Positions 1-64,000 of a stretch of 64,000 nucleotides of DNA are shown here, piece after piece. Position numbers and translations under genes: made by a program. Below the pieces are notes generated by a model. The model ran no database searches, was not told where the DNA came from, and saw only the letters and a list, made by a program, of their open reading frames with translations. Every line of letters begins with the position of its first letter. The first letter of the stretch is position 1. The stretch is taken from NCBI GenBank assembly GCA_016185245.1, contig JACPNZ010000009.1:124001-188000 (forward strand), given 5' to 3'. Source of the DNA: Hyphomicrobiales bacterium (GTDB lineage Bacteria > Pseudomonadota > Alphaproteobacteria > Rhizobiales > Aestuariivirgaceae).

Positions 1-2904
<2,904 letters not shown>

Positions 2905-2957
2905 AGGCGGAACTGTCGAAAACGGCGGGAGCGCCGGAGCCCCTCGGTGTCACGGCG

Positions 2958-5900
2958 GTGGCCGACGGGCTCAACGTCGCGGTTGTGTCGCGCCACGCGA
3001 CGCGGATGCATTTCTGTCTCTTCGACCCATCGGGCGAGGAGGAAGTCTACCGCTTTACCCTGCCCCAGCGCTGGGGCGATACCTGGTTCGGCTTCGTGCA
3101 TGGGGTTGCCGCCGGCACCCGCTATGGCTTCCGCGCCGAAGGCCCGTGGGATGGGGCTCATCGCTTCGATGCCGAGAAACTGCTGATCGACCCCTACGCC
3201 ACCGCCCTCGACCGGCCGTTCCGCCATGGGCAGGAAGTGCTGACGCGCGGCTTCGATACGGCGGCGCTAGTTCCCAAGAGTGTGGTGACCGTGCCGCTGG
3301 CGGCGGCCGAGCGCCTGCCGGCAGCCCGGCCCTCTTTCATCTACGAACTGCCGGTCAAGGCCTTCAGCAAACTGCATCCCAAACTGCCCGAAAAGCTGCG
3401 CGGCACGGTGGCCGCACTCGCCCAGCCGGTTCTGCTCGATCATCTCGTGAAGCTTGGCGTCGACACGGTGGAACTTATGCCGCTCGCCGCCTGGATCGAC
3501 GAACGCCACCTGCCGCCCTTGGGACTTGCCAACGCCTGGGGCTACAACCCGGTCAGTTTCATGGCGCCCGACCCGCGGCTGGCGCCGGGCGGCTTCGCCG
3601 AAATCCGCGCCAGCGTCGCGGCACTGCACGCCGCCGGCATCCGCGTCATCCTCGACGTGGTGCTCAATCACACGGGCGAAAGCGACACAGGCGGCGCCAC
3701 CCTGTCGCTGCGCGGTCTCGATAACGCCCTCTACTACCGCCACGACCCGCGAGGAACGCTGGTCAACGACACGGGCTGCGGCAACACCCTGGCGCTTGAC
3801 CGCGCTCCCGTCATGCGGCTGGCGCTCGATGCTCTGCGAGTCTGGGTCACCCAGACCGGCATCGACGGCTTCCGCTTCGATCTCGCCACCGTCATGGGCC
3901 GCACCGAACAGGGTTTTTCCGCCGATGCCCCACTGCTGGCGGCAATCGAGCAGGATCCGCTGCTCAAAGGTCTGACACTCATCGCCGAGCCGTGGGACGT
4001 AGGGCCCGATGGCTATCGCCTCGGCCAGTTCCCGGGCCGCTGGCTGGAGTGGAACGACCGGTTCCGCGACGACGTGCGCCACTTCTGGCGCGGTGACGCG
4101 GGCTCGGCCGGCGCGCTGGCCACCAGGCTTGCCGGCTCCTCCGACATTTTCGCGCCGCTGCGGCGCCCTTCCTGCGGCATCAATTTCGTCGCCGCCCATG
4201 ACGGCTTCACCCTCAAGGATGCCGTTACCTATGCGGCCAAGGACAACCGCGCCAACGGCGAGGGCAACCGCGACGGCAACGGCCACGAGGCGACCTGGGC
4301 CGGCGGCGACGCGCGCGCCCTGCTGGCAACCCTGTTCCTCTCCCGCGGCATACCGATGCTGACGGCGGGCGATGAGTTCGGCCGCAGCCAGAAGGGCAAC
4401 AACAATGCCTATGCCCAGGACAATGCCACAACCTGGCTCGACTGGAAGAACGCCGACAACGCGCTGATCGAATTTGTCGCGGCCCTGGCCAAGCTCCGCC
4501 GCGATCATCCGCTGCTTGCGGCCGACCGGTTTCTGACCGGCGCCACCGATCCCGTCACCCGTCTTGCCGATGCTATCTGGCTGGGTGCCGACGGCGGACC
4601 GATGGGCTGGGGCGACGCTGCCGGTCGGGTGCTGGGCCTCATTCTCGCCGAGGGGACAAGCCGCATCGCCATCTGGATCAATGGCGGCGCCACCCCGGCA
4701 GTGCCGCGCCCGAGGCCCCGCGATGGATGCGTCTGGGAGCGGCTGTTCTGCTCCGCCGCGGGCGACGGGCTTCCGCCCAACTCCGTATCGCTCCATGTCG
4801 AACACCGCGTGGGCCAGGCCGGCATCTCGGATGCAACGATTGCCGCCCTGGCCGAGGCCCATGGCATCGAGCGCGACTGGTGGGAAGTCGACGGCACCCA
4901 TCATGCGGTGTCGCCGGAAACGCTTCGCGCCTTACTCGCCGCCCTGCGCATTCCGCACGCCACGGCGGAGGATGCCGAGGCGGCCCTGGCCAGTCTCCAT
5001 AAGTCGCGCGAGCCGATCGTCGGCCGGGCCGGCGAGCCGACGGTGCTGGGGCCCGCCGTTGCCCACCGCAGCCGCCTCATCATCGCCGGCGAGGACGGCA
5101 GCACCCAGGTCCTCGATATCGCCCCGGGGAGGGAACCGACAGCCAGTCTCGACATGGGCTATTACGACTGCTGGCTAGAGGGCGATGAGAACGGCAAACG
5201 GCCGGTCATCGTCAGCCCCGGCCGCTGCCATGTGCCTGGCGACATCGCCGCCGGGGGCCGCGTGTTCGGGCTTGCGGCCCATCTCTATTCGCTGCGCCAC
5301 AACGGCTCGGAAGGGATCGGCGATTTCGCGACGCTTGCACGCTTCGCCAAACTCACCGCCGATTGCGGCGGGCACTTTGCCGGCCTCAATCCGCTGCATC
5401 ATCTCTTTGCCGGCGACCGCAGCCGCGCCAGCCCCTACCAGCCGTCGGACCGGCGCTTCGTCGATCCCATTTACATCAGCATGGCCAAGCTGCTCGAGGC
5501 CTTCCCTTTCTCGAAGACCCGCAAGCTCGCCGCTTCTTCGCGCGCCGCTTTCGCCGCCCTCGATCGTCTGCCCGCCGTCGACTACGGTGCCGTGTGGCAG
5601 GCCAAGAGCGCCATTCTTGAACAAGCCTTCGCCGAGTTTCCTGGCGATGCCGCGCTCGACGCCTTCATCCGCGCCGGCAATGACGATCTCGCCCGCCACT
5701 GCGCCTTCGAAACCGCCGCCGCCGGCGAGAAGGCCGAGCCTTCGCGGCTGCGCTACCGCGCCTTCCTGCAATGGCTCGCCGACCGGCAGCTCGCCGAGGC
5801 GGGCAAACTGCAGAACCTCTATCGCGACCTGGCGCTTGGCTCGGCCTTCGATGGCGGCGAGATCGCCGAGGTGCCGGAAAATTTCGCCGTGGGCGTATCA

Positions 5901-6719
5901 CTCGGTGCCCCGCCCGATCCCTTCTCGAAGGCCGGCCAGGTGTGGAACCTGCCGCCCTATTCGCCCTTGGCGCTGAGAGCCGCAGGGCTTGCTCCCTGGC
6001 GGGCGGTCTTGCGCGCCAACCTGCGCCATGCGGCAGCCCTTCGCATCGATCACATCCTCGGCCTCATGCGCCAGTTCTGGGTGCCGCGCGGGCTTGAAGG
6101 CCGTTTCGGCGCCTATGTGCGCTTTCCGCTCGAGGCGCTGCTGGCAGTGACTGCCATCGAAAGCCGGCGGGCCGATTGCCTGATCGTCGGCGAGGACCTC
6201 GGCACTATTCCCGATGGCTTGCGCGAGGCGCTCGCCGCCGCACAAATCCTCTCCTATCGCGTGTTATGGTTCGAACGCGACGGCGCCGGCTTCCAGCCCG
6301 CCGGTCATTACCCCAGGCTGGCGCTCTCTTGTCTCGCCTCGCACGATCTGCCGACCTTCATGGGCTGGCGCCAGGCCCGCGATATCGAGATCGACAGGGA
6401 ACTGGGCCACATCGACAAGCCGGCCGAAGCGCAGCGGCGCGCGGCCCGCGCCAAGGAAATCCGCGCCCTCGATGGATTGACCCGGCCGCGCGGTGGTTCC
6501 GCCGAGGCGGCTTCGGTTGCCGCCCATCGTTTCGTTGCCTCCACTCCCTCCATGGTGATGCTGGTGCAGGCCGACGATCTCGCCGGCGAGACCGAGCCCC
6601 TCAACGTTCCCGGCACCGACCGGGAACGGCCCAACTGGCGCCGGCGCATTTCGAAGAGTGTCGATGATCTGGCGAAAGCGCCGCTCGGCAAGGCAGTCCT
6701 TGCCGGCGTCGGCAAGTAG
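2958..6719 (+). CDS. Fused glycogen debranching enzyme GlgX and 4-alpha-glucanotransferase MalQ
   Basis: This is a bifunctional protein of at least 1253 residues. Residues 1 to about 615 are GlgX (GH13 isoamylase type), which removes short branches from phosphorylase-limited glycogen. The GH13 triad is intact: D308 in GFRFDLA, E344 in IAEPWD and D415 in AAHDGF. From about residue 620 to the end is MalQ (GH77), which disproportionates the released maltodextrins; D1031 in RIDHI, E1079 in GEDLG and D1130 in SHDLP are all present. Both halves therefore look active. The listed start is GTG 2958, but in-frame codons upstream encode PEPLGVTAV, which matches the beta-strand that normally opens GlgX. 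The true start is probably further upstream, and the only candidates there are CTG codons (2901 or 2913). The pgm stop is at 2902-2904. Confidence 0.93.
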   Translation: MADGLNVAVVSRHATRMHFCLFDPSGEEEVYRFTLPQRWGDTWFGFVHGVAAGTRYGFRAEGPWDGAHRFDAEKLLIDPYATALDRPFRHGQEVLTRGFDTAALVPKSVVTVPLAAAERLPAARPSFIYELPVKAFSKLHPKLPEKLRGTVAALAQPVLLDHLVKLGVDTVELMPLAAWIDERHLPPLGLANAWGYNPVSFMAPDPRLAPGGFAEIRASVAALHAAGIRVILDVVLNHTGESDTGGATLSLRGLDNALYYRHDPRGTLVNDTGCGNTLALDRAPVMRLALDALRVWVTQTGIDGFRFDLATVMGRTEQGFSADAPLLAAIEQDPLLKGLTLIAEPWDVGPDGYRLGQFPGRWLEWNDRFRDDVRHFWRGDAGSAGALATRLAGSSDIFAPLRRPSCGINFVAAHDGFTLKDAVTYAAKDNRANGEGNRDGNGHEATWAGGDARALLATLFLSRGIPMLTAGDEFGRSQKGNNNAYAQDNATTWLDWKNADNALIEFVAALAKLRRDHPLLAADRFLTGATDPVTRLADAIWLGADGGPMGWGDAAGRVLGLILAEGTSRIAIWINGGATPAVPRPRPRDGCVWERLFCSAAGDGLPPNSVSLHVEHRVGQAGISDATIAALAEAHGIERDWWEVDGTHHAVSPETLRALLAALRIPHATAEDAEAALASLHKSREPIVGRAGEPTVLGPAVAHRSRLIIAGEDGSTQVLDIAPGREPTASLDMGYYDCWLEGDENGKRPVIVSPGRCHVPGDIAAGGRVFGLAAHLYSLRHNGSEGIGDFATLARFAKLTADCGGHFAGLNPLHHLFAGDRSRASPYQPSDRRFVDPIYISMAKLLEAFPFSKTRKLAASSRAAFAALDRLPAVDYGAVWQAKSAILEQAFAEFPGDAALDAFIRAGNDDLARHCAFETAAAGEKAEPSRLRYRAFLQWLADRQLAEAGKLQNLYRDLALGSAFDGGEIAEVPENFAVGVSLGAPPDPFSKAGQVWNLPPYSPLALRAAGLAPWRAVLRANLRHAAALRIDHILGLMRQFWVPRGLEGRFGAYVRFPLEALLAVTAIESRRADCLIVGEDLGTIPDGLREALAAAQILSYRVLWFERDGAGFQPAGHYPRLALSCLASHDLPTFMGWRQARDIEIDRELGHIDKPAEAQRRAARAKEIRALDGLTRPRGGSAEAASVAAHRFVASTPSMVMLVQADDLAGETEPLNVPGTDRERPNWRRRISKSVDDLAKAPLGKAVLAGVGK

Positions 6720-6727
6720 CGGCGCCG

Positions 6728-7321
6728 ATGAAGCCGCGCATCGCAATCGAAAGGATCGAGGCCCTGTCGCAGCGCTGGGCCGATCTCAAACGCTATACCA
6801 TCGCCTACACCAGGCGCGACGGTGTCACCGAAACGCTCGTCCGCGAAGTGCACGATCACGGCCACGGCGCCGCCGTGCTGCCCTATGATAGGGGGCGCGG
6901 CACGGTGCTGCTGGTCCGCCAGTTCCGCCTGCCGCCCCAGCTCAGCGGCGCCGACGGCGACATGATCGAAGCCTGCGCCGGCCTGCTCGACGGCAACGAT
7001 CCGGCCGACTGCGCCAGGCGCGAGGCCGAGGAGGAACTGGGCTACCGCGTTTCGAACCTGCGCCAGGTGGCGAGCTGCTTCATGACGCCGGGAGCGGTCA
7101 CCGAGCGCCTCACCCTGTTCCTCGCCGATTACTCGACAGATGCAAAAATCGGCGGCGGCGGCGGCCATCCGCATGAGAGCGAGGACATCGAGGTCATTGA
7201 ATTGCCCTTCACCGAGGCTCTTGCCATGGCGCTCGGCGGAGACATCATCGACGCCAAGACGGTGATGCTGCTCCTCTTCCTCGAACGCCAACTCAAGGGG
7301 TCGCCGTCGCCTCGCAAGTGA
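6728..7321 (+). CDS. Nudix hydrolase, NudK-like
   Basis: This 197-residue Nudix pyrophosphatase probably cleaves a nucleoside diphosphate sugar such as GDP-mannose or ADP-ribose into NMP and sugar phosphate. The Nudix region runs from GLLDGNDPADC through REAEEELGY near residues 88-109, with an Asp where the first box glutamate often lies. The N-terminal arm and the GAAVLPYD strand resemble the NudK/ADPRase subgroup. It starts 8 bases after the glgX-malQ stop, so it is the last gene of the glycogen operon. A housekeeping role on nucleotide sugars such as ADP-glucose is plausible but is inference. Its 3' end overlaps the convergent dehydratase gene by 29 bases. Confidence 0.88.
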   Translation: MKPRIAIERIEALSQRWADLKRYTIAYTRRDGVTETLVREVHDHGHGAAVLPYDRGRGTVLLVRQFRLPPQLSGADGDMIEACAGLLDGNDPADCARREAEEELGYRVSNLRQVASCFMTPGAVTERLTLFLADYSTDAKIGGGGGHPHESEDIEVIELPFTEALAMALGGDIIDAKTVMLLLFLERQLKGSPSPRK

Positions 7322-8108
7322 CGAGGCCCTGGCCATCGCGGATCGTGGCGGCAAGGCCCTTCGTCGCAACCATGGCGCCCCGGCCGGCGATCAGCGGCGC
7401 CAGGCAGCGATAGTCGAAACGGGCGGGAACCCGCCCCAGTACCGTGGCCATCTGGTTGAGCAACAGGGCCGCCTGCAGGGGCCCGTGCACCAGAATCCCT
7501 TCATAGCCTTCCTCGTTGCGCGCGAAGTCGAGATCGTAGTGGATGCGGTGGGCGTTGAAGGTGAAAGCCGAAAAGCGGAACAGTAGTGCTGCCGACGTCC
7601 CGACCCGCCACAGCAGATCGGCCGGCGGCAGCTTCGCCGGAACTGGTATGGGCGTGGATGACTTGCCGCCGCGAAATACCAGGTCCTGGCGCTCGCGCAG
7701 CAACAGCACGCCGGCGTTGCGAAATTCGTGGCGCACGGTGACGAAACACAATGGCCCCGACTTGCCGTCGCGCTGTCTGAGATCGGTTAGCGTCGAGTGG
7801 CGCTCAACCGCCATGTCCAGCCGGAACGGCGCAATGGTCTCGACCGATCCTCCCGCCCACATCCGCTGGGGCAACGGGATCGGCGGCAGGAACAAGCCCT
7901 TGGCCTCGGCGCCGTCGGGGCCGAGCTCGGCCATGCCCGGCAGCGCCGGAGCCAGCCCCCAGTGCAGGCCGGGAGCGCAAGCATTTTCATCCGTCGGCCG
8001 ATGAAGAAACGGCGCCAGCGCGGCGCCGTACTCGGCCACCAGTCGCGGTGTCACGCAATCGTTGCGCGTTACGCTGCGCCCGATCCAATCGGTGAAGCCC
8101 TCGCCCAT
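7293..8108 (-). CDS. FAS1-like/MaoC-type dehydratase (HTD2 family)
   Basis: This protein of about 271 residues has an N-terminal FAS1-like dehydratase domain (WIGRSVTRNDCVTP) and a C-terminal hotdog segment ending in a MaoC-like region (NAHRIHYDLDFAR and GILVHGPLQAAL, containing the expected catalytic Asp and His). Relatives hydrate or dehydrate acyl thioesters, for example mesaconyl-C4-CoA hydratase or hydroxyacyl-thioester dehydratase type 2. The substrate cannot be read here. I chose ATG 8108. A GTG at 8117 forms a GTGA overlap with the upstream permease and would add three residues. It is the last gene of the macA-like operon, a setting that does not explain its function. Confidence 0.82.
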   Translation of the reverse strand: MGEGFTDWIGRSVTRNDCVTPRLVAEYGAALAPFLHRPTDENACAPGLHWGLAPALPGMAELGPDGAEAKGLFLPPIPLPQRMWAGGSVETIAPFRLDMAVERHSTLTDLRQRDGKSGPLCFVTVRHEFRNAGVLLLRERQDLVFRGGKSSTPIPVPAKLPPADLLWRVGTSAALLFRFSAFTFNAHRIHYDLDFARNEEGYEGILVHGPLQAALLLNQMATVLGRVPARFDYRCLAPLIAGRGAMVATKGLAATIRDGQGLVTCEATATP

Positions 8109-8113
8109 CGGCC

Positions 8114-9322
8114 TCACTCGTGACGCAGCGCTTCGATGGGGTCAAGCCTTGCCGCGCGCCTGGCCGGGAAAAAGCCGAAGATCACCCCGATCAAACCGGA
8201 AAATACAAAGGCCAGCGCCACGATCCGCGGGTCGGCGGCGAAGGGAATGGCCATGCCGAAGGCGGCCATTCCCGCCAGCCCCAGCCCCACGGCGATGCCG
8301 ATCACGCCGCCGAACAGCGCAAGCACGATCGCCTCGACCAGGAACTGGGTCAGAACCTGGCGCCCCAAGGCGCCTATCGCCAGCCTGATGCCGATCTCGC
8401 GGGTGCGCTCGGTCACCGACACCAGCATGATGTTCATGATGCCGATGCCGCCGACCAACAGGCTCACGGCGGCGACAGCCCCCAGCAGCGCCGTCATCAC
8501 CGTCGAGGTGGCGGCCAGCGTCGAGGCGATCTGGGTCATGTCGCGCACCGTGAAATTGTCTTCCGCGCCCGGCGCCACGCGGCGCAGCTCGCGCAGGATG
8601 CGCTCGGTGTCGGCCTGCACCCGCGGCACGTCCTCGCGGTTGGCCACCGAGATATAGATGTTGGCGATGCGGGTGCTGCCGGCCAGGCGGCGCTGAAAGG
8701 TGCGCAGCGGCATGATCACCGTGTTGTCCTGGTCGGTGCCGAAGGCGGACTGGCCCTTGGCCTCGAGAAGCCCCACCACCTGGCAGTCGAAGCCGCCGGT
8801 CCTGAGGCGCTGGCCGATCGGATCGATGCCGCCGAACAGGGTGCTGCGGATTGTCTCGCCGATGACGCAGACGGCGGCACCGGCGCGCACTTCCGCTTCG
8901 CCGAACGGCCGGCCGGCGGCGAACGTCCAGTCCTGCACGGTGAAGAAGCCGGTGTCGCTGCCGGTTACCGTGGCCTGGTCGTTGAGCGCACCGAAGACGA
9001 CCGTCGTGGTCTTGCTGGCCGATGGCGCCATGGCCCGGACGCCGGAAAGCTGGGATCGGAGGATCGCGACATCGCGTTCCTTGAAGGAGCGGGCTTCGCT
9101 GACGGTCGGCGGACCGAAAGTGTTCTGGCCGGGCCTTACGATCAGCATGTTGCTGCCGAGCTTGGAGAGATCGTCCTGCACCTTCTGCGAGGTGCCCGAG
9201 CCGATCGTTACCATGGCGATCACCGCGGCGACGCCGATGACGATGCCGAGCAGCGTCAGGACCGAGCGCAGCACGTTGCGGCGGATCGACAGCATGGCGA
9301 GCTTGACGGTTTCCCACAGCAT
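8114..9322 (-). CDS. MacB-type ABC transporter permease (FtsX family)
   Basis: The 402-residue inner-membrane permease belongs to a tripartite exporter. It has one N-terminal membrane segment (VLTLLGIVIGVAAVIAMV), a large periplasmic MacB core domain from about residues 45 to 240, and three C-terminal membrane segments beginning near VMTALLGAVAAVSLLVGG. The conserved FtsX signature MNIMLVSVTERTREIGIR lies between the first two of these. Unlike E. coli MacB, the ATPase is a separate upstream gene, joined by a TGATG overlap at 9320-9324. The system probably pumps a small molecule, peptide or lipid-linked substrate from the periplasm through an outer-membrane channel not encoded here. Confidence 0.92.
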   Translation of the reverse strand: MLWETVKLAMLSIRRNVLRSVLTLLGIVIGVAAVIAMVTIGSGTSQKVQDDLSKLGSNMLIVRPGQNTFGPPTVSEARSFKERDVAILRSQLSGVRAMAPSASKTTTVVFGALNDQATVTGSDTGFFTVQDWTFAAGRPFGEAEVRAGAAVCVIGETIRSTLFGGIDPIGQRLRTGGFDCQVVGLLEAKGQSAFGTDQDNTVIMPLRTFQRRLAGSTRIANIYISVANREDVPRVQADTERILRELRRVAPGAEDNFTVRDMTQIASTLAATSTVMTALLGAVAAVSLLVGGIGIMNIMLVSVTERTREIGIRLAIGALGRQVLTQFLVEAIVLALFGGVIGIAVGLGLAGMAAFGMAIPFAADPRIVALAFVFSGLIGVIFGFFPARRAARLDPIEALRHE

Positions 9323-10026
9323 CAGGTGGCGCGCCTCGTCTCGTCGCCGGCGACGTGGCCGTCGACAAAGCGGATACTGCGGCTGGCATAGGCCGCCATG
9401 TCGGGCTCGTGGGTCACCATGACGACGGTCAAGCCGCGCTCCCGGTTGAGGCCGGTCAGCAGGTCCATGATCTCGTGGCTGCGGGCCGTATCGAGATTGC
9501 CGGTGGGCTCGTCGGCGAGCAGCAGCAAGGGCTCGGTGACGATCGCCCGGGCGATGGCGACGCGCTGCTGCTGGCCGCCCGACAATTGCGCCGGGGTGTG
9601 GTGCTCGCGGCCTTCAAGCCCGACCAGGCGAATGGCTTCGGCGGCGCGCTGGCGCCTTTGGCCACGCGGCAGGCCGCGATAGATGAGCGGCAGTTCGACG
9701 TTCTCGAGCGCGGTGGTTCGGGCCAGCAGATTGTAGCCCTGGAAGACGAAGCCCAGATAGCTCCGTCTCAGCCTGGCGCGCTGGTCGCGATCGAGGCCAG
9801 TCACATCGACGCCGGCGAAACGGTAAGTGCCGCGGGTCGGCCGGTCGAGGCAGCCGATGATGTTCATGGCGGTCGATTTGCCGGAGCCCGAAGGACCCAT
9901 GATGGCGACGAAGGAACCCGAGGCGATGTCGAGATCGACGCCGGCCAGCGCCCGGACCGCCCCGCCGCCCTCGCCATAGAGGCGCTCGACGCCGGCCAGC
10001 GACACCAGCGGCCCGGCCTCGCTCAT
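9322..10026 (-). CDS. MacB/LolD-type ABC transporter ATP-binding protein
   Basis: The 234-residue cytoplasmic ATPase powers the neighbouring permease. Walker A GPSGSGKST is at residues 44-52, the signature LSGGQ at 148-152, Walker B ending in ADEPTGNLD with DE at 172-173, and the switch histidine in VTHEPD. The ADEPTGNLD form is typical of the MacB/LolD/FtsE class. It overlaps the upstream adaptor gene by ATGA (10023-10026) and the downstream permease by TGATG, so translation of the three is very likely coupled. Confidence 0.94.
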   Translation of the reverse strand: MSEAGPLVSLAGVERLYGEGGGAVRALAGVDLDIASGSFVAIMGPSGSGKSTAMNIIGCLDRPTRGTYRFAGVDVTGLDRDQRARLRRSYLGFVFQGYNLLARTTALENVELPLIYRGLPRGQRRQRAAEAIRLVGLEGREHHTPAQLSGGQQQRVAIARAIVTEPLLLLADEPTGNLDTARSHEIMDLLTGLNRERGLTVVMVTHEPDMAAYASRSIRFVDGHVAGDETRRAT

Positions 10027-11300
10027 GGCTGCCCGGTCTTGACCGAAACGATCACCTTGTCACCCTCCTTGAGATCGCCGGAGAGAACTTCGGTGACCTG
10101 CCCGTCGCTGGCGCCGGTCTTTACCGCAACGGCGGCGGGCTGGCCCTTTTCGAGTACGTAGAGGGTGCGCTCGCCATTGCCGGTCGGCTTGTTGGCCGAA
10201 GGCTCGAAATGCGGGATGCGCGGCAGGAACAGGCTGGTGATGCTGAAGCTCCTCTGGTCCGGCGCCTTGGGCGGCTCGTAGCGGAGCGCCCCATTGGGCA
10301 CCACCAGGGCGTGGGGGATTTGCCTGACCACGATCTCGGCCGTCGCCGTCATGCCGGGGCGAAGCAAGAGCGCGCCATTGTCGACGCCGAGGATTGCCGT
10401 GTAGGTCACCACATTTTCGGTGAGCCTGGGCGAGTTCTCGATCATCTGGATCACCGCCGGAAAGGCGCGGCCCGGATAGGCATCGACGGTGAAGACCGCC
10501 TGCTGGCCGGTGGCGACGGCGCCGATATCGGCCTCGTCGACGGCGGCTTCGACCTGCATGCGGGTCAAGTCCTCGGCCAGGGTGAAGAGCACCGGCGCCT
10601 GCAGCGACGAGGCCACCGTCTGTCCCGGCTCGGCATTGCGTTTCAGCACGATGCCATCGACCGGCGAGACGATGCGGGTCTTGTCGACATCGGTCTGCTG
10701 CAGGGCGACATCGGCCTCGGCCACCCTGACGTTGGCCTCGGCGAGCGCGAGTCCCGCCGTGGCGCGGTCGCGGGCGGCCTGGGCGGTGTTGAGATCCTGG
10801 GTGGAGGAGATGCCCTTGTCCTGGAGCGCCCGGGCCCGCTTGAAGGCGAGATCGGTCTCCTCGACGGTGGCCCGGGCGGTGAGAACCTGGGCCTCAGCCG
10901 CGGCGAGCGAGGCCTTGGCGCGGCCGAGCTGGCGGCGGAGTTTCACCGCATCGAGTTCGGCCAGCACGTCGCCCTTCTTCACCACGCTGTTGAAATCGAC
11001 CGCCACGGTGCGGATGACCCCCGACAGCTCGCTCGACACGTCGACCTGGGTGGTCGGCTGGATGTTGCCGGTGGCCTCGACCTTGATGACCATGTCGCTG
11101 TAGGCGGCCGGCGCCGTGACGTAGGACAGCTTGGCGGCGCGCTGTTGCTGATCCAGGTACCACCAGGTGCCGGCGGCGGTGGCCACGGCAAGGAGAACGA
11201 GCCACAGGAGCCGGCCGCGCCATTTGCGGCGCCGGCTGCGGGCATCGAGGCCCAGGGCCCGGGCAATCTCGGCCTGGTCGGGAAGGGTCTGAACGTTCAT
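10023..11300 (-). CDS. MacA-like periplasmic adaptor (RND/HlyD-type membrane fusion protein)
   Basis: About 425 residues. A short cytoplasmic tail precedes a single membrane anchor (LLWLVLLAVATAAGTWWYL). A barrel-sandwich lipoyl domain (GNIQPTTQVDVSSELSGVI) follows, then a long coiled-coil hairpin rich in Ala, Glu and Arg (about residues 110-200), the second lipoyl half (VSPVDGIVLKRNAEPGQTV) and beta-barrel domains. It bridges the MacB-type permease to an outer-membrane duct. ATG 11300 is preferred over an in-frame TTG at 11324 because GACAGGCGAC precedes it. It is the first gene of the four-gene operon and lies divergent from the hydrolase at 11401. Confidence 0.92.
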   Translation of the reverse strand: MNVQTLPDQAEIARALGLDARSRRRKWRGRLLWLVLLAVATAAGTWWYLDQQQRAAKLSYVTAPAAYSDMVIKVEATGNIQPTTQVDVSSELSGVIRTVAVDFNSVVKKGDVLAELDAVKLRRQLGRAKASLAAAEAQVLTARATVEETDLAFKRARALQDKGISSTQDLNTAQAARDRATAGLALAEANVRVAEADVALQQTDVDKTRIVSPVDGIVLKRNAEPGQTVASSLQAPVLFTLAEDLTRMQVEAAVDEADIGAVATGQQAVFTVDAYPGRAFPAVIQMIENSPRLTENVVTYTAILGVDNGALLLRPGMTATAEIVVRQIPHALVVPNGALRYEPPKAPDQRSFSITSLFLPRIPHFEPSANKPTGNGERTLYVLEKGQPAAVAVKTGASDGQVTEVLSGDLKEGDKVIVSVKTGQP

Positions 11301-11400
11301 GTCGCCTGTCTCGGGGGCGAGCAAAGCCCGCCAATTGTGGCCGCAGCGTGGAGGGATTTTCCGCCTTTTTCAGCCCGCTCGCCCCTGATATGAGGCCAGC

Positions 11401-12195
11401 ATGACGGGAATTCAATTCGAAACCGGCCTCCCCGGCCGGACCATCGCCTTCCGCGAGGACGCCAGCAGCGACCGGGGCCTGACCGGCTTCTTCTGGCTCG
11501 GCGGCTTCAAGTCGGACATGGAGGGGACCAAGGCCGAGGCCGTGGCGGGGCTGGCCCGCGATACGCGCCGCCCGGCGCTGCGCTTCGACTATTCGGGCCA
11601 CGGAAGATCGGGGGGAGATTTCAGCGACGGCACCATTTCCGGCTGGCTCGAGGAGGCCCTGGCGATGTTCGGCCAGACCGCGCCCACTCGCCGCATCATC
11701 GTCGGCTCAAGCATGGGCGGCTGGCTGGCCCTCCTCCTGCTTCGCCGCCTGATAGCTGGGGACCGCAAGGCCGCCGCCCGGATCGGCGGCCTGGTGCTGA
11801 TCGCCCCCGCCGTCGACATGACCGCCGACCTGATGTGGGACATTTTCCCGCCCGAGGCCCGCGCCGCGATCGAGCGCGACGGGGTGTGGCACCGACCCTC
11901 GCTCTATGGCGAACCCTACCCGATCACCGCCCGGCTCATCGCCGACGGCGCCCGCCATCTCCTGCTCGAGGGCGGCGTCGATTGCCCCTGTCCGGTGCGC
12001 ATCCTGCAGGGCGATACGGACCCGGACGTGCCGGCTTTCCATGCGGCGAAACTGTTCGGCGCGCTGCGGGGGGCCGACGTGACCCTCACCCTGATCAAGG
12101 GCGGCGATCACCGGCTCTCGTCGCCGACCCAGCTTTCGCTCATCCGTGAAACGGTGCTCGCTCTCGCCCAGCGGGCCGACGGGATCACTCCTTGA
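11401..12195 (+). CDS. Alpha/beta hydrolase, ABHD10-like thioesterase/esterase
   Basis: The 264-residue serine hydrolase carries the nucleophile elbow GSSMGGW. The acid is probably the Asp in GDTDPDVP and the base is the His in GGDHRLS. The segments FDYSGHGRS and TKAEAV, along with the spacing of the triad, resemble mitochondrial ABHD10, an acyl-glucuronidase and depalmitoylase, and its alphaproteobacterial relatives. The natural substrate is unknown. No signal peptide is seen, so it should be cytoplasmic. It stands alone on the + strand, and its last 11 bases overlap the convergent SDR gene. Confidence 0.86.
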   Translation: MTGIQFETGLPGRTIAFREDASSDRGLTGFFWLGGFKSDMEGTKAEAVAGLARDTRRPALRFDYSGHGRSGGDFSDGTISGWLEEALAMFGQTAPTRRIIVGSSMGGWLALLLLRRLIAGDRKAAARIGGLVLIAPAVDMTADLMWDIFPPEARAAIERDGVWHRPSLYGEPYPITARLIADGARHLLLEGGVDCPCPVRILQGDTDPDVPAFHAAKLFGALRGADVTLTLIKGGDHRLSSPTQLSLIRETVLALAQRADGITP

Positions 12196-13045
12196 GCAGA
12201 GAAGCCAGCCCTTCGCGATAGGTGGGAAAGGCGAGCCGCACGCCGAGCTCCCGCTTGATGCGAGCGTTGGAGACGCGCTTCGAGTCGGCATAGAAGCTTT
12301 TCGCCATGGCCGAGAGCTGGGCGCCGTCGAAGGCTATCTCCGGCGGCGGATCGATACCCAGAAGCCGCGCGGCATGGACGATCACCTCCTGGGGCGGGCA
12401 TGGTTCGTCGTCGCAGACATTGTAGGCGGCCCCCGGATTGGGCCTCGCCATCGAAGCTTCGAGCACCGTGGCGATATCCTCGACATGGATGCGGCTGAAC
12501 ACCTGGCCCTGTTTCACCACGCGCTTGGTCGTACCCTGGCGCAGCGAGCGGATGGCGTTGCGCCCCGGCCCGTAGATGCCGGCAAGCCGGAAGATGTGGA
12601 TGGGCAGTCCGTGGTCGCGGTAAAGCGTCGACCAAGCCTGTTCGGCGGCAAGTCGTCGCTCTCCGCGCTCGGTATTGGGGGTGAGAGGGGTTTCCTCGCC
12701 AACCCAGGCGCCGCCGTGATCGCCATAGACGCCGGTGGTCGAAAGGTAGCCCGCCCAGGTGAATTGCCGGGCCTTGGCGGCGATATCCTCCGTCTGCTGA
12801 CGAAGCACCGGATCGCCCGCCGCATCGGGCGGCGCCGAGATCAGCAGGTGGCTGACACCATCGAAAGCGTCGCGCGGCAGGGGTGCCGTGCCGCCGAAGA
12901 TAAGCCCACGATAGCCTAGCCCCGCGATCCGTGCGGCACCCTCCGGGCTGCGGCTGGTGGCGGTGACGCGGAAACCCTTGGCGGCAAGCCTCGCGGCGAA
13001 AACCATCGCCGAAAACCCTAGGCCGAAGCACAACAGGTGGCTCAT
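12185..13045 (-). CDS. SDR-family NAD(P)-dependent epimerase/dehydratase-like protein
   Basis: About 286 residues with an N-terminal Rossmann fold (CFGLGFSAMVFAARL, a GxGxxA dinucleotide loop) and an extended-SDR body (YLSTTGVYGDHGG, FRLAGIYGPGRN, RIHVEDIATV). The classical YxxxK is not obvious: the TTGVYGDHGG region is followed by RRLAAEQAW, as in YeeZ-like atypical SDRs. The reaction is unknown. The start is ATG 13045, in an ATGA overlap with queG, so it should be translated with queG. No link to queuosine synthesis is implied beyond location. Confidence 0.85.
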   Translation of the reverse strand: MSHLLCFGLGFSAMVFAARLAAKGFRVTATSRSPEGAARIAGLGYRGLIFGGTAPLPRDAFDGVSHLLISAPPDAAGDPVLRQQTEDIAAKARQFTWAGYLSTTGVYGDHGGAWVGEETPLTPNTERGERRLAAEQAWSTLYRDHGLPIHIFRLAGIYGPGRNAIRSLRQGTTKRVVKQGQVFSRIHVEDIATVLEASMARPNPGAAYNVCDDEPCPPQEVIVHAARLLGIDPPPEIAFDGAQLSAMAKSFYADSKRVSNARIKRELGVRLAFPTYREGLASLLKE

Positions 13046-14154
13046 CGCAATTGCCACTCCACTTTGACTTCAGCATCGGTTTCACCCGCTTCGTGACGCC
13101 GGCGCAAGACGTCGAAACGTTCGGCGCCGGCCAATCGTGCCAGCGCCCACACCGCCATGGCCCTGATCAGCGGCGAGAGGTCGGCGAGCCGCGCCTCGAC
13201 GGCCGGCAGGAGCGAGATGTCATCACTGTTGCCGGCGGCGATCAGCACATTGCGGATGAAGCGGTCGCGGCCGGTGCGCTTGACCGGCGAGCCCGAAAAT
13301 TTCGCCCGGAACCCAGCGTCGTCGAGGCTCAGCAATTCGGCCAAGGGCGGCGCCACCAGATCGGCGCGGGCCCTGAGCTTCACCTCGGAGGCAACCTGCG
13401 CGAACTTGTTCCACGGGCACACGGCGAGGCAATCGTCGCAGCCATAGATGCGGTTGCCCATCGCCTCGCGAAATTCGCGGGCAATGTGGCCCTTGTGTTC
13501 GATGGTCAGATAGGAAATGCAGCGCCGGGCATCGAGGCGGTAGGGTGCGGGGAACGCCCGCGTCGGGCAGATGTCGAGGCAAGATCGGCAGGAGCCGCAA
13601 TGGTCGGTCTCGGCTTCGTCGGGGGCCAGTTCGGCGCCGGTCAATATGGCGCCGAGGAAAATCCACGAGCCCAGTTGGCGCGACACGAGATTGCTGTGCT
13701 TGCCCTGCCAGCCGAGTCCGGCTTTCTCGGCCAGCGGCTTTTCCATCAGCGGTGCGGTATCGACAAAAATCTTTACTTCCGCCCCGCTCTCCTGGGCAAG
13801 CCACTGGGCCAGGCGCTTGAGCTTGCCCTTCATCACCGCGTGATAGTCGCGGCCCAGGGCATAGACCGAGATGACGCCGGTGCTCTTCTCTTTCAATCGC
13901 GCCAGGGGATCGCTGTCGGGGCCGTAATTCATTGCCAGCATGACGGCGCTGCGGGCGGCGGGCCAGAGCGCCGTTGGGTCGGCGCGGCGGGCCTCCGTGT
14001 CGGCCATCCAGCCCATGTCGCCATGAAGCCCCAGCGCGATGAAGCCGCGGAGCCTGGCTGCCATCAGGGGATCGGGTGCGAGCCTGGTCACGCGGGCCGA
14101 CGCGAACCCCTCGGCCTGGGCCCGGGTCTTGAGGCTCGCCTCCAGCCCGGGCAT
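13042..14154 (-). CDS. queG: Epoxyqueuosine reductase QueG
   Basis: The enzyme catalyses the last step of queuosine biosynthesis, cobalamin-dependent reduction of epoxyqueuosine in the tRNA wobble base. The protein is 370 residues. Two 4Fe-4S motifs are visible: HCGSCRSCLDICP (Cys 186, 189, 192, 196) and CDDCLAVCPW (Cys 239, 242, 246), with a further Cys at 212. The conserved catalytic-region Asp lies in VDTAPLMEK near residue 132, and a C-terminal HEAT-like segment follows. It begins 3 bases after the GST stop and overlaps the SDR by ATGA, giving the operon GST-queG-SDR. Confidence 0.96.
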   Translation of the reverse strand: MPGLEASLKTRAQAEGFASARVTRLAPDPLMAARLRGFIALGLHGDMGWMADTEARRADPTALWPAARSAVMLAMNYGPDSDPLARLKEKSTGVISVYALGRDYHAVMKGKLKRLAQWLAQESGAEVKIFVDTAPLMEKPLAEKAGLGWQGKHSNLVSRQLGSWIFLGAILTGAELAPDEAETDHCGSCRSCLDICPTRAFPAPYRLDARRCISYLTIEHKGHIAREFREAMGNRIYGCDDCLAVCPWNKFAQVASEVKLRARADLVAPPLAELLSLDDAGFRAKFSGSPVKRTGRDRFIRNVLIAAGNSDDISLLPAVEARLADLSPLIRAMAVWALARLAGAERFDVLRRRHEAGETDAEVKVEWQLR

Positions 14155-14157
14155 GGC

Positions 14158-14841
14158 TCAGAAATCGAGATCGGCGTAGGCCGGCGGCGGTTGCAGGCCG
14201 CGCACCGTATCGGCAAGCAGCGGCCGGAACGACGGTCTGGACTTCAACCGCTGGTACCAGGATTTCGCCACCGGATAATCGGCCCACGGAACATCGCCGA
14301 AGAAGTCGATGACCGACAGGTGTGCCGCGCCGGCGAGATCGGCGAGCGACAGCTTGCCGCCGGCCAGCCAGGCGCGGTAGTCGGCAAGCTGGCCGACATA
14401 GTCGAGATGATGGCGGAGCTTGGTCATGGCGAGCCGGACGCGCGCCATGTCGGGGGCGCCGCCGCCCGCCTCGCGCGGCAGGAAGCGGCGGATCACCTTT
14501 TCGGTCAAGACCGGTTCCGACACCTCGGCATAGAACTTGGTGTCGAACCAGCCGACCAGGCGGCGCACCTCGGCGCGGCCCTTGACGTCGCCCGGAATGA
14601 GCCGGACCTTGCCGGTCACCGACTCCTCGAGATATTCGCCGATCGCCTCGATGCCGCAAATGGCGGTGGCCCCGTCCTCGACAAGGATGGGAAGCGTACC
14701 CGCCGGATTGAGGGCGAACAGGTCGGGGCTCGGCTCCCATGGCGGCTCGTCGATCAGATCGACGGCCACGCCATATTCGGCGAGCGCCAGCCGCATGCGC
14801 CGGCTGAACGGATCGAGAGCGAAATGGATGAGGCTCGGCAT
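14158..14841 (-). CDS. Glutathione S-transferase family protein
   Basis: 227 residues with an N-terminal thioredoxin-like GST domain (IHFALDPFSRRMRLAL, then NPAGTLPIL with the conserved cis-Pro) and an all-helical C-terminal domain (about 95-210). The Ser in the DPFSRR segment may act as the thiol-activating residue. Substrates of such orphan GSTs cannot be inferred. It is the first gene of the GST-queG-SDR operon. Its upstream region, shared with uppP, contains a perfect 14-base palindrome at 14866-14879. Confidence 0.9.
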   Translation of the reverse strand: MPSLIHFALDPFSRRMRLALAEYGVAVDLIDEPPWEPSPDLFALNPAGTLPILVEDGATAICGIEAIGEYLEESVTGKVRLIPGDVKGRAEVRRLVGWFDTKFYAEVSEPVLTEKVIRRFLPREAGGGAPDMARVRLAMTKLRHHLDYVGQLADYRAWLAGGKLSLADLAGAAHLSVIDFFGDVPWADYPVAKSWYQRLKSRPSFRPLLADTVRGLQPPPAYADLDF

Positions 14842-14865
14842 CGGACGCGCAGTCTACCTTAGCGA

Positions 14866-14879
14866 ATGTTAATTAACAT
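14866..14879. promoter_or_regulatory. Perfect 14-bp AT-rich palindrome between divergent GST and uppP genes
   Basis: ATGTTAATTAACAT is perfectly self-complementary and stands out in a GC-rich genome. It lies 25 bases upstream of the GST start and about 105 bases upstream of uppP, so it could be an operator for either side. No regulator is adjacent. Confidence 0.4.
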
Positions 14880-14901
14880 CGGGCCCAGCCTCGGGCCACA
14901 A

Positions 14902-14930
14902 TTGCCCCGGTTCTGGGGGCCGTATAAAAC
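14902..14930 (+). promoter_or_regulatory. Candidate uppP promoter
   Basis: TTGCCC at 14902-14907 is followed after 17 bases by TAAAAC, which is embedded in TATAAAAC. This is the only sigma-70-like pair in the 142-base gap before uppP. The match is modest. Confidence 0.35.
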
Positions 14931-14983
14931 GCCGGCCGCGGAGCAGCAAGCGATTCGCAAGGCCCAGCCGGAGCAGCCAGCCC

Positions 14984-15805
14984 ATGACCCTCGCGCAGAT
15001 CATCGTGTTGGCCCTGATCCAGGGCACCACCGAATTCCTGCCGATATCCTCCTCCGGCCATTTGATCCTGGTGCCGGTCCTCACCGGCTGGAAGGACCAA
15101 GGCGTGGTCACCGACATGGTGACCAATCTCGGCACGCTCTTCGCCCTCATCGTCTATTTCTGGCGCGATGTGGTGGCCATGCTGCGCGGCCTCGTCGATG
15201 CCGTCCGGGGCGAGCGCACCCGCGACTCGCGCCTGGTGGTCAATGTGGTGATCGGCACCTTGCCGATCCTCGCAGTCGGCGCCCTGATGAAATATACCCA
15301 GCTTGACGAGCACATCCGCAGCGCCACGCTGGTCGCGGTCAACGCCATCGGCTTCGGCGTCCTGCTCTATGTCGCCGATTTCTATGGCCTGTGGCAGCGC
15401 ACCGTCGCCGACATGAACTGGAAGACCTCGCTGATCATCGGCAGCGCCCAGGCCCTGTCGCTCAGCCCCGGCACCAGCCGCTCCGGCATCACCATGACGG
15501 CGGCGCGGGGATTGGGTTTCGTCAGGCCCGAGGCGGCGCGCTTCTCCTTCCTCTTGTCGATGCCGGCGAACGGGGCTGCTTCGATATTCATCATCGGCGA
15601 TGCGCTGAAAAGCGGCCAACGCATTTCCGGCGATGTGATCCTGACCGGCGTTCTCACCTTCTTCATTGCACTCGGCACCATCACCGTGCTGATGCGGCTG
15701 GTCCGCCACATGAGCTTCCTGCCGTTCAGCGTCTACCGGGTGGTGCTGGGCTTTGTCCTGCTCGGACTGATCTATTCGGGCGTACCGCTTGCTGGGGTGA
15801 ACTGA
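14984..15805 (+). CDS. uppP: Undecaprenyl-diphosphatase UppP (BacA)
   Basis: This integral membrane phosphatase recycles undecaprenyl pyrophosphate to the monophosphate carrier used in peptidoglycan and O-antigen synthesis. 273 residues. The catalytic motif EFLPISSSGHL begins at residue 18, and the second motif SPGTSRSGITMTAA lies near residue 160. At least seven hydrophobic helices are evident. The start ATG 14984 has GGAGCAG upstream. The gene ends in a 34-base convergent overlap with the NDUFA9-like gene. Confidence 0.96.
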   Translation: MTLAQIIVLALIQGTTEFLPISSSGHLILVPVLTGWKDQGVVTDMVTNLGTLFALIVYFWRDVVAMLRGLVDAVRGERTRDSRLVVNVVIGTLPILAVGALMKYTQLDEHIRSATLVAVNAIGFGVLLYVADFYGLWQRTVADMNWKTSLIIGSAQALSLSPGTSRSGITMTAARGLGFVRPEAARFSFLLSMPANGAASIFIIGDALKSGQRISGDVILTGVLTFFIALGTITVLMRLVRHMSFLPFSVYRVVLGFVLLGLIYSGVPLAGVN

Positions 15806-16752
15806 CCGGCCTTGCGGAAGCGATACAGATAGGTCGGCACGATCGCTTCGATGGCGGCGGGCGCGATGCCGAGCCCCTCGAGGGTGCGCCGCTCGCGGTG
15901 GGCCGCTTCGCTCAGCACATTGTCGACCTTCAGCAGTTCCACCTGGTCGGCGGTGAGGAGCGGCTTGGGGGCAAGGCCCATCAGCAGGCTCAGCAGCTTG
16001 GCGATCCTCCAGGGCACCGGCAACAGCAGGCGCTGGCGGCCGATGGTGGCGAGAGTGAAGCACAGCAGCGCCTTGAAGCTCAGCTCCTCGGGGCCGGCGA
16101 ACTCATAGGTCTTGCCGTCGGCTTCACCCCGGTCGATCAGCCGGGCGATCGCCTCGGCCACGTCGCCGACAAAGACCGGCGCGAATTTGGTCTCGCCGCC
16201 GCCGATCAGCGGCAGAAATGGCGAAAAACGGGCAAGCCCGGCGAAGCGGTTGAAGAAATCGTCTTCGGGCCCGAAAATCACCGAGGGCCGGATCACCATG
16301 GCGCCGGGGAAATTTGCCTTGGCCCGAGCCTCGCCGGCGGCCTTCGACCTCGCATAAGCACTGGCCGAGCCCGCATCGGCACCAAGCGCCGACATCTGGA
16401 TGAAGACCCGCGCTCTTGCCTCCTTCGCTGCCCTGGCCGAGGCCTCGGCGCCGAAGACATGCACGGCATCGAAGCTCTGGGCCCGGCGGGAAAAGAGAAC
16501 GCCGGTCAGATTGACCACCGCATAGGCGCCCTCGCAGGCCGCCGCCAGGGACGCCGGAAAGCGCACATTGGCCTGCACCGGCATCACCTGGCCAGGGGTT
16601 CCGAGCGGCTGCACGTGGCCGGCGAGGTCCGGTCTCCGGCAGGCGACCCGGATGCGGTAGTCGCGCTTGGCCAGGGCGCGGGCCACATGGCGCCCGACGA
16701 AGCCCGATCCGCCGATGAGAGTGATGAGTTTCTGCGAGGCCTGCCCGGTCAC
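15772..16752 (-). CDS. NDUFA9-like NAD(P)H-binding protein (atypical SDR)
   Basis: 326 residues starting at GTG 16752. The N-terminal TLIGGSGFVGRHVARAL is the nucleotide-binding loop. NLTGVLFSRR, IQMSALGAD, RPSVIFGPEDDF and FVGDVAEAIARL match the complex I NDUFA9 subunit family common in alphaproteobacteria. In mitochondria this accessory subunit stabilises complex I and carries NADPH; the role of stand-alone bacterial homologues is unsettled. No nuo genes are nearby. The 3' end overlaps uppP by 34 bases. Confidence 0.88.
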   Translation of the reverse strand: MTGQASQKLITLIGGSGFVGRHVARALAKRDYRIRVACRRPDLAGHVQPLGTPGQVMPVQANVRFPASLAAACEGAYAVVNLTGVLFSRRAQSFDAVHVFGAEASARAAKEARARVFIQMSALGADAGSASAYARSKAAGEARAKANFPGAMVIRPSVIFGPEDDFFNRFAGLARFSPFLPLIGGGETKFAPVFVGDVAEAIARLIDRGEADGKTYEFAGPEELSFKALLCFTLATIGRQRLLLPVPWRIAKLLSLLMGLAPKPLLTADQVELLKVDNVLSEAAHRERRTLEGLGIAPAAIEAIVPTYLYRFRKAGQFTPASGTPE

Positions 16753-16840
16753 GAATAGCGTCCCTTGTTCACTGGACAGGGCTTTTAGCGCCGCCTCCGG
16801 GCCGATGCAAAGGCTTACCGCTCCTTGCCCGCCCCCTCGG

Positions 16841-16869
16841 TTGACAAGCTAGGCCGACCCCTCTAGGAG
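16841..16869 (+). promoter_or_regulatory. Promoter of tRNA-Leu (and probably rnd-lpt genes)
   Basis: A perfect -35 TTGACA (16841-16846) and a 17-base spacer lead to TAGGAG (16864-16869), placing transcription start a few bases before the tRNA at 16880. The -10 is poor, the -35 and spacing are ideal. Confidence 0.6.
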
Positions 16870-16879
16870 ACGCCCACTT

Positions 16880-16964
<85 letters not shown>

Positions 16965-16994
16965 TTCAGCAGCAACCCGAACGGCGGCAACCCG

Positions 16995-17606
16995 ATGGCC
17001 ATCAAGCTTCATAAGGGCGACCTGCCCGCCGGACTAGACTTCGGCGCGACCGTCGCCGTCGATACCGAAACCCTGGGGCTGGTGCCCCGCCGCGACAAGC
17101 TGTGCGTCGTCCAGCTTTCGGCCGGCGACGGCAATGCCCATATCGTGCAACTCGACCGCGCCGGCTACGATTGCCCCAACCTCAAGGCCTTGATGGCCGA
17201 TCCGAAGGTCACCAAAATCTTCCATTTCGCCCGCTTCGACGTCGCCACCATCAAGCACTGGCTGAGCGTCGACACCGCCCCCGTCTACTGCACCAAGATC
17301 GCCTCCAGGCTCACTCGCACCTATACCGACAAGCACGGCCTCAAGGACCTGATCAAGGAACTGCTCGGCGTCGAGATCAACAAGCAGCAGCAGAGTTCCG
17401 ACTGGGGGGCGCATATGCTCTCCGACGCCCAGAAGCAATATGCCGCCCAGGACGTTCTCTACCTGCACGAGGTGAAGGCCAGACTCGACCAGATGCTCGA
17501 GCGCGAGGGCCGCGCAGGACTGGCCCGGGCCTGCTTCGATTTCGTCGCCGTCAGGGCGGCGCTCGACCTCGGCGGCTGGACCGAGGAAGATGTCTTCGCC
17601 CACTGA
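16995..17606 (+). CDS. RNase D-like 3'-5' exonuclease (no HRDC domain)
   Basis: 203 residues, consisting essentially of the DEDDy exonuclease domain alone. The metal ligands are D23 and E25 (VDTETLGL), D82 (HFARFDVA), and Y149 with D153 (YAAQD). Full-length RNase D of E. coli (about 375 residues) has HRDC domains after this, which are absent here, as in many alphaproteobacterial homologues. It probably trims RNA 3' ends. The start is ATG 16995, just after the tRNA; no separate promoter is visible, so the tRNA and this gene may share a primary transcript. The 3' end overlaps lptC by 17 bases. Confidence 0.9.
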   Translation: MAIKLHKGDLPAGLDFGATVAVDTETLGLVPRRDKLCVVQLSAGDGNAHIVQLDRAGYDCPNLKALMADPKVTKIFHFARFDVATIKHWLSVDTAPVYCTKIASRLTRTYTDKHGLKDLIKELLGVEINKQQQSSDWGAHMLSDAQKQYAAQDVLYLHEVKARLDQMLEREGRAGLARACFDFVAVRAALDLGGWTEEDVFAH

Positions 17607-18246
17607 AACGAGCAGTGGCCGGACAGCGCGCGCCGCCCGCCGGGCGTCGCTGCGGGCCGCCATCGCCCCCTGGCTGAGCTGGATCGCGGCCGCAGTCGGC
17701 TTGGCGTTCCTGGCGGCCTTCGTGCTTCAGGCGGGATTGTTCGCCCTCCTGGTGCCGCAGGAAAAGATCACCCCGCCAACGGTCGAGAACCCGTACCAGA
17801 TCACCTCCTACCGATCGACCGTGGTCGGCCGCGACAAGAACGGCCAGCCTTACGAGATCAAGACCAAGCGCGGCTGGCAGGACAAGGACAACAGCAAGCT
17901 CATGTATCTCGAGGAGGTGGCCGCCACCTTCCGCAGGTCGACCGGCGAGCCGGTCACGCTGACCGGCCGTAGCGGCCGCTACGATACCGAGGCGAAGGGC
18001 CTCGATATCGAGGGCGACGTGGTGCTGAGCCAGGAGGGGCGCTTCACCGCCCGCATGGCCCGCGTCCATATCGCGGTTCCCGAAAAATCCCTGACCAGCG
18101 ACGTGGCGGTGGCCGTCACTTTCAACGGCGGCACGGTCGATGCCAATGGCATGAAAATAACCAATGACGGCAACGACATTCTGTTCTTGAATGGGGTAAG
18201 GTCGCATTTCGAGTCCGCCCCGGCAAAAGGAGACAAGAGCCCATGA
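17590..18246 (+). CDS. lptC: LPS export protein LptC
   Basis: 218 residues with a short cytoplasmic tail, one membrane anchor (WIAAAVGLAFLAAFVLQAGL) and a periplasmic beta-jellyroll LptC domain (LTGRSGRYDTEAKGLDIEGDV). LptC links the LptBFG ABC transporter to the periplasmic bridge protein LptA and hands over lipopolysaccharide. The N terminus is longer and more basic than in E. coli, which is usual for alphaproteobacteria. It overlaps the nuclease gene by 17 bases and lptA by ATGA, so the genes are co-translated. Confidence 0.93.
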   Translation: MSSPTETSSGRTARAARRASLRAAIAPWLSWIAAAVGLAFLAAFVLQAGLFALLVPQEKITPPTVENPYQITSYRSTVVGRDKNGQPYEIKTKRGWQDKDNSKLMYLEEVAATFRRSTGEPVTLTGRSGRYDTEAKGLDIEGDVVLSQEGRFTARMARVHIAVPEKSLTSDVAVAVTFNGGTVDANGMKITNDGNDILFLNGVRSHFESAPAKGDKSP

Positions 18247-18806
18247 CGCGCATGATCGCCATTGCCCCGGCGGCCCTCCTGGCGCTCGGCCTCGTGGTGG
18301 CGCCGGCGCTCGCCGAGGAGGCCGCCAAGACCACGGCGACGAGCACCACCTCCGATACGACCAAGAACAAGACGACCAGCAAGCCGGTCGATATCGAAGC
18401 GGACCAGATGGAAGTCCTTAACAAGGAGAAGAAGGCGATCTTCCGCGGCAATGTCATCGCCAAGCGGTCCGACGTCACGCTTAACACCGATCTCCTCAAC
18501 GTCGACTACGAGGAGGTAAAGCAAGCCGACGGCACCAGCAAGAACGACGTCACCCGTCTCGAGGCCACCGGCAATGTGGTCATCACCACCGCCAAGGAGA
18601 AGATCACCGGCGAATGGGCCAAGATGAACCCCAAGACCAACGAGCTCGAAGTGGGCGGCAGCGAGGTCGTGGTGGTGCAGGGCCAAACCACCATCCGCGG
18701 CCAGCACCTGTTCGCCAATCTCGACACCAACAAGATGGAAATGACCGGCGGACGGGTGAAGGGCAGCTTCCTGCCGGCGAACAATTCGACGACCAAGAGC
18801 AAGTGA
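18243..18806 (+). CDS. lptA: LPS transport periplasmic protein LptA
   Basis: 187 residues with a signal peptide (MIAIAPAALLALGLVVAPALA, cleavage after ALA). A Thr/Lys-rich stretch precedes the OstA-type beta-jellyroll (DIEADQMEVLNKEKKAIFRG, EATGNVVITTAKEKITGEWA). It forms the periplasmic bridge carrying LPS to LptDE. ATG 18243 overlaps the lptC stop as ATGA. The Thr/Ser/Lys-rich linker after the signal peptide is longer than usual. Confidence 0.94.
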   Translation: MTRMIAIAPAALLALGLVVAPALAEEAAKTTATSTTSDTTKNKTTSKPVDIEADQMEVLNKEKKAIFRGNVIAKRSDVTLNTDLLNVDYEEVKQADGTSKNDVTRLEATGNVVITTAKEKITGEWAKMNPKTNELEVGGSEVVVVQGQTTIRGQHLFANLDTNKMEMTGGRVKGSFLPANNSTTKSK

Positions 18807-18846
18807 CGGCTTTAGGTAAAATTAAAGCAATTGGGCGGTAATCCAG

Positions 18847-19692
18847 GTGACGCAATACGGAGACGCGAAGGCCACGGCAAGGCTTCCTGCCGCTAGGTCC
18901 GAAGGCCGCCGGAGCCCCGCTCCGCAGCCCGGGTCAGAGGCGACGGAGCCAGCCTCCCAGCTCCGCCAGTCCGAGGGTCTCGTGGCCGAAAGGTTAACGA
19001 AATCCTACCGGGGCCGGCCGGTGGTCAGGGGTGTTTCGCTGTCCGTGAGGCGAGGTGAAGCCGTGGGACTGTTGGGACCCAATGGCGCCGGCAAGACGAC
19101 GGTGTTCTACATGATCATCGGGCTGATTGCCGCCGACCAGGGTCTGATCGGCCTCGACGGGGTGGATATCACCCACCTGCCCATGTATCAGCGGGCCAGG
19201 CTGGGAATCGGCTATCTGCCCCAGGAGAGTTCGATATTCCGCGGTCTCACGGTGGAAGACAATATCCGCGCCGTCCTCGAGCTCGTCGAGCCGAAGAAGG
19301 CCAAGCGCGAAAGTGTGTTGCGTGAGTTGCTCGATGAATTCTCGATCTCCCATCTTCGCCATACGCCGGCTGTGGCGCTGTCTGGCGGCGAGCGTCGCCG
19401 GGTGGAAATCGCCCGCGCCCTTGCCGCCGATCCCCAGTTCATGCTCCTCGACGAACCCTTCGCCGGAATTGACCCGATTGCGATCGGTGATATTCGCCAA
19501 ATGGTGCGACAGCTCACCGCTCGGGGAATCGGGGTGCTTATTACGGATCACAACGTCCGCGAAACCCTCGAACTCATCGACAAGGCGCTCATCATCCATG
19601 AGGGCCAGGTCCTGACCCTTGGCACGCCCGATGAGATCGTCGCCAATCCCGACGTACGGCGCTATTATCTCGGCGCCGATTTCAGCCGCTAG
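18847..19692 (+). CDS. lptB: LPS export ABC transporter ATP-binding protein LptB
   Basis: The cytoplasmic ATPase of the LptB2FG complex. It has Walker [10 protein letters not shown], the Q-loop PQESS, the signature [15 protein letters not shown], Walker [16 protein letters not shown] and the switch His in ITDHNVRET, all LptB-like. From GTG 18847 the protein is 281 residues, about 40 longer than E. coli LptB, with a Pro/Ser/Glu-rich N-terminal extension. An alternative GTG at 18982 preceded by GAGGG would give about 237 residues, the typical size, and is quite possibly the real start. The gene lies between lptA and rpoN in the usual order. Confidence 0.94.
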
Positions 19693-19705
19693 GGCGAGCT
19701 AGACC

Positions 19706-21223
19706 ATGGCGATGGGACCGAGGCTGGAGCTGCGCCAGGGACAGTCCCTGGTGATGACGCCGCAATTGCAGCAGGCGATCAAGCTGCTGCAGATGTCCAA
19801 CATCGAGCTGCAGAGCTTCGTCGACGCCGAACTCGAGCGCAATCCGCTGCTCGAGCGCGACGAACGGGCCGAGGCGCCGAAGCCCGAGGCAGCACCCGCC
19901 GCCGGCGCGGCCGACATGGTGCAGGAACTTTCGGCCGGGCGCGCCACCGAGGAGCGGCTGGCGACGCTGGATACCGATCTCGACAATGTCTACACCCACG
20001 AAGCCCGGGCCGACGCCGAGAACCGCACTGCTCCCGGCCCCACCGATTCGGGCTGGGCCTCGTTCCGGCCCTCCGGCGGCGTATCGCTCGATGGCGACGA
20101 TCTCGATTTCGTCGGCAGCCTGACCCGGGCCGCGACGCTGGCCGAGCATCTCACCGACCAGCTCAATCTTGCCATTGCCGATCCCGCCGACCGTTTGATC
20201 GGTCAGCATCTCGTCGGCATGGTCAACGAGGCGGGCTATCTCACCGGCGATCTGGCCACGGTGGCCGTGACACTCGGCACCGGCGAGGCCCATATCGCCG
20301 AGGTTCTCGGCACGCTGCAAGGCTTCGATCCGCCCGGCGTCTTCGCCCGCGACTTGCGCGAATGCCTGGCCTTGCAGCTCCAGGAAGCCAACCGCCTCGA
20401 TCCCGCCATGGCGGCACTCGTCGACAATCTCGAACTGCTGGCGCGCCGCGACTACGTTCAGCTGCGAAGCTTGTGCAAGGTCGACGCCGACGATCTGCGC
20501 GACATGGTGGCGGAACTGCGCCGGCTCAATCCCAAGCCCGGCCATGCCTTCGGCTCGGAGCCGGTGCCGCCAGTCATTCCCGACGTGACGGTGCGCGCCG
20601 CTCCCGACGGCACCTGGCTGGTCGAGCTCAACAACGACACCCTGCCGCGGGTCCTGATCAACAACCAGTATCACGCCAAGGTGTCGAAGCAGGCGAGCGC
20701 CAAGGACCGCCTCTATCTTTCGGAATGCCAGTCCAATGCCTCCTGGCTGGTTAAGAGCCTCGACCAGCGGGCCAAGACCATTCTCAAGGTGGCGCGCGAG
20801 ATCGTCCGCCAGCAGGACGCCTTCCTGGTGCTCGGCGTGCAGCATCTCAGGCCGATCAATCTCAAGACCGTGGCGGAAGCGATCGAGATGCACGAATCGA
20901 CCGTCAGCCGGGTGACCTCCAACAAATACATGGCGACCCCGCGCGGCATCTTCGAGCTGAAATATTTTTTCACCACCGCTATCGCCTCGGCCGAGGCCAT
21001 GGGCGAATCGCATTCGGCGGAAGCGGTGCGCCACCGCATCAAGGAGTTGATCGGGACGGAGGGGGCAAGCGTCCTGTCGGACGATGCGATTGTTGAAAAA
21101 CTCAACCGAGCGGGCATTGACATCGCCCGGCGTACTGTCGCCAAATATCGGGAATCGCTTGGCATTCAATCTTCTGTCCAGCGCCGGCGCGAAGCCGCCG
21201 CCAAGCCGACGCGGCGCAGTTGA
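19706..21223 (+). CDS. rpoN: RNA polymerase sigma-54 factor RpoN
   Basis: 505 residues. Region I is the glutamine- and leucine-rich N terminus (QSLVMTPQLQQAIKLLQMS), which contacts bacterial enhancer-binding proteins. An acidic region II and the core-binding domain follow. The C-terminal DNA-binding part includes the helix-turn-helix around HESTVSRVTSNKY, and the RpoN box ARRTVAKYRE is at 474-483. It directs -24/-12 promoters in nitrogen and carbon regulation. It starts 13 bases after lptB. Downstream hpf and ptsN form the conserved rpoN neighbourhood. Confidence 0.97.
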   Translation: MAMGPRLELRQGQSLVMTPQLQQAIKLLQMSNIELQSFVDAELERNPLLERDERAEAPKPEAAPAAGAADMVQELSAGRATEERLATLDTDLDNVYTHEARADAENRTAPGPTDSGWASFRPSGGVSLDGDDLDFVGSLTRAATLAEHLTDQLNLAIADPADRLIGQHLVGMVNEAGYLTGDLATVAVTLGTGEAHIAEVLGTLQGFDPPGVFARDLRECLALQLQEANRLDPAMAALVDNLELLARRDYVQLRSLCKVDADDLRDMVAELRRLNPKPGHAFGSEPVPPVIPDVTVRAAPDGTWLVELNNDTLPRVLINNQYHAKVSKQASAKDRLYLSECQSNASWLVKSLDQRAKTILKVAREIVRQQDAFLVLGVQHLRPINLKTVAEAIEMHESTVSRVTSNKYMATPRGIFELKYFFTTAIASAEAMGESHSAEAVRHRIKELIGTEGASVLSDDAIVEKLNRAGIDIARRTVAKYRESLGIQSSVQRRREAAAKPTRRS

Positions 21224-21373
21224 CTTGCCCCTGTACGGCCCCTAAAGCGATGGCCGCCGGCAGCGGCCGACCGCACCCGGCGATCCCGGCTGAGGCCGGA
21301 CTCCATTTGCCGGGCGAGCCCGCCGAAGGGCCATTGCCCAGCGCTTCGAGGCCAGTTGACGTTTGAATCGAGA

Positions 21374-21392
21374 GCGCCCATTTCTAGGGCGC
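21374..21392 (+). promoter_or_regulatory. Hairpin in the leader of hpf
   Basis: GCGCCC and GGGCGC flank a 7-base loop (ATTTCTA) 26 bases before the hpf start, within the 194-base rpoN-hpf gap. TTGACG at 21356-21361 just upstream might be a -35 element. No U-tract follows, so a terminator is unlikely. Confidence 0.3.
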
Positions 21393-21417
21393 GGCGAAAC
21401 GAGGATTTTGCCCGACC

Positions 21418-21993
21418 ATGCAGATCAAGATCACCGGAAAGAACCTCGATATCGGTGACGCGCTACGTGACCATGTCGGGGACCGCCTCCGACAACTCCA
21501 GCAGAAATACTTCGAAGGCACGGTCCATGCCCACGTGACGGTGGAAAAGCAGCGCGCCGGATTCCATTGCGATTGCACCCTGCACCTGGCCACCGGCCTG
21601 GTGCTGCAGGCCCACGGGCACGCGGCCGAGGCCCATCCGGCCTTCGACGGTACCGCCCAGCACCTCGAGCGCCAGCTCAAGCGCTACAAGCAGCGCCTCA
21701 AGGACCATCACAAATCGCGGCGCGAACCGGTGCGGCGCGAGGCAGCCCAGGCCTATGTGATCAGCGCTGCCGACGAACGGGCCGAAGAGCCCGCCGACCT
21801 CAATCCGGTGGTGATCGCCGAGACCGCCACCAGCGTGCCGGAACTGACCGTCGGCGAGGCGGTGATGCAGCTCGATATCTCGAGCGTTCCCTTCGTCTTG
21901 TTCCGCAACAGCGGCCATGGGGCGCTGAACGTTGTCTACCGCCGGCATGACGGCAATATCGGCTGGGTCGATGCCCGGCCGATGGCGCAGTGA
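21418..21993 (+). CDS. hpf: Long-form ribosome hibernation promoting factor HPF
   Basis: 191 residues. The N-terminal S30AE/RaiA domain (QIKITGKNLDIGDALRDHV, HVTVEKQRAGFHCDC) binds the decoding region of the small subunit. A charged linker follows. A C-terminal dimerisation domain (about 125-185, SVPFVLFRNSGHGALNVVYR) is found only in long HPF, which makes 100S ribosome dimers without RMF. It sits after rpoN as in other proteobacteria. ATG 21418 follows GAGGATTTTGCCCGACC. Confidence 0.95.
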   Translation: MQIKITGKNLDIGDALRDHVGDRLRQLQQKYFEGTVHAHVTVEKQRAGFHCDCTLHLATGLVLQAHGHAAEAHPAFDGTAQHLERQLKRYKQRLKDHHKSRREPVRREAAQAYVISAADERAEEPADLNPVVIAETATSVPELTVGEAVMQLDISSVPFVLFRNSGHGALNVVYRRHDGNIGWVDARPMAQ

Positions 21994-22027
21994 TGATCTC
22001 CCAGGAATTGCTCACCAGGACGCTGCC

Positions 22028-22501
22028 ATGACGCTCGACCACATCATCGACGCCCAGTCGGTTCTCGCCAATCTCAAGGTGCAGAACAAGAAGCAGCTCC
22101 TGCAGGAACTGTCGCAGGCGCTGGCCAAGCGCCTGGCGGTCGATTACCGCCTGGTCTTCGAGACCCTGATGACTCGCGAGAAGCTTGGCTCCACCGGCAT
22201 CGGCCAGGGCATCGCCATTCCACATGGCAAAATGGCCACGCTCAATCGCGTTCATGGCATCTTCGCCAAGCTTGCCCAGCCGGTCGATTTCGAGGCCGTC
22301 GACGGCCAGCCGGTCGATCTGGTGTTCGTGCTGCTGGCGCCCGATCACGCCGGAGCCGATCATCTCAAGGCGCTGGCCCGCATCTCGCGGCTCTTGCGCG
22401 ATCCGGCGGCGGTGACGAAATTGCGCGGCACCGAAACCGCCGAAGGCCTCTACGCCATTCTGACGGAGCCATCGGCTTCGGCCAATGCAAGTGCGGCGTG
22501 A
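22028..22501 (+). CDS. ptsN: PTS IIA-like nitrogen regulatory protein PtsN (EIIA-Ntr)
   Basis: 157 residues forming a single PTS EIIA type-2 domain. The phosphorylated histidine is H66 in GIAIPHGK. In the nitrogen-type phosphotransferase system it receives phosphate from NPr and regulates potassium transport, PHB metabolism and stress responses rather than sugar uptake. The rpoN-hpf-ptsN order is classical. The frame is open further upstream, but ATG 22028 gives the family's usual N terminus. Followed by a hairpin before the convergent DUF1150 gene. Confidence 0.95.
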   Translation: MTLDHIIDAQSVLANLKVQNKKQLLQELSQALAKRLAVDYRLVFETLMTREKLGSTGIGQGIAIPHGKMATLNRVHGIFAKLAQPVDFEAVDGQPVDLVFVLLAPDHAGADHLKALARISRLLRDPAAVTKLRGTETAEGLYAILTEPSASANASAA

Positions 22502-22506
22502 AGGGA

Positions 22507-22532
22507 GCGAGTAGCTATGCCCCACTACTCGC
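22507..22532. terminator. Hairpin between convergent ptsN and DUF1150 genes
   Basis: GCGAGTAG (22507-22514) pairs with CTACTCGC (22525-22532) around a 10-base loop. The following bases repeat CTATTCG/CTACTCC units up to 22553, and a second imperfect pairing of AGGGAG..TAGC with GCTACTCCCT is possible. It fills the 54-base gap between two converging genes, so a bidirectional terminator is likely. There is no strong U-tract. Confidence 0.5.
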
Positions 22533-22555
22533 TATTCGCTACTCCCTATTCGCCC

Positions 22556-22819
22556 TCAATGCACGCTCATCGGCAGGAGCTCGTGCTCGAAAGCCGAGCC
22601 GATCGCGGCTTCGCGGCTGCCTGAGATCGATACCGGGCTGCCGTCGGCGTTGTAGAGACAGAACAGCTTGGTATTGGGTGCCATCGCCGGCGGGCTGCCC
22701 AGGAGGCGGACGGCCTCGTCAGTCTCGATCTCGCGGATATAGGCCAGGGCGCCGCCGCCCAGGCGGGCGAAATCCTGCTGGGAAATCTCCAGGGTCTTCT
22801 TGACGTTCTCGGCGTTCAT
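22556..22819 (-). CDS. DUF1150 family protein
   Basis: 87 residues; small acidic protein with the features of DUF1150 (FARLGGGALAYIREI, PNTKLFCLYNADG, HELLPMSVH). Its function is unknown. The family is confined largely to alphaproteobacteria and often follows small heat-shock genes, as here. ATG 22819 has GGAGG eight bases upstream and is preferred over the in-frame TTG at 22834. The hsp20 stop lies four bases before this ATG, so the pair is co-transcribed. Confidence 0.87.
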   Translation of the reverse strand: MNAENVKKTLEISQQDFARLGGGALAYIREIETDEAVRLLGSPPAMAPNTKLFCLYNADGSPVSISGSREAAIGSAFEHELLPMSVH

Positions 22820-22823
22820 GGTC

Positions 22824-23246
22824 CTATCCTCCAATCTCGATACGGCGCACCAGGCGTTTCGGTTCCGGCCGCTCGAGATTTATTTCGAGAAGGCCGCTGG
22901 TCAGCCGGGCGCTCCGCACCTCCATCCCGTCGGCCAACACGAAGGCCCGGGCGAACTGGCGCGCCGCGATGCCGCGGTGCAGATAGGCGCGGGTCTCGTC
23001 GTCGTTCTGGCGACCGCGGATCATGAGCTGATTTTCCTCGATGGTCACGTCGATTTCGTCGCGGCCGAAACCCGCCACCGCAAGGGTGATGCGCAGGCGC
23101 TCGGCCTCGCCCTCGGCCCGCGGCAGGCGCTCGATATTGTAGGGGGGATAGCCGTCGCCCGAGGTCTTGACGGCCCGCTCGAGCAGGCGCTCGAGATCGT
23201 CGAAACCCAGAAGCAATGGCGACGAGAACATAGGTACGCGCGACAT
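22824..23246 (-). CDS. Hsp20/alpha-crystallin small heat-shock protein (IbpA-like)
   Basis: 140 residues. A short N-terminal arm (SSPLLLGFDDLERLLERA) and the YPPYNIER motif precede an alpha-crystallin domain (about 35-125: LAVAGFGRDEIDVTIEEN, LHRGIAARQFARAFVLADG). The C-terminal tail follows the GLLEINLERPEPKR segment. It is an ATP-independent holdase. ATG 23246 was chosen from homology; the frame is open far upstream across the neighbouring gene. First gene of the hsp20-DUF1150 operon. Confidence 0.93.
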   Translation of the reverse strand: MSRVPMFSSPLLLGFDDLERLLERAVKTSGDGYPPYNIERLPRAEGEAERLRITLAVAGFGRDEIDVTIEENQLMIRGRQNDDETRAYLHRGIAARQFARAFVLADGMEVRSARLTSGLLEINLERPEPKRLVRRIEIGG

Positions 23247-23310
23247 ATCGTAGCCCTCTTTCAAGCAGCACCGGTTCCGCGGCCCATTTGGCACCGCGGC
23301 ATCCATCGTT

Positions 23311-23343
23311 CCATATATGAAAACCGGTACGGGCGGATTCAAG
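23311..23343 (-). promoter_or_regulatory. Possible heat-shock (RpoH-like) promoter of hsp20
   Basis: On the minus strand CCCTTGAA (ending at 23338) is followed about 18 bases later by CATATATGG (23319-23311). The -35-like box suits RpoH; the spacing and -10 match the alphaproteobacterial consensus only loosely. Confidence 0.3.
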
Positions 23344-23480
23344 GGTTTGGCAGTCGCTGCCGGAGCCGCCTGCCAGCACCCTTGACGGCGGCGGCGCCAT
23401 TTGATCATGTGGTAAAAAACCGGAGCTTGCCGATGACAGGCCCCGGCGCTCAACCCGCCGCATAACCCAGGGAGATATCC

Positions 23481-24482
23481 ATGAACAAACGCACCCTTCT
23501 CGCCGCCGCCGCCAGCCTCGCCATGATGGCTGTCTCGGCCTTGGCCGCCGACGACAAGCCGGCCATCGTCTTCGACATCGGCGGCAAGTTCGACAAATCC
23601 TTCAACGAGTCGATGTATAACGGCGCCGAACGGTTCAAGAAGGAGAGCGGCATCCAGTACGGCGAGTTTGAGATCGCCAACGAGGCCCAGCGCGAACAGG
23701 CGATCCGCAATTTCGCCGACCAGGGCTATAGCCCAATCATCGCGGCGGGTTTCGCCCAGGCCGCCGCCGTCGAGAAGGTCGCCAAGGAATATCCCGATCT
23801 CAAGTTCGCCATCGTCGACATGGTGGTGGACCTTCCCAACGTGCAGTCGATCGTGTTCAAGGAGCAGGAGGGCTCCTATCTGGTCGGCATGCTGGCCGGC
23901 CTGGCGTCGAAGACCGGCAAGGTCGGTTTTGTCGGCGGCATGGATATTCCGCTCATTCGCAAGTTCGGCTGCGGCTATGTGCAGGGGGTGAAGGCGGTGC
24001 GGCCCGACGCCACGGTGTTCCAGAACATGACCGGCGACACGGGGGCGGCCTGGAACGATCCGGTGAAGGGCGGCGAAATCACCAAAGGCCAGATGGCCCA
24101 GGGAGCGGATGTGGTCTATGCCGCAGCCGGCGCCACCGGGCTTGGCGTGCTGCAGGCGGCTGCCGACGGCGGCGCCTTGTCGATCGGCGTCGACGCCAAC
24201 CAGAACTACCTGCATCCCGGCAAGGTCCTGACCTCGATGATGAAGCGGGTCGACGTCGCCGTCTACAACGCCATGAAGTCGGGCAAGGACGGCACCTTCA
24301 AGTCCGGCATCCAGGAGCTCGGCCTGGCCCAAGACGGCGTGGGTTACGCCATGGACGACTACAACAAGCCCTTGGTCACCGCCGACATGCAGGCCAAGGT
24401 GGAAGCCGCCAAGGCCGGCATCATCGCCGGCAAGATCCAGGTGCACGACTACACCGCCGACAACAAGTGCCCGGCTGAGTAA
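23481..24482 (+). CDS. BMP-family substrate-binding lipoprotein-like protein of a nucleoside ABC importer
   Basis: 333 residues with a signal peptide (LLAAAASLAMMAVSALA) and a BMP/Med-type periplasmic binding fold (IVFDIGGKFDKSFNESMYNG, ANEAQREQAI, GVDANQNYLHPGKVLTSM). There is no lipobox cysteine, so it is soluble periplasmic. Members such as PnrA/BmpA and rhizobial relatives bind purine and other nucleosides. The downstream ATPase, two permeases, cytidine deaminase and nucleoside phosphorylases strongly support nucleoside uptake. GGGAG precedes ATG 23481. Confidence 0.93.
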   Translation: MNKRTLLAAAASLAMMAVSALAADDKPAIVFDIGGKFDKSFNESMYNGAERFKKESGIQYGEFEIANEAQREQAIRNFADQGYSPIIAAGFAQAAAVEKVAKEYPDLKFAIVDMVVDLPNVQSIVFKEQEGSYLVGMLAGLASKTGKVGFVGGMDIPLIRKFGCGYVQGVKAVRPDATVFQNMTGDTGAAWNDPVKGGEITKGQMAQGADVVYAAAGATGLGVLQAAADGGALSIGVDANQNYLHPGKVLTSMMKRVDVAVYNAMKSGKDGTFKSGIQELGLAQDGVGYAMDDYNKPLVTADMQAKVEAAKAGIIAGKIQVHDYTADNKCPAE

Positions 24483-24495
24483 GGATGCTCTTTAT

Positions 24496-24602
24496 CCCTC
24501 CCTTCACGGGGAGGGTGGCGAGACCGAAGGTCGAGCCGGGTGGGGTGATCGCGTCACCCCTACCCGGCTCCTTCGGAGCGACCCTCCCCGTGAAGGGGGA
24601 GG
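24496..24602. repeat. Large imperfect inverted repeat between bmp substrate-binding and ATPase genes
   Basis: Two arms of about 50 bases pair nearly completely around a short centre (TCGCG near 24549-24553). The left arm starts CCCTCCCTTCACGGGGAGG and the right ends CCCTCCCCGTGAAGGGGGAGG. Long GC-rich palindromes beginning CCCTCCC..CACGGGGAGGG are, from memory, dispersed intergenic repeats in many alphaproteobacteria. Here it could attenuate or process the mRNA so that the binding protein is made in excess over the membrane parts. Confidence 0.75.
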
Positions 24603-24630
24603 AACAAGGGGGCAGCGGCACCGGGGCATC

Positions 24631-26148
24631 ATGACTCCCGCCATCGAACTCATCGGCATCGACAAGCGTTTCGGCTCGGTGCACGCCAACAAGGACGTGT
24701 CGCTGGCGATCGGCAAGGGCTCGATCCACGGCATCATCGGCGAGAACGGGGCCGGCAAGTCGACGCTGATGTCGATCCTCTTCGGCTTCTATCATGCCGA
24801 CAAGGGCGAAATCCGTGTGGGTGGCAAGCCGGTGAAGATCAAGTCGTCGGCCGACGCCATCGCCCACGGCGTCGGCATGGTGCATCAACACTTCATGCTG
24901 GTCGAACCCTTCACGGTTCTCGAGAATGTCGTGCTGGGCGCGGAAGGTGCGGCCCTCATCGGACCGGCGCTCGCCAGGGCCCGGGCCGAGCTCGAGCATC
25001 TCGCCCATAATTACGAACTCGACGTCGATCCCGATGCCACCATCGGCGAGCTTCCGGTCGGCCTGCAGCAGCGGGTGGAAATCCTCAAAGCCCTGTTCAA
25101 GGGCGCGGAAGTCCTCATTCTCGACGAGCCGACCGGCGTCTTGACCCCCGACGAGGCCGACCAGTTGTTCCGCATCCTGGGGACGCTGCGCGACCAGGGC
25201 AAGACCGTCATTCTCATCACCCACAAGCTGCGCGAGATCATGGCGATCACCGATCGCGTCTCGGTGATGCGCCGCGGCGAAATGGTCGGCACCAAGGAGA
25301 CCAAACAGACCTCGGTCGAGGAACTGGCCGAGATGATGGTCGGCCGCCGGGTGCTGCTCCGGGTCGAAAAGGGCGAGGCCAATCCGGGCGAAACGGTGCT
25401 CGAAGTGAAGAACCTGACCTGGCGCGACCGCAAGGGCACGGCGCGGGTCGACAATGTCTCGTTCAACGTCAGGAAGGGCGAGATCGTCGGCATCGCCGGG
25501 GTCTCGGGCAACGGCCAATCGGAGCTGCTCGACGTGATCGCCGGCATCGCGCGCGCCACCTCCGGCGAGATCGTCTTCGAAGGCAAGAGCATCGGCGCAC
25601 TCGCCGATCCGCGCTATCTGCGCCGCGAGGGTGTGGCCCACGTGCCGGAAGATCGTCAGCATCGCGGGCTGGTCAATTCCTTCGATGCCTCGGAATCGAG
25701 CATTCTCGGCTGGCATTTCGAGGAGACGCTGGGCCGGGGCTTCCACCTCGACCGCCGGGCGGTGGTCGAGCGCTGCCGCCACGAAATGCAGGACTTCGAC
25801 GTGCGCCCTGCCGATCCCTATCTGAAGAGCGCCAAGTTTTCCGGCGGCAATCAGCAGAAGATCATCCTGGCCCGCGAAATCTCGCGCGATCCCGATCTGT
25901 TGATCGTCGGCCAGCCGACCCGCGGCGTCGACATCGGCGCCATCGAGTTCATCCACAAGCGCCTCATCGCGCTCCGCGACCAGGGCAAGGCGATCCTTCT
26001 CGTCTCGGTCGAGCTCGACGAGATCCGCTCGCTCTCCGACCGCATCCTGGTGATGTTCGCCGGCAAGATCATGGGCGAGCGCGATGCGTCCGCCGACGAA
26101 CGCGAGCTCGGCCTCCTGATGGCCGGAGTCGCCAAGGAGGCTGCCTGA
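24631..26148 (+). CDS. Nucleoside ABC importer ATP-binding protein (tandem ATPase)
   Basis: 505 residues with two ATPase domains, as in the ribose/nucleoside class. The first has GENGAGKST, the Q-loop HQHFML and Walker B VLILDEPTGVLTP. The signature is degenerate (LPVGLQQRVEILKAL). The second domain (from about 255) has a degenerate Walker A (GVSGNGQSE), SGGNQQKIILAREI and LLIVGQPTRGVD. This asymmetry is normal for BmpB/NupA-type and RbsA-type ATPases. It joins the first permease by TGATG at 26146-26150. Confidence 0.95.
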   Translation: MTPAIELIGIDKRFGSVHANKDVSLAIGKGSIHGIIGENGAGKSTLMSILFGFYHADKGEIRVGGKPVKIKSSADAIAHGVGMVHQHFMLVEPFTVLENVVLGAEGAALIGPALARARAELEHLAHNYELDVDPDATIGELPVGLQQRVEILKALFKGAEVLILDEPTGVLTPDEADQLFRILGTLRDQGKTVILITHKLREIMAITDRVSVMRRGEMVGTKETKQTSVEELAEMMVGRRVLLRVEKGEANPGETVLEVKNLTWRDRKGTARVDNVSFNVRKGEIVGIAGVSGNGQSELLDVIAGIARATSGEIVFEGKSIGALADPRYLRREGVAHVPEDRQHRGLVNSFDASESSILGWHFEETLGRGFHLDRRAVVERCRHEMQDFDVRPADPYLKSAKFSGGNQQKIILAREISRDPDLLIVGQPTRGVDIGAIEFIHKRLIALRDQGKAILLVSVELDEIRSLSDRILVMFAGKIMGERDASADERELGLLMAGVAKEAA

Positions 26149-27242
26149 TGGCTGCCCCGCGCAGCGAGCTTCCGGCCTGGGTCGATATCGGCCTCATTCC
26201 GCTGCTCAATCTGGCGGTGGCGCTGATCGTCGCCGGCCTGGTCGTGGTGATCATCGGGGAAAATCCGCTGCAGGCCTTAGGGATCATGCTCAACGGCGCG
26301 CTCGGGTCGTTCAAGGGCTGGAGCTATCTCTTCTACTACACCACCAATTTCACCTTCACCGGGCTGGCCGTGGCGGTGGCCTTCCATGCCGGCCTGTTCA
26401 ACATCGGTGGCGAGGGCCAGGCCTATTTCGCCGGACTGGGTGCGGCGATCGTCGGCCTCAACCTCGAATTTCTGCCCTGGCCCATCGTCATTCCGCTGGC
26501 CGTCCTGGCGAGTGCGGGTTTCGGCGCCTTCTGGGCCTGGGTGCCGGGCGTCTTGCAGGCCAAGCGCGGCAGCCACATCGTCATCACCACCATCATGTTC
26601 AATTTCATCGCCGCCAGCCTGATGGTCTATCTGATCAACAACGTGTTCCGCCCGGTCGGCCGCATGGCGGTGGAAAGCCGCGAAATTACCGGCGCCTATA
26701 TTCTGAACTTCCGCGAACTCGGCCGGCTCATCGGCTGGAAGCTGCCATCGACGCCGCTCAATCCGACGATATTTCTGGCGTTCCTCGCGGCCTGGGGAGT
26801 CTGGTACCTGTTGTGGCGCACCAAGCTCGGTTATGAAATCCGTACCGTCGGCGCCAATCCGGAGGCCGCTGCCTATGCCGGCATCGACCAGGCCCGCATC
26901 ATCACCGTCTCCATGGCGATCTCCGGCGCACTCGCCGGCCTGCTCTCGGTCAACGAGGTCCTCGGCGTGCAGCACCGCCTGCTCCTGGAATTCGCCGGCG
27001 GCGCCGGCTTCGTCGGCATCGCGGTTGCTCTCATGGGGCGCTCGCACCCGGTGGGCATCGTGCTCGCCGCCATGCTGTTCGGCCTCCTTTACCAGGGCGG
27101 CACCGAACTGTCTTTTGCCAGGCCACTGATCTCGCGCGACATGATCGTGGTGATCCAGGGCCTGGTCATCCTGTTCATGGGGGCGCTCGAATATGCCTTC
27201 CGGCCGTGGATGGCAGCCCTGTTCTTCAAGCCGGAGGATTGA
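26148..27242 (+). CDS. Nucleoside ABC importer permease 1
   Basis: 364 residues, eight or more membrane segments of the BPD_transp_2 family. Typical stretches are FHAGLFNIGGEGQAYFAGL, the coupling-region RTVGANPEAAAYAGI, and AVALMGRSHPVGIVLAA. It forms the inner-membrane channel with the second permease. The gene overlaps the ATPase by one base, and its stop is 3 bases before the next start. Confidence 0.95.
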   Translation: MAAPRSELPAWVDIGLIPLLNLAVALIVAGLVVVIIGENPLQALGIMLNGALGSFKGWSYLFYYTTNFTFTGLAVAVAFHAGLFNIGGEGQAYFAGLGAAIVGLNLEFLPWPIVIPLAVLASAGFGAFWAWVPGVLQAKRGSHIVITTIMFNFIAASLMVYLINNVFRPVGRMAVESREITGAYILNFRELGRLIGWKLPSTPLNPTIFLAFLAAWGVWYLLWRTKLGYEIRTVGANPEAAAYAGIDQARIITVSMAISGALAGLLSVNEVLGVQHRLLLEFAGGAGFVGIAVALMGRSHPVGIVLAAMLFGLLYQGGTELSFARPLISRDMIVVIQGLVILFMGALEYAFRPWMAALFFKPED

Positions 27243-27245
27243 GTC

Positions 27246-28208
27246 ATGGACCCGTCGCTCATTCCCGAAATCCTCGCCTCGTCGATCCGCATGGCGGTGC
27301 CCTTGATCCTCGCCAGCCTGGCGGGGCTGTGGTCGGAGCGTTCCGGCATCGTCGACATCGGGCTTGAAGGCAAGATGCTGGCGGCGGCCTTTGCGGCGGC
27401 CTCGGCGTCCTTTTACTTTCAGTCGGCCTGGGCCGGGCTTTTCATCGCCATTCTGGTGTCGCTCGCCATGGCGCTGGTCCATGGCTATGCCTCGATCAAT
27501 CAGCGCGGCAATCAGGTGGTTTCGGGGGTGGCTATCAACATGCTGGCGGCAGGGCTGGCGGTGGTTCTGGGCAATACCTGGTTCAAGGAGGGCGGTCGGA
27601 CGCCTGCGCTTTCCGAGGCCATGCGCTTCATGCCGATCGATCTGCCGGGGGCCACAGCACTCGCCGACATTCCGGTCCTCGCCGGCCTCGCCAAAATCGT
27701 GTCGGGCCATTCGCTGCTCACCTATCTCGCTTTGGCGCTGGTGCCGCTTTCGGCCTGGGCCCTGGCCCGGACGCGCTTCGGCCTGAGACTCCGGGCGGTC
27801 GGCGAAAATCCCCATGCGGTCGATACGGCGGGCATTTCGGTGGCACGGCTGCGCTACCAGGCGGTGATCATCGCCGGCGTCCTCTGCGGCATCGCCGGGG
27901 CCTATATCTCGACCTCTTTGTCGGCGAGCTTCGTGCGCGACATGTCGGCGGGCCGCGGCTTCATGGCGCTGGCGGCCCTGATCTTCGCCAATTGGCGGGC
28001 CTGGCCGGCGCTTTACACCTGCCTGCTGTTCGGCTTCCTGCAGGCGATCGGCAATTTCATGCAAGGCGCCCGCATCGGGCAATTCGAAATTCCGGTGCAG
28101 TTCTTCAACACGCTGCCCTACCTGATGACCGTGGTGCTGCTGGCGGGATTCATCGGCAAGTCGATTCCGCCGCGCGCCTCCGGCATCCCCTATACCAAGG
28201 ACCGCTGA
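27246..28208 (+). CDS. Nucleoside ABC importer permease 2
   Basis: 320 residues, the BPD_transp_2 partner of the previous gene. SERSGIVDIGLEGKMLAAAF, RAVGENPHAVDTAGI and GRGFMALAALIFANW are diagnostic. The two permeases probably form a heterodimer. One base separates its stop from cdd, so the importer and the salvage enzymes are one transcription unit. Confidence 0.95.
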   Translation: MDPSLIPEILASSIRMAVPLILASLAGLWSERSGIVDIGLEGKMLAAAFAAASASFYFQSAWAGLFIAILVSLAMALVHGYASINQRGNQVVSGVAINMLAAGLAVVLGNTWFKEGGRTPALSEAMRFMPIDLPGATALADIPVLAGLAKIVSGHSLLTYLALALVPLSAWALARTRFGLRLRAVGENPHAVDTAGISVARLRYQAVIIAGVLCGIAGAYISTSLSASFVRDMSAGRGFMALAALIFANWRAWPALYTCLLFGFLQAIGNFMQGARIGQFEIPVQFFNTLPYLMTVVLLAGFIGKSIPPRASGIPYTKDR

Positions 28209-28209
28209 G

Positions 28210-28596
28210 ATGGACGATCTGGTCGCCGCCGCCAGGGCGGCCCGCCTGAAGGCGCACGCGCCCTACTCGAAATTCCTTGTCGGGGCGGCGGTGCGCGACG
28301 AACGGGGCCGGGTGTTCGGCGGCTGCAATGTCGAGAACGCCGCCTATCCGCAGGGCTGGTGCGCCGAGACCTCGGCGATCGCCGCCCTGGTGATGGCCGG
28401 CGGCCGGAAGATCACCGAGGTGGCGGTCGTCGGCGACGGCCTCGTCACCCCCTGCGGCGGCTGTCGCCAGAAGATCCGCGAATTCGCCAGCCCGGATGTC
28501 AAGATCCACGTCTGCGGCGAGGACGGTGCCATCCGCCGCAGCTTCACCCTCGACGAACTCCTGCCCTTCTCCTTCGGCCCGGAGCATTTACGATAG
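28210..28596 (+). CDS. cdd: Cytidine deaminase
   Basis: 128 residues, the homotetrameric small form. It deaminates cytidine and deoxycytidine to uridine and deoxyuridine. The zinc site is C51, C82 and C85 (GWCAETSA and PCGGCRQ) with catalytic E53. NVENAAYPQG is the conserved substrate loop. It lies immediately after the importer. Its stop is only four bases before the -35 element of the toxin-antitoxin-like module. Confidence 0.95.
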   Translation: MDDLVAAARAARLKAHAPYSKFLVGAAVRDERGRVFGGCNVENAAYPQGWCAETSAIAALVMAGGRKITEVAVVGDGLVTPCGGCRQKIREFASPDVKIHVCGEDGAIRRSFTLDELLPFSFGPEHLR

Positions 28597-28599
28597 ATC

Positions 28600-28628
28600 T
28601 TGCGGAATATACGAATATTCTGTAATAT
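28600..28628 (+). promoter_or_regulatory. Promoter with palindromic operator for the toxin-antitoxin-like module
   Basis: TTGCGG (28600-28605), a 17-base spacer and TAATAT (28623-28628) form a good sigma-70 promoter. A perfect inverted repeat, GAATAT-ACGA-ATATTC (28605-28620), fills the spacer, the position expected for an autoregulatory antitoxin operator. The stretch is far more AT-rich than its surroundings. Confidence 0.72.
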
Positions 28629-28652
28629 GCGGAAAATGCGTATAGGTGTCCA

Positions 28653-28898
28653 ATGAAAACATTTTCCACCGCCGAACTGGCCCGCAAGGTCGGGGATGTC
28701 ACTCACGCCGCTTCGAAGGCGCCCATCGCCATTACCCAGCACAGGAAGCCCCGTTACGTGCTGATGAGTTTCGAGACTTTCCAGCGGTTGAATCCCCAGC
28801 GGGCCTACAGCGTCGAAGACACGCCCGATGAAGTGGCGGAGTGGCTCCTGCCGGGCCTGGATCGCATTGCCGCCGGCGACTTCGACGATGAGGAATGA
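28653..28898 (+). CDS. Phd/YefM-family antitoxin
   Basis: 81 residues. The N-terminal DNA-binding part (TFSTAELARKVGDVTHAASK, ITQHRKPRYVLMSFETFQRL) has the Phd/YefM arrangement: a short AELARK helix, then a beta-hairpin with the QHRKPRYVLMS motif. The acidic tail (VAEWLLPGLDRIAAGDFDDEE) would wrap the toxin. It is preceded by its own promoter and palindrome and overlaps the next gene by 11 bases, the usual coupling in toxin-antitoxin pairs. It interrupts the nucleoside salvage operon. Confidence 0.82.
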   Translation: MKTFSTAELARKVGDVTHAASKAPIAITQHRKPRYVLMSFETFQRLNPQRAYSVEDTPDEVAEWLLPGLDRIAAGDFDDEE

Positions 28899-29304
28899 AT
28901 CACATCCGGAAGGAACCGTTCTAAAATACCCCTACCTTTGGCTGCATCAGTCGGCTCTGCCCGAATTCGTCCCGAAGGACCGCGCAGCTTGCTTGATTAT
29001 GAAGATGAAAGGGCTGACAAAAACCCACGTGGTTATCCTGGCAATCAGCGACATGGGCGACAGCGCGAGCGGCACTTGCATCGAGATCCCCGATACCGAA
29101 AAGCGCCGGGCGGGATTGAGTGAGTTTCGCCCAGCCTATGTTCATCTCGCCGAATACAACGTCGATCAAACGCCCGACTCTCTTTACTATAATCCCGCAG
29201 CAGGACCTTTGGGGCGATTCAGCAGGCCCTTCATCACCCAAGTCGCACACGCGCTTCTGACTAACCTTCGCAACAGGCGCGCTGTCCGTATCGATCGCCA
29301 ATGA
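28888..29304 (+). CDS. Putative toxin partner, PemK-like in alphaproteobacteria
   Basis: About 138 residues from ATG 28888; no signal peptide or membrane segment. Visible blocks are LKYPYLWLHQ, a beta-rich middle (HVVILAISDMGDSASG), EIPDTEKRRAGLSEF, HLAEYNVDQTPDSLYY and GRFSRPFITQVAHALL. This pattern recalls alphaproteobacterial proteins annotated as growth inhibitor PemK-like or hypothetical, but that memory was not checked. Its position directly after a Phd-like antitoxin, with an 11-base overlap, is the main evidence for a toxin role. It could instead be an unrelated conserved protein. Visibly less GC-rich than the flanking salvage genes. Confidence 0.6.
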   Translation: MRNESHPEGTVLKYPYLWLHQSALPEFVPKDRAACLIMKMKGLTKTHVVILAISDMGDSASGTCIEIPDTEKRRAGLSEFRPAYVHLAEYNVDQTPDSLYYNPAAGPLGRFSRPFITQVAHALLTNLRNRRAVRIDRQ

Positions 29305-29315
29305 GCGCACTGTAG

Positions 29316-30098
29316 ATGAACCACTTGAAACTCCGCCTCGGCCGCCGCGCTCCGAAGACCGCCATCATCCTCGGCTCGAGCCTTGGGCCGGTGGCCGCGG
29401 CGGTCGGCGATCCGCTGATTATTCCGTATACTGATCTTCCCGATTTCCCGGTGCCGCGGGTTTCGGGCCATGCCGGGCGGATCGTCGTCGGCCGGCTCGG
29501 CGGCGCCGAGGTCGCGGTGCTGCAGGGCCGGGCCCATCCTTACGAAAGCGGCAATGCGGCGGTGATGCGGCCGGCCATCGAAATGCTGAAAGGTGCGGGG
29601 ATCGAGACCCTCATCCTCACCAATGCGGCGGGTTCGCTCAAGCCCGCCATCCGGGCGGGCTCGCTCATGCTGATCACCGACCACATCAACTATTCCGGCA
29701 TGAACCCGCTGATCGGCCAGCATGGCGATGAAAACTTCGTGTCCCTGACCGATGCCTACGACCCGGCTCTGCGCAAGCGTTTCATCGCCGCCGCCCGGGC
29801 CGAGGATATTGCGCTTGAGCAGGGCGTCTATGTGTGGTTTTCCGGCCCGTCCTTCGAAACGCCGGCCGAAATCCGCATGTTCCAGATGATCGGTGCCGCC
29901 GCCGTCGGCATGTCGACGGTGCCGGAGACCATCATCGCCCGCCGCCTCGGCCTCAAGGTTGCCGGCCTCTCGGTCATCACCAATCTCGCCGCCGGCATCG
30001 AGGGCGCCAATCCGAGCCACGAAGAGACCAAGAGCGAGGGCGCCAAGGCCGTCGGCCACATGAAACGGCTGCTGGCCCGCTACTTTGCAGGTACCTGA
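29316..30098 (+). CDS. Purine nucleoside phosphorylase (trimeric, class I)
   Basis: 260 residues. It phosphorolyses inosine and guanosine to base and ribose-1-phosphate. The phosphate loop is [10 protein letters not shown] (usually GSGLG), with [35 protein letters not shown], the central [13 protein letters not shown] signature and [12 protein letters not shown]. Only about 13 residues precede the first conserved strand, some 15 fewer than in XapA-like relatives. It begins 12 bases after the putative toxin, so the insertion may have clipped the original N terminus. Confidence 0.93.
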
Positions 30099-30099
30099 C

Positions 30100-31407
30100 A
30101 TGCTGGCGCAGGAGCTGATCCGCCGGAAGCGCGATGGCGGCAGTCTCTCCCGCGACGAGGTCGGCGGTTTCATCCGTGGACTGACGGATGGAACGATATC
30201 GGAAGGCCAGGTGGCGGCCTTCGCCATGGCGGTCTTCTTCCGCGGCATGGGACCGGAAGAAGCGGTGGGTCTGACGCTGGCCATGCGCGATAGCGGCACG
30301 GTTCTGCAATGGGACCTCCCCGGTCCGGTCGCCGACAAGCATTCGACCGGCGGCATCGGCGACAATGTGTCCCTCATGCTGGCGCCGATGCTGGCGGCCT
30401 GCGGGCTCTACGTGCCGATGATCTCCGGCCGGGGCCTGGGCCACACCGGCGGCACCCTCGACAAGCTCGACTCGATTCCGGGTTATCGTACGCAACCCGA
30501 CCTCGACCTGTTCCGTAGAGCGGTGCGCCAGGCTGGCTGCGCCATCATCGGCCAGACCGCCGATCTGGCTCCCGCCGACCGGCGCTTCTACGGCATCCGC
30601 GATGTCACCGCCACGGTCGAAAGCGTGCCGCTGATCACCGCCTCGATCCTGTCGAAGAAGCTCGCCGCCGGCCTCGGCTATCTGGTGCTCGACGCGAAAA
30701 CCGGCAACGGCGCCTTCATGGAGACGGAAGCCAAGGCGCGCGAGCTGGCGCAGTCGCTGGTCAGTGTCGCCAATGGTGCGGGCCTTGCGACCACCGCCCT
30801 CATCACCGACATGGACGAGCCGCTCGCTTCCTGCGCCGGCAACGCGCTTGAAGTGAAGAGCGCCGCGGACTTCCTGCTTAACGCCCGCGCCGACCGCCGG
30901 CTCATGGATGTCACATTGGCGCTCGGTGCCGAGCTTCTGGTGAGCGCCAAGGTCGCGGTCACGACCGAGGATGCCACGACGCGGCTGCAGCGGTCGCTCT
31001 CCTCCGGTGCCGCCGCCGAACGCTTCGACCGCATGGTGGCGCTGCTCGGCGGTCCCAAAGATTTCCTGGGCCATGCCGGCAGCCACCTCGGGGCTGCCCC
31101 GCTCGTCCGGCCGGTCCATGCCGACGACACCGGCATCGTCTCGTCGATCGCCACGCGCGATCTCGGTCTCGCCGTCATCGAGCTCGGCGGCGGCCGGCGC
31201 ATCGCCACGGATAAGATCGACCACCGGGTCGGCTTGTCCCACCTCCTGGGCAAGGGCCAGCGCGCCGACGGCGAAACGCCGCTCTGCCTCGTCCATGCGG
31301 CCGACGATGCCTCCTTCGCCCGGGCCGCCGCCCTGGTGAAGGCCTCTTACCGTCTCGGCGATCCGCCGCCGGTAACTCCCGCCGTCATCGCCCGCATCGG
31401 TTCCTGA
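30100..31407 (+). CDS. deoA: Thymidine phosphorylase DeoA
   Basis: 435 residues. It converts thymidine or deoxyuridine and phosphate to base and deoxyribose-1-phosphate. The glycosyltransferase-3 fold shows [12 protein letters not shown], the signature region [12 protein letters not shown] and [20 protein letters not shown]. The start ATG 30100 is two bases after the PNP stop; an in-frame ATG 15 bases earlier lies inside PNP. Next to deoB it channels pentose-phosphates to glycolysis. Confidence 0.96.
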
Positions 31408-31408
31408 C

Positions 31409-32578
31409 ATGGCCCGCGCCATTCTCTTCGTCCTCGACAGTTGCGGCATCGGCGGAGCTCCCGATGCGGCGAAGTTCGGCGATGAGGGCGCCAACACGCT
31501 CCTCCACATCGCCGAGCGGATGACACTGAAGCTCCCCAACCTGTCGGCGCTCGGACTCGGGCTGGCCATAGAAGCGGTGTCGGGCCGCAATCCGCTGGCG
31601 CCCACGGTCCTCAAGGGGCAATGGGGCCACGCCCGCGAGGTTTCCAACGGCAAGGACACCATCACCGGCCATTGGGAGATCGCCGGCGTGCCGGTGCCGT
31701 TCGACTGGGGCTATCTTCCCCACACCATTCCGGCCTTCCCGGCGGATTTCACCGAGGCGCTGATCGCCCGCTGCGGCCTTCCCGGCCTCCTCGCCCTGAG
31801 ACATGCTTCCGGCACGGCGGTGATCGAGGACTATGGCGAAGAGCATCTCGCGAGCGGCAAGCCGATCGTCTACACTAGCGCCGACTCGGTCATTCAGATC
31901 GCCGCCCACGAGGAAAGCTTCGGCCTGCAGCGCCTCTATGAGGTGTGCCAGGTGGCGCGCGAACTTTCCTATCCCATGAACATCGGCCGGGTCATCGCCC
32001 GGCCCTTCGTCGGAACCGTGGCTGCCGACTTCACCCGCACCGGCAACCGCAAGGACTACGCCGTGTTGCCGCCGTCGCCGACGCTCCTCGATTGCTTGAC
32101 CTCGGCCGGTCGCGCCGTCGTCTCGGTCGGCAAGATCGGCGACATCTTCGCCCATTCCGGCACCGGCCGCGAAATCAAGGTCGCCGGCCACGAGGCGCTG
32201 ATGCAGGCCTCGCTGGAAGCCATCGAGGCCTTGCCCGACGACGGCCTGGTGATGACCAACTTCGTCGATTTCGACACCAACTTCGGCCACCGCCGCGATG
32301 CCACAGGCTATGGCCGGGCGCTGGAGCGTTTCGATGCGATGCTGCCCATGGTCTTCGACCGCCTGCGGCCGGGCGATCTTCTCATTCTCACCGCCGATCA
32401 CGGCAACGATCCGACCTGGCAGGGCACCGATCACACCCGCGAGCAGGTTCCCATCCTGGGTTTTGGCCCGGGCCTCAAGCCGCGAGCGCTTGGCGCCCGC
32501 GCCAGCTTCGCCGACATCGGCCAAAGCCTCGCCCGCCACCTTGGCATCGTGCCACTAGCTTCGGGCAAGGCCTGGTAA
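31409..32578 (+). CDS. deoB: Phosphopentomutase DeoB
   Basis: 389 residues, alkaline-phosphatase superfamily. It interconverts (deoxy)ribose-1- and 5-phosphates made by the two upstream phosphorylases. Metal and catalytic regions are [10 protein letters not shown] at the start, [10 protein letters not shown] (catalytic Thr region), [14 protein letters not shown] and [10 protein letters not shown] with TDHTREQVP. One base separates it from deoA. It appears to end the salvage operon; deoC is not in the window. Confidence 0.96.
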
Positions 32579-32637
32579 TTTACTTGGGGCCGCGACTCAC
32601 CTAGCGTCCGCATCGAGGTCCACCAGGGAACACCAGC

Positions 32638-32994
32638 ATGAAATTCGTCGTCATCGCCGCATTTTTTGCCGCCGCCCTCGCCACGCCGGCCGCGGCCCAG
32701 TCGATCGGCGGCCACTACAAGGTGGCCGGCACAAATTTCGACGGCGCGCCCTATTCCGGCGAGGCCGACATCGCGCTCACCTCGCAGACCACCTGCGAAA
32801 TCAAGTGGACGACGGGCTCAACCGAATCCTCCGGCATCTGCATGCGCAACGACGACAGCTTCGCGGCGGGCTATGTGATCGGCGACAAGATCGGCCTGGT
32901 CATCTACAAGTTGATGGCCGACGGCACCCTCAACGGGCTGTGGACCATCGCCGGCCAGGAAGGCAACGGCACCGAAGTGCTGACCCCGGGGTGA
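32638..32994 (+). CDS. Small secreted protein of unknown function
   Basis: 118 residues with a clear signal peptide (FVVIAAFFAAALATPAAA, cleavage near AQS). The mature part is rich in Gly, Ser and Thr and contains IGGHYKVAGTNFDG, two cysteines (TTCEIKW, SGICMRN) that could form a disulphide, and GLWTIAGQEGNG near the end. It looks like a small all-beta periplasmic protein. I do not recognise a named family. ATG 32638 follows AGGGAACACCAGC. It lies 59 bases after deoB and 12 bases before the convergent transglycosylase. Confidence 0.72.
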   Translation: MKFVVIAAFFAAALATPAAAQSIGGHYKVAGTNFDGAPYSGEADIALTSQTTCEIKWTTGSTESSGICMRNDDSFAAGYVIGDKIGLVIYKLMADGTLNGLWTIAGQEGNGTEVLTPG

Positions 32995-33006
32995 AGTAGG
33001 AGCGCC

Positions 33007-34206
33007 TTACCGCAGTGCCGCCAGAAAAGCGGCGTCAGGGTAGCTGTCGGCGGGCAGGCCCATCTTGATCTGCACAGCCTTCACCGCGGCGCGGGTGCTT
33101 TTTCCCAGCTTGCCGTCAACCTCGCCCACATCATAGCCCTTGGCCACCAAAATTTTCTGCAACTGCAGAATCTCCTTGTAGGCGAGCGGCACCACCTGGC
33201 CATTGCCGGGGCTCACCGTGGGAGCGCCCGCGAGCCTGGTTGCCAGATAGGCGGCGGTCGCCGAATAGATCAGCGACTCGTTCCACTTGAGATAGGCGGT
33301 GGTGAAATTTTCATAGGCGAGGAAGGCCGGGCCATTGCGGCCCATGGGCAAGAGCAGGGCGGCCGGGAACTTGTCGGCCTTCAGCGGCTTGACCGTCCCC
33401 TTCACCCCCCACTTCACCCATTGCGAGCGCGGATAGGCGATGGCGATATCGGCCTCGGCCCACGGCATATTACTTGGCACCTGCACTTCCTGGAGCCAGG
33501 GCTGGCCCGGCTGCCAGCCATGCTTGCGCAACAGGTTCGCCGTCGAGGCAAGCACGTCGGGAATGCTGGTCCGCAAATCGCGCCTTCCGTCGCCGTCGAA
33601 GTCGACGGCGCTCTCGTCATAGTCCTGGGGCAGGAACTGGGTCTGGCCGATCTCGCCGGCCCAGGCGCCGCGCATCTCCTCCGGCGTGAGATCGCCCCGG
33701 CTGATCAGATCGAGGGCCGACAACAGCTGCGGGCGGAATTTCTCCGGCCGGCGGCAGTCCCACGACAAGGTGGCGAGCGCCTGCAACGTCGGCGAGTCGC
33801 CGATATTGGCGCCGAAATCGGTCTCCAGGGCCCAGAAGGCGACGATCACCGGAGCCGGCACACCGAACTGCTTTTCCACCCGGTCGAAGACCGGCCGATA
33901 TTTCTGAATGAGGGCGGTGCCCTGCTTGATGCGGTAGTCCGACACCATGCGGGTGGAGAATTCGAGGAAGCTTTGCGAGAACACGCTCTGGGCCCGGTCG
34001 CGCTTGACGATCGCAGGATCGTAGGAAACCCGGTCGAGGGCGGCGAGCGCCACTTTCGAAATGCCGTTGGCGGCGGCCTCCTTGCGCACCCCCTTCAGAA
34101 AATCGTCAAAGCCCGCGGCACTGTTGCCGCAGCTGGCGGCCGACGCCGCCCCGGTCGTGAGTAGCAGTAGGCTCGCAGCCGCGGCGAGGCGCCGTCGGTT
34201 CATCAT
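33007..34206 (-). CDS. MltB-like lytic murein transglycosylase with peptidoglycan-binding domain
   Basis: About 399 residues: signal peptide (RRLAAAASLLLLTTGAASA), an SLT_2/MltB catalytic domain (about 30-320) with the catalytic Glu in FWALETDFGAN and the conserved AWAGEIGQTQFLP and DYDESAVDFDGDGRRDL loops, then a C-terminal PG_binding_1 domain (KEILQLQKILVAKGYDVGEV). It cleaves glycan strands to 1,6-anhydro-MurNAc ends. There is no lipobox, so it is probably soluble periplasmic. ATG 34206 has AGGAG upstream and is chosen over TTG 34212. Confidence 0.92.
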   Translation of the reverse strand: MMNRRRLAAAASLLLLTTGAASAASCGNSAAGFDDFLKGVRKEAAANGISKVALAALDRVSYDPAIVKRDRAQSVFSQSFLEFSTRMVSDYRIKQGTALIQKYRPVFDRVEKQFGVPAPVIVAFWALETDFGANIGDSPTLQALATLSWDCRRPEKFRPQLLSALDLISRGDLTPEEMRGAWAGEIGQTQFLPQDYDESAVDFDGDGRRDLRTSIPDVLASTANLLRKHGWQPGQPWLQEVQVPSNMPWAEADIAIAYPRSQWVKWGVKGTVKPLKADKFPAALLLPMGRNGPAFLAYENFTTAYLKWNESLIYSATAAYLATRLAGAPTVSPGNGQVVPLAYKEILQLQKILVAKGYDVGEVDGKLGKSTRAAVKAVQIKMGLPADSYPDAAFLAALR

Positions 34207-34351
34207 CTTCAACTCCTGATTCGGTCGTCGCGCGGCAGAGCAGACAATTATTTGCCGGATGGGTCAATTTCGTGGCCAAAGGCTTGAGAATATTACGCAA
34301 GGTCGCTAGCCATGGGTCGGACTCGTCCCCAAATTGTCACCTCCTGCATCC

Positions 34352-34838
34352 ATGGCCCCGACCGCCCCCGTATCCGTAGCAAACCTGCTGGTGCGCGTCG
34401 CTTCCGGCGATCATGCCGCGTTTCGGGTGCTTTATGCCGAAGCGGGCCCCCGGATGTTTGCCATCACGCTTCGCATGATGAAGGCGAGAGATCGGGCGGA
34501 TGACGTGTTTCAGGAAGCATTAACAATGGTTTGGGAGCGGTCCTGGCAGTTCGACCCGGGCCGCGGCGAAGCCCTGGCGTGGCTTTCGACGCTGACCCGG
34601 CACTGTGCCCTCGACCGGCTGCGGCGCACCCGCCGGCCGGCCGTCGATCTCGACGAAGCGGCGCTGACGGAACCCATGGCGCTCACCGTGCTGCCGGCCA
34701 CCGACACGAGCGGCCTGCAGCGCTGCCTGGCGTCGCTCCGCCAAGACTACCGGGCCGCAAGCGGAGAATGGACCGAGGTATCGCCGGGGCTGCGCATCAA
34801 GGTGCTGAACCAGATCGACAGCCTCGGCCGCCACACCT
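34352..34838 (+). pseudogene. ECF sigma factor fragment fused to a cupin anti-sigma-like fragment
   Basis: The frame from ATG 34352 encodes sigma-70 regions 1.2-2 of an ECF factor (HAAFRVLYAEAGPRMFAIT, RADDVFQEALTMVWERSWQF, LAWLSTLTRHCALDRLRR). It reaches the beginning of region 4 (LQRCLASLRQDYRAA) and then changes, around 34755-34762, to GEWTEVSPGLRIKVLNQID and GRHTYL. The second part resembles the opening strands of the cupin domain in ChrR-type anti-sigma factors. The promoter-reading helices of region 4 and most of the anti-sigma factor are missing. A second break at about 34838 abuts the aldo/keto reductase. An internal deletion of an ECF-ChrR pair explains this best. The frame stays open but runs antisense through the next gene to 35017, so a nonfunctional chimera could be made. 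Confidence 0.7.
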
Positions 34839-35862
34839 ACCTCGGCACTGGCGCGTCCTTGTGCATCAGGCCCTCGGCCTTGAGGTCGCGCCACAGGGCC
34901 TTGGGGATCTTGGAACTCATGGTCTTGATGTTGAGCGCCACTTCCTTGGGTGCTACCGCACCCGGAATGACCGAGACAACCGACGGATGGGTGAGCGGGA
35001 AACGCAACGCCGCCTGAGCGAGCTTCACCTTGTGGCGGGCGCATATCGCCTCGATCTTCTTCACCCGGTCGAGAATAGCCTTGGGCGCCGCCTCGTAGTT
35101 GTACATGGCACCGGGCTTCGCTCCGGTGGCGAGAATGCCGGAATTATAGGGCCCGCCCAGCACGATGCCGACGCCGCGCTCCTGGCAGAGCGGCAGGAAG
35201 GAGTTGAGCGCCTCCTGTTCGAGCAGCGTATAGCGCCCGGCCAGCAGGAAGATGTCGAAGTCGCCGGCCCGGGTCAGGGTCTCGGCCACCTGCCATTCGT
35301 TAATGCCGGCGCCGAAGGCCTTGATCACCTTCTCGTCGCGCAGCCGGATGAGCGCCCGGTAGCCGTGCTCCATCAGCGTCCTGACATGGGCGTCGCGGGC
35401 CTCGACGGATTTGTGGGTAAACACGTCGATGTCGTGGACGAAGAGAATGTCGACCGAATCGATGCCGAGGCGCTCGAGGGAAAATTCCAGCGAGCGCATG
35501 ATGCCATCATAGGTGTAATCAAAAACCTCGCGGCGCGACGGCGTGTCGAAGAACTTGCCGATGCCGGTGCGCTCGTCGGGCGCACAAGGGCTCAGCAACC
35601 TGCCGACCTTGGTGGAGATCGCATAATCCTGGCGCTTCTTGCCGCGCAGGAAATGATTGAGACGGGTTTCGGAAAGACCCAGGCCATAGAGCGGAGCCGT
35701 ATCGTAATAACGCAGTCCCGCCTTCCAGGCGGCATCGAGGGTCGCTTGCGCGTCCTTCTCGGTGAGCGGCCGGAACAGATTGCCCAGCGGTGCCGTGCCG
35801 AAGCCCAGTTCGGTAAAGGCGATGGTGGCACCCGACGGGGCGGTGAAATTGCGCTTCTTCAT
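34837..35862 (-). CDS. Aldo/keto reductase, sugar dehydrogenase-like
   Basis: 341 residues, AKR TIM barrel. The catalytic tetrad is recognisable: Asp and Tyr in YYDTAPLYGLGLSE, Lys in STKVGRLL and His in FVHDIDVF. The sequence is closest in pattern to D-threo-aldose or L-fucose dehydrogenases (ending GLMHKDAPVPR), which oxidise aldoses to lactones. It overlaps the upstream GntR regulator by ATGA and lies divergent from a UxaA-type dehydratase, so oxidation of a sugar feeding a sugar-acid pathway is a reasonable inference. The 3' end abuts the sigma-factor remnant. Confidence 0.9.
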   Translation of the reverse strand: MKKRNFTAPSGATIAFTELGFGTAPLGNLFRPLTEKDAQATLDAAWKAGLRYYDTAPLYGLGLSETRLNHFLRGKKRQDYAISTKVGRLLSPCAPDERTGIGKFFDTPSRREVFDYTYDGIMRSLEFSLERLGIDSVDILFVHDIDVFTHKSVEARDAHVRTLMEHGYRALIRLRDEKVIKAFGAGINEWQVAETLTRAGDFDIFLLAGRYTLLEQEALNSFLPLCQERGVGIVLGGPYNSGILATGAKPGAMYNYEAAPKAILDRVKKIEAICARHKVKLAQAALRFPLTHPSVVSVIPGAVAPKEVALNIKTMSSKIPKALWRDLKAEGLMHKDAPVPR

Positions 35863-36593
35863 GCTTTCCTGTCTCCGCTGGAAATGAGATCGGCGAACAG
35901 TTCCGGGCGCTCGCCGGCGAAGGCTTCGAGTTCGGTCATCACCGCCGCCAGATGGGACTCCATGGCGCGCGCCGCGGCCTGTGTATCGCGCCGGCGCAAC
36001 GCTTCGACGATCTGGCGGTGCTCGTCGAGGGTCAGTTCCTGGCGACGCCGGGAATTGAGCATGCGGCGCACCCGCTCAAGGCCGAGCCTGGCGGTTTCGG
36101 CCGCCTGTTTTACCCGCTCGAAGCCGAGGCCGTCGAGGATGATGGCGTGGAATTGCACGTCGAAGCGGTAGAAGCCCTCGCGGTCGCCGGAAGCGACCGC
36201 CGCTTCCTGATAGCGCAGGTTCTGGGCCATGTCGTAGACCCGGTCGGCGCTCCAGGTTTTGGTCAGTGTACGGATCGCTTCGATCTCGATCGCCCGCCGC
36301 ACGAACATGTTTTCGCGGGCATCGGCGATCCTGACCAGAGCGACCCGGGAGGCACTCTGCGGCACGATGTCGACCAGGCCCTCGCTGGCCAGGCGGTTCA
36401 AGGCCTCGCCCACCGGAAAGCGCGATACGCCCAGCCTGGCGGCGATCGCCGGCTTGTCGAGAATTTCGCCGGGCTTCAGTTCCAGGCTGACAATCGCCTG
36501 GCGGAGTGCCGCATGCACCCGGGCCGTAGCGCCGCCCTTGCCCGGCGCCAGGCTGCCATCGAGAAAATCATAGGTGACGTCGGCAACTAACAT
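35859..36593 (-). CDS. GntR-family regulator with FCD ligand domain
   Basis: 244 residues. The winged helix-turn-helix is at about 25-90 (HAALRQAIVSLELKPGEIL, AIAARLGVSRFPVGEALNRL) and is followed by a helical FCD effector domain with metal-binding-type residues (FDVQFHAIILDGLG, DEHRQIVEALRRRD). FCD regulators usually repress sugar-acid catabolism and are released by a pathway acid. Its ATG at 36593 lies within a repeated CTAACATG/palindromic region, which suggests autoregulation. It is co-transcribed with the aldo/keto reductase and divergent from the uxaA-type gene. Confidence 0.92.
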   Translation of the reverse strand: MLVADVTYDFLDGSLAPGKGGATARVHAALRQAIVSLELKPGEILDKPAIAARLGVSRFPVGEALNRLASEGLVDIVPQSASRVALVRIADARENMFVRRAIEIEAIRTLTKTWSADRVYDMAQNLRYQEAAVASGDREGFYRFDVQFHAIILDGLGFERVKQAAETARLGLERVRRMLNSRRRQELTLDEHRQIVEALRRRDTQAAARAMESHLAAVMTELEAFAGERPELFADLISSGDRKA

Positions 36594-36606
36594 GCTAACA
36601 TGTTAG
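36586..36606. promoter_or_regulatory. Candidate GntR operator: perfect palindrome CTAACATGTTAG with an extra half-site
   Basis: CTAACATGTTAG (36595-36606) is a perfect 12-base palindrome. A further direct copy of CTAACATG (36586-36593) precedes it. It lies at the start codon of the FCD-type GntR gene and about 55 bases before the divergent dehydratase gene, the expected place for a regulator controlling both. Confidence 0.65.
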
Positions 36607-36659
36607 TATGAATTTAGTGGCCGACAAAGGCCAAATTGGCGCCGGCGAAAGACGGAAAA

Positions 36660-38195
36660 ATGACAAGCACAGCGACGAAACCGCCGCGCATGCTGCGGCT
36701 TCACCCAACCGATAACGTCCTGGTCGCCGTCGACGCGGTGGATAAGGGCGCAACCACGCCCGAGAATATGGTGGCGCGCGAACGCATCATGAAGGGCCAC
36801 AAGATGGCGGCAACCGCCATCGCCGCCGGCGCACCGATTCTCAAGGTCGGCCAGATCATCGGCTTCGCCAGCAAGGACATCGCCGCCGGCGACTGGGTGC
36901 ACGAACACAATGTCGGCGTGCACGACTTCGCCAGGGATTACGCCTTCGCCCGCGATGCCCACCCCGAGGATATCCTGCCGGTTGAACAACGCGCCACCTT
37001 CCAGGGCTACCGGCGAGCCAACGGCAAGGTCGGCACGCGCAACTATATCGGCATCATGACCTCGGTGAACTGCTCGGCGACGGTTGCGGGCTTCATCGCC
37101 CAGGAACTCAATGCCTCCGGCATCCTCAAGGATTACCCAAATATCGACGGGGTGGTGGCGCTCAAACAGGACAATGGCTGCGTCATCGACTATCGCGGCG
37201 CCATCTTCGACATCCTCAAGCGCACCTCCTGGGGCTATGCCACCAATCCCAACATGGGCGGCGTCCTGATGGTCGGCCTCGGCTGCGAGGGCTTCCAGAT
37301 TCCACGCTTCAAGGAGGCCTATGGCATCGTCGAGGGCAACACCTTCCGCACCATGACCATCCAGGAGACCGGCGGAACCCGCAAGACGGTGGCCGCCGGG
37401 GTGGCGGCGGTCAAAGAGATGCTGGCGCACGTCAACGACGTGAAGCGCGTCGCCTGCCCGGCTTCCGATCTCGTCGTGGCGCTGCAATGCGGCGGCTCGG
37501 ATGGCTATTCCGGCATCACCGCCAATCCGGCGCTGGGAGCCGCCGTCGATATCCTGGTCAAGAACGGCGGCACCGGCATCCTGTCGGAAACGCCAGAAAT
37601 CTACGGCGCCGAGCATCTCCTCACGCGCCGCGCCGCAACCCCCGAGGTGGGCGAGAAGCTCATTGAGATCATCCACTGGTGGGAGGACTACACCAAGCGC
37701 AACCTCATGGAAATGAACAACAATCCTTCACCCGGCAACAAGCTGGGCGGGCTCACCACGATCCTCGAGAAGTCACTGGGTGCTGCGGCCAAGGGCGGCA
37801 CCACGACGCTTCGCCATGTCTACCGCTATGCCGAGCCAGTGACCGGCAAGGGCTTCGTCTTCATGGATACGCCGGGCTACGATCCGGTTTCGGCCACCGG
37901 CCAGGTGGCGGGTGGCGCCAATCTCATCTGCTTCACCACCGGGCGCGGCTCGGCCTATGGCAACAAGCCGGTGCCGTCGATCAAGCTTGCCACCAATTCC
38001 GACACCTACCGCCGCATGGTCGACGACATGGACATCAATTGCGGCGACTTGCTCGACGGCGTTGCCATGGCCGACAAGGCCACGGAAATCTTCAGCCGGA
38101 TGCTGGCCGTGGCCTCGGGGACACGCAGCAAGTCGGAAGTCCTGGGCTACGGCGACAACGAGTTCGTGCCCTGGCAGGTCGGCGCCACCATGTAG
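36660..38195 (+). CDS. UxaA-family altronate/galactarate-type dehydratase
   Basis: 511 residues. The N-terminal SAF domain (LRLHPTDNVLVAVDAVDKG, HKMAATAIAAGAPILKVGQ) is fused to the large UxaA domain (RANGKVGTRNYIGIMTSVNCSA, LKQDNGCVIDYRG, CGGSDGYSGITANPALGAA, NPSPGNKLGGLTT). These iron- or manganese-dependent enzymes dehydrate hexonic or hexaric acids to 2-keto-3-deoxy acids. SAF and UxaA are fused here as in E. coli UxaA and GarD. The precise substrate is unknown. ATG 36660 is chosen; an in-frame TTG lies 24 bases upstream. Confidence 0.92.
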   Translation: MTSTATKPPRMLRLHPTDNVLVAVDAVDKGATTPENMVARERIMKGHKMAATAIAAGAPILKVGQIIGFASKDIAAGDWVHEHNVGVHDFARDYAFARDAHPEDILPVEQRATFQGYRRANGKVGTRNYIGIMTSVNCSATVAGFIAQELNASGILKDYPNIDGVVALKQDNGCVIDYRGAIFDILKRTSWGYATNPNMGGVLMVGLGCEGFQIPRFKEAYGIVEGNTFRTMTIQETGGTRKTVAAGVAAVKEMLAHVNDVKRVACPASDLVVALQCGGSDGYSGITANPALGAAVDILVKNGGTGILSETPEIYGAEHLLTRRAATPEVGEKLIEIIHWWEDYTKRNLMEMNNNPSPGNKLGGLTTILEKSLGAAAKGGTTTLRHVYRYAEPVTGKGFVFMDTPGYDPVSATGQVAGGANLICFTTGRGSAYGNKPVPSIKLATNSDTYRRMVDDMDINCGDLLDGVAMADKATEIFSRMLAVASGTRSKSEVLGYGDNEFVPWQVGATM

Positions 38196-38222
38196 CGTCC
38201 GCCAGTCATCTTTGGACCATCA

Positions 38223-40346
38223 TTGTCGGCCAAGCCCGGCTCCGGCATCGGGGCACGAATGGGACCTTTCTCGAAACGCAAAAAGAGCAGCAAGGGGCGA
38301 GGCCGGCGGCCCCGGGTCGAGCCGCGCCTGTTTGCCGGCGAAGAACGCAGCCGGGCGGCGCCGCGCCAGCCGGCGCGGCCGCGCCGCGGCATCAAAAGTT
38401 TCATCCTCGGCTGGACACTTAAGCTCGGACTGGCCGGCACTCTCATGCTTGCGCTCCTGTTCGGCTATATCTGGTTCTCCCTCGACCAGAAAGGGCTCCT
38501 CAAGATTCCCGACCGCGAGCCCGGCGTCATGGTGCTCGCCGCCGACGGCACCAGGCTCGCCGAACAGGGCTCCTTCTTCGGCGACGACGTGCGCCTGGCC
38601 GAACTTCCCGATTATGTCCCCAATGCCATCATCGCCATCGAAGACCGCCGCTTCTATCTGCATTACGGCGTCGATCCGATCGGCCTCACCCGGGCGATCG
38701 TCACCAATTTCCGCTCCGGCCGTCTGGTGCAGGGCGGCTCCACCCTCACCCAGCAGTTGGCCAAGAACCTGTTTCTGACGCCGGAGCGCACCCTCGAACG
38801 CAAGCTGCAGGAAGTGGTTCTGGCGGTGTGGCTCGAGACCCGCTATTCCAAGGCGGAAATCCTCCAGCTCTATCTCAACCGCGTCTATTTCGGCGGTGGT
38901 GCCGTGGGGATCGAGAAGGCGGCCGAGGCCTATTATCGCAAGCCGGCCCGCGAGCTCACCATCGCCGAGGCGGCCACGCTTGCCGGCCTCCTCAAGGCGC
39001 CCACCAGCTACAGCCCGGTGCTCCATCCCGAGGCTGCCGCCGAACGCATGCGGCTGGTCCTCAACAGCATGGTCGATACCGGCGCCATCACGCCTGAGGA
39101 AGCCCAGAACGCCATCGATGCGCCGGCCGCCGTGGTTGCCTCCGACTATGTTCCCGCCACCCAGTACATCCTCGACTGGGTGAGCGAGCAGCTTCCCGAC
39201 CTGGTCAAAGACAATTCCCAGTCGATCGTGGTCGAGACCACCATCGATCCCGCGCTGCAAGCCAATGCCGAGAAGTCGCTGCGCAAGCGCCTCAATACGG
39301 AAGGCGCCAAGCTCGGCGCCAGCCAGGGCGCCTTCGTGGCGCTGGATACCTCCGGCGCCATCAAGGCCATGGTCGGCGGCAAGTCCTACCGGCGCAGCCA
39401 GTTCAACCGGGTGAGCAAGGCGAAACGCCAGCCGGGCTCGGCCTTCAAGCCGTTCCTCTATCTCGCGGCACTCGAAAAGGGCTTCACCCCCGACTCGGTC
39501 GAGGTCGACGGGCCGGTGACGATCGGTGGCTGGTCGCCGGAAAACTACAAGCAGAAATACCTGGGCCCGGTGACGCTCAGAACCGCACTCGCCATGTCGC
39601 TCAACACCGTCGCCGTCCGGCTGATTGCCAAGGTGGGGCCCGCCGCGGTGGCGGGCGTGGCCCGCCGGCTCGGCATCGTCTCGGCCCTCGGCCAGGACGA
39701 TTCGCTGGCGCTCGGCACCTCCGTGGTGACACCTCTCGAACTCACCTCGGCCTTCGTGCCCTTCGCCAATGGCGGCCGGCCGGTCGTGCCCTACGCCATC
39801 ACCCGCATCACCGCCCGCGACGGCCGTGTGCTCTATCAGCGGAGCGGCAGCGGCTTCGATACGGCGATCGCTCCCGGCGATCTCGGCGACATGAACGACA
39901 TGCTGCGCGCCGTGGTCACCGAGGGGACGGCGCGCAAGGCGCAGTTCGGCGACTTCATGATCGCCGGCAAGAACGGCACCAGCCAGGACTATCGCGATGC
40001 CTGGTTCATCGGCTACACCAGCTACCTGGTCGCCGGGGTGTGGGTCGGCAATGACGACAATTCGCCGACCCTCAAGGTGACCGGCGGCTTGATCCCGGCG
40101 GAAATCTGGCGCGACGCCATGGAGCCGGCCCACGCCGGCCTGGTGCCGGAACCCTTGCCCGGCGGCGCGACCCGCTACAGCAATGTTACCCAACTCCCGG
40201 GCGAAGACGGCAGGTCGGTTTCGCCAAGCCAGGAAAGCGGTTTCTTTGAGGATCTGGGCAATCTGTTCCGCAGCAGCGGGGCCGATGACGGCCAGGGCAA
40301 TAGCCCCACGGCGTTCCAGCGCATGAAGCAGCCCCGCGATAAATGA
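38223..40346 (+). CDS. Class A penicillin-binding protein (PBP1-type, GT51 plus transpeptidase)
   Basis: About 707 residues: basic cytoplasmic tail, membrane anchor (LGLAGTLMLALLFGYIWFSL), GT51 glycosyltransferase (IIAIEDRRFYLHYGVD, GGSTLTQQLAKNLFL, LYLNRVYFGGGAVGIEKAA) and transpeptidase. The transpeptidase has SAFK at 406-409 (nucleophile S406) and SLN at 459-461. The third motif reads KNG at 583-585 (GKNGTSQDYRDAWFIGYT) instead of the usual KTG or KSG. The enzyme polymerises and cross-links peptidoglycan. The start may be TTG 38223 or ATG 38259; neither has a strong ribosome-binding site. Confidence 0.93.
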   Translation: MSAKPGSGIGARMGPFSKRKKSSKGRGRRPRVEPRLFAGEERSRAAPRQPARPRRGIKSFILGWTLKLGLAGTLMLALLFGYIWFSLDQKGLLKIPDREPGVMVLAADGTRLAEQGSFFGDDVRLAELPDYVPNAIIAIEDRRFYLHYGVDPIGLTRAIVTNFRSGRLVQGGSTLTQQLAKNLFLTPERTLERKLQEVVLAVWLETRYSKAEILQLYLNRVYFGGGAVGIEKAAEAYYRKPARELTIAEAATLAGLLKAPTSYSPVLHPEAAAERMRLVLNSMVDTGAITPEEAQNAIDAPAAVVASDYVPATQYILDWVSEQLPDLVKDNSQSIVVETTIDPALQANAEKSLRKRLNTEGAKLGASQGAFVALDTSGAIKAMVGGKSYRRSQFNRVSKAKRQPGSAFKPFLYLAALEKGFTPDSVEVDGPVTIGGWSPENYKQKYLGPVTLRTALAMSLNTVAVRLIAKVGPAAVAGVARRLGIVSALGQDDSLALGTSVVTPLELTSAFVPFANGGRPVVPYAITRITARDGRVLYQRSGSGFDTAIAPGDLGDMNDMLRAVVTEGTARKAQFGDFMIAGKNGTSQDYRDAWFIGYTSYLVAGVWVGNDDNSPTLKVTGGLIPAEIWRDAMEPAHAGLVPEPLPGGATRYSNVTQLPGEDGRSVSPSQESGFFEDLGNLFRSSGADDGQGNSPTAFQRMKQPRDK

Positions 40347-41096
40347 TCAGGTAACGACCCGGTGCACGCTCTGGCCATGGAGCTTGAGCCATTTCTTAGC
40401 GCGCGAGGCTTCCGGACAGTGGGTGAGCACCATGCGCCAGAAGGCCGGACCGTGGTTGAGATGCCTGAGGTGGGCAACCTCGTGGGCCGCCACATAGTCG
40501 AGAACATAGGCGGGCGCCAGGATCAGCCGCCAGGAATAGGAGAGATCGCCCGAAGCCGAGCACGAGCCCCAGCGGCTTCTCTGGTCGCGGATGCTCAGCC
40601 GGCGATACTTCACTTGCATGGCTTCGGCATATTTGCGCGAAGCGCGCGACAGTTCGGCGCGCGCCGCCGTCTTCAGCCAGTCGAGCAGGCGCCGCGCAAC
40701 GTGCTCGGGCGAACCTGCAACATGGATGAGGCTCGCCCCGGGGTCGGCGACGACCGTGCCGCGGCGCGAGGCGACATGGCGGATTTCATGGTCGAGCCCA
40801 CGCAGCGGAATGACCTGGCCGGGGGCCAGGCGGATCGTTTCGCCGCGCTGGCCGAGGTGTTCGGCGAGCCAGATCTCGGAGCGGCGTACGAAATCCAGCG
40901 CCTGATTGCGGGAAACGCCCTTGGGCACCGTTACCAGGGCCGCCGTGCCGTCGGAACTCAAGCGCAGCACCAGCCGCCTGGCCCCGGCATGGCGGCGGAA
41001 CCGGACGGCGATCGCGGTCCCGGCAATCGCCAGCAGGGCCGGATCGAGCGATTTCGGCGACCACACCCGGGCAAAACGGCCGAGCCCGCCCGCCAT
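40347..41096 (-). CDS. YgjP-like zinc metallopeptidase (M48/DUF45)
   Basis: 249 residues. The zinc motif HEVAH is at 205-209, with a further ligand in NHGPAFW (H215). The DUF45 pattern RWGSCSASGDLSYSWRL precedes it. The family includes SprT-like and YgjP proteins whose substrates are unknown. ATG 41096 overlaps the PhaZ stop as TGATG, so it is translationally coupled to the PHB depolymerase. No signal peptide; cytoplasmic. Confidence 0.9.
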   Translation of the reverse strand: MAGGLGRFARVWSPKSLDPALLAIAGTAIAVRFRRHAGARRLVLRLSSDGTAALVTVPKGVSRNQALDFVRRSEIWLAEHLGQRGETIRLAPGQVIPLRGLDHEIRHVASRRGTVVADPGASLIHVAGSPEHVARRLLDWLKTAARAELSRASRKYAEAMQVKYRRLSIRDQRSRWGSCSASGDLSYSWRLILAPAYVLDYVAAHEVAHLRHLNHGPAFWRMVLTHCPEASRAKKWLKLHGQSVHRVVT

Positions 41097-42322
41097 CAGG
41101 CGCTGGCGTTGATAAAGGAAACGATGCGCGGCACGATCTCGCGGCGGAAACGGGTGCCGTTGAACACGCCATAATGGCCGACGCCCATCTGCAAGTGGTG
41201 CTGCTTCTTCGCCGCCGGCAGGGCGGTGCACAGATCGTGGGCCGCCCCGGTCTGGCCGACGCCGGAAATATCGTCGCGCTCGCCCTCGACCGTCATCAGC
41301 GCCGTTCTGGTGATCGCGGCGGGATCGACCCGGCGGTTGCGATGGGTGAAGGTGCCGCGCGGCAGATCGTGATTGACGAAGACTTTCTCCACCGTCTGCA
41401 GATAGAACTCGGCGGTCAGATCCATCACCGACATGTATTCGTCATAGAAGTCGCGGTGCTTCTCGGCCGAATCGCCGTCGCCCTCGACCAGATGCCAGAA
41501 CAGTTCCCGGTGGGCATCGATATGACGATCGAGATTCATCGTCATGAAGCCGCCGAGCTGCAAGAAGCCCGGATAGACATGGCGCATGGCGCCGGCATGG
41601 GGCATCGGCACCTGCATGATGACGCCGCGGCGGAACCAGTCCGCACCCCTTTCCTCGGCCATGCGATTGACCTGTGTCGGGTTGCGGCGGGTATCGATGG
41701 GGCCGCCCATCAGGATCATGCTGCGCGGCGTGGCACGATCCTTGGCGGCGTTCATCAGCGACACGGCGGCCAGCACCGGAACCGAAGGCTGGCACACCGC
41801 CATGACGTTGGTGCCCGGTCCCAGGAACTGCAGCATCTCGATCACATAATCGATGTAGTCGTCGAGATCGAAGGGACCGCGGGCCAGCGGCACGGTGCGG
41901 GCGTCGGCCCAATCGGTGATGTAGACGTCGCAATGGGGCAGCATGGCTTCGACCGTGCCGCGCAACAGTGTGGCGTAGTGGCCGGACATCGGCGCCACGA
42001 TAAGGAGTTTCGGCTGGGCCGGCGCGCCCGCGGCGCGGTCCTTGCGGAAGTGGAGCAGGCTGCAGAAGGTCTTCTGCAGCGCCACCGTCTCGGCGACCGG
42101 CACCAGATCGTCGCCGTCGATGGTGTCGGTGATACCGAAACTGGGCTTGCCGTAGCGCCTGGTGCCGCGCTCGAACATTTCCAGCGACGCGGCAACCGAG
42201 CGGGCCAGCTGGGTGCCGGCCAGCGGATTTTGCGGGCTGGTCCAGAACGACAGTCCGGCGTCGGCAGCGGCCCGCAACGGCGCCAGGACTGCGTGGTTCA
42301 TCTCAAAGAGATAGTACAGCAT
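41096..42322 (-). CDS. phaZ: Intracellular polyhydroxybutyrate depolymerase PhaZ
   Basis: About 408 residues. It mobilises stored PHB. The nucleophile is probably C177 in AVCQPSVPVLAA, which occupies the lipase-box position as in alphaproteobacterial and Ralstonia-type intracellular PhaZ. FWTSPQNPLAGTQLARSVAA and the C-terminal GVGHYGVFNGTRFRREIVP (catalytic His) are characteristic. ATG 42322 (MLYYLFEMNHA) is the family's normal N terminus; the frame is open further upstream. It implies that the host accumulates PHB alongside glycogen. Confidence 0.95.
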   Translation of the reverse strand: MLYYLFEMNHAVLAPLRAAADAGLSFWTSPQNPLAGTQLARSVAASLEMFERGTRRYGKPSFGITDTIDGDDLVPVAETVALQKTFCSLLHFRKDRAAGAPAQPKLLIVAPMSGHYATLLRGTVEAMLPHCDVYITDWADARTVPLARGPFDLDDYIDYVIEMLQFLGPGTNVMAVCQPSVPVLAAVSLMNAAKDRATPRSMILMGGPIDTRRNPTQVNRMAEERGADWFRRGVIMQVPMPHAGAMRHVYPGFLQLGGFMTMNLDRHIDAHRELFWHLVEGDGDSAEKHRDFYDEYMSVMDLTAEFYLQTVEKVFVNHDLPRGTFTHRNRRVDPAAITRTALMTVEGERDDISGVGQTGAAHDLCTALPAAKKQHHLQMGVGHYGVFNGTRFRREIVPRIVSFINASA

Positions 42323-42412
42323 TCCGACTCGACCCCAACCGCCCCATTTTGCGACACAAAGGTAACTACTCCGTAAACGGACGGCAACCAATCTATTCAG
42401 GCTGCCTAAAGA

Positions 42413-43015
42413 TTAACCAGACATCGCTACGGCAAGTTCCTTGGCCAGTTTGCCGGTGTCGGTCGAATAGGTGAAGAACTTCACGAAGCTGCCGTCGGGG
42501 GCCATGAGATAGATAATGCTCGAATGGTCCATCGCGTAGGTCTTGGCCCCGCCCTGGTCGACCTTGCGGTAATAGACCCGGTAGGCCTTGGCCGCCGCGG
42601 CAACGTCCTCGGCACTACCGGTCAGGCCGACCAGCCCGGCACCGAAATTTCCGACATAGGCCTTGAGTGTTGCCGGCGAATCACGTTCCGGGTCGATGGT
42701 AACAAAGATCGGCTGTATAGCCCGGCTCTTTTCACCCATGGCCTCGACCGCCTGGGTCATCACCTGCAGTTCGGCCGGGCAGACGTCGGGGCAAGAGGTG
42801 TAGCCGAAGAACACCAGCATGTAGCGGCCGCGAAAGTCTTTCTCGGTCACCCGCTTGCCGTCCTGGTCGACCAGACTGAAGGGACCGCCGACATCGGCCA
42901 CGCCGATGCTCACCGGGACACGGCCGGTCAAACCCGACAGATAGGCCGCCATCCCAAGTAGGGCGGCCATCGCCAGTATGGCGGCGGCGAGCAGAGCAGT
43001 GCGGCGCGACGGCAT
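42413..43015 (-). CDS. senC: SCO/SenC-family copper chaperone (PrrC-like)
   Basis: 200 residues: membrane anchor (ALLAAAILAMAALLGMAAYL) and a periplasmic thioredoxin-like domain with the copper motif SCPDVCP (C75, C79) and the distal His in YAMDHSSI. SCO proteins deliver copper to the CuA or CuB centre of cytochrome oxidases or act as thiol reductants. In Rhodobacter prrC/senC sits between regB and regA; here it is divergent from regB with 79 bases between, preserving the functional link with redox signalling. Confidence 0.93.
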   Translation of the reverse strand: MPSRRTALLAAAILAMAALLGMAAYLSGLTGRVPVSIGVADVGGPFSLVDQDGKRVTEKDFRGRYMLVFFGYTSCPDVCPAELQVMTQAVEAMGEKSRAIQPIFVTIDPERDSPATLKAYVGNFGAGLVGLTGSAEDVAAAAKAYRVYYRKVDQGGAKTYAMDHSSIIYLMAPDGSFVKFFTYSTDTGKLAKELAVAMSG

Positions 43016-43094
43016 TGCGAGTATCTTTCATTTTGCCGTGACATAGGCCTAATCTGGGGCGCCTTCAACGCAAGGCTGCCACGCAAAAACGCAT

Positions 43095-44435
43095 ATGTCA
43101 TCTCTCTCCATGGACGGCCTGGTGAAACCCCGCAGCGACGGCGAGCTCGGCGTCTTGCGGCTGCGCACCCTGGTTAGGCTGCGCTGGCTTGCCGTCGCCG
43201 GTCAGACCGCGGCGGTGATCGGCGTCTACGCGCTCCTCGGCTTTCCGCTGCCCATCGGCCTTAGCCTTGCGGCAATAGCACTCAGCGCCTGGCTCAACAT
43301 CTTCCTCACCATCCGTTGGCGGAGGACCGTCCGGCTGCGGCCGGCACAGGCCGGCATCCTGCTCGCCTATGATGTGCTGCAGCTTGCCGTCCTGCTCTAT
43401 CTTACCGGCGGCCTGGAAAACCCCTTCTCTTTCCTGTTCCTGGTGCCGGTGACGATTTCGGCCACCTCGCTGCCGCTCAAATGGACTCTCGGGCTGGGGG
43501 CCGCCGCCTTCTTCTTCGCCACGGTGCTGGCGCGCTACCACCTGCCGCTGCCGTGGACTCCCGGCGCGCCCCTCTTCCTGCCCGATGTCTATATCGCCGG
43601 CATGTGGGTGGCGATCCTGTGCGGTGTGGTGTTCTCGGCCTTTTACGCGCGGCGCATCACCGAAGAGGCGCGGCAGATGTCGACGGCTTTGTCGGCGGCC
43701 GAGATGGTGCTGGCCCGCGAGCAGCGGCTGTCGGCGCTCGACGGTCTCGCCGCCGCCGCCGCCCACGAGCTGGGAACCCCGCTCGCCACCATTGCGCTGG
43801 TGGCCAAGGAACTGAAGCGCGAGCTGCCGCCGGGCGCTCCGCACGGCGACGACATCGACCTCCTGATCAGCCAGGCCGGGCGCTGCCGCGAGATTCTGGC
43901 GCGGCTCGCCAACCGCGAATCGGAGACCGACGAGGTCTACCAGCGCACCAAGATGCTAGTGATGATCGAGGACCTGGTGGCACCCTTGCGCGGCGCCGAC
44001 ATCGACATCGCGGTCAGCGACAATGGCGCCAGCTCTGCGGCTCCCGAACCGGTGTTCCGGCGCAATCCGGCGATTGCCTATGGCCTCGGCAATCTCCTGG
44101 AGAATGCCGTCGATTTCGCCGAGAAGCGGGTCGAGATCGAGGCCCGCTGGACGCCGGCGACGGTTGCCATCACGGTGGGCGACGACGGCCCGGGCTTCCA
44201 CCAGGCGATCTTCGACCGTCTCGGCGATCCCTTCGTTACGACGAGGCCCGGCTATGGTGCCGAGAACGACAATGCCGGCGGCCACGAAGGCATGGGGCTC
44301 GGTTTCTTCATCGCCAAGACCCTGCTCGAGCGTTCGGGCGCCGCCGTCTTGCTCGCCAACCGGCCGGCCCCCGGTCACGGGGCGGTGGTGCAAGTGGTCT
44401 GGCCGCGGCCTGCTGTCGATGTCGGCAAAGGTTGA
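43095..44435 (+). CDS. regB: Redox-sensing histidine kinase RegB (PrrB/ActS)
   Basis: 446 residues, about six N-terminal membrane helices. The quinone-sensing heptapeptide GGLENPF is at 105-111. The phosphorylated His is H224 in AAAHELGTPLATIAL, and the redox-active Cys equivalent to RegB Cys265 is C264 in GRCREIL. The ATPase lid has NLLENAVDFA, DDGPGF and GLGFFIAKTLLERSG. It phosphorylates RegA when the quinone pool is reduced, controlling respiration, nitrogen and carbon fixation or PHB genes. It is followed 57 bases later by regA. Confidence 0.95.
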   Translation: MSSLSMDGLVKPRSDGELGVLRLRTLVRLRWLAVAGQTAAVIGVYALLGFPLPIGLSLAAIALSAWLNIFLTIRWRRTVRLRPAQAGILLAYDVLQLAVLLYLTGGLENPFSFLFLVPVTISATSLPLKWTLGLGAAAFFFATVLARYHLPLPWTPGAPLFLPDVYIAGMWVAILCGVVFSAFYARRITEEARQMSTALSAAEMVLAREQRLSALDGLAAAAAHELGTPLATIALVAKELKRELPPGAPHGDDIDLLISQAGRCREILARLANRESETDEVYQRTKMLVMIEDLVAPLRGADIDIAVSDNGASSAAPEPVFRRNPAIAYGLGNLLENAVDFAEKRVEIEARWTPATVAITVGDDGPGFHQAIFDRLGDPFVTTRPGYGAENDNAGGHEGMGLGFFIAKTLLERSGAAVLLANRPAPGHGAVVQVVWPRPAVDVGKG

Positions 44436-44492
44436 ACCGCCGCCGCGACCGGTCTAGAGCTTATTCCGTATGGGAACGAGTGCCGCAACCCG

Positions 44493-45038
44493 ATGACCGC
44501 GATCAATTTGCCGCCCGACAAGACGCTGCTGCTTGTCGATGACGACAAGCCGTTTCTGACCCGGCTGGCCCGTGCCATGGAGGCCCGCGGCTTCGAGGTA
44601 CGCATGGCCGAGTCGGTGGCCGAAGGTGTGATCCAGGTGAAGAAGGAAGCCCCTGGCTACGCCGTGGTCGACCTCCGGCTCGCCGACGGCAACGGCCTCG
44701 ACGTGATCGAGGCCTTGCATCATGCCAGGCCCGAGGCCCGCGTCGTGGTGCTCACGGGCTACGGCAACATCGCCACGGCGGTGACCGCGGTCAAGCTCGG
44801 CGCCATCGACTATCTGGCCAAGCCCGCCGACGCCGACGCGGTCTACGGCGCCTTGATTGGCGACGGCGACAGCCGGGCGGCACTCCCCGACAATCCCATG
44901 TCGGCCGACCGGGTGCGCTGGGAACACATCCAGCGGGTCTACGAGCTGTGCAACCGCAATGTCTCGGAAACCGCCCGCCGCCTCAACATGCACCGCCGCA
45001 CCCTGCAGCGCATCCTCGCCAAGCGCGCCCCGAAGTAA
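44493..45038 (+). CDS. regA: Response regulator RegA (PrrA/ActR)
   Basis: 181 residues. The receiver has the phospho-acceptor D60 in VVDLRLADG, the conserved LTGYGNIATA and the AKPAD lysine. A short Pro-poor linker joins a Fis-type helix-turn-helix (NVSETARRLNMHRRTLQRILAKR), which is almost invariant in this family. ATG 44493 follows GGGAACGAG. Its stop codon directly abuts the stop of the convergent nucleotidase gene with no intervening base. Confidence 0.96.
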   Translation: MTAINLPPDKTLLLVDDDKPFLTRLARAMEARGFEVRMAESVAEGVIQVKKEAPGYAVVDLRLADGNGLDVIEALHHARPEARVVVLTGYGNIATAVTAVKLGAIDYLAKPADADAVYGALIGDGDSRAALPDNPMSADRVRWEHIQRVYELCNRNVSETARRLNMHRRTLQRILAKRAPK

Positions 45039-45728
45039 CTACCGCGGCCGCTCCGCCAGGCCCGCCAGGAACCCCGGCAGATCGTCGGTCAGGTGATGAA
45101 TATGGGGCTGCGCGATCCCGCCGGTCGCCTTGTTGAGATGCTCGGCGTCGCGATTTTCCGGTGCGACCACCAGCACCGTGGTCATGCCCAGCGCATGCGG
45201 CGCCTCGAGGTTGCGAGCGATGTCCTCGAACATCGCCGCGCTCTCCGGCCGGATGCCGGTGTCGCTGACGAACTTGCGGTAGGGCTCCATCTCGGGCTTG
45301 GGGATGAAATCCGAATGCACGATGTCGAAGATGTCGCCGAAATGGTGGGTGACGCCCAATCGCGCCAGCACCTTTTCGGCATGCGCCACGGTGCCATTGG
45401 TGAAAATGAGCTTGCGGCCGGGAAGCCCATGCAGTGCCGCATCGAGCCGGGGATCGGCGGGCACCGGCGAGTGGTCGATATCGTGCACATAGTCGAGAAA
45501 GCCGTCGGGGTTGACGCCATGCTCGACCATCAAGCCGCGCAGCGTCGTGCCATACTCGTAGAAGAGCCGCTTCTGGCGCAGCTTGGCCTCGGCAAAATCG
45601 ACCTTGAGGAGGCTTGCCACGAACTCGCCCATCTTCACGTCGATCTGGTCGAACAGGCGGCAGGAGGCGGGATAGAGTGTGTTGTCGAGGTCGAAGACCC
45701 AGGTGTCGACGTGGGCGAAGCCCTTCAT
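45039..45728 (-). CDS. HAD-family pyrimidine 5'-nucleotidase
   Basis: 229 residues, HAD subfamily IA. Motif [12 protein letters not shown], motif [14 protein letters not shown], the Lys in [10 protein letters not shown] and motif [17 protein letters not shown] are all visible. It resembles the Sdt1/pyrimidine 5'-nucleotidase group, which dephosphorylates UMP, CMP or related monophosphates. It overlaps argB by ATGA and so is the last gene of the rpmH-to-argB strand. Such argB-adjacent HAD genes are common in Hyphomicrobiales (recalled, not checked). Confidence 0.9.
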
Positions 45729-46621
45729 ACGCCGGTCCGCGACACGCGCGTACCCACACCATGCGGGGTGAGGAGTTCGAGCAGCACCGAGTGCGGCACC
45801 CGGCCATCGAGGATGATGACGCCTTCGACGCCGGATTCGACCACGCTTGCGGCACTTTCCACCTTGGGGATCATGCCGCCGGTGATGGTGCCGTTGGCGA
45901 TGAGGCGGGCTATCTCGGAAATCTTCAGTTCACTGATCAGGTTCTTGTCCTTGTCGAGGACGCCGGCGACATCGGTGAGGAGCAAGAGGCGCTTGGCCTG
46001 CATGGCGGTGGCGATGGCGCCGGCGGCGGTATCGGCGTTGATATTGTAGGTCTCGCCCTCCCAGCCGGCAGCGATGGGGGCAATGACCGGAATGGCGTCG
46101 CTCCTGATGATCGTTTGCAGGATCTCGATATTGACCCTTGCCGGCTCGCCGACGAAGCCGAAGTCGATGGTCTCGGTCTTGCCGGATGCGGGATCGGTCT
46201 TCTTCTTGACGAAGCGCTCGGCCACCATCAGGTCGCCGTCCTTGCCGGAAATGCCGACGGCGCGGCCGCCGGCCCGCTGGATCGAGGCGACGATCGCCTT
46301 GTTGATCGAGCCGGCCAGCACCATCTCGACCACGCTCATGGTCTCGGCATCGGTCACCCTTAGCCCGTCGCGAAACTCCGCCTTGACCGCCAGCTTGTCG
46401 AGCATCTTGTTGATCTGCGGGCCGCCGCCATGCACCACCACGGGGTTGAGGCCGCACACCTTCAGCATCACCATGTCGCGGGCAAACTGCTGGGCGAGTT
46501 TGGGATCGACCATGGCGTGGCCGCCGTATTTCACCACGATGGTCTGGTCGTCATAGCGCTGCAGGAAGGGTAGCGCCTCGGACAGGATGCGGGCGGTCTC
46601 GCTGATCGGAAGGTCGGTCAT
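45725..46621 (-). CDS. argB: Acetylglutamate kinase ArgB
   Basis: 298 residues, amino-acid kinase fold. The second arginine-biosynthesis step phosphorylates N-acetylglutamate. VVKYGGHAM is the phosphate-binding Lys/Gly loop, VHGGGPQIN follows, and [11 protein letters not shown] and [12 protein letters not shown] line the ATP site. The N-terminal helix ([16 protein letters not shown]) suggests the hexameric, arginine-inhibited form. ATG 46621 was chosen over in-frame upstream codons because it gives the typical MTDLPISE-like start. Confidence 0.96.
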
Positions 46622-46679
46622 GGGCGGGGTCCCGGTGTTTGGCCGCCTTATAGGCCATTGCCCGGCCTTGCCAAGAGCC

Positions 46680-47312
46680 TCACAACAGTCCGGCGATCTC
46701 GGCCCGCAGTTCCGGCAGGCCAGCGCCGTTCTCGCTCGATGTCGCATGAATGAGAGGAAAGGCCGCCGGCCGCTTGCGGGCCACGGCCTCGGTGGCGGCT
46801 CTGACCGTCTCGACCTCGCCCGGCTTCAGCTTGTCGATCTTGGTCAGCACCAGCTGGAAGGCGACGGCGCACTCGTCAAGCAGATCGAACATCTCCTCAT
46901 CGGCGGCAAGGACACCGTGGCGGGCATCGATCAGCACGAAGGCCCGGGTGAGGCCGGGTCGTCCGCGCAGATAGCCACGCAGCATCGACTGCCACTGCTT
47001 GACGTCCTTTTTCGCCGCCTTGGCATAGCCGTAGCCCGGCATGTCGATCAGGGTCAGTCGCTGGCCGATATCGAAGAAATTGAGTTCGCGGGTGCGGCCC
47101 GGCGTATTCGAGGCGCGGGCCAGACCATTCACTCCAGTGAGGGCGTTGATCAGCGACGACTTGCCGACATTGGAGCGGCCGGCGAAGGCGATCTCGACAC
47201 CCTTGACCGGCGGCAACTGGTCGAGTTTCGCGACCCCCAGCCGGAAACTATGCGGGCCGCCGAACAGTCTGCGCCCGGCATCGATCGCCTCGACCGCGAA
47301 GGCCTGGCTCAC
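46680..47312 (-). CDS. engB: Ribosome biogenesis GTPase YsxC/EngB
   Basis: 210 residues, TRAFAC GTPase. G1 [12 protein letters not shown]2 near [10 protein letters not shown]3 DMPGYGYA and G4 LTKIDKL are all present. It is needed for large-subunit assembly. The start is GTG 47312 in a GTGA overlap with yidC. This order, rpmH-rnpA-yidC-engB-argB, is conserved in Hyphomicrobiales. Confidence 0.95.
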
Positions 47313-49069
47313 GCCGCCGGTTTCTTGTTGAGGAAGGGCAGGCTGGCGCGGATGTTGCCGAGGAAGTTCACCTCGACCCCGTGGCGCCGCATGATGATCG
47401 ACTGCTGGATGACCGAGAGGGTGTTGCTCCAGGCCCAGTAGATGACCAGACCCACCGGGAAGGTTCCCAGCATGAAGGTGAAAATGACCGGCATCCAGTT
47501 AAACAGGCTCGCCTGCACCGGATCGGGCGGGGTGGGATTGAGCCGCATCTGCAGCCACATGGTAATGCCCATGAGCAGCGGCCAGACGCCGATCATCAGC
47601 ATGGCGGGGGGCGTGAACGGCAACAGCCCGAAGAGATTGGCGAAGCTCGTGGGATCGGGTGCCGAGAGATCGTGGATCCAGCCGTAGAACGGCGCCTGGC
47701 GCAGCTCGATCGAGGTGAGGATCACCTTATAGAGCGAGAAGAACACCGGCACCTGCACCAGCACCGGGAGACAGCCCGAGAGCGGCGAGACCTTCTCGCG
47801 CTTGTAGAGCTCCATCATGCCCTGCTGCTGCTTCACCCGGTCGTCCGGGTAGAGCTCCTTGAGTTTGGCGATCTCCGGCTGCAACTTCTTCATCTTGCTC
47901 ATCGAGGCGTAGGACTTGTTGGCCAGCGGGAATACCGCCGCCTTGACCAGCACGGTCGCCAGCAGGATGGCGATGCCGAAATTGCCGACCAGGCTCTTCA
48001 GCCATTCGAGCAGATAGAACATCGGCTTGGTCAGGGGCTTGAACCAGCCCCAGTCGATCATCAGGTCGAACTGGCGGATGCGGTATTTCTCGCCGATCGC
48101 ATTGATGGTGGCGACCACCTTGGCGCCGGCGAAGAACTGGTCGCGATAGGAAGCCGACGCACCGGGTGCGGCAACAATGGGGTCCTTGGCGCTGTAATCG
48201 GTCTGGTAGCCGTCGCGCTCGCCGAGCTTCAGATAGCGGAAGGTGCCGGTCACCGCCGCCTCCTGGTTGGGGATGACGACCGCCGCCCAATACTTGTCGG
48301 TGAAGCCGAGCCAGCCGCCCTTGTCGCTGGCAACCGCGGTGGGTTCGGTAGCCTTGGCGGCGTCCTTGTACTTGACTTCGGTCGAGCCGCTGCCGAGAAC
48401 GCCGAGCATGCCTTCATAGAACACCCAGTAGCCGGCGATCGCCGGCGTATCGTGGCGCTGCACGCGGGCATAGGGAATGAGCTTCACCTCGGCCGCGGTA
48501 TTGTTCTGCACCGACTGGGTGATGGTGAAGAGATACTCGTCATCGAGCGCAATGGTGCGGGTGAAGACGAGGCCGGCGCCATTGTCCCAGGAGAGCGTCA
48601 CCGGCTTGCCGGGCGAAAGTTCGCTACCTGCCGGAACCGTCCACAGGGTCTTCGAATCGGGCAGTTTCGCCGCGGTGCCCGCACCCGCCACAAATCCCTG
48701 TTCGGCGAAGAGAGCGCCCTTCGTGCCCGACGGCGACAGGAAGGCGATGGTCGGGCTTTGCGGATCGATGGTCTCCCGGTACTTGACCAGGTGCAGGTCG
48801 TCGAGCTGGGCGCCCTGCAGATTGATCGAACCCTCGACATAGTCCGACTTGATGGCAAGGCGCGGGCTGGCCTTGAGGGTCGCGTCGCGGCTTAGCGTGG
48901 CTGAGCCGGTGGCCGGTGTCGTCGGGGTGGTGGCGGTCGTCGTGGTGGTGGTGCCGGTCTGCACCGTCTCCTTGGGCAGCCGCGGCTGCACATAGAAGAA
49001 CTGCCAGCCGAGCATGATCGCCATGGCGAGCACGATGAAGACGATGAAATTCTTGCTGTCGTAATTCAT
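47309..49069 (-). CDS. yidC: Membrane protein insertase YidC
   Basis: 586 residues. An N-terminal membrane anchor (FIVFIVLAMAIMLGWQFFYV) leads to a Thr/Pro-rich linker and a large periplasmic beta-supersandwich (about 75-350). The conserved 60KD_IMP core of five helices (about 365-575) carries KSLVGNFGIAILLATVLVKA, SYASMSKMKKLQPEI and the QVPVFFSLYKV segment. It inserts membrane proteins with or without SecYEG. It overlaps rnpA by ATGA and engB by GTGA. Thr repeats at 40-55 are low complexity. Confidence 0.96.
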   Translation of the reverse strand: MNYDSKNFIVFIVLAMAIMLGWQFFYVQPRLPKETVQTGTTTTTTATTPTTPATGSATLSRDATLKASPRLAIKSDYVEGSINLQGAQLDDLHLVKYRETIDPQSPTIAFLSPSGTKGALFAEQGFVAGAGTAAKLPDSKTLWTVPAGSELSPGKPVTLSWDNGAGLVFTRTIALDDEYLFTITQSVQNNTAAEVKLIPYARVQRHDTPAIAGYWVFYEGMLGVLGSGSTEVKYKDAAKATEPTAVASDKGGWLGFTDKYWAAVVIPNQEAAVTGTFRYLKLGERDGYQTDYSAKDPIVAAPGASASYRDQFFAGAKVVATINAIGEKYRIRQFDLMIDWGWFKPLTKPMFYLLEWLKSLVGNFGIAILLATVLVKAAVFPLANKSYASMSKMKKLQPEIAKLKELYPDDRVKQQQGMMELYKREKVSPLSGCLPVLVQVPVFFSLYKVILTSIELRQAPFYGWIHDLSAPDPTSFANLFGLLPFTPPAMLMIGVWPLLMGITMWLQMRLNPTPPDPVQASLFNWMPVIFTFMLGTFPVGLVIYWAWSNTLSVIQQSIIMRRHGVEVNFLGNIRASLPFLNKKPAA

Positions 49070-49422
49070 GGGCGTTCCCTGTCCGCCGTGTCATGTGGCA
49101 TGCGATGCAGCCGTTGCAAGGCGTGGCGCAGATCTTTCTCGAGATCGGCGAAGCTGCGGCCCACGGTGGGCGCCCGGCCGATCAGCACATAGTCGAAGCC
49201 GGGCCTGGCCTCCAAGCTCAGCACCAGCCTTGCGGCGGCACGCAAGCGCCGCTTGACGCGGTTGCGGACAACCGCATTGCCGAGCTTCTTGGTGGCGGTG
49301 AAACCGACCCGCGGGGCGGCGGCATCGCTGCGGTCGCGGGCCTGCACCACCATGCCGGGCATGGCCGCATGGAGAGCCCGCGCGGCGGCGACAAAGTCCT
49401 GTCGACGCCTGAGCCGTTCCAT
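49066..49422 (-). CDS. rnpA: Ribonuclease P protein component RnpA
   Basis: 118 residues; small basic protein that binds the RNase P RNA and helps mature tRNA 5' ends. The signature RNRVKRRLRAAAR and VGFTATKKLGNAVV are intact. ATG 49422 gives a normal start (MERLRRRQDF); the frame is open upstream into rpmH. It starts 19 bases after rpmH and overlaps yidC by ATGA. Confidence 0.94.
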   Translation of the reverse strand: MERLRRRQDFVAAARALHAAMPGMVVQARDRSDAAAPRVGFTATKKLGNAVVRNRVKRRLRAAARLVLSLEARPGFDYVLIGRAPTVGRSFADLEKDLRHALQRLHRMPHDTADRERP

Positions 49423-49441
49423 CTCGCTCGCAATCCGGCCG

Positions 49442-49576
49442 TCAGGCCGACAGACGCTTGCGGCCCTTGGCGCGGCGGCGGGCCAGCACATTGCGGCCGC
49501 CAACGGTGGCCATGCGCGAACGGAAGCCGTGCCGACGCTTGCGGACGAGTTTCGAGGGCTGGTAGGTACGCTTCAC
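49442..49576 (-). CDS. rpmH: 50S ribosomal protein L34 (RpmH)
   Basis: 44 residues, strongly basic, starting [20 protein letters not shown] and containing [17 protein letters not shown]. The length matches the family exactly. The start is GTG at 49576, less usual for this gene, preceded by GGAGACC at a good distance. Its promoter lies at 49693-49722. Confidence 0.96.
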
Positions 49577-49692
49577 GTCAGGTCTCCGTATTCGCTTGGG
49601 CGGCCATTGTTTTCAATGGTTTGGCTCAATGCCGCAGGGGCCTTGAGGCAGCGCCCGAATGGTTCTAGCCGGGGTTTCGGGAATTGGCGGCG

Positions 49693-49722
49693 CATATACG
49701 GTTAAATCCCCGGGAAAGTCAA
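49693..49722 (-). promoter_or_regulatory. Promoter of the rpmH operon
   Basis: On the minus strand TTGACT (49722-49717) and an 18-base spacer lead to TATATG (49698-49693), about 115 bases before rpmH. It is the best sigma-70 pair in the 258-base divergent gap (49577-49834), which otherwise shows nothing recognisable. Confidence 0.55.
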
Positions 49723-49834
49723 CGAGCCGCCGGCATTTGCCTATCGCCGGCCCGATGGCTTTTTTTTGCCGCGCGCAACCTAAATACCGCTGGAAGCCGT
49801 TATAGTTCTGCGCAGCGATCGAAACAGGGTGGGC

Positions 49835-51325
49835 ATGGCCGAAACGGCGAGAAAGAGCGGCGACGAATCAACGCCCGGCCTGCTGCGCGGATTATCGGGC
49901 AAGGTCCTGGTCCTCACCGTGCTGTTCGTCATGCTCGGCGAGGTGCTGATCTTCCTGCCGGCCATCGCCAATTTCCGCATCCAGTGGCTGAAAGGCCGGA
50001 TAGCCCAGGCGGAGATCGCCGCACTGGCGGCCGAGGCAGCGCCCGACCAGATTCTGTCGAGCGATCTGCGCAGCGAAATCCTCAAAGGCGCCGGCGTTCT
50101 GGTTGTCTCGCTCAGCAAGGACCAGAAGCGCCAGCTCATCCTGCGCAGCGACGGCGATCAGATGATCGAAGCCAGCTACGATTTGCGCGAGACCATGTGG
50201 CTGCCGCAGATCGCCGACGCCGGTGCCGCCATGCTGGCGACGGGCCCGCGCATCATCGGGGTGGTCGACAAACCGCCCAACATGTCGGGCGACCTGATCG
50301 AGATCGCTCTCGACGAGGAACCCTTGCGCCAGGCCCTGCGCGGCTACGGTCTCAACATCCTGCTGATCTCGGTCGGCCTGTCGCTCTTGGTCGGGCTCGT
50401 TGTGTTCGTCGCCCTCAACCGGGTGCTGGTGCGGCCGATGCAGCGGCTCACCCTCAACATGGTGGCCTTCGGCCGCAATCCGGAAGACGCCTCGCGCATC
50501 ATCGGGCCGTCGGCCCGGCGCGACGAGATCGGCATCGCCGAGCGCGAACTGCACGCCATGCAGGGCGAGCTCCTGTCGATGCTGCAGCAGAAGAACCGGC
50601 TTGCCGCCCTCGGACTCGCCGTATCCAAGGTCAGCCACGATCTGCGCAACATGCTGTCTTCGGCCCAGCTCATCTCCGATCGCCTGTCCGGCGTCGAAGA
50701 CCCGACGGTGCAGCGCTTCGCCCCCAAGCTCATCGCCTCGCTCGACCGGGCCATCGGCTTTCTCACCCAGACCCTCAAGTTCGGGCGGGCCCAGGAACCG
50801 CCGCCGATGCGCGAGAAGGTGGCGTTGAAGGCCTTGGTCGACGAAGTGATCGAGAACGCCGTGCTGCGCACTTCGAGCCGCATCGTCCTCTACAATAACG
50901 TGGCGCAGAGCATCGTCGCCGACGCCGACCGCGACCAGTTGAACCGGGTGCTCACCAATTTGCTGCGCAATGCCATACAGGCCATCGAGACGGCCCAGGC
51001 CGAAGATCCCGGGGCCCGCGAGGGTGCGGTGACGGTCACGGCACGGCGCGACGGCAGCGTCGTCGCCATCGAAATCCGCGACAATGGCCCGGGCATTCCG
51101 GAGCGGATCAGGCCGAGGCTGTTCGAACCCTTTCAGAGTGCGGCGCGTTCCGGCGGAACCGGTCTGGGGTTGGCCATCGCGGCCGAGCTGGTCCGGGCCC
51201 ATGGCGGCGAGATTTCGCTTGCGACCACCGGCCCCGAGGGCACCAGCTTCGTCGTCACTTTGCCCGACACGGTGGCGGAACTCAGGACCGGACGGCGCGG
51301 CGAGCGCCGGCCCGCCGACGCCTGA
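49835..51325 (+). CDS. Orphan sensor histidine kinase with HAMP domain
   Basis: About 496 residues: membrane helix at 24-44, periplasmic sensor of about 130 residues with no recognised fold, second helix at 174-194 and a HAMP linker (VLVRPMQRLTLNMVAFGRNP). The dimerisation box has H268 (SKVSHDLRNMLSSAQLI), followed by an ATPase domain (NLLRNAIQAIETA, DNGPGIPERI, GGTGLGLAIAAELVRAHGG). No response regulator is adjacent; the next gene is a P1 peptidase two bases downstream. ATG 49835 with AGGGTGG is preferred over GTG 49829. Confidence 0.9.
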   Translation: MAETARKSGDESTPGLLRGLSGKVLVLTVLFVMLGEVLIFLPAIANFRIQWLKGRIAQAEIAALAAEAAPDQILSSDLRSEILKGAGVLVVSLSKDQKRQLILRSDGDQMIEASYDLRETMWLPQIADAGAAMLATGPRIIGVVDKPPNMSGDLIEIALDEEPLRQALRGYGLNILLISVGLSLLVGLVVFVALNRVLVRPMQRLTLNMVAFGRNPEDASRIIGPSARRDEIGIAERELHAMQGELLSMLQQKNRLAALGLAVSKVSHDLRNMLSSAQLISDRLSGVEDPTVQRFAPKLIASLDRAIGFLTQTLKFGRAQEPPPMREKVALKALVDEVIENAVLRTSSRIVLYNNVAQSIVADADRDQLNRVLTNLLRNAIQAIETAQAEDPGAREGAVTVTARRDGSVVAIEIRDNGPGIPERIRPRLFEPFQSAARSGGTGLGLAIAAELVRAHGGEISLATTGPEGTSFVVTLPDTVAELRTGRRGERRPADA

Positions 51326-51327
51326 CC

Positions 51328-52350
51328 ATGGTGACGATGGCTGGCCGGCGCAACCTCATTACCGATGTCGAAGGTGTCCTGGTCGGCAATGCCGAGGATC
51401 GCCGCCTGGCGACCGGGGTCACGGTCATCGTCGCCAATCCCGCCATGGTGGCGGCCGCCGATATTCGCGGCGGCGCGCCCGGAACGCGCGAAACGCCCAC
51501 GCTGGCGCCGGAAAACCTGGTCACCGAAATCCATTCGATCGTTCTTGCCGGCGGCTCGGTGTTCGGTCTCGATGCGGCCTCGGCCGTCACCTGGGAACTG
51601 GCCAAGCGTGGTGTCGGCTTCCGCTTCGGGGCACAAGCCTGGCCCTGCCCGGTGGTGCCGGCCGCCATCCTCTTCGATCTCGCCACTGGGGCGGACAAGG
51701 CCTGGGGGGCCGAGCCGCCCTACGCTCGGCTCGGCCGCGATGCATTGGCCACGGCGGGTCGGGGCTTCGCGTTGGGTTGCCGTGGGGCGGGAACCGGAGC
51801 AATCGCCGGCGCCCTCAAGGGCGGGCTCGGCAGCGCGTCTTCCACCTGGAACGGCTTCACCGTCGGCGCCCTCGTCGCCGTCAACAGCGTCGGCTCGTGC
51901 ATCGATGGCGCAACCGGCCTGCCGTGGAGCATCGGCTCGGCCGTCGGCGACGAGATGGGACCCTGCGAACCCCTTCCGTCTTCGGTCTCCATAACCCTGG
52001 CCTTGAGCAAGCTCGACCGCCTGCCGGAGTTCGCCCGGCCCGGCGCCAACACCACCATCGCCGTGGTCGCCACCGATGCCAGGCTCGACAAGGCCGAAGC
52101 GTTGCGCCTTGCCATCATGGCGGGCGACGGGCTTGCCCGCGCCATCCGTCCTGCGCACACGCCCTTCGACGGCGACACGGTCTTCGCCGCGGCGACCGGA
52201 CGGCGCGAACTCGGGTCCAACCGGCCCCTTGACCTGGCCCGCCTCGGTGGTCTCGCTGCGGAAACCCTGGCTCGCGCCATCGGCCGGGCCATCTGGGAGG
52301 CCGAACCACTTGGTAGCCTGCCGAGCTACCGGTCCGCCACGGATCGCTAA
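51328..52350 (+). CDS. P1-family peptidase (DmpA/BapA-like N-terminal nucleophile hydrolase)
   Basis: 340 residues. The DmpA/ArgJ-like fold shows ITDVEGVLVGNAED near the start, ADIRGGAPGTRET, LAGGSVFGLDAASAV, the glycine-rich GALKGGLGSASSTWNG and ALVAVNSVGS. Relatives such as DmpA are aminopeptidases or beta-peptidyl aminopeptidases activated by self-cleavage before a Ser; a Ser in VNSVGS (185-190) might serve but I cannot confirm it. Cytoplasmic, no signal peptide. It starts two bases after the orphan kinase, so the two are co-transcribed. Confidence 0.88.
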   Translation: MVTMAGRRNLITDVEGVLVGNAEDRRLATGVTVIVANPAMVAAADIRGGAPGTRETPTLAPENLVTEIHSIVLAGGSVFGLDAASAVTWELAKRGVGFRFGAQAWPCPVVPAAILFDLATGADKAWGAEPPYARLGRDALATAGRGFALGCRGAGTGAIAGALKGGLGSASSTWNGFTVGALVAVNSVGSCIDGATGLPWSIGSAVGDEMGPCEPLPSSVSITLALSKLDRLPEFARPGANTTIAVVATDARLDKAEALRLAIMAGDGLARAIRPAHTPFDGDTVFAAATGRRELGSNRPLDLARLGGLAAETLARAIGRAIWEAEPLGSLPSYRSATDR

Positions 52351-52369
52351 CCCGAGTGCGACGCGGCGC

Positions 52370-52399
52370 TTGACGCCATGGCCCGGTTCAATGTCTATA
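52370..52399 (+). promoter_or_regulatory. Candidate infC promoter
   Basis: TTGACG (52370-52375) with an 18-base spacer to TCTATA (52394-52399) lies 58 bases before infC and after the P1 peptidase stop. Reasonable -35, moderate -10. Confidence 0.45.
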
Positions 52400-52417
52400 G
52401 CGGACCTTAACCAGGAG

Positions 52418-52432
52418 CAGCCGTAACGGCTG
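52418..52432 (+). promoter_or_regulatory. Small perfect hairpin in the infC leader
   Basis: CAGCCG-TAA-CGGCTG forms a 6-base stem with a 3-base loop, 25 bases before the infC start and just upstream of the GAGGAG ribosome-binding site. It may contribute to translational control. No U-tract follows. Confidence 0.35.
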
Positions 52433-52457
52433 TCCGATCAGAGGAGAAGACCGAGAC

Positions 52458-53018
52458 TTGAGCATACCCCCCAGGAGGCCATCGACAAACCGCGGAGCCG
52501 CCCCCCCGCAGAAGGAAGAAGGACACCGGATCAACCATCGCATCGACGCCCGCGAAGTGCGGCTCATCGTAGCCGATGGTGCCAATGTCGGCGTCGTACC
52601 GATCCGCCAGGCGATGATGATGGCCGAAGAGGCCAATCTCGACCTGGTCGAAGTGTCGCCGGACGCCAAGCCGCCGGTCGCCAAGATCCTCGACTACGGC
52701 AAGTTCAAATACCAGGAACAGAAAAAGGCCAACGAGGCCCGCAAGAAGCAGAAGGTCATCGAGATCAAGGAGATCAAGATGCGCCCGATGATCGACGATC
52801 ATGACTATGACGTGAAGATGAAAGCCATCCGGCGGTTCTTCGAGGAGGGCGACAAGGTCAAGATCACGCTGCGCTTCCGCGGCCGCGAGATGGCCCACCA
52901 GGAGCTCGGCCAGCAGCTGCTCGACCGGGTCAAGAAGGATACCGGCGAACTCGCCAAGGTCGAGTCGGAACCGCGTTTCGAGGGCCGCCAGATCGTCATG
53001 GTTCTGGCGCCCCGCTGA
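52458..53018 (+). CDS. infC: Translation initiation factor IF-3
   Basis: 186 residues. The N-terminal domain ([20 protein letters not shown]) and C-terminal domain ([36 protein letters not shown]) are joined by the usual Lys-rich helix. It prevents premature subunit joining and proofreads start codons. The start is TTG 52458 after GAGGAG. Rare starts allow IF-3 to repress its own translation in E. coli (AUU there), so the TTG is likely meaningful. It precedes the PepSY/two-component genes rather than rpmI directly. Confidence 0.95.
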
Positions 53019-53139
53019 CAATCGGCTGACAGTGCCGTTCACCGGCCTGTCAGACCCCGAGTCCTAAGTGATGTATTCAGGACAGCGTCCTGCGCCCGTG
53101 TGACGGGGGCGACGCGATGACGGATGGCGAGTAGTCGAG

Positions 53140-53553
53140 GTGTCGTCTCCCGACGAGAGAATCGGCCGGCGCAGTCTGCTGCTGGCATTGCTCTGGGTGG
53201 CGCTCGCCGCTCCGGCCGGGAGTGCCCTTGCCGATGACAATGGCGGCGGCGACGGCAAAGACGGTGGTGGCGGCGACGGCAAAGGCAGTGGCGGCGATGG
53301 CGGCGACGACAATGACAACGGCGGTTCCACCAGCCGGATCCGCGACGCCGTCAAGTCGGGTGCGGCCGAGCCACTGAAGGACATCCTGGCGGTGGTGCGC
53401 CAGAACTACCAAGGCGAGGTGGTATCGATTGCCCTGGTTGGATCGGCCAACCGCATGGTTTACAAGATTCGCATGATCGATACCGACAACCGGCTCATCG
53501 AGATCCGGGTCAGCGCCAAGTCGAAACTCATCTTGAGCGTCAAGGGCATATGA
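53140..53553 (+). CDS. Periplasmic PepSY-like protein, possible FeuN-type modulator
   Basis: 137 residues from GTG 53140. A signal peptide (RRSLLLALLWVALAAPAGSALA) is followed by about 35 residues made almost only of Gly, Asp, Lys and Asn (near 31-63). A small PepSY-like domain follows (DILAVVRQNYQGEVVSIALV, YKIRMIDTDNRLIEIRVSA). Rhizobial FeuN, a small periplasmic inhibitor of the FeuQ kinase, sits upstream of feuP-feuQ in the same arrangement. This gene overlaps the regulator start at 53550. The Gly/Asp linker is an unusual addition. Function by analogy only. Confidence 0.68.
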   Translation: MSSPDERIGRRSLLLALLWVALAAPAGSALADDNGGGDGKDGGGGDGKGSGGDGGDDNDNGGSTSRIRDAVKSGAAEPLKDILAVVRQNYQGEVVSIALVGSANRMVYKIRMIDTDNRLIEIRVSAKSKLILSVKGI

Positions 53554-54218
53554 TGCGCATTCTCGTCGTCGAGGATGAGGCGCGAATCGCCGCCGATGTT
53601 GCCGATGCGATAAGCTCCGGCGGCTTCGTCGCCGAAGTGGTGGCCGACGGCGAGGATGCCTGGTTTCGCGGCGGCACCGAGTCCTATGCGGCCATCGTCC
53701 TCGATCTCGGCCTGCCCAGGATCGATGGCCTCACCATTCTCAAGCGCTGGCGCCAGGAAGGCGTTGCAACCCCGGTCCTGGTGCTGACGGCGCGGGGATC
53801 GTGGACCGAACGGGTCGACGGCATCGACGCGGGTGCCGACGACTATCTGCCCAAGCCCTTCCGCATGGAGGAGCTGATGGCGAGGCTGAGGGCGCTGCTC
53901 CGGCGCTCGTCGGGACGGGCCCAGCCGGCCATGACGGTGGCCAATGTGACACTCGATCCGAGGACCCGCCAGGTCAGCGTCGGCGGCGTGCCGGTGGCGC
54001 TGACCCCGCTCGAGTTCCGCCTGCTCAACTATCTCCTTCACCACCGCGGCCGGGTCATCTCCCAGTCGGAACTCAGCGACAATCTCTATTCCCACGACAG
54101 CGAGCGCGATTCCAACGCCATCGAGGCGCTGGTCGGAAGGCTCCGGCGCAAACTCAAGGCCGATATCATCGAAACCCGCCGCGGCTTCGGCTACGTCGTT
54201 GCCCAGGATGCTTCGTGA
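53550..54218 (+). CDS. OmpR/PhoP-type response regulator, FeuP-like
   Basis: 222 residues. The receiver has acidic residues at 9-10, phospho-acceptor D52 (VLDLGLPRIDG), LTARGSWTERVDGI and Lys in YLPKPF. The winged-helix output domain (LTPLEFRLLNYLLHHRGRV, DSNAIEALVGRLRRKL, ETRRGFGYVV) is OmpR-type. The sequence pattern recalls Sinorhizobium FeuP. ATG 53550 or 53553 may be used; both lie in the stop of the upstream gene. It is coupled to the downstream kinase by a GTGA overlap. Confidence 0.93.
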   Translation: MMRILVVEDEARIAADVADAISSGGFVAEVVADGEDAWFRGGTESYAAIVLDLGLPRIDGLTILKRWRQEGVATPVLVLTARGSWTERVDGIDAGADDYLPKPFRMEELMARLRALLRRSSGRAQPAMTVANVTLDPRTRQVSVGGVPVALTPLEFRLLNYLLHHRGRVISQSELSDNLYSHDSERDSNAIEALVGRLRRKLKADIIETRRGFGYVVAQDAS

Positions 54219-55525
54219 ACAGCGGCTCGCTGCGGCTCAGGCTGTTCGCCGCCGCCGCCGCCTCGATCGGACTGGCGCTGTTTCTTACCGGTTTTGCCAT
54301 CGTCCAGCTGTTCGAACGCCAGGTCCGCGAGCGGGTCACCGTCGATCTCGGCAACGACCTGCTGCAGCTCGCCGGCGCCATCGAGGTGGCTCCCGACGGC
54401 ACGGTGAAGGTGGCCCGCGCTCTGGCCGACCCGCGTTTCATCGAGCCCTATGGCGGGCGCTACTGGCGCATCGATTTCGCCCCTCCCGGAATGCCGGCGC
54501 CACGCGAGCCCTTGCGTTCCCGTTCCCTGTGGGATGCCGATCTCGACCGCGCCAATCCGGTAGGCCCCGAAGGCGAAAAGCTGATCGTCGCCAGCCGCCA
54601 GATCAGCGTCGGCGCCAGCGGCAAGGAGGTCGGCCTGTGGCTTCTGGCGGCGGCCCACGAGGATGAAGTGCAGCGGCCCACCGGGCAGCTCCGCGACCAG
54701 CTCACCCTGTCGCTCACCCTCATGGGCGTGGTGCTGCTGATCGGCGCCTGGATCCAGGTGACCGTGGGTTTGAGCCCGCTCAAGACCCTGCGCTGGCAAC
54801 TGGCCGACGTGCGTTCGGGCCTTGCCGACCGGCTCACCGGTCGCTTTCCATCGGAAGTGGCGCCCCTTGCCGGCGAACTCAACGACGTGCTCGAAATGCG
54901 CGAAAAATCCCTCGACCGGGCGCGGCGCCGGGCCGGCGATCTGGCCCACGGCCTGAAGACGCCGCTCACCGTGTTGTCGTCGATTTCCCGCGAACTGCGT
55001 CGCCGCAACCTCGACAAGCAGGCCGACGACATCGACGAGCAGGCCGAGGCGATGCGCCGCCATGTCGAGCAGGCGCTCGCCCGGGCAAGGCTATCGAGCG
55101 GTCGCAGCCATTCGACCACCCTCCTGTGGCCGGCGGTGGAGAAGGTGAAGGCGGCATTGCAGCGCCTGCCGGGCGGCGAGGACATCCGCTGGGAAATCCG
55201 GATCGCTGCCACCGCTGCCGTGCCGCTGGAGGCGGGCGACCTCACCGAGCTTCTCGGCAACCTCATGGACAATGCCCGCAAATGGGCGAAAGCCCGCGCC
55301 CGCATCGCCTATAGCGAGGCCTGCCTCTCCATCGAGGACGACGGCCCCGGGGTTCCCGAGGCCGAGCTTGGCCGCATCGCCGAGCGCGGCCGCCGCCTCG
55401 ACGAGAGCCAGCAGGGCTCCGGCCTCGGCCTCTCGATCGTCGCCGACATCGCCGACATCTACGGCTTCACCATCGACTACGGCGCCTCGGAGCTGGGGGG
55501 GCTGAAAGTGACCGTCCGGCTATAG
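54215..55525 (+). CDS. Sensor histidine kinase, FeuQ/PhoQ-like
   Basis: 436 residues from GTG 54215 (GTGA overlap with the regulator). Membrane helix at about 10-30, periplasmic sensor domain about 35-160, second helix (LTLMGVVLLIGAWIQVTVGL), a HAMP-like linker, H245 in DLAHGLKTPLTVLSSI, and an ATPase domain (LLGNLMDNARKWA, DDGPGVPEAEL, GSGLGLSIVADIADIYG). The architecture is PhoQ/FeuQ-like, consistent with an acidic periplasmic sensor. Its stop codon is the first part of a large palindrome. Confidence 0.93.
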   Translation: MNSGSLRLRLFAAAAASIGLALFLTGFAIVQLFERQVRERVTVDLGNDLLQLAGAIEVAPDGTVKVARALADPRFIEPYGGRYWRIDFAPPGMPAPREPLRSRSLWDADLDRANPVGPEGEKLIVASRQISVGASGKEVGLWLLAAAHEDEVQRPTGQLRDQLTLSLTLMGVVLLIGAWIQVTVGLSPLKTLRWQLADVRSGLADRLTGRFPSEVAPLAGELNDVLEMREKSLDRARRRAGDLAHGLKTPLTVLSSISRELRRRNLDKQADDIDEQAEAMRRHVEQALARARLSSGRSHSTTLLWPAVEKVKAALQRLPGGEDIRWEIRIAATAAVPLEAGDLTELLGNLMDNARKWAKARARIAYSEACLSIEDDGPGVPEAELGRIAERGRRLDESQQGSGLGLSIVADIADIYGFTIDYGASELGGLKVTVRL

Positions 55526-55568
55526 AGCATGTTCCGCCAAAGTGCTGGCACTTTGGCGGAACATGCTC
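55525..55568. repeat. Perfect 21-bp palindromic element 1 (GAGCATGTTCCG family)
   Basis: The left arm begins GAGCATGTTCCGCC at 55525 and ends at 55545. The right arm, 55548-55568, is its exact reverse complement; only TG separates them. It overlaps the last base of the kinase stop codon. From memory, palindromes starting AGAGCATGTTCCG are abundant dispersed elements in Rhizobiales. It may terminate or protect the kinase mRNA. Confidence 0.85.
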
Positions 55569-55583
55569 CAAGCCAATATGCCG

Positions 55584-55632
55584 GCGCATTCTCTTGTCCG
55601 GAAAGTGAATTCCACTTTCCGGGAGAATGCGC
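55584..55632. repeat. Second long palindrome, 20 paired bases with an internal bulge
   Basis: GCGCATTCTC (55584-55593) pairs with GAGAATGCGC (55623-55632). Inside, after a one-sided TTGT bulge, CCGGAAAGTG (55598-55607) pairs with CACTTTCCGG (55613-55622) around the loop AATTC. It lies 15 bases after element 1 and seems to be a related member of the same repeat family. Confidence 0.82.
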
Positions 55633-55637
55633 TGGAC

Positions 55638-55666
55638 TTGCAATTTTCCCGCAGGTTTGCTTAAAC
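55638..55666 (+). promoter_or_regulatory. Promoter of rpmI-rplT-pheST
   Basis: TTGCAA (55638-55643), a 17-base spacer and TTAAAC (55661-55666) lie about 77 bases before rpmI, directly after the second palindrome. Both boxes are fair matches and the spacing is ideal. Confidence 0.55.
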
Positions 55667-55742
55667 CGGCGCCGTTCGAGCCGCCTGGCCTGTAAAGGGC
55701 ATGCCATGGCGGCTTCGCTATGCTTTGAAAGGATAAAGCCAA

Positions 55743-55943
55743 ATGCCCAAGATGAAGACCAAATCCTCGGCCAAGAAGCGCTTCAAGGTCACCGCTTCCG
55801 GCAAGATCCGCGCCGGCCAGGCGGGAAAACGCCACGGCATGATCAAGCGCACCAAGAAGCAGATCCGCAACCAGCGCGGCACCACCATCCTGTCCGCTGG
55901 CGATGCCCGGCTGATCAAGATCCACATGCCCTACGCGCGCTAG
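55743..55943 (+). CDS. rpmI: 50S ribosomal protein L35 (RpmI)
   Basis: 66 residues, very basic, with [20 protein letters not shown] at the start and the internal [20 protein letters not shown]. The length is typical. ATG 55743 follows AAAGGATAAAGCCAA. It is separated from infC by the feu-like genes and palindromes. rplT follows after 16 bases. Confidence 0.97.
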
Positions 55944-55959
55944 AAGGGGAGACTGAACC

Positions 55960-56313
55960 ATGCCACGTTCGAAAGGCGGGACCGTCGCCCGCAAGGCGCA
56001 CAAGAAGGTCATCGCCAAGGCCTCGGGCTATTTCAGCCGGCGCAAGAACATCTTCCGCGTCGCGGTGCAGGCGGTCGAGAAGGCCGAGCAGTACGGCTAC
56101 CGCGACCGGCGCACCAAGAAGCGCAACTTCCGCGCTTTGTGGATCCAGCGCATCAACGCCGCGACCCGCGATCTTGGCCTGACCTACGGCCGATTTATTC
56201 ACGGCCTGGCCAAGGCCGGGATCGAGGTGGACCGCAAGGTTCTCGCCGATCTTGCCGTGAACGATGCCGCGGGCTTCGCTGCCTTGGTCGAGAAGGCCAA
56301 AGCCGCTCAGTAA
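55960..56313 (+). CDS. rplT: 50S ribosomal protein L20 (RplT)
   Basis: 117 residues, basic N-terminal extension ([32 protein letters not shown]) and a globular C-terminal domain ([20 protein letters not shown]). L20 is needed early in 50S assembly and represses its own operon in many bacteria. AAGGGGAG precedes ATG 55960. Confidence 0.97.
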
Positions 56314-56346
56314 GCGGAACGTCCACGGAATATTCCGGATACCTTG

Positions 56347-56391
56347 ACCGGGTCATGCTGGCGTCGCGACGCCCGGCGGGCCCGGTTTTTT
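56347..56391 (+). terminator. Terminator/attenuator-like structure between rplT and pheS
   Basis: ACCGGG (56347-56352) can pair with CCCGGT (56381-56386), enclosing a perfectly self-complementary GGCGTCGCGACGCC (56360-56373), and a run of six T follows (56386-56391). This is the arrangement of an intrinsic terminator 18 bases before pheS. Since rplT and pheS normally share transcripts, attenuation of pheST is likely. No Phe-rich leader peptide was found. Confidence 0.55.
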
Positions 56392-56408
56392 CGAGTCTTG
56401 AGGGAACC

Positions 56409-57479
56409 ATGCAACTGCAATCGCTCGAAGCGGATGTGCTGGACCAGGTAGCGGCGGCCAGCGATGAAGCCGCCCTCGAGGCGGTGCGCGTTGCAACGCT
56501 GGGCAAGAAGGGCTCGATCTCCGAGCGCATGAAGTCCTTGGGCGCCATGGGGCCGGAGGAGCGCCGCGAGGCCGGGGCCGCCCTCAATCTCCTCAAGGAC
56601 AAGGTGGCCGAGGCGCTGGCCGCCCGCAAGATGGCGCTGCAGGAAGCCGCCCTCGAAGCCCGGCTTCTCACCGAGAAGATCGATGTGACGCTGCCCGTCC
56701 GCCCGCAAGGCCAGGGCACCATCCATCCGGTGTCGCAGGTCTGGGAAGAGGTCGTGCAGATTTTCGGCGATCTGGGCTTCGCCGTGGCCGAGGGTCCGCA
56801 TATCGAGGACGATTTCAACAACTTCACGGCGCTGAACATTCCGCCCGAGCATCCGGCCCGCCAGGAACACGACACCTTCTATTTCAACGAGAAGCCTGAC
56901 GGCTCGCGCATGCTGCTGCGCACCCATACGAGCCCGGTGCAGATCCGCACCATGCTAGCGTCGAAACCGCCGATCCGCATCATCGCTCCGGGGCGCACCT
57001 ATCGCTGCGATAGCGACATGACCCACACGCCGATGTTCAACCAGATCGAAGGCCTGGTGATCGACGAGATCACGCATCTCGGCCATCTCAAATGGGTGCT
57101 GGCCGAATTCTGCAAGGCCTTCTTCGAAGTGGACGATGTCAAGATGCGCTTCCGCGCCTCGCATTTCCCGTTCACCGAGCCCTCGATGGAAGTCGACATC
57201 AACTATACCCGCGAGGGTGGCCGGCTGGTCATCGGCCAGGGAGACTCGTGGCTGGAAATCCTCGGCTCCGGCATGGTGCACCCGAATGTCATCCGCTCCG
57301 GCGGCATCGATCCCGGCAAATACCAGGGCTTCGCCTTCGGCATGGGGCTCGACCGCATCGCCATGCTGAAATACGGCATCCCCGACTTGCGCGCCTTCTT
57401 CGAAGCCGATTTGCGCTGGCTCCGCCATTACGGCTTCCGCGCCCTGCAGGTGCCGACGCTGGCGGGAGGGCTCACATGA
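56409..57479 (+). CDS. pheS: Phenylalanyl-tRNA synthetase alpha subunit
   Basis: 356 residues. The N-terminal coiled coil (about 1-90) binds tRNA. The class II catalytic core has motif 1 near [17 protein letters not shown], motif 2 [23 protein letters not shown] and motif 3 [21 protein letters not shown] 56409 gives the normal N terminus, though the frame is open upstream through the attenuator. It overlaps pheT by ATGA. Confidence 0.97.
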
Positions 57480-59869
57480 AATTCACCTTCTCCTGGCTCA
57501 AGGATCATCTCGATACCACCGCAAGCCTCGATCAGATTGTCGAAGGGCTGATCGGCGTCGGCCTCGAAGTCGAAGAAGTCTCGGACCTGACGAAGGCGCT
57601 GGCGCCGTTCAAAGTCGCCTATGTGCGCGACGCGGTCAAACATCCCAATGCTGACAAGCTCCGCCTGTGCGCAGTCGAAACCGACGATGGCGTCAAGCAG
57701 GTCGTCTGCGGGGCGCCCAATGCCCGGACCGGCATGAAGGGCATCGTGGCGCTGCCCGGCGCCTATATTCCGGGAACCAAGGTCACCCTGGAAAAAGGCG
57801 TGATCCGTGGCATGGAAAGCCAGGCCATGCTGTGCTCGGAGCGCGAGCTTCTGATTTCCGACGAGCACAACGGCATCATCGAGGTGGAGAGCCACTGGGC
57901 CATCGGCACGCCGGCGGTCAAGGCACTCGGCCTCGACGATCCGATGCTCTATCTGAAGGTCACACCCAACCGCCCCGACGCGCTTGGCGTTCGCGGCATC
58001 GCCCGCGATCTGGCGGCAAAGGGCCTGGGCAAGCTCAAGCCGCTCGAAGCCGCGCCGGTTGTCGGCACATTCTCATCGCCCATCAAGGTGACCCTCGATT
58101 TCCCCGGCAACGACACGAAGCCCTGTCCCTTATTCGTCGGCCGCTACTTCCGGGGTGTGAAGAATGGCCCCTCGCCCGACTGGCTGAAGCGCCGCCTGCG
58201 GGTCATCGGCCTCCGGCCCATTTCGGTGCTGGTCGACATCACCAACTACATCACCTTCACCTACGGCCGGCCGCTGCATGTGTTCGATGCGAAGAAAGTA
58301 AACGGCAACATCGGTGCAAGACTGGCCCGCGACGGCGAAACCATCGCGGCCCTCGACGGCAAGACCTATGACCTCACGTCCGCCATGACGGTCATCGCCG
58401 ATGCGGCCGGCCCCGAGGCGATCGCCGGAGTGATCGGCGGCGAGCCCTCGGGCTGTTCCGAGACGACGACCGAAGTATTCCTCGAGGCCGCCTATTTCGA
58501 TCCTCTGCGCACCGCCGCCACGGGGCGCAAGCTCGGCATAGCGTCCGATGCCCGCTACCGCTTCGAGCGCGGCGTCGATCCGGCCTTCACCCAAACCGGC
58601 GCCGAAATCGCTAGCGCCATGATCCTCAAACTGTGCGGCGGTGAGGCCTCGCATCTGGAAATCGCCGGCGCCGCGCCCGATACTTCCCGCAGCTTCACCC
58701 TGCGCGCCGCCCGGGTCAAATCCCTGGGCGGGGCCGATGTTCCGTTGACCGAGCAATCACGCATTCTCACGGCCCTCGGCTTCGGCGTCAGTGAAACCGC
58801 CGAAGGCCTTTCCTGTGCGGTTCCCTCCTGGCGGCCCGATGTCCATGGCGAGGCCGATCTGGTGGAAGAAGTCTGCCGCATCGTCGGCCTCGACAACATC
58901 CCGTTCGCCGCCATGGAGCGCGGCCATGCCGTTGCCCGCCCGGTACTCAATCCCCTGCAGAAGCGCATGCTGGCGGCCAGGCGAACCCTTGCATCGCGCG
59001 GCTTCAACGAGGCGGTCACCTGGTCCTTCATCCCCGAGGCCCATGCGGCGCTGTTCGGCGGCGGCCAGCCCGACTTGAAGCTCGCCAATCCGATCTCCTC
59101 GGAACTGACCGACATGCGGCCCTCGCTCATCCCCAACCTCATCGCCGCGGCGGGCCGCAACATCGACCGTGGCTTCGCCGACCTGGCGCTCTTCGAAGTG
59201 GGCCACGCCTATGCCGGCGATAGGCCCGAGGACGAGACGCTGCGCGCCGCCGGCCTCCGTCGTGGGGCGGCGGTCGCCCGCAACTGGCAGGGTGGGGCCC
59301 GCGCCGTCGATGCATACGATGCCAAGGCCGATGCGCTTTCCGTGTTGGAAGCGGCGGGCGCTCCCATTGCCACCGTGCAGGTCGTGGCCGAGGCTCCCGC
59401 CTGGTATCATCCCGGGCGCTCCGGCACCATCCAGATGGGGCCGCAGAACAAGCTTGCCCATTTCGGCGAAATTCACCCCCGCGTCCTTGCCGCCATGGAT
59501 GTGAAGGGCCCGCTGGTTGCCTTCGAGGTGGTGCTCAACGCCATTCCGGGCGCCAAGACCAAGGGTGCCGCGCGCCCCGCCCTCAATGCCTCGGACCTCA
59601 TGGCGGTTGCCCGCGACTTCGCCTTCGTCGTCGACGATGGGGTCGAGGCGGACAAACTGGTGAAGGCGGCGAAAAGCGCCGACCGGGTGCTGATCACCGA
59701 GGTTGCGGTGTTCGACCTGTTCAAGCTCGACGGGGCTAAAAAGTCGCTGGCCATCGAAATCACCCTCAGCCCGCGCGACAAAACTTTGACCGAGGCCGAA
59801 ATCGACGCCGTCTCGGCCAAGATCATCGCCAGCGTCCAGAAAGCAACGGGCGGCATATTGCGCAGCTAG
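57476..59869 (+). CDS. pheT: Phenylalanyl-tRNA synthetase beta subunit
   Basis: 797 residues. In order: N-terminal domain ([18 protein letters not shown]), EMAP-like tRNA-binding domain (about 40-150, [15 protein letters not shown]), B3/4 editing domain (about 210-380, [12 protein letters not shown]), B5 domain (about 400-470), inactive synthetase-like core, and C-terminal ferredoxin-fold anticodon-binding domain ending in [13 protein letters not shown]. It forms the alpha2beta2 enzyme with PheS and hydrolyses mischarged Tyr-tRNA(Phe). The ATGA overlap ensures coupled translation. Confidence 0.97.
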
Positions 59870-59888
59870 CAAATCGGAGGAGTCTCCC

Positions 59889-61514
59889 ATGGCCAAGGCG
59901 AAGTCCGGCGACATGCGCAAGGTTCTCATTGAACTCGCCGTTCATCGCAAGAAGAGTGCGCCCACCGACATGCGCGCCGCCTTCGTCCGTGATCCCAAGC
60001 GCTTCGCGAGCTTCTCGGCCAAGGCTGGCGACCTGCTGCTCGACTATTCCAAATGCGCCGTCAATGCCCGCACCATGAAGCTGCTCGGTCAGCTTGCCAA
60101 GGCTGCCGACGTGGCGGGCAAGCGTGATCGGATGTTTGACGGCGCCATCATCAACACCACCGAAAACCGCGCGGTTCTCCACACGGCACTGCGCAACCGT
60201 GCCAACACCCCCGTCAAGGTCGACGGCCGGGACGTGATGCCCGAGGTCAATGCGGTGCTCGCCGCCATGGCCCGCTTTGCCAATGAGGTGCGGGCGAGTG
60301 CCATCACCGATGTGGTCAATATCGGCATTGGCGGCTCGGACCTAGGCCCCGCCATGACCACCCTGGCGCTCGCTCCCTATCACGATGGGCCGCGGCTTCA
60401 CTACGTCTCCAACGTCGACGGCGCCCATATCGCCGACACGCTCAAGACGCTCAATCCCGAATCGACCCTGTTCCTCATCGCGTCCAAGACCTTCACCACC
60501 ATCGAGACCATGACCAATGCCAGGACTGCGAGGAGCTGGATCGCCGGACGGCTGGGCGAAAGGGCGGTGGGTGCCCATTTCGCCGCGATCTCAACGGCGA
60601 TCGACAAGGTCAAGGCCTTCGGCATCGAAGAGTCCCGCATCTTCGGCTTCTGGGACTGGGTGGGCGGACGCTATTCGATCTGGTCGGCCATCGGCCTGCC
60701 GCTGATGATCGCCGTCGGCCCGGAAAACTTCGGCCGCTTCCTCGACGGCGGCCACGCCATGGACCGGCATTTCCGCGAGGCGGCTCTCTCCGAAAATCTC
60801 CCCATGCTGATGGGCCTCATCGGCATCTGGCACCGCAATGTCTGCAATTACCCCTCGCGCGCCATCATTCCCTATGACCAGCGCCTTTCCCGCTTTCCCG
60901 CCTATCTGCAACAGCTCGATATGGAATCGAACGGCAAGCATGTGAGGAAGGACGGCACCGGGTCAAAGCTCCAGACCGGCCCCATCGTCTGGGGCGAGCC
61001 CGGAACCAACGGTCAGCACGCCTTCTTCCAACTCTTGCACCAGGGCACCGGCATCATTCCGGTGGAATTCCTGATCGCCGCCGAGCCGCACGAGCAAGGC
61101 ATGGACATTCATCACACGCTGCTCGTGGCCAATTGCCTGGCCCAGTCCCAGGCCCTGATGAAGGGCCGCACGCTCAAGGAAGCGGAAGCCCAGCTCCTCG
61201 CCATGGGCAAGGGCAAGGAGGAGGCAAAACGCCTGGCGCCGCATCGCGTCTTCTCCGGCAACCGCCCGACGCTGACGCTCGTCTATCGCAAGCTCGATCC
61301 CTTTACGCTCGGCCGGCTCATCGCCCTTTACGAGCACCGGGTCTTCGTCGAGGCCGCCATCTGGGACATCAACGCCTTCGACCAGTGGGGGGTGGAGCTT
61401 GGCAAGGAACTGGCAACCGGGTTGCAGCCGGTGGTCGAAGGCAAGGCGGCAACAGCCGATCTCGACGGCTCGACGGCGGGCCTTGCCGCCTATCTCCGGG
61501 CTTTGCGCAAGTAG
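59889..61514 (+). CDS. pgi: Glucose-6-phosphate isomerase
   Basis: 541 residues, the long bacterial/eukaryotic form. The two SIS domains have the signatures [37 protein letters not shown] and the catalytic Glu in [19 protein letters not shown]; the ring-opening His is in [10 protein letters not shown]. It links glucose-6-phosphate from Pgm and glycogen to fructose-6-phosphate. GGAGGAG precedes ATG 59889. It starts 19 bases after pheT, and its stop is 5 bases from the convergent ATP-grasp-like gene. Confidence 0.97.
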
Positions 61515-61519
61515 GTTCC

Positions 61520-62503
61520 TCACGACGCCAGGGCTCGGGTTTTTTCGACCAGCGCCCGGGCAACGATGTCGAAGGCCCCGGTCTGGTCGATCATCTCGCG
61601 ACGTCCCAGTTCCAGGGCTTTCCTCCGGCCGTTCTTTTCGACATCGCCGAGCAGGAGCCGAAGCTTGATGCCGCCGCCCTGGTTGGACGAGAAATGCCAG
61701 GTATTGCCGCCGGGATTGCACTCGAGAAAATAGGGAATTCCGGTCGCGGCTTCGGTGATGATGTCGATGGCCAGGAGCGGAATCTCGGCGAACTCCTGGC
61801 CGACCTTCCTGGCCATGGCCATCAAGTCATCGGCAACGCCCCATTGTCTCCGCAGCGTTCCGCCCTGAACCGCAATCGCCGCCGTCTCCAGCACAGGATC
61901 GGGCGAGTCGAGCGGCGGGCGGGGCGTGGTGTGCGAGCCGCTCGCCGCATAGATCGGCTCGCCCAGAAAAGTCAGTACCCGGTTGTAGGTGATATGCGAT
62001 CCGGTATCGATGAACTTCTGAGCCAGGTAGCCTTCGCGATCCCGGTGAATGGGATGACCGGCCGGAAAATCACCGGGTGCTATGGCCTCCGCCCGCACCC
62101 GCCGGAACAGATGCACGCCGGTGCCCTTCGAGGTGAGCGACATGGGCTTCAGGATCACCAACGGGCCGAACATGATGGGATCGAGCTTCATGCCGAACTT
62201 GAACGGCAGGAGAGACGGCACCCTCACGCCGGCATTGGCCACCCGCTTCGCCTGGGCGAGCTTCGAAATGGCGAAGCTCTTGAGGACGGTGCCCCGCGGG
62301 ATCGGCAACGCAAAGGTCGGGTTCAGGGCGACCACCAAGGTCGGCTTCTCCCAGGCGGCAGCCGGCATCGGCCCGGCGGCATCAAACGGGCAATAATAAA
62401 CTTTGATCGTCGGGTCGATGTCGACCACCTTCTGGGCGATTTCCTTGAAGTCGCGCTCATACTCGGGGCCGCGGTGGATGATGATCAGGGTGTAACCGGT
62501 CAT
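61520..62503 (-). CDS. ATP-grasp-like protein of unknown substrate
   Basis: About 327 residues from ATG 62503. The C-terminal half looks like an ATP-grasp fold: MFGPLVILKPMSLTSKGTGV (ATP-lysine region), REGYLAQKFIDTGSH and the metal-binding strand AIDIITEAATGIPYFLECNPGGN, with the conserved Glu-x-Asn pair. These enzymes ligate a carboxylate to an amine or thiol through an acyl-phosphate. The N-terminal half (LIIIHRGPEYERDF, KPTLVVALNPTFAL) is not assigned. It lies 16 bases downstream of a methyltransferase-like gene; the pair may act on the same product, which cannot be identified. No nearby precursor-peptide gene was seen. Confidence 0.62.
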   Translation of the reverse strand: MTGYTLIIIHRGPEYERDFKEIAQKVVDIDPTIKVYYCPFDAAGPMPAAAWEKPTLVVALNPTFALPIPRGTVLKSFAISKLAQAKRVANAGVRVPSLLPFKFGMKLDPIMFGPLVILKPMSLTSKGTGVHLFRRVRAEAIAPGDFPAGHPIHRDREGYLAQKFIDTGSHITYNRVLTFLGEPIYAASGSHTTPRPPLDSPDPVLETAAIAVQGGTLRRQWGVADDLMAMARKVGQEFAEIPLLAIDIITEAATGIPYFLECNPGGNTWHFSSNQGGGIKLRLLLGDVEKNGRRKALELGRREMIDQTGAFDIVARALVEKTRALAS

Positions 62504-62519
62504 TGCCCCAGAATGCCCA

Positions 62520-63308
62520 TCAGTCCGGGCGCTTGACGAAGGTGAGGATGGGACAGCATGCGGCAAGATCATAGCCGCCGCAGGGGTGGAATTCGACGCC
62601 GCCGGCCGCGGCGGGAATGCAGCCCAGGAATTCGGCGCGATTGGGAAACGAATAGACCACCGGCGAACCGCGATAGATGTCGATCGTGTCGATCGCCTGC
62701 CGCGGCCAGCCGGTCCGTTCCGACAGCCCGTCGCGGTCGGGGAACAGCTGCTCGAAGCGCTCGAGGATGCGAGCGACGGGAACTGAAGCGCCCTCTTCCG
62801 CGCCTATCAGCATGGCCAGTTGCCACTTGAAGGCGTGAAAGTTGATCGGCGCCGGCGACCAGGCGACCTTCATGAGGTGCTGCACCGTGAAGGGCCGGGC
62901 CGGGCGTTCGAATAGCCGGCAGGCAAAACGGCCCCCCGGCCGCAGCAGGCCGAGAACAAGCCCTAGCAGGCGGGCGATGTCGGCGGTGTGGGCAATATTG
63001 TTGAGGCTGCCGTCGCCGACGATCGCCGCGAAGCTGCCGGCCGGTTGGCGAATTTCCAGCCAGTCGCCGGCGATGGCTTTCTTGCTGCCGGTATCGCCCG
63101 GCCAGAGATTGGCGATCATCGCCGGGTTCTTGTCCATGGCCAGAAGCTCAGGGAACATGCCGGCAAGCTCCGGGGTCACGCCCAGCAGGAATACCCGGCC
63201 GTCCGCGCTTCCCACCAGGGATCGAATTCCTGCCACCACCTCGGCGCTGGGGCGAAGCGGCGGCCCGAGCTTCTCCCACTGGGCATGATATGTCCGCCAA
63301 TGATTCAT
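62520..63308 (-). CDS. Class I SAM-dependent methyltransferase-like protein
   Basis: 262 residues from ATG 63308 with AGGAGG upstream. A Rossmann-type core is suggested by VFLLGVTPELAGMFP in place of the usual glycine-rich motif I, MDKNPAMIANLWPGD (acidic end of strand 2), AAIVGDGSLNNI (motif II) and LLRPGGRFACRLFERP (motif III). The degenerate motif I leaves some doubt about SAM binding. A C-terminal region with two Cys pairs (GCIPAAAGG, YDLAACCPIL) is unassigned. It is the upstream partner of the ATP-grasp-like gene. Confidence 0.68.
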   Translation of the reverse strand: MNHWRTYHAQWEKLGPPLRPSAEVVAGIRSLVGSADGRVFLLGVTPELAGMFPELLAMDKNPAMIANLWPGDTGSKKAIAGDWLEIRQPAGSFAAIVGDGSLNNIAHTADIARLLGLVLGLLRPGGRFACRLFERPARPFTVQHLMKVAWSPAPINFHAFKWQLAMLIGAEEGASVPVARILERFEQLFPDRDGLSERTGWPRQAIDTIDIYRGSPVVYSFPNRAEFLGCIPAAAGGVEFHPCGGYDLAACCPILTFVKRPD

Positions 63309-63378
63309 GCCTCCTCCTGGGCGGCACTCTAGGATATTCACTCCGCGGTTCAATTTCTTTCGTCGCCCGTGTCCGAGG

Positions 63379-64000
63379 TCATGGCCCCGGCGCTGCATGG
63401 CGGCGCAGCACCTCGGAACGGCGCCGGTAAAGTTCGTCAGCCCGGGCAAGGCCCATGTGGCCGATGCAGACGTCGATCTCGGTAGCGATGGCCTCGATCA
63501 GCTGGGTGACGCCTTTCTCACCCGCCGCCCCCAGGGCATAGGCATAGGCGCGGCCGAGCAGCACGCCCCTGGCGCCCAGCGCCAATGCCTTCACCACATG
63601 GCTGCCGCGCCGCACCCCGCCGTCGATCAGCACGTCGAGTCTTTCGCCGACGGCGGCAACGATTTCCGGCAGAACCGAAACGGTCGAGGGCGAACAGTCG
63701 AGCTGGCGCCCGCCGTGGTTCGACACCACGATGGCGTCGGCCCCCAGTTCCGCACAACGGAGCGCATCCTCCGCCGCCAGAATGCCCTTGATCACCAGCC
63801 GGCCCTTCCAGCGCTGGCGGATGCGCTTCATATCCTCCCAGTTGGTCGACGGGTCGAGTTCGCCGGTAAGCTTCGAGGCCTGCTCGAGAACCCGCCGGCC
63901 ATATTGCGGTTGGTCGCGCAGATTGCCGATGCGCAAGGGGCCGCCTGCGGCGATCCTGAGGCACCACATTGGCCTGGCCAGTAGGCCGAGTGCGATACGT
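63379..64000 (-). CDS. FMN-dependent alpha-hydroxy-acid dehydrogenase (LldD-like), 5' part outside the window
   Basis: Only the C-terminal part is present, about 207 codons; the frame remains open to base 64000 (upstream residues read ARPMWCLR), so the gene is cut by the window, not naturally short. The TIM-barrel half shows RLVIKGILAAEDA, the catalytic His in VVSNHGGRQLD and the FMN-phosphate loop LIDGGVRRGSHVVKALALGA. Members oxidise L-lactate, glycolate or mandelate. The substrate cannot be judged from this half. It reads toward the methyltransferase gene with about 70 bases between. Confidence 0.9.
   Translation of the reverse strand, partial: RIALGLLARPMWCLRIAAGGPLRIGNLRDQPQYGRRVLEQASKLTGELDPSTNWEDMKRIRQRWKGRLVIKGILAAEDALRCAELGADAIVVSNHGGRQLDCSPSTVSVLPEIVAAVGERLDVLIDGGVRRGSHVVKALALGARGVLLGRAYAYALGAAGEKGVTQLIEAIATEIDVCIGHMGLARADELYRRRSEVLRRHAAPGP

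Follow-up and report, generated by a model that had tools for sequence, protein, structure and literature searches.

A probable MazF-PHD toxin-antitoxin module between cdd and the purine nucleoside phosphorylase gene of an alphaproteobacterial salvage operon

A pair of small genes separates the cytidine deaminase gene (cdd) from the purine nucleoside phosphorylase gene (PNP) in a nucleoside uptake and salvage operon of a Hyphomicrobiales bacterium (GenBank assembly GCA_016185245.1, contig JACPNZ010000009.1). We consider it very probable that the pair is a MazF-PHD (SMa0917) module, a toxin-antitoxin system of type II in which a Phd/YefM antitoxin binding 9-bp sites is joined to a toxin of the MazF/Kid fold that likely cuts RNA, and that the module was inserted at the cdd-PNP junction and is co-transcribed with the operon. 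The whole stretch of DNA that was analysed, called the window here, is 64,000 nucleotides long (positions 124,001 to 188,000 of the contig, forward strand), and its relevant features are collected in Table 1.

The operon opens with an ABC uptake system (PnrA-like binding protein, ATPase, and two permeases), which is followed by cdd and PNP and then by the deoA- and deoB-like genes, the last of which (31409..32578) we take to be deoB from gene order. cdd and PNP are kept apart by 28597-29315, which holds the antitoxin and toxin genes; these two overlap by 11 bases, and PNP starts 11 bases past the toxin stop. An earlier note on this DNA had described the same arrangement, with the cdd stop ending at 28596, a Phd/YefM-like gene, a 138-residue gene overlapping it by 11 bases, and PNP resuming after it, and all of this was borne out by reading the sequence, in which PNP starts at 29316. 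The mechanical open reading frame of the toxin begins at 28828, and the family alignment favours the ATG at 28888.

Table 1 Features of the module and its neighbours, in window positions
Feature	Position	Strand	Basis
cdd, cytidine deaminase, upstream neighbour	28210..28596	+	PF00383 E 9.4e-16
Array of five 9-bp units, likely (candidate) antitoxin operator	28599..28643	+	9-bp register vs shuffles, family-wide period
Palindrome with perfect 6-bp arms, inside the array	28605..28620	.	Present in sequence; within chance by shuffling
Phd/YefM-type antitoxin, 81 aa	28653..28898	+	PF02604 27.7 bits; predicted fold
MazF/Kid-fold toxin (predicted), SMa0917 (MazF-PHD) family, 138 aa	28888..29304	+	AlphaFold2 model, VIA-align, HHalign
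Purine nucleoside phosphorylase (PNP), downstream neighbour	29316..30098	+	PF01048 E 1.8e-50
Pyrimidine nucleoside phosphorylase (deoA-like)	30100..31407	+	PF00591, PF02885, PF07831
Phosphopentomutase-like (deoB, presumed name) metalloenzyme	31409..32578	+	PF01676 E 2.4e-39

The two proteins and their family

The antitoxin scored 27.7 bits (E 2.4e-6) against Pfam PF02604 (PhdYeFM), just below the cut-off of 29.8, and all 16 of the aligned family antitoxins matched this model at E 0.01 or better. Its AlphaFold2 model (pLDDT 84) aligned with the prevent-host-death protein 2odk at Z 8.4 (1.6 A over 50 residues) and with P1 Phd at Z 7.1, and the top Foldseek rows were Phd/YefM-type antitoxins, with a best E of 1.2e-3. 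By this model the protein is predicted to have the Phd/YefM N-terminal DNA-binding fold. Elsewhere the same genome carries a canonical PF02452 MazF (L137, G000:C2:141951-142265) and four further Phd/YefM matches.

The earlier note had taken the second gene for the toxin, and had proposed profile searches and structure prediction as checks. By profile search, the 138-residue protein had no match to any Pfam, NCBIfam, or PADLOC model, and against PF02452 it had none up to E 1, nor up to E 10, while 4 of 15 relatives matched PF02452 weakly (best E 0.0031). A sequence search against solved structures gave nothing useful, and the weak rows returned by the profile were the chloroplast RNA polymerase subunit PAP4. 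The AlphaFold2 model of the toxin, made from 35 sequences, had a pLDDT of 83 and a pTM of 0.80, and its best VIA-align match was MazF (Z 9.7, 3.4 A over 109 residues), but a best Z of 7-8 is typical for unmatched models according to the tool, and the 8-10 of the toxin is only modestly higher. The 50 entries listed (Z 9.7-7.8) were titled MazF, Kid, or toxins or endoribonucleases that were taken here as MazF. The MazF-like reading of the fold draws independent support from HHalign, in which the toxin family gave 90.9% and 81.8% over 106 columns with PF02452 members from related genomes, and the controls against the antitoxin gave 0.4% and 0.8%.

Members of the MazF/PemK superfamily have a conserved catalytic Arg and Thr/Ser. 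In the profile alignment Arg32 of the toxin pairs with the RP-motif Arg of MazF, and 92 of 95 members have it, among them the window, where Ala replaces the Pro that comes next; Ser/Thr54 is shared by 94 of the 95, again with the window, but is shifted by one column in the alignment with MazF. From predicted fold and profile comparison together, the protein appears to have the MazF/Kid fold and profile-level homology to the MazF/PemK superfamily. Both models came out as a toxin-antitoxin pair would predict, Phd/YefM-like for the first protein and MazF/Kid-like for the second. The toxin shares with MazF/Kid/PemK (PF02452) the predicted fold, the profile-level homology, and a conserved Arg, and differs from them in falling below Pfam detection, in its greater length (138 aa), and in having a Phd/YefM partner instead of MazE/PemI. 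The best Foldseek match of the model, and the sole one under 1e-3, was the type III toxin CptN (4rmo, E 9.9e-4); CptN/ToxN systems have an RNA antitoxin, whereas the window has a protein antitoxin gene.

At E 1e-5, 312 plasmid records contained relatives of the toxin, none of them reaching 60% identity, while phage records had no match. A scan of genome contigs with the single window protein found no relative, and those in genome contigs were found with an 8-row alignment profile; there was also one locus on a viral contig. For the comparison of loci, 15 plasmid loci were chosen for diversity from the 312 records and the best 80 of 110 genome loci were kept. Relatives carrying the second gene without any antitoxin, which the earlier note had named as evidence against its reading, were looked for and not found: the antitoxin lay directly upstream of the toxin on the same strand in 105 of 106 loci (a set in which the window is counted, some loci are nearly identical, and one appears twice, as L003 and L030), and the sole exception, L073, has its start 19 bases from the edge of its contig. 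The antitoxin was also upstream in four further loci from a survey of Aestuariivirgaceae-family genomes. The two predicted folds and this near-constant pairing support the earlier claim of a toxin-antitoxin module.

The position in the operon would also suit an unrelated nucleoside salvage enzyme standing beside a stray antitoxin. But no homologue of cdd, PNP, deoA, or the permease was found within the fetched flanks of the 108 other module loci, and the family is spread over plasmids; this candidate was dropped on the predicted MazF/Kid-like fold and the constant antitoxin pairing, and we find it scarcely credible. A nuclease unrelated to toxins was likewise tried as a candidate and dropped on the same predicted fold and pairing.

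The available text of Makarova et al. 2009 (PMC2701414) predicts a family of alphaproteobacterial toxins, with SMa0917 of pSymA as its type, which adjoins PHD antitoxins, is distantly related to PemK/MazF, and is enriched on plasmids (12 plasmid and 7 chromosomal cases). The window module is very probably of this already predicted SMa0917/MazF-PHD kind: a toxin lies beside a PHD antitoxin in an alphaproteobacterium, it is predicted to belong to the MazF/PemK superfamily, and the family is plasmid-enriched. The window copy differs in being divergent and embedded in a chromosomal operon, and the 9-bp operator array described below has no mention in the available text of that paper. Our family profile had exactly one match in the 1,354,226 bases of Sinorhizobium meliloti 1021 pSymA, the home of SMa0917, and we infer that this match is SMa0917. 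The match (L188/L189, near 509,950-510,280) has in-frame stops, and the antitoxin match there is split over two open reading frames; in this strain the copy presumed to be the type member may be defective. Another damaged copy was seen on Roseomonas mucosa pTT14-3 (L011, 1501-1922), where the toxin is frameshifted and the antitoxin intact, and the related plasmid locus L025 has an intact pair. No experiments on the SMa0917/MazF-PHD family were found in the literature searched, which took in few subscription journals.

The region upstream of the antitoxin gene

The earlier note had placed a promoter just after cdd, with a perfect palindrome filling its spacer as operator. Both hexamers are there (TTGCGG at 28600-28605 and TAATAT at 28623-28628, spacer 17), but together they agree with the sigma-70 consensus in 7 of 12 bases by our count and were unlisted by our scanner, which requires 9 of 12; no strong promoter came to light. 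A promoter-like site that does reach 9/12 lies at 28899-28927, just past the antitoxin stop and inside the toxin gene. The palindrome, GAATATACGAATATTC, is likewise present at 28605-28620 with perfect 6-bp arms, but it is not beyond chance, since a perfect arm of at least 6 arises in 174 of 2000 dinucleotide shuffles of the A+T-rich 56-bp gap between cdd and the antitoxin gene. The exact 16-mer pattern of the palindrome is unique in the window by a test that was chosen after the pattern was seen. What can be kept of the palindromic operator is that the palindrome is part of a repeat array, and this 9-bp array is the better supported element.

The array consists of five units, CTTGCGGAA TATACGAAT ATTCTGTAA TATGCGGAA AATGCGTAT (28599-28643), whose column agreement in the 9-bp register was 0.73, against 0.52 in shuffles, and none of 500 shuffles reached it; by the same test, period 10 was reached by 41 of 500 shuffles and period 8 by 120 of 500. 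By weaker measures the window array is faint, with a lag-9 z of its own of 2.0 and no row in Tandem Repeats Finder, so the case for it comes from the period of the whole family. In 51 non-redundant 70-bp upstream regions, which were selected from 104 by an 8-mer overlap filter and then compared with shuffles, the lag-9 identity was 0.393 against 0.257 (z 17.2), and lag 18 gave z 11.4. Lag 9 was the strongest among lags 5-15 in 42 of the 51. The letters of the unit vary by branch, for example ATGGAAAAT-like in rhizobial plasmids and TTTTACGTA in the relative G004. In that genome a tandem array of 16.4 copies of 9 bp lies between cdd and the antitoxin gene (L002, 2159-2306) and is apparently an expanded operator; without it the family lag-9 z was still 16.1.

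As a control we used 14 other Phd/YefM operators, which remained from 32 loci after the removal of 2 of this family, 10 whose antitoxin matched no better than E 0.01, and 6 with no match. Their lag-9 identity was 0.285 (z 2.1), lag 8 gave z 3.4, and lag 9 came top in 3 of 14; the difference between family and control at lag 9 was reached in 0 of 20000 permutations. Lag 9 is slightly raised in the control operators too, which means that the 9-bp period may not be exclusive to the MazF-PHD family. From these comparisons, the array at 28599-28643 is likely the antitoxin operator, and we treat it as a candidate.

By analogy with YefM-YoeB and Phd-Doc, a Phd/YefM-type antitoxin is expected on repeated sites over its own promoter. 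In the available text of the sources, the operator of E. coli yefM-yoeB consists of two palindromes whose centres are 12 bp apart (PMC4803016), and two adjacent palindromes are engaged in P1-type Phd-Doc and one by E. faecalis Phd (PMC13034048), whereas the candidate sites of the window family repeat every 9 bp in rows. A closer likeness in layout is found in the omega regulator of epsilon-zeta, whose operator, as given in the available text of PMC4803016, is an array of short repeats (heptads) bound cooperatively; however, omega is an unrelated ribbon-helix-helix regulator and its units are of 7 bp, not 9 bp. We found no 9-bp Phd/YefM operators in the literature searched, in which subscription journals were few.

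Insertion at the cdd-PNP junction

Among 37 genomes of the genus, the cdd-PNP junction was covered in 32 (G008, G013, G014, G025, and G030 being left out). The module sits exactly at this junction in 3 of the 32, those of the window, G004, and G026. Of the other 29 junctions, which lack the module, 28 have cdd and PNP at most 38 bases apart by alignment, mostly with an ATGA overlap. This empty site in relatives supports the earlier claim of an insertion into the salvage operon, for which a comparison of the junction had been suggested. The one remaining junction, that of G003 (L126), has a different insert of 548 unrelated bases, read as an opposite-strand open reading frame for a secreted-type protein, and the toxin copy that G003 does have is on another contig. 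The site is also empty in three close relatives of G004 and G026 (G016, G009, and G023).

The window, G004, and G026 modules group as a single clade both by toxin (support 0.963) and by antitoxin (0.984), and by these trees they have a single origin at the site. The tree of permease and cdd put the window with the G004 clade (support 97; species-like placement AU p 0.026), the RpoB tree, with sequences gathered by homology, placed it with the G034 clade (grouping with the G004 clade, AU p 0.0012), and the PNP and deoA tree gave no decision (AU p 0.315); the clades for these AU tests were named after the trees were seen. This hints that the module was exchanged together with its upstream flank.

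Such exchange would suit a selfish addiction module that landed by chance in a permissive operon junction and has no role in salvage, and we give this explanation an even chance. It is favoured by the frequency of the family on plasmids, by its presence in only 9 of 69 genomes in the survey of the bacterial family, and by the lack of salvage homologues near the 108 other loci, besides the suggestion of the trees that the flank moved with the module. But one clade of modules occupies the same site in three species, which means that it was retained or re-acquired there, and both the naming of the clades after the fact and the undecided PNP and deoA tree weaken the point about the flank.

Divergence of the toxin and possible control of the operon

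Among the three modules at the junction, the pairwise toxin identities are 0.49, 0.38, and 0.32, and the corresponding antitoxin identities are 0.70, 0.63, and 0.74, while 498 other family pairs with antitoxin identity of 0.58-0.74 have a mean toxin identity of 0.61 and only 2 of them are at or below 0.50; these comparisons cover 95 members, without the frameshifted L011 and identical toxins, and the pairs are not independent. Between G004 and G026, RpoB is 96.9% identical and PNP and cdd are 87-89% identical, against 32% for the toxin. With a profile built without the window, the three toxins scored 86.5, 94.6, and 111.7, which were the lowest, second lowest, and fifth lowest of the 95 (median 189.2). 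Across 27 representatives, 26 columns reach 80% conservation or more; at these the window toxin departs 4 times, G004 7 times, and G026 8 times, and the representatives themselves 0-6 times. The window toxin differs at the near-constant positions G25P, P33A, P58D, and W84Y, and for that reason its activity may be weak or lost. None of the three toxin frames is broken, and change between the window and G004 toxins at codon positions 1, 2, and 3 was 0.43, 0.35, and 0.68, a constraint that is weaker in the toxin than in the antitoxin. This pattern fits relaxed or diversifying evolution of the toxin at the cdd-PNP site, two courses that the data do not separate.

Fast divergence of this kind would be seen if the module had been domesticated, with the antitoxin and the 9-bp array retained inside the operon as a self-regulated promoter or brake that acts on PNP, deoA, and deoB, and the toxin mostly unconstrained and non-toxic. 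The low toxin identities, the low profile scores, the case of G004 and G026, and the growth of the array in G004 all speak for it; however, the frames are unbroken, the third codon position changes more than the first two, neither Arg32 nor Ser54 has been lost, the compared pairs are not independent, and the 4 departures of the window are within the range of other members, so we regard domestication as rather unlikely. Divergence with intact frames would also be expected if positive selection were diversifying the toxin, for instance to escape an inhibitor or to shift its RNA target, but the sequences are too distant for a sound rate test and the toxin is absent from phage records, and this explanation seems very unlikely to us.

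Under the MazF-PHD reading that we prefer, the module would have entered the junction where cdd and PNP of the genus normally overlap, and it would be transcribed with the operon. The antitoxin would repress the module by binding the 9-bp sites that lie in a row across its own promoter, and its C-terminal part would mask the toxin, most likely an RNA-cutting protein of the MazF/Kid fold. When the antitoxin level falls, the toxin would cut RNA and the module promoter would open, and the opened promoter would also raise transcription into PNP, deoA, and deoB. Toxicity and autorepression are expected here from the gene order, with its 11-base gap to PNP, and from what is known of such modules, and on the same grounds control of PNP, deoA, and deoB is plausible. 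A larger claim is that a plasmid-type MazF-PHD module was captured as internal control of the salvage operon, so that the antitoxin on a growing 9-bp array sets PNP, deoA, and deoB, the toxin drifts to loss, and the operator geometry is new for Phd/YefM across the family; we hold this to be distinctly unlikely.

By this analysis, a predicted toxin family gains a predicted fold and a constant partner, together with a candidate operator that is well defined. The three copies embedded in the operon are a natural case for the fate of a toxin-antitoxin pair locked in a metabolic operon, and the 9-bp array is a direct test case for how Phd/YefM antitoxins assemble on repeated sites.
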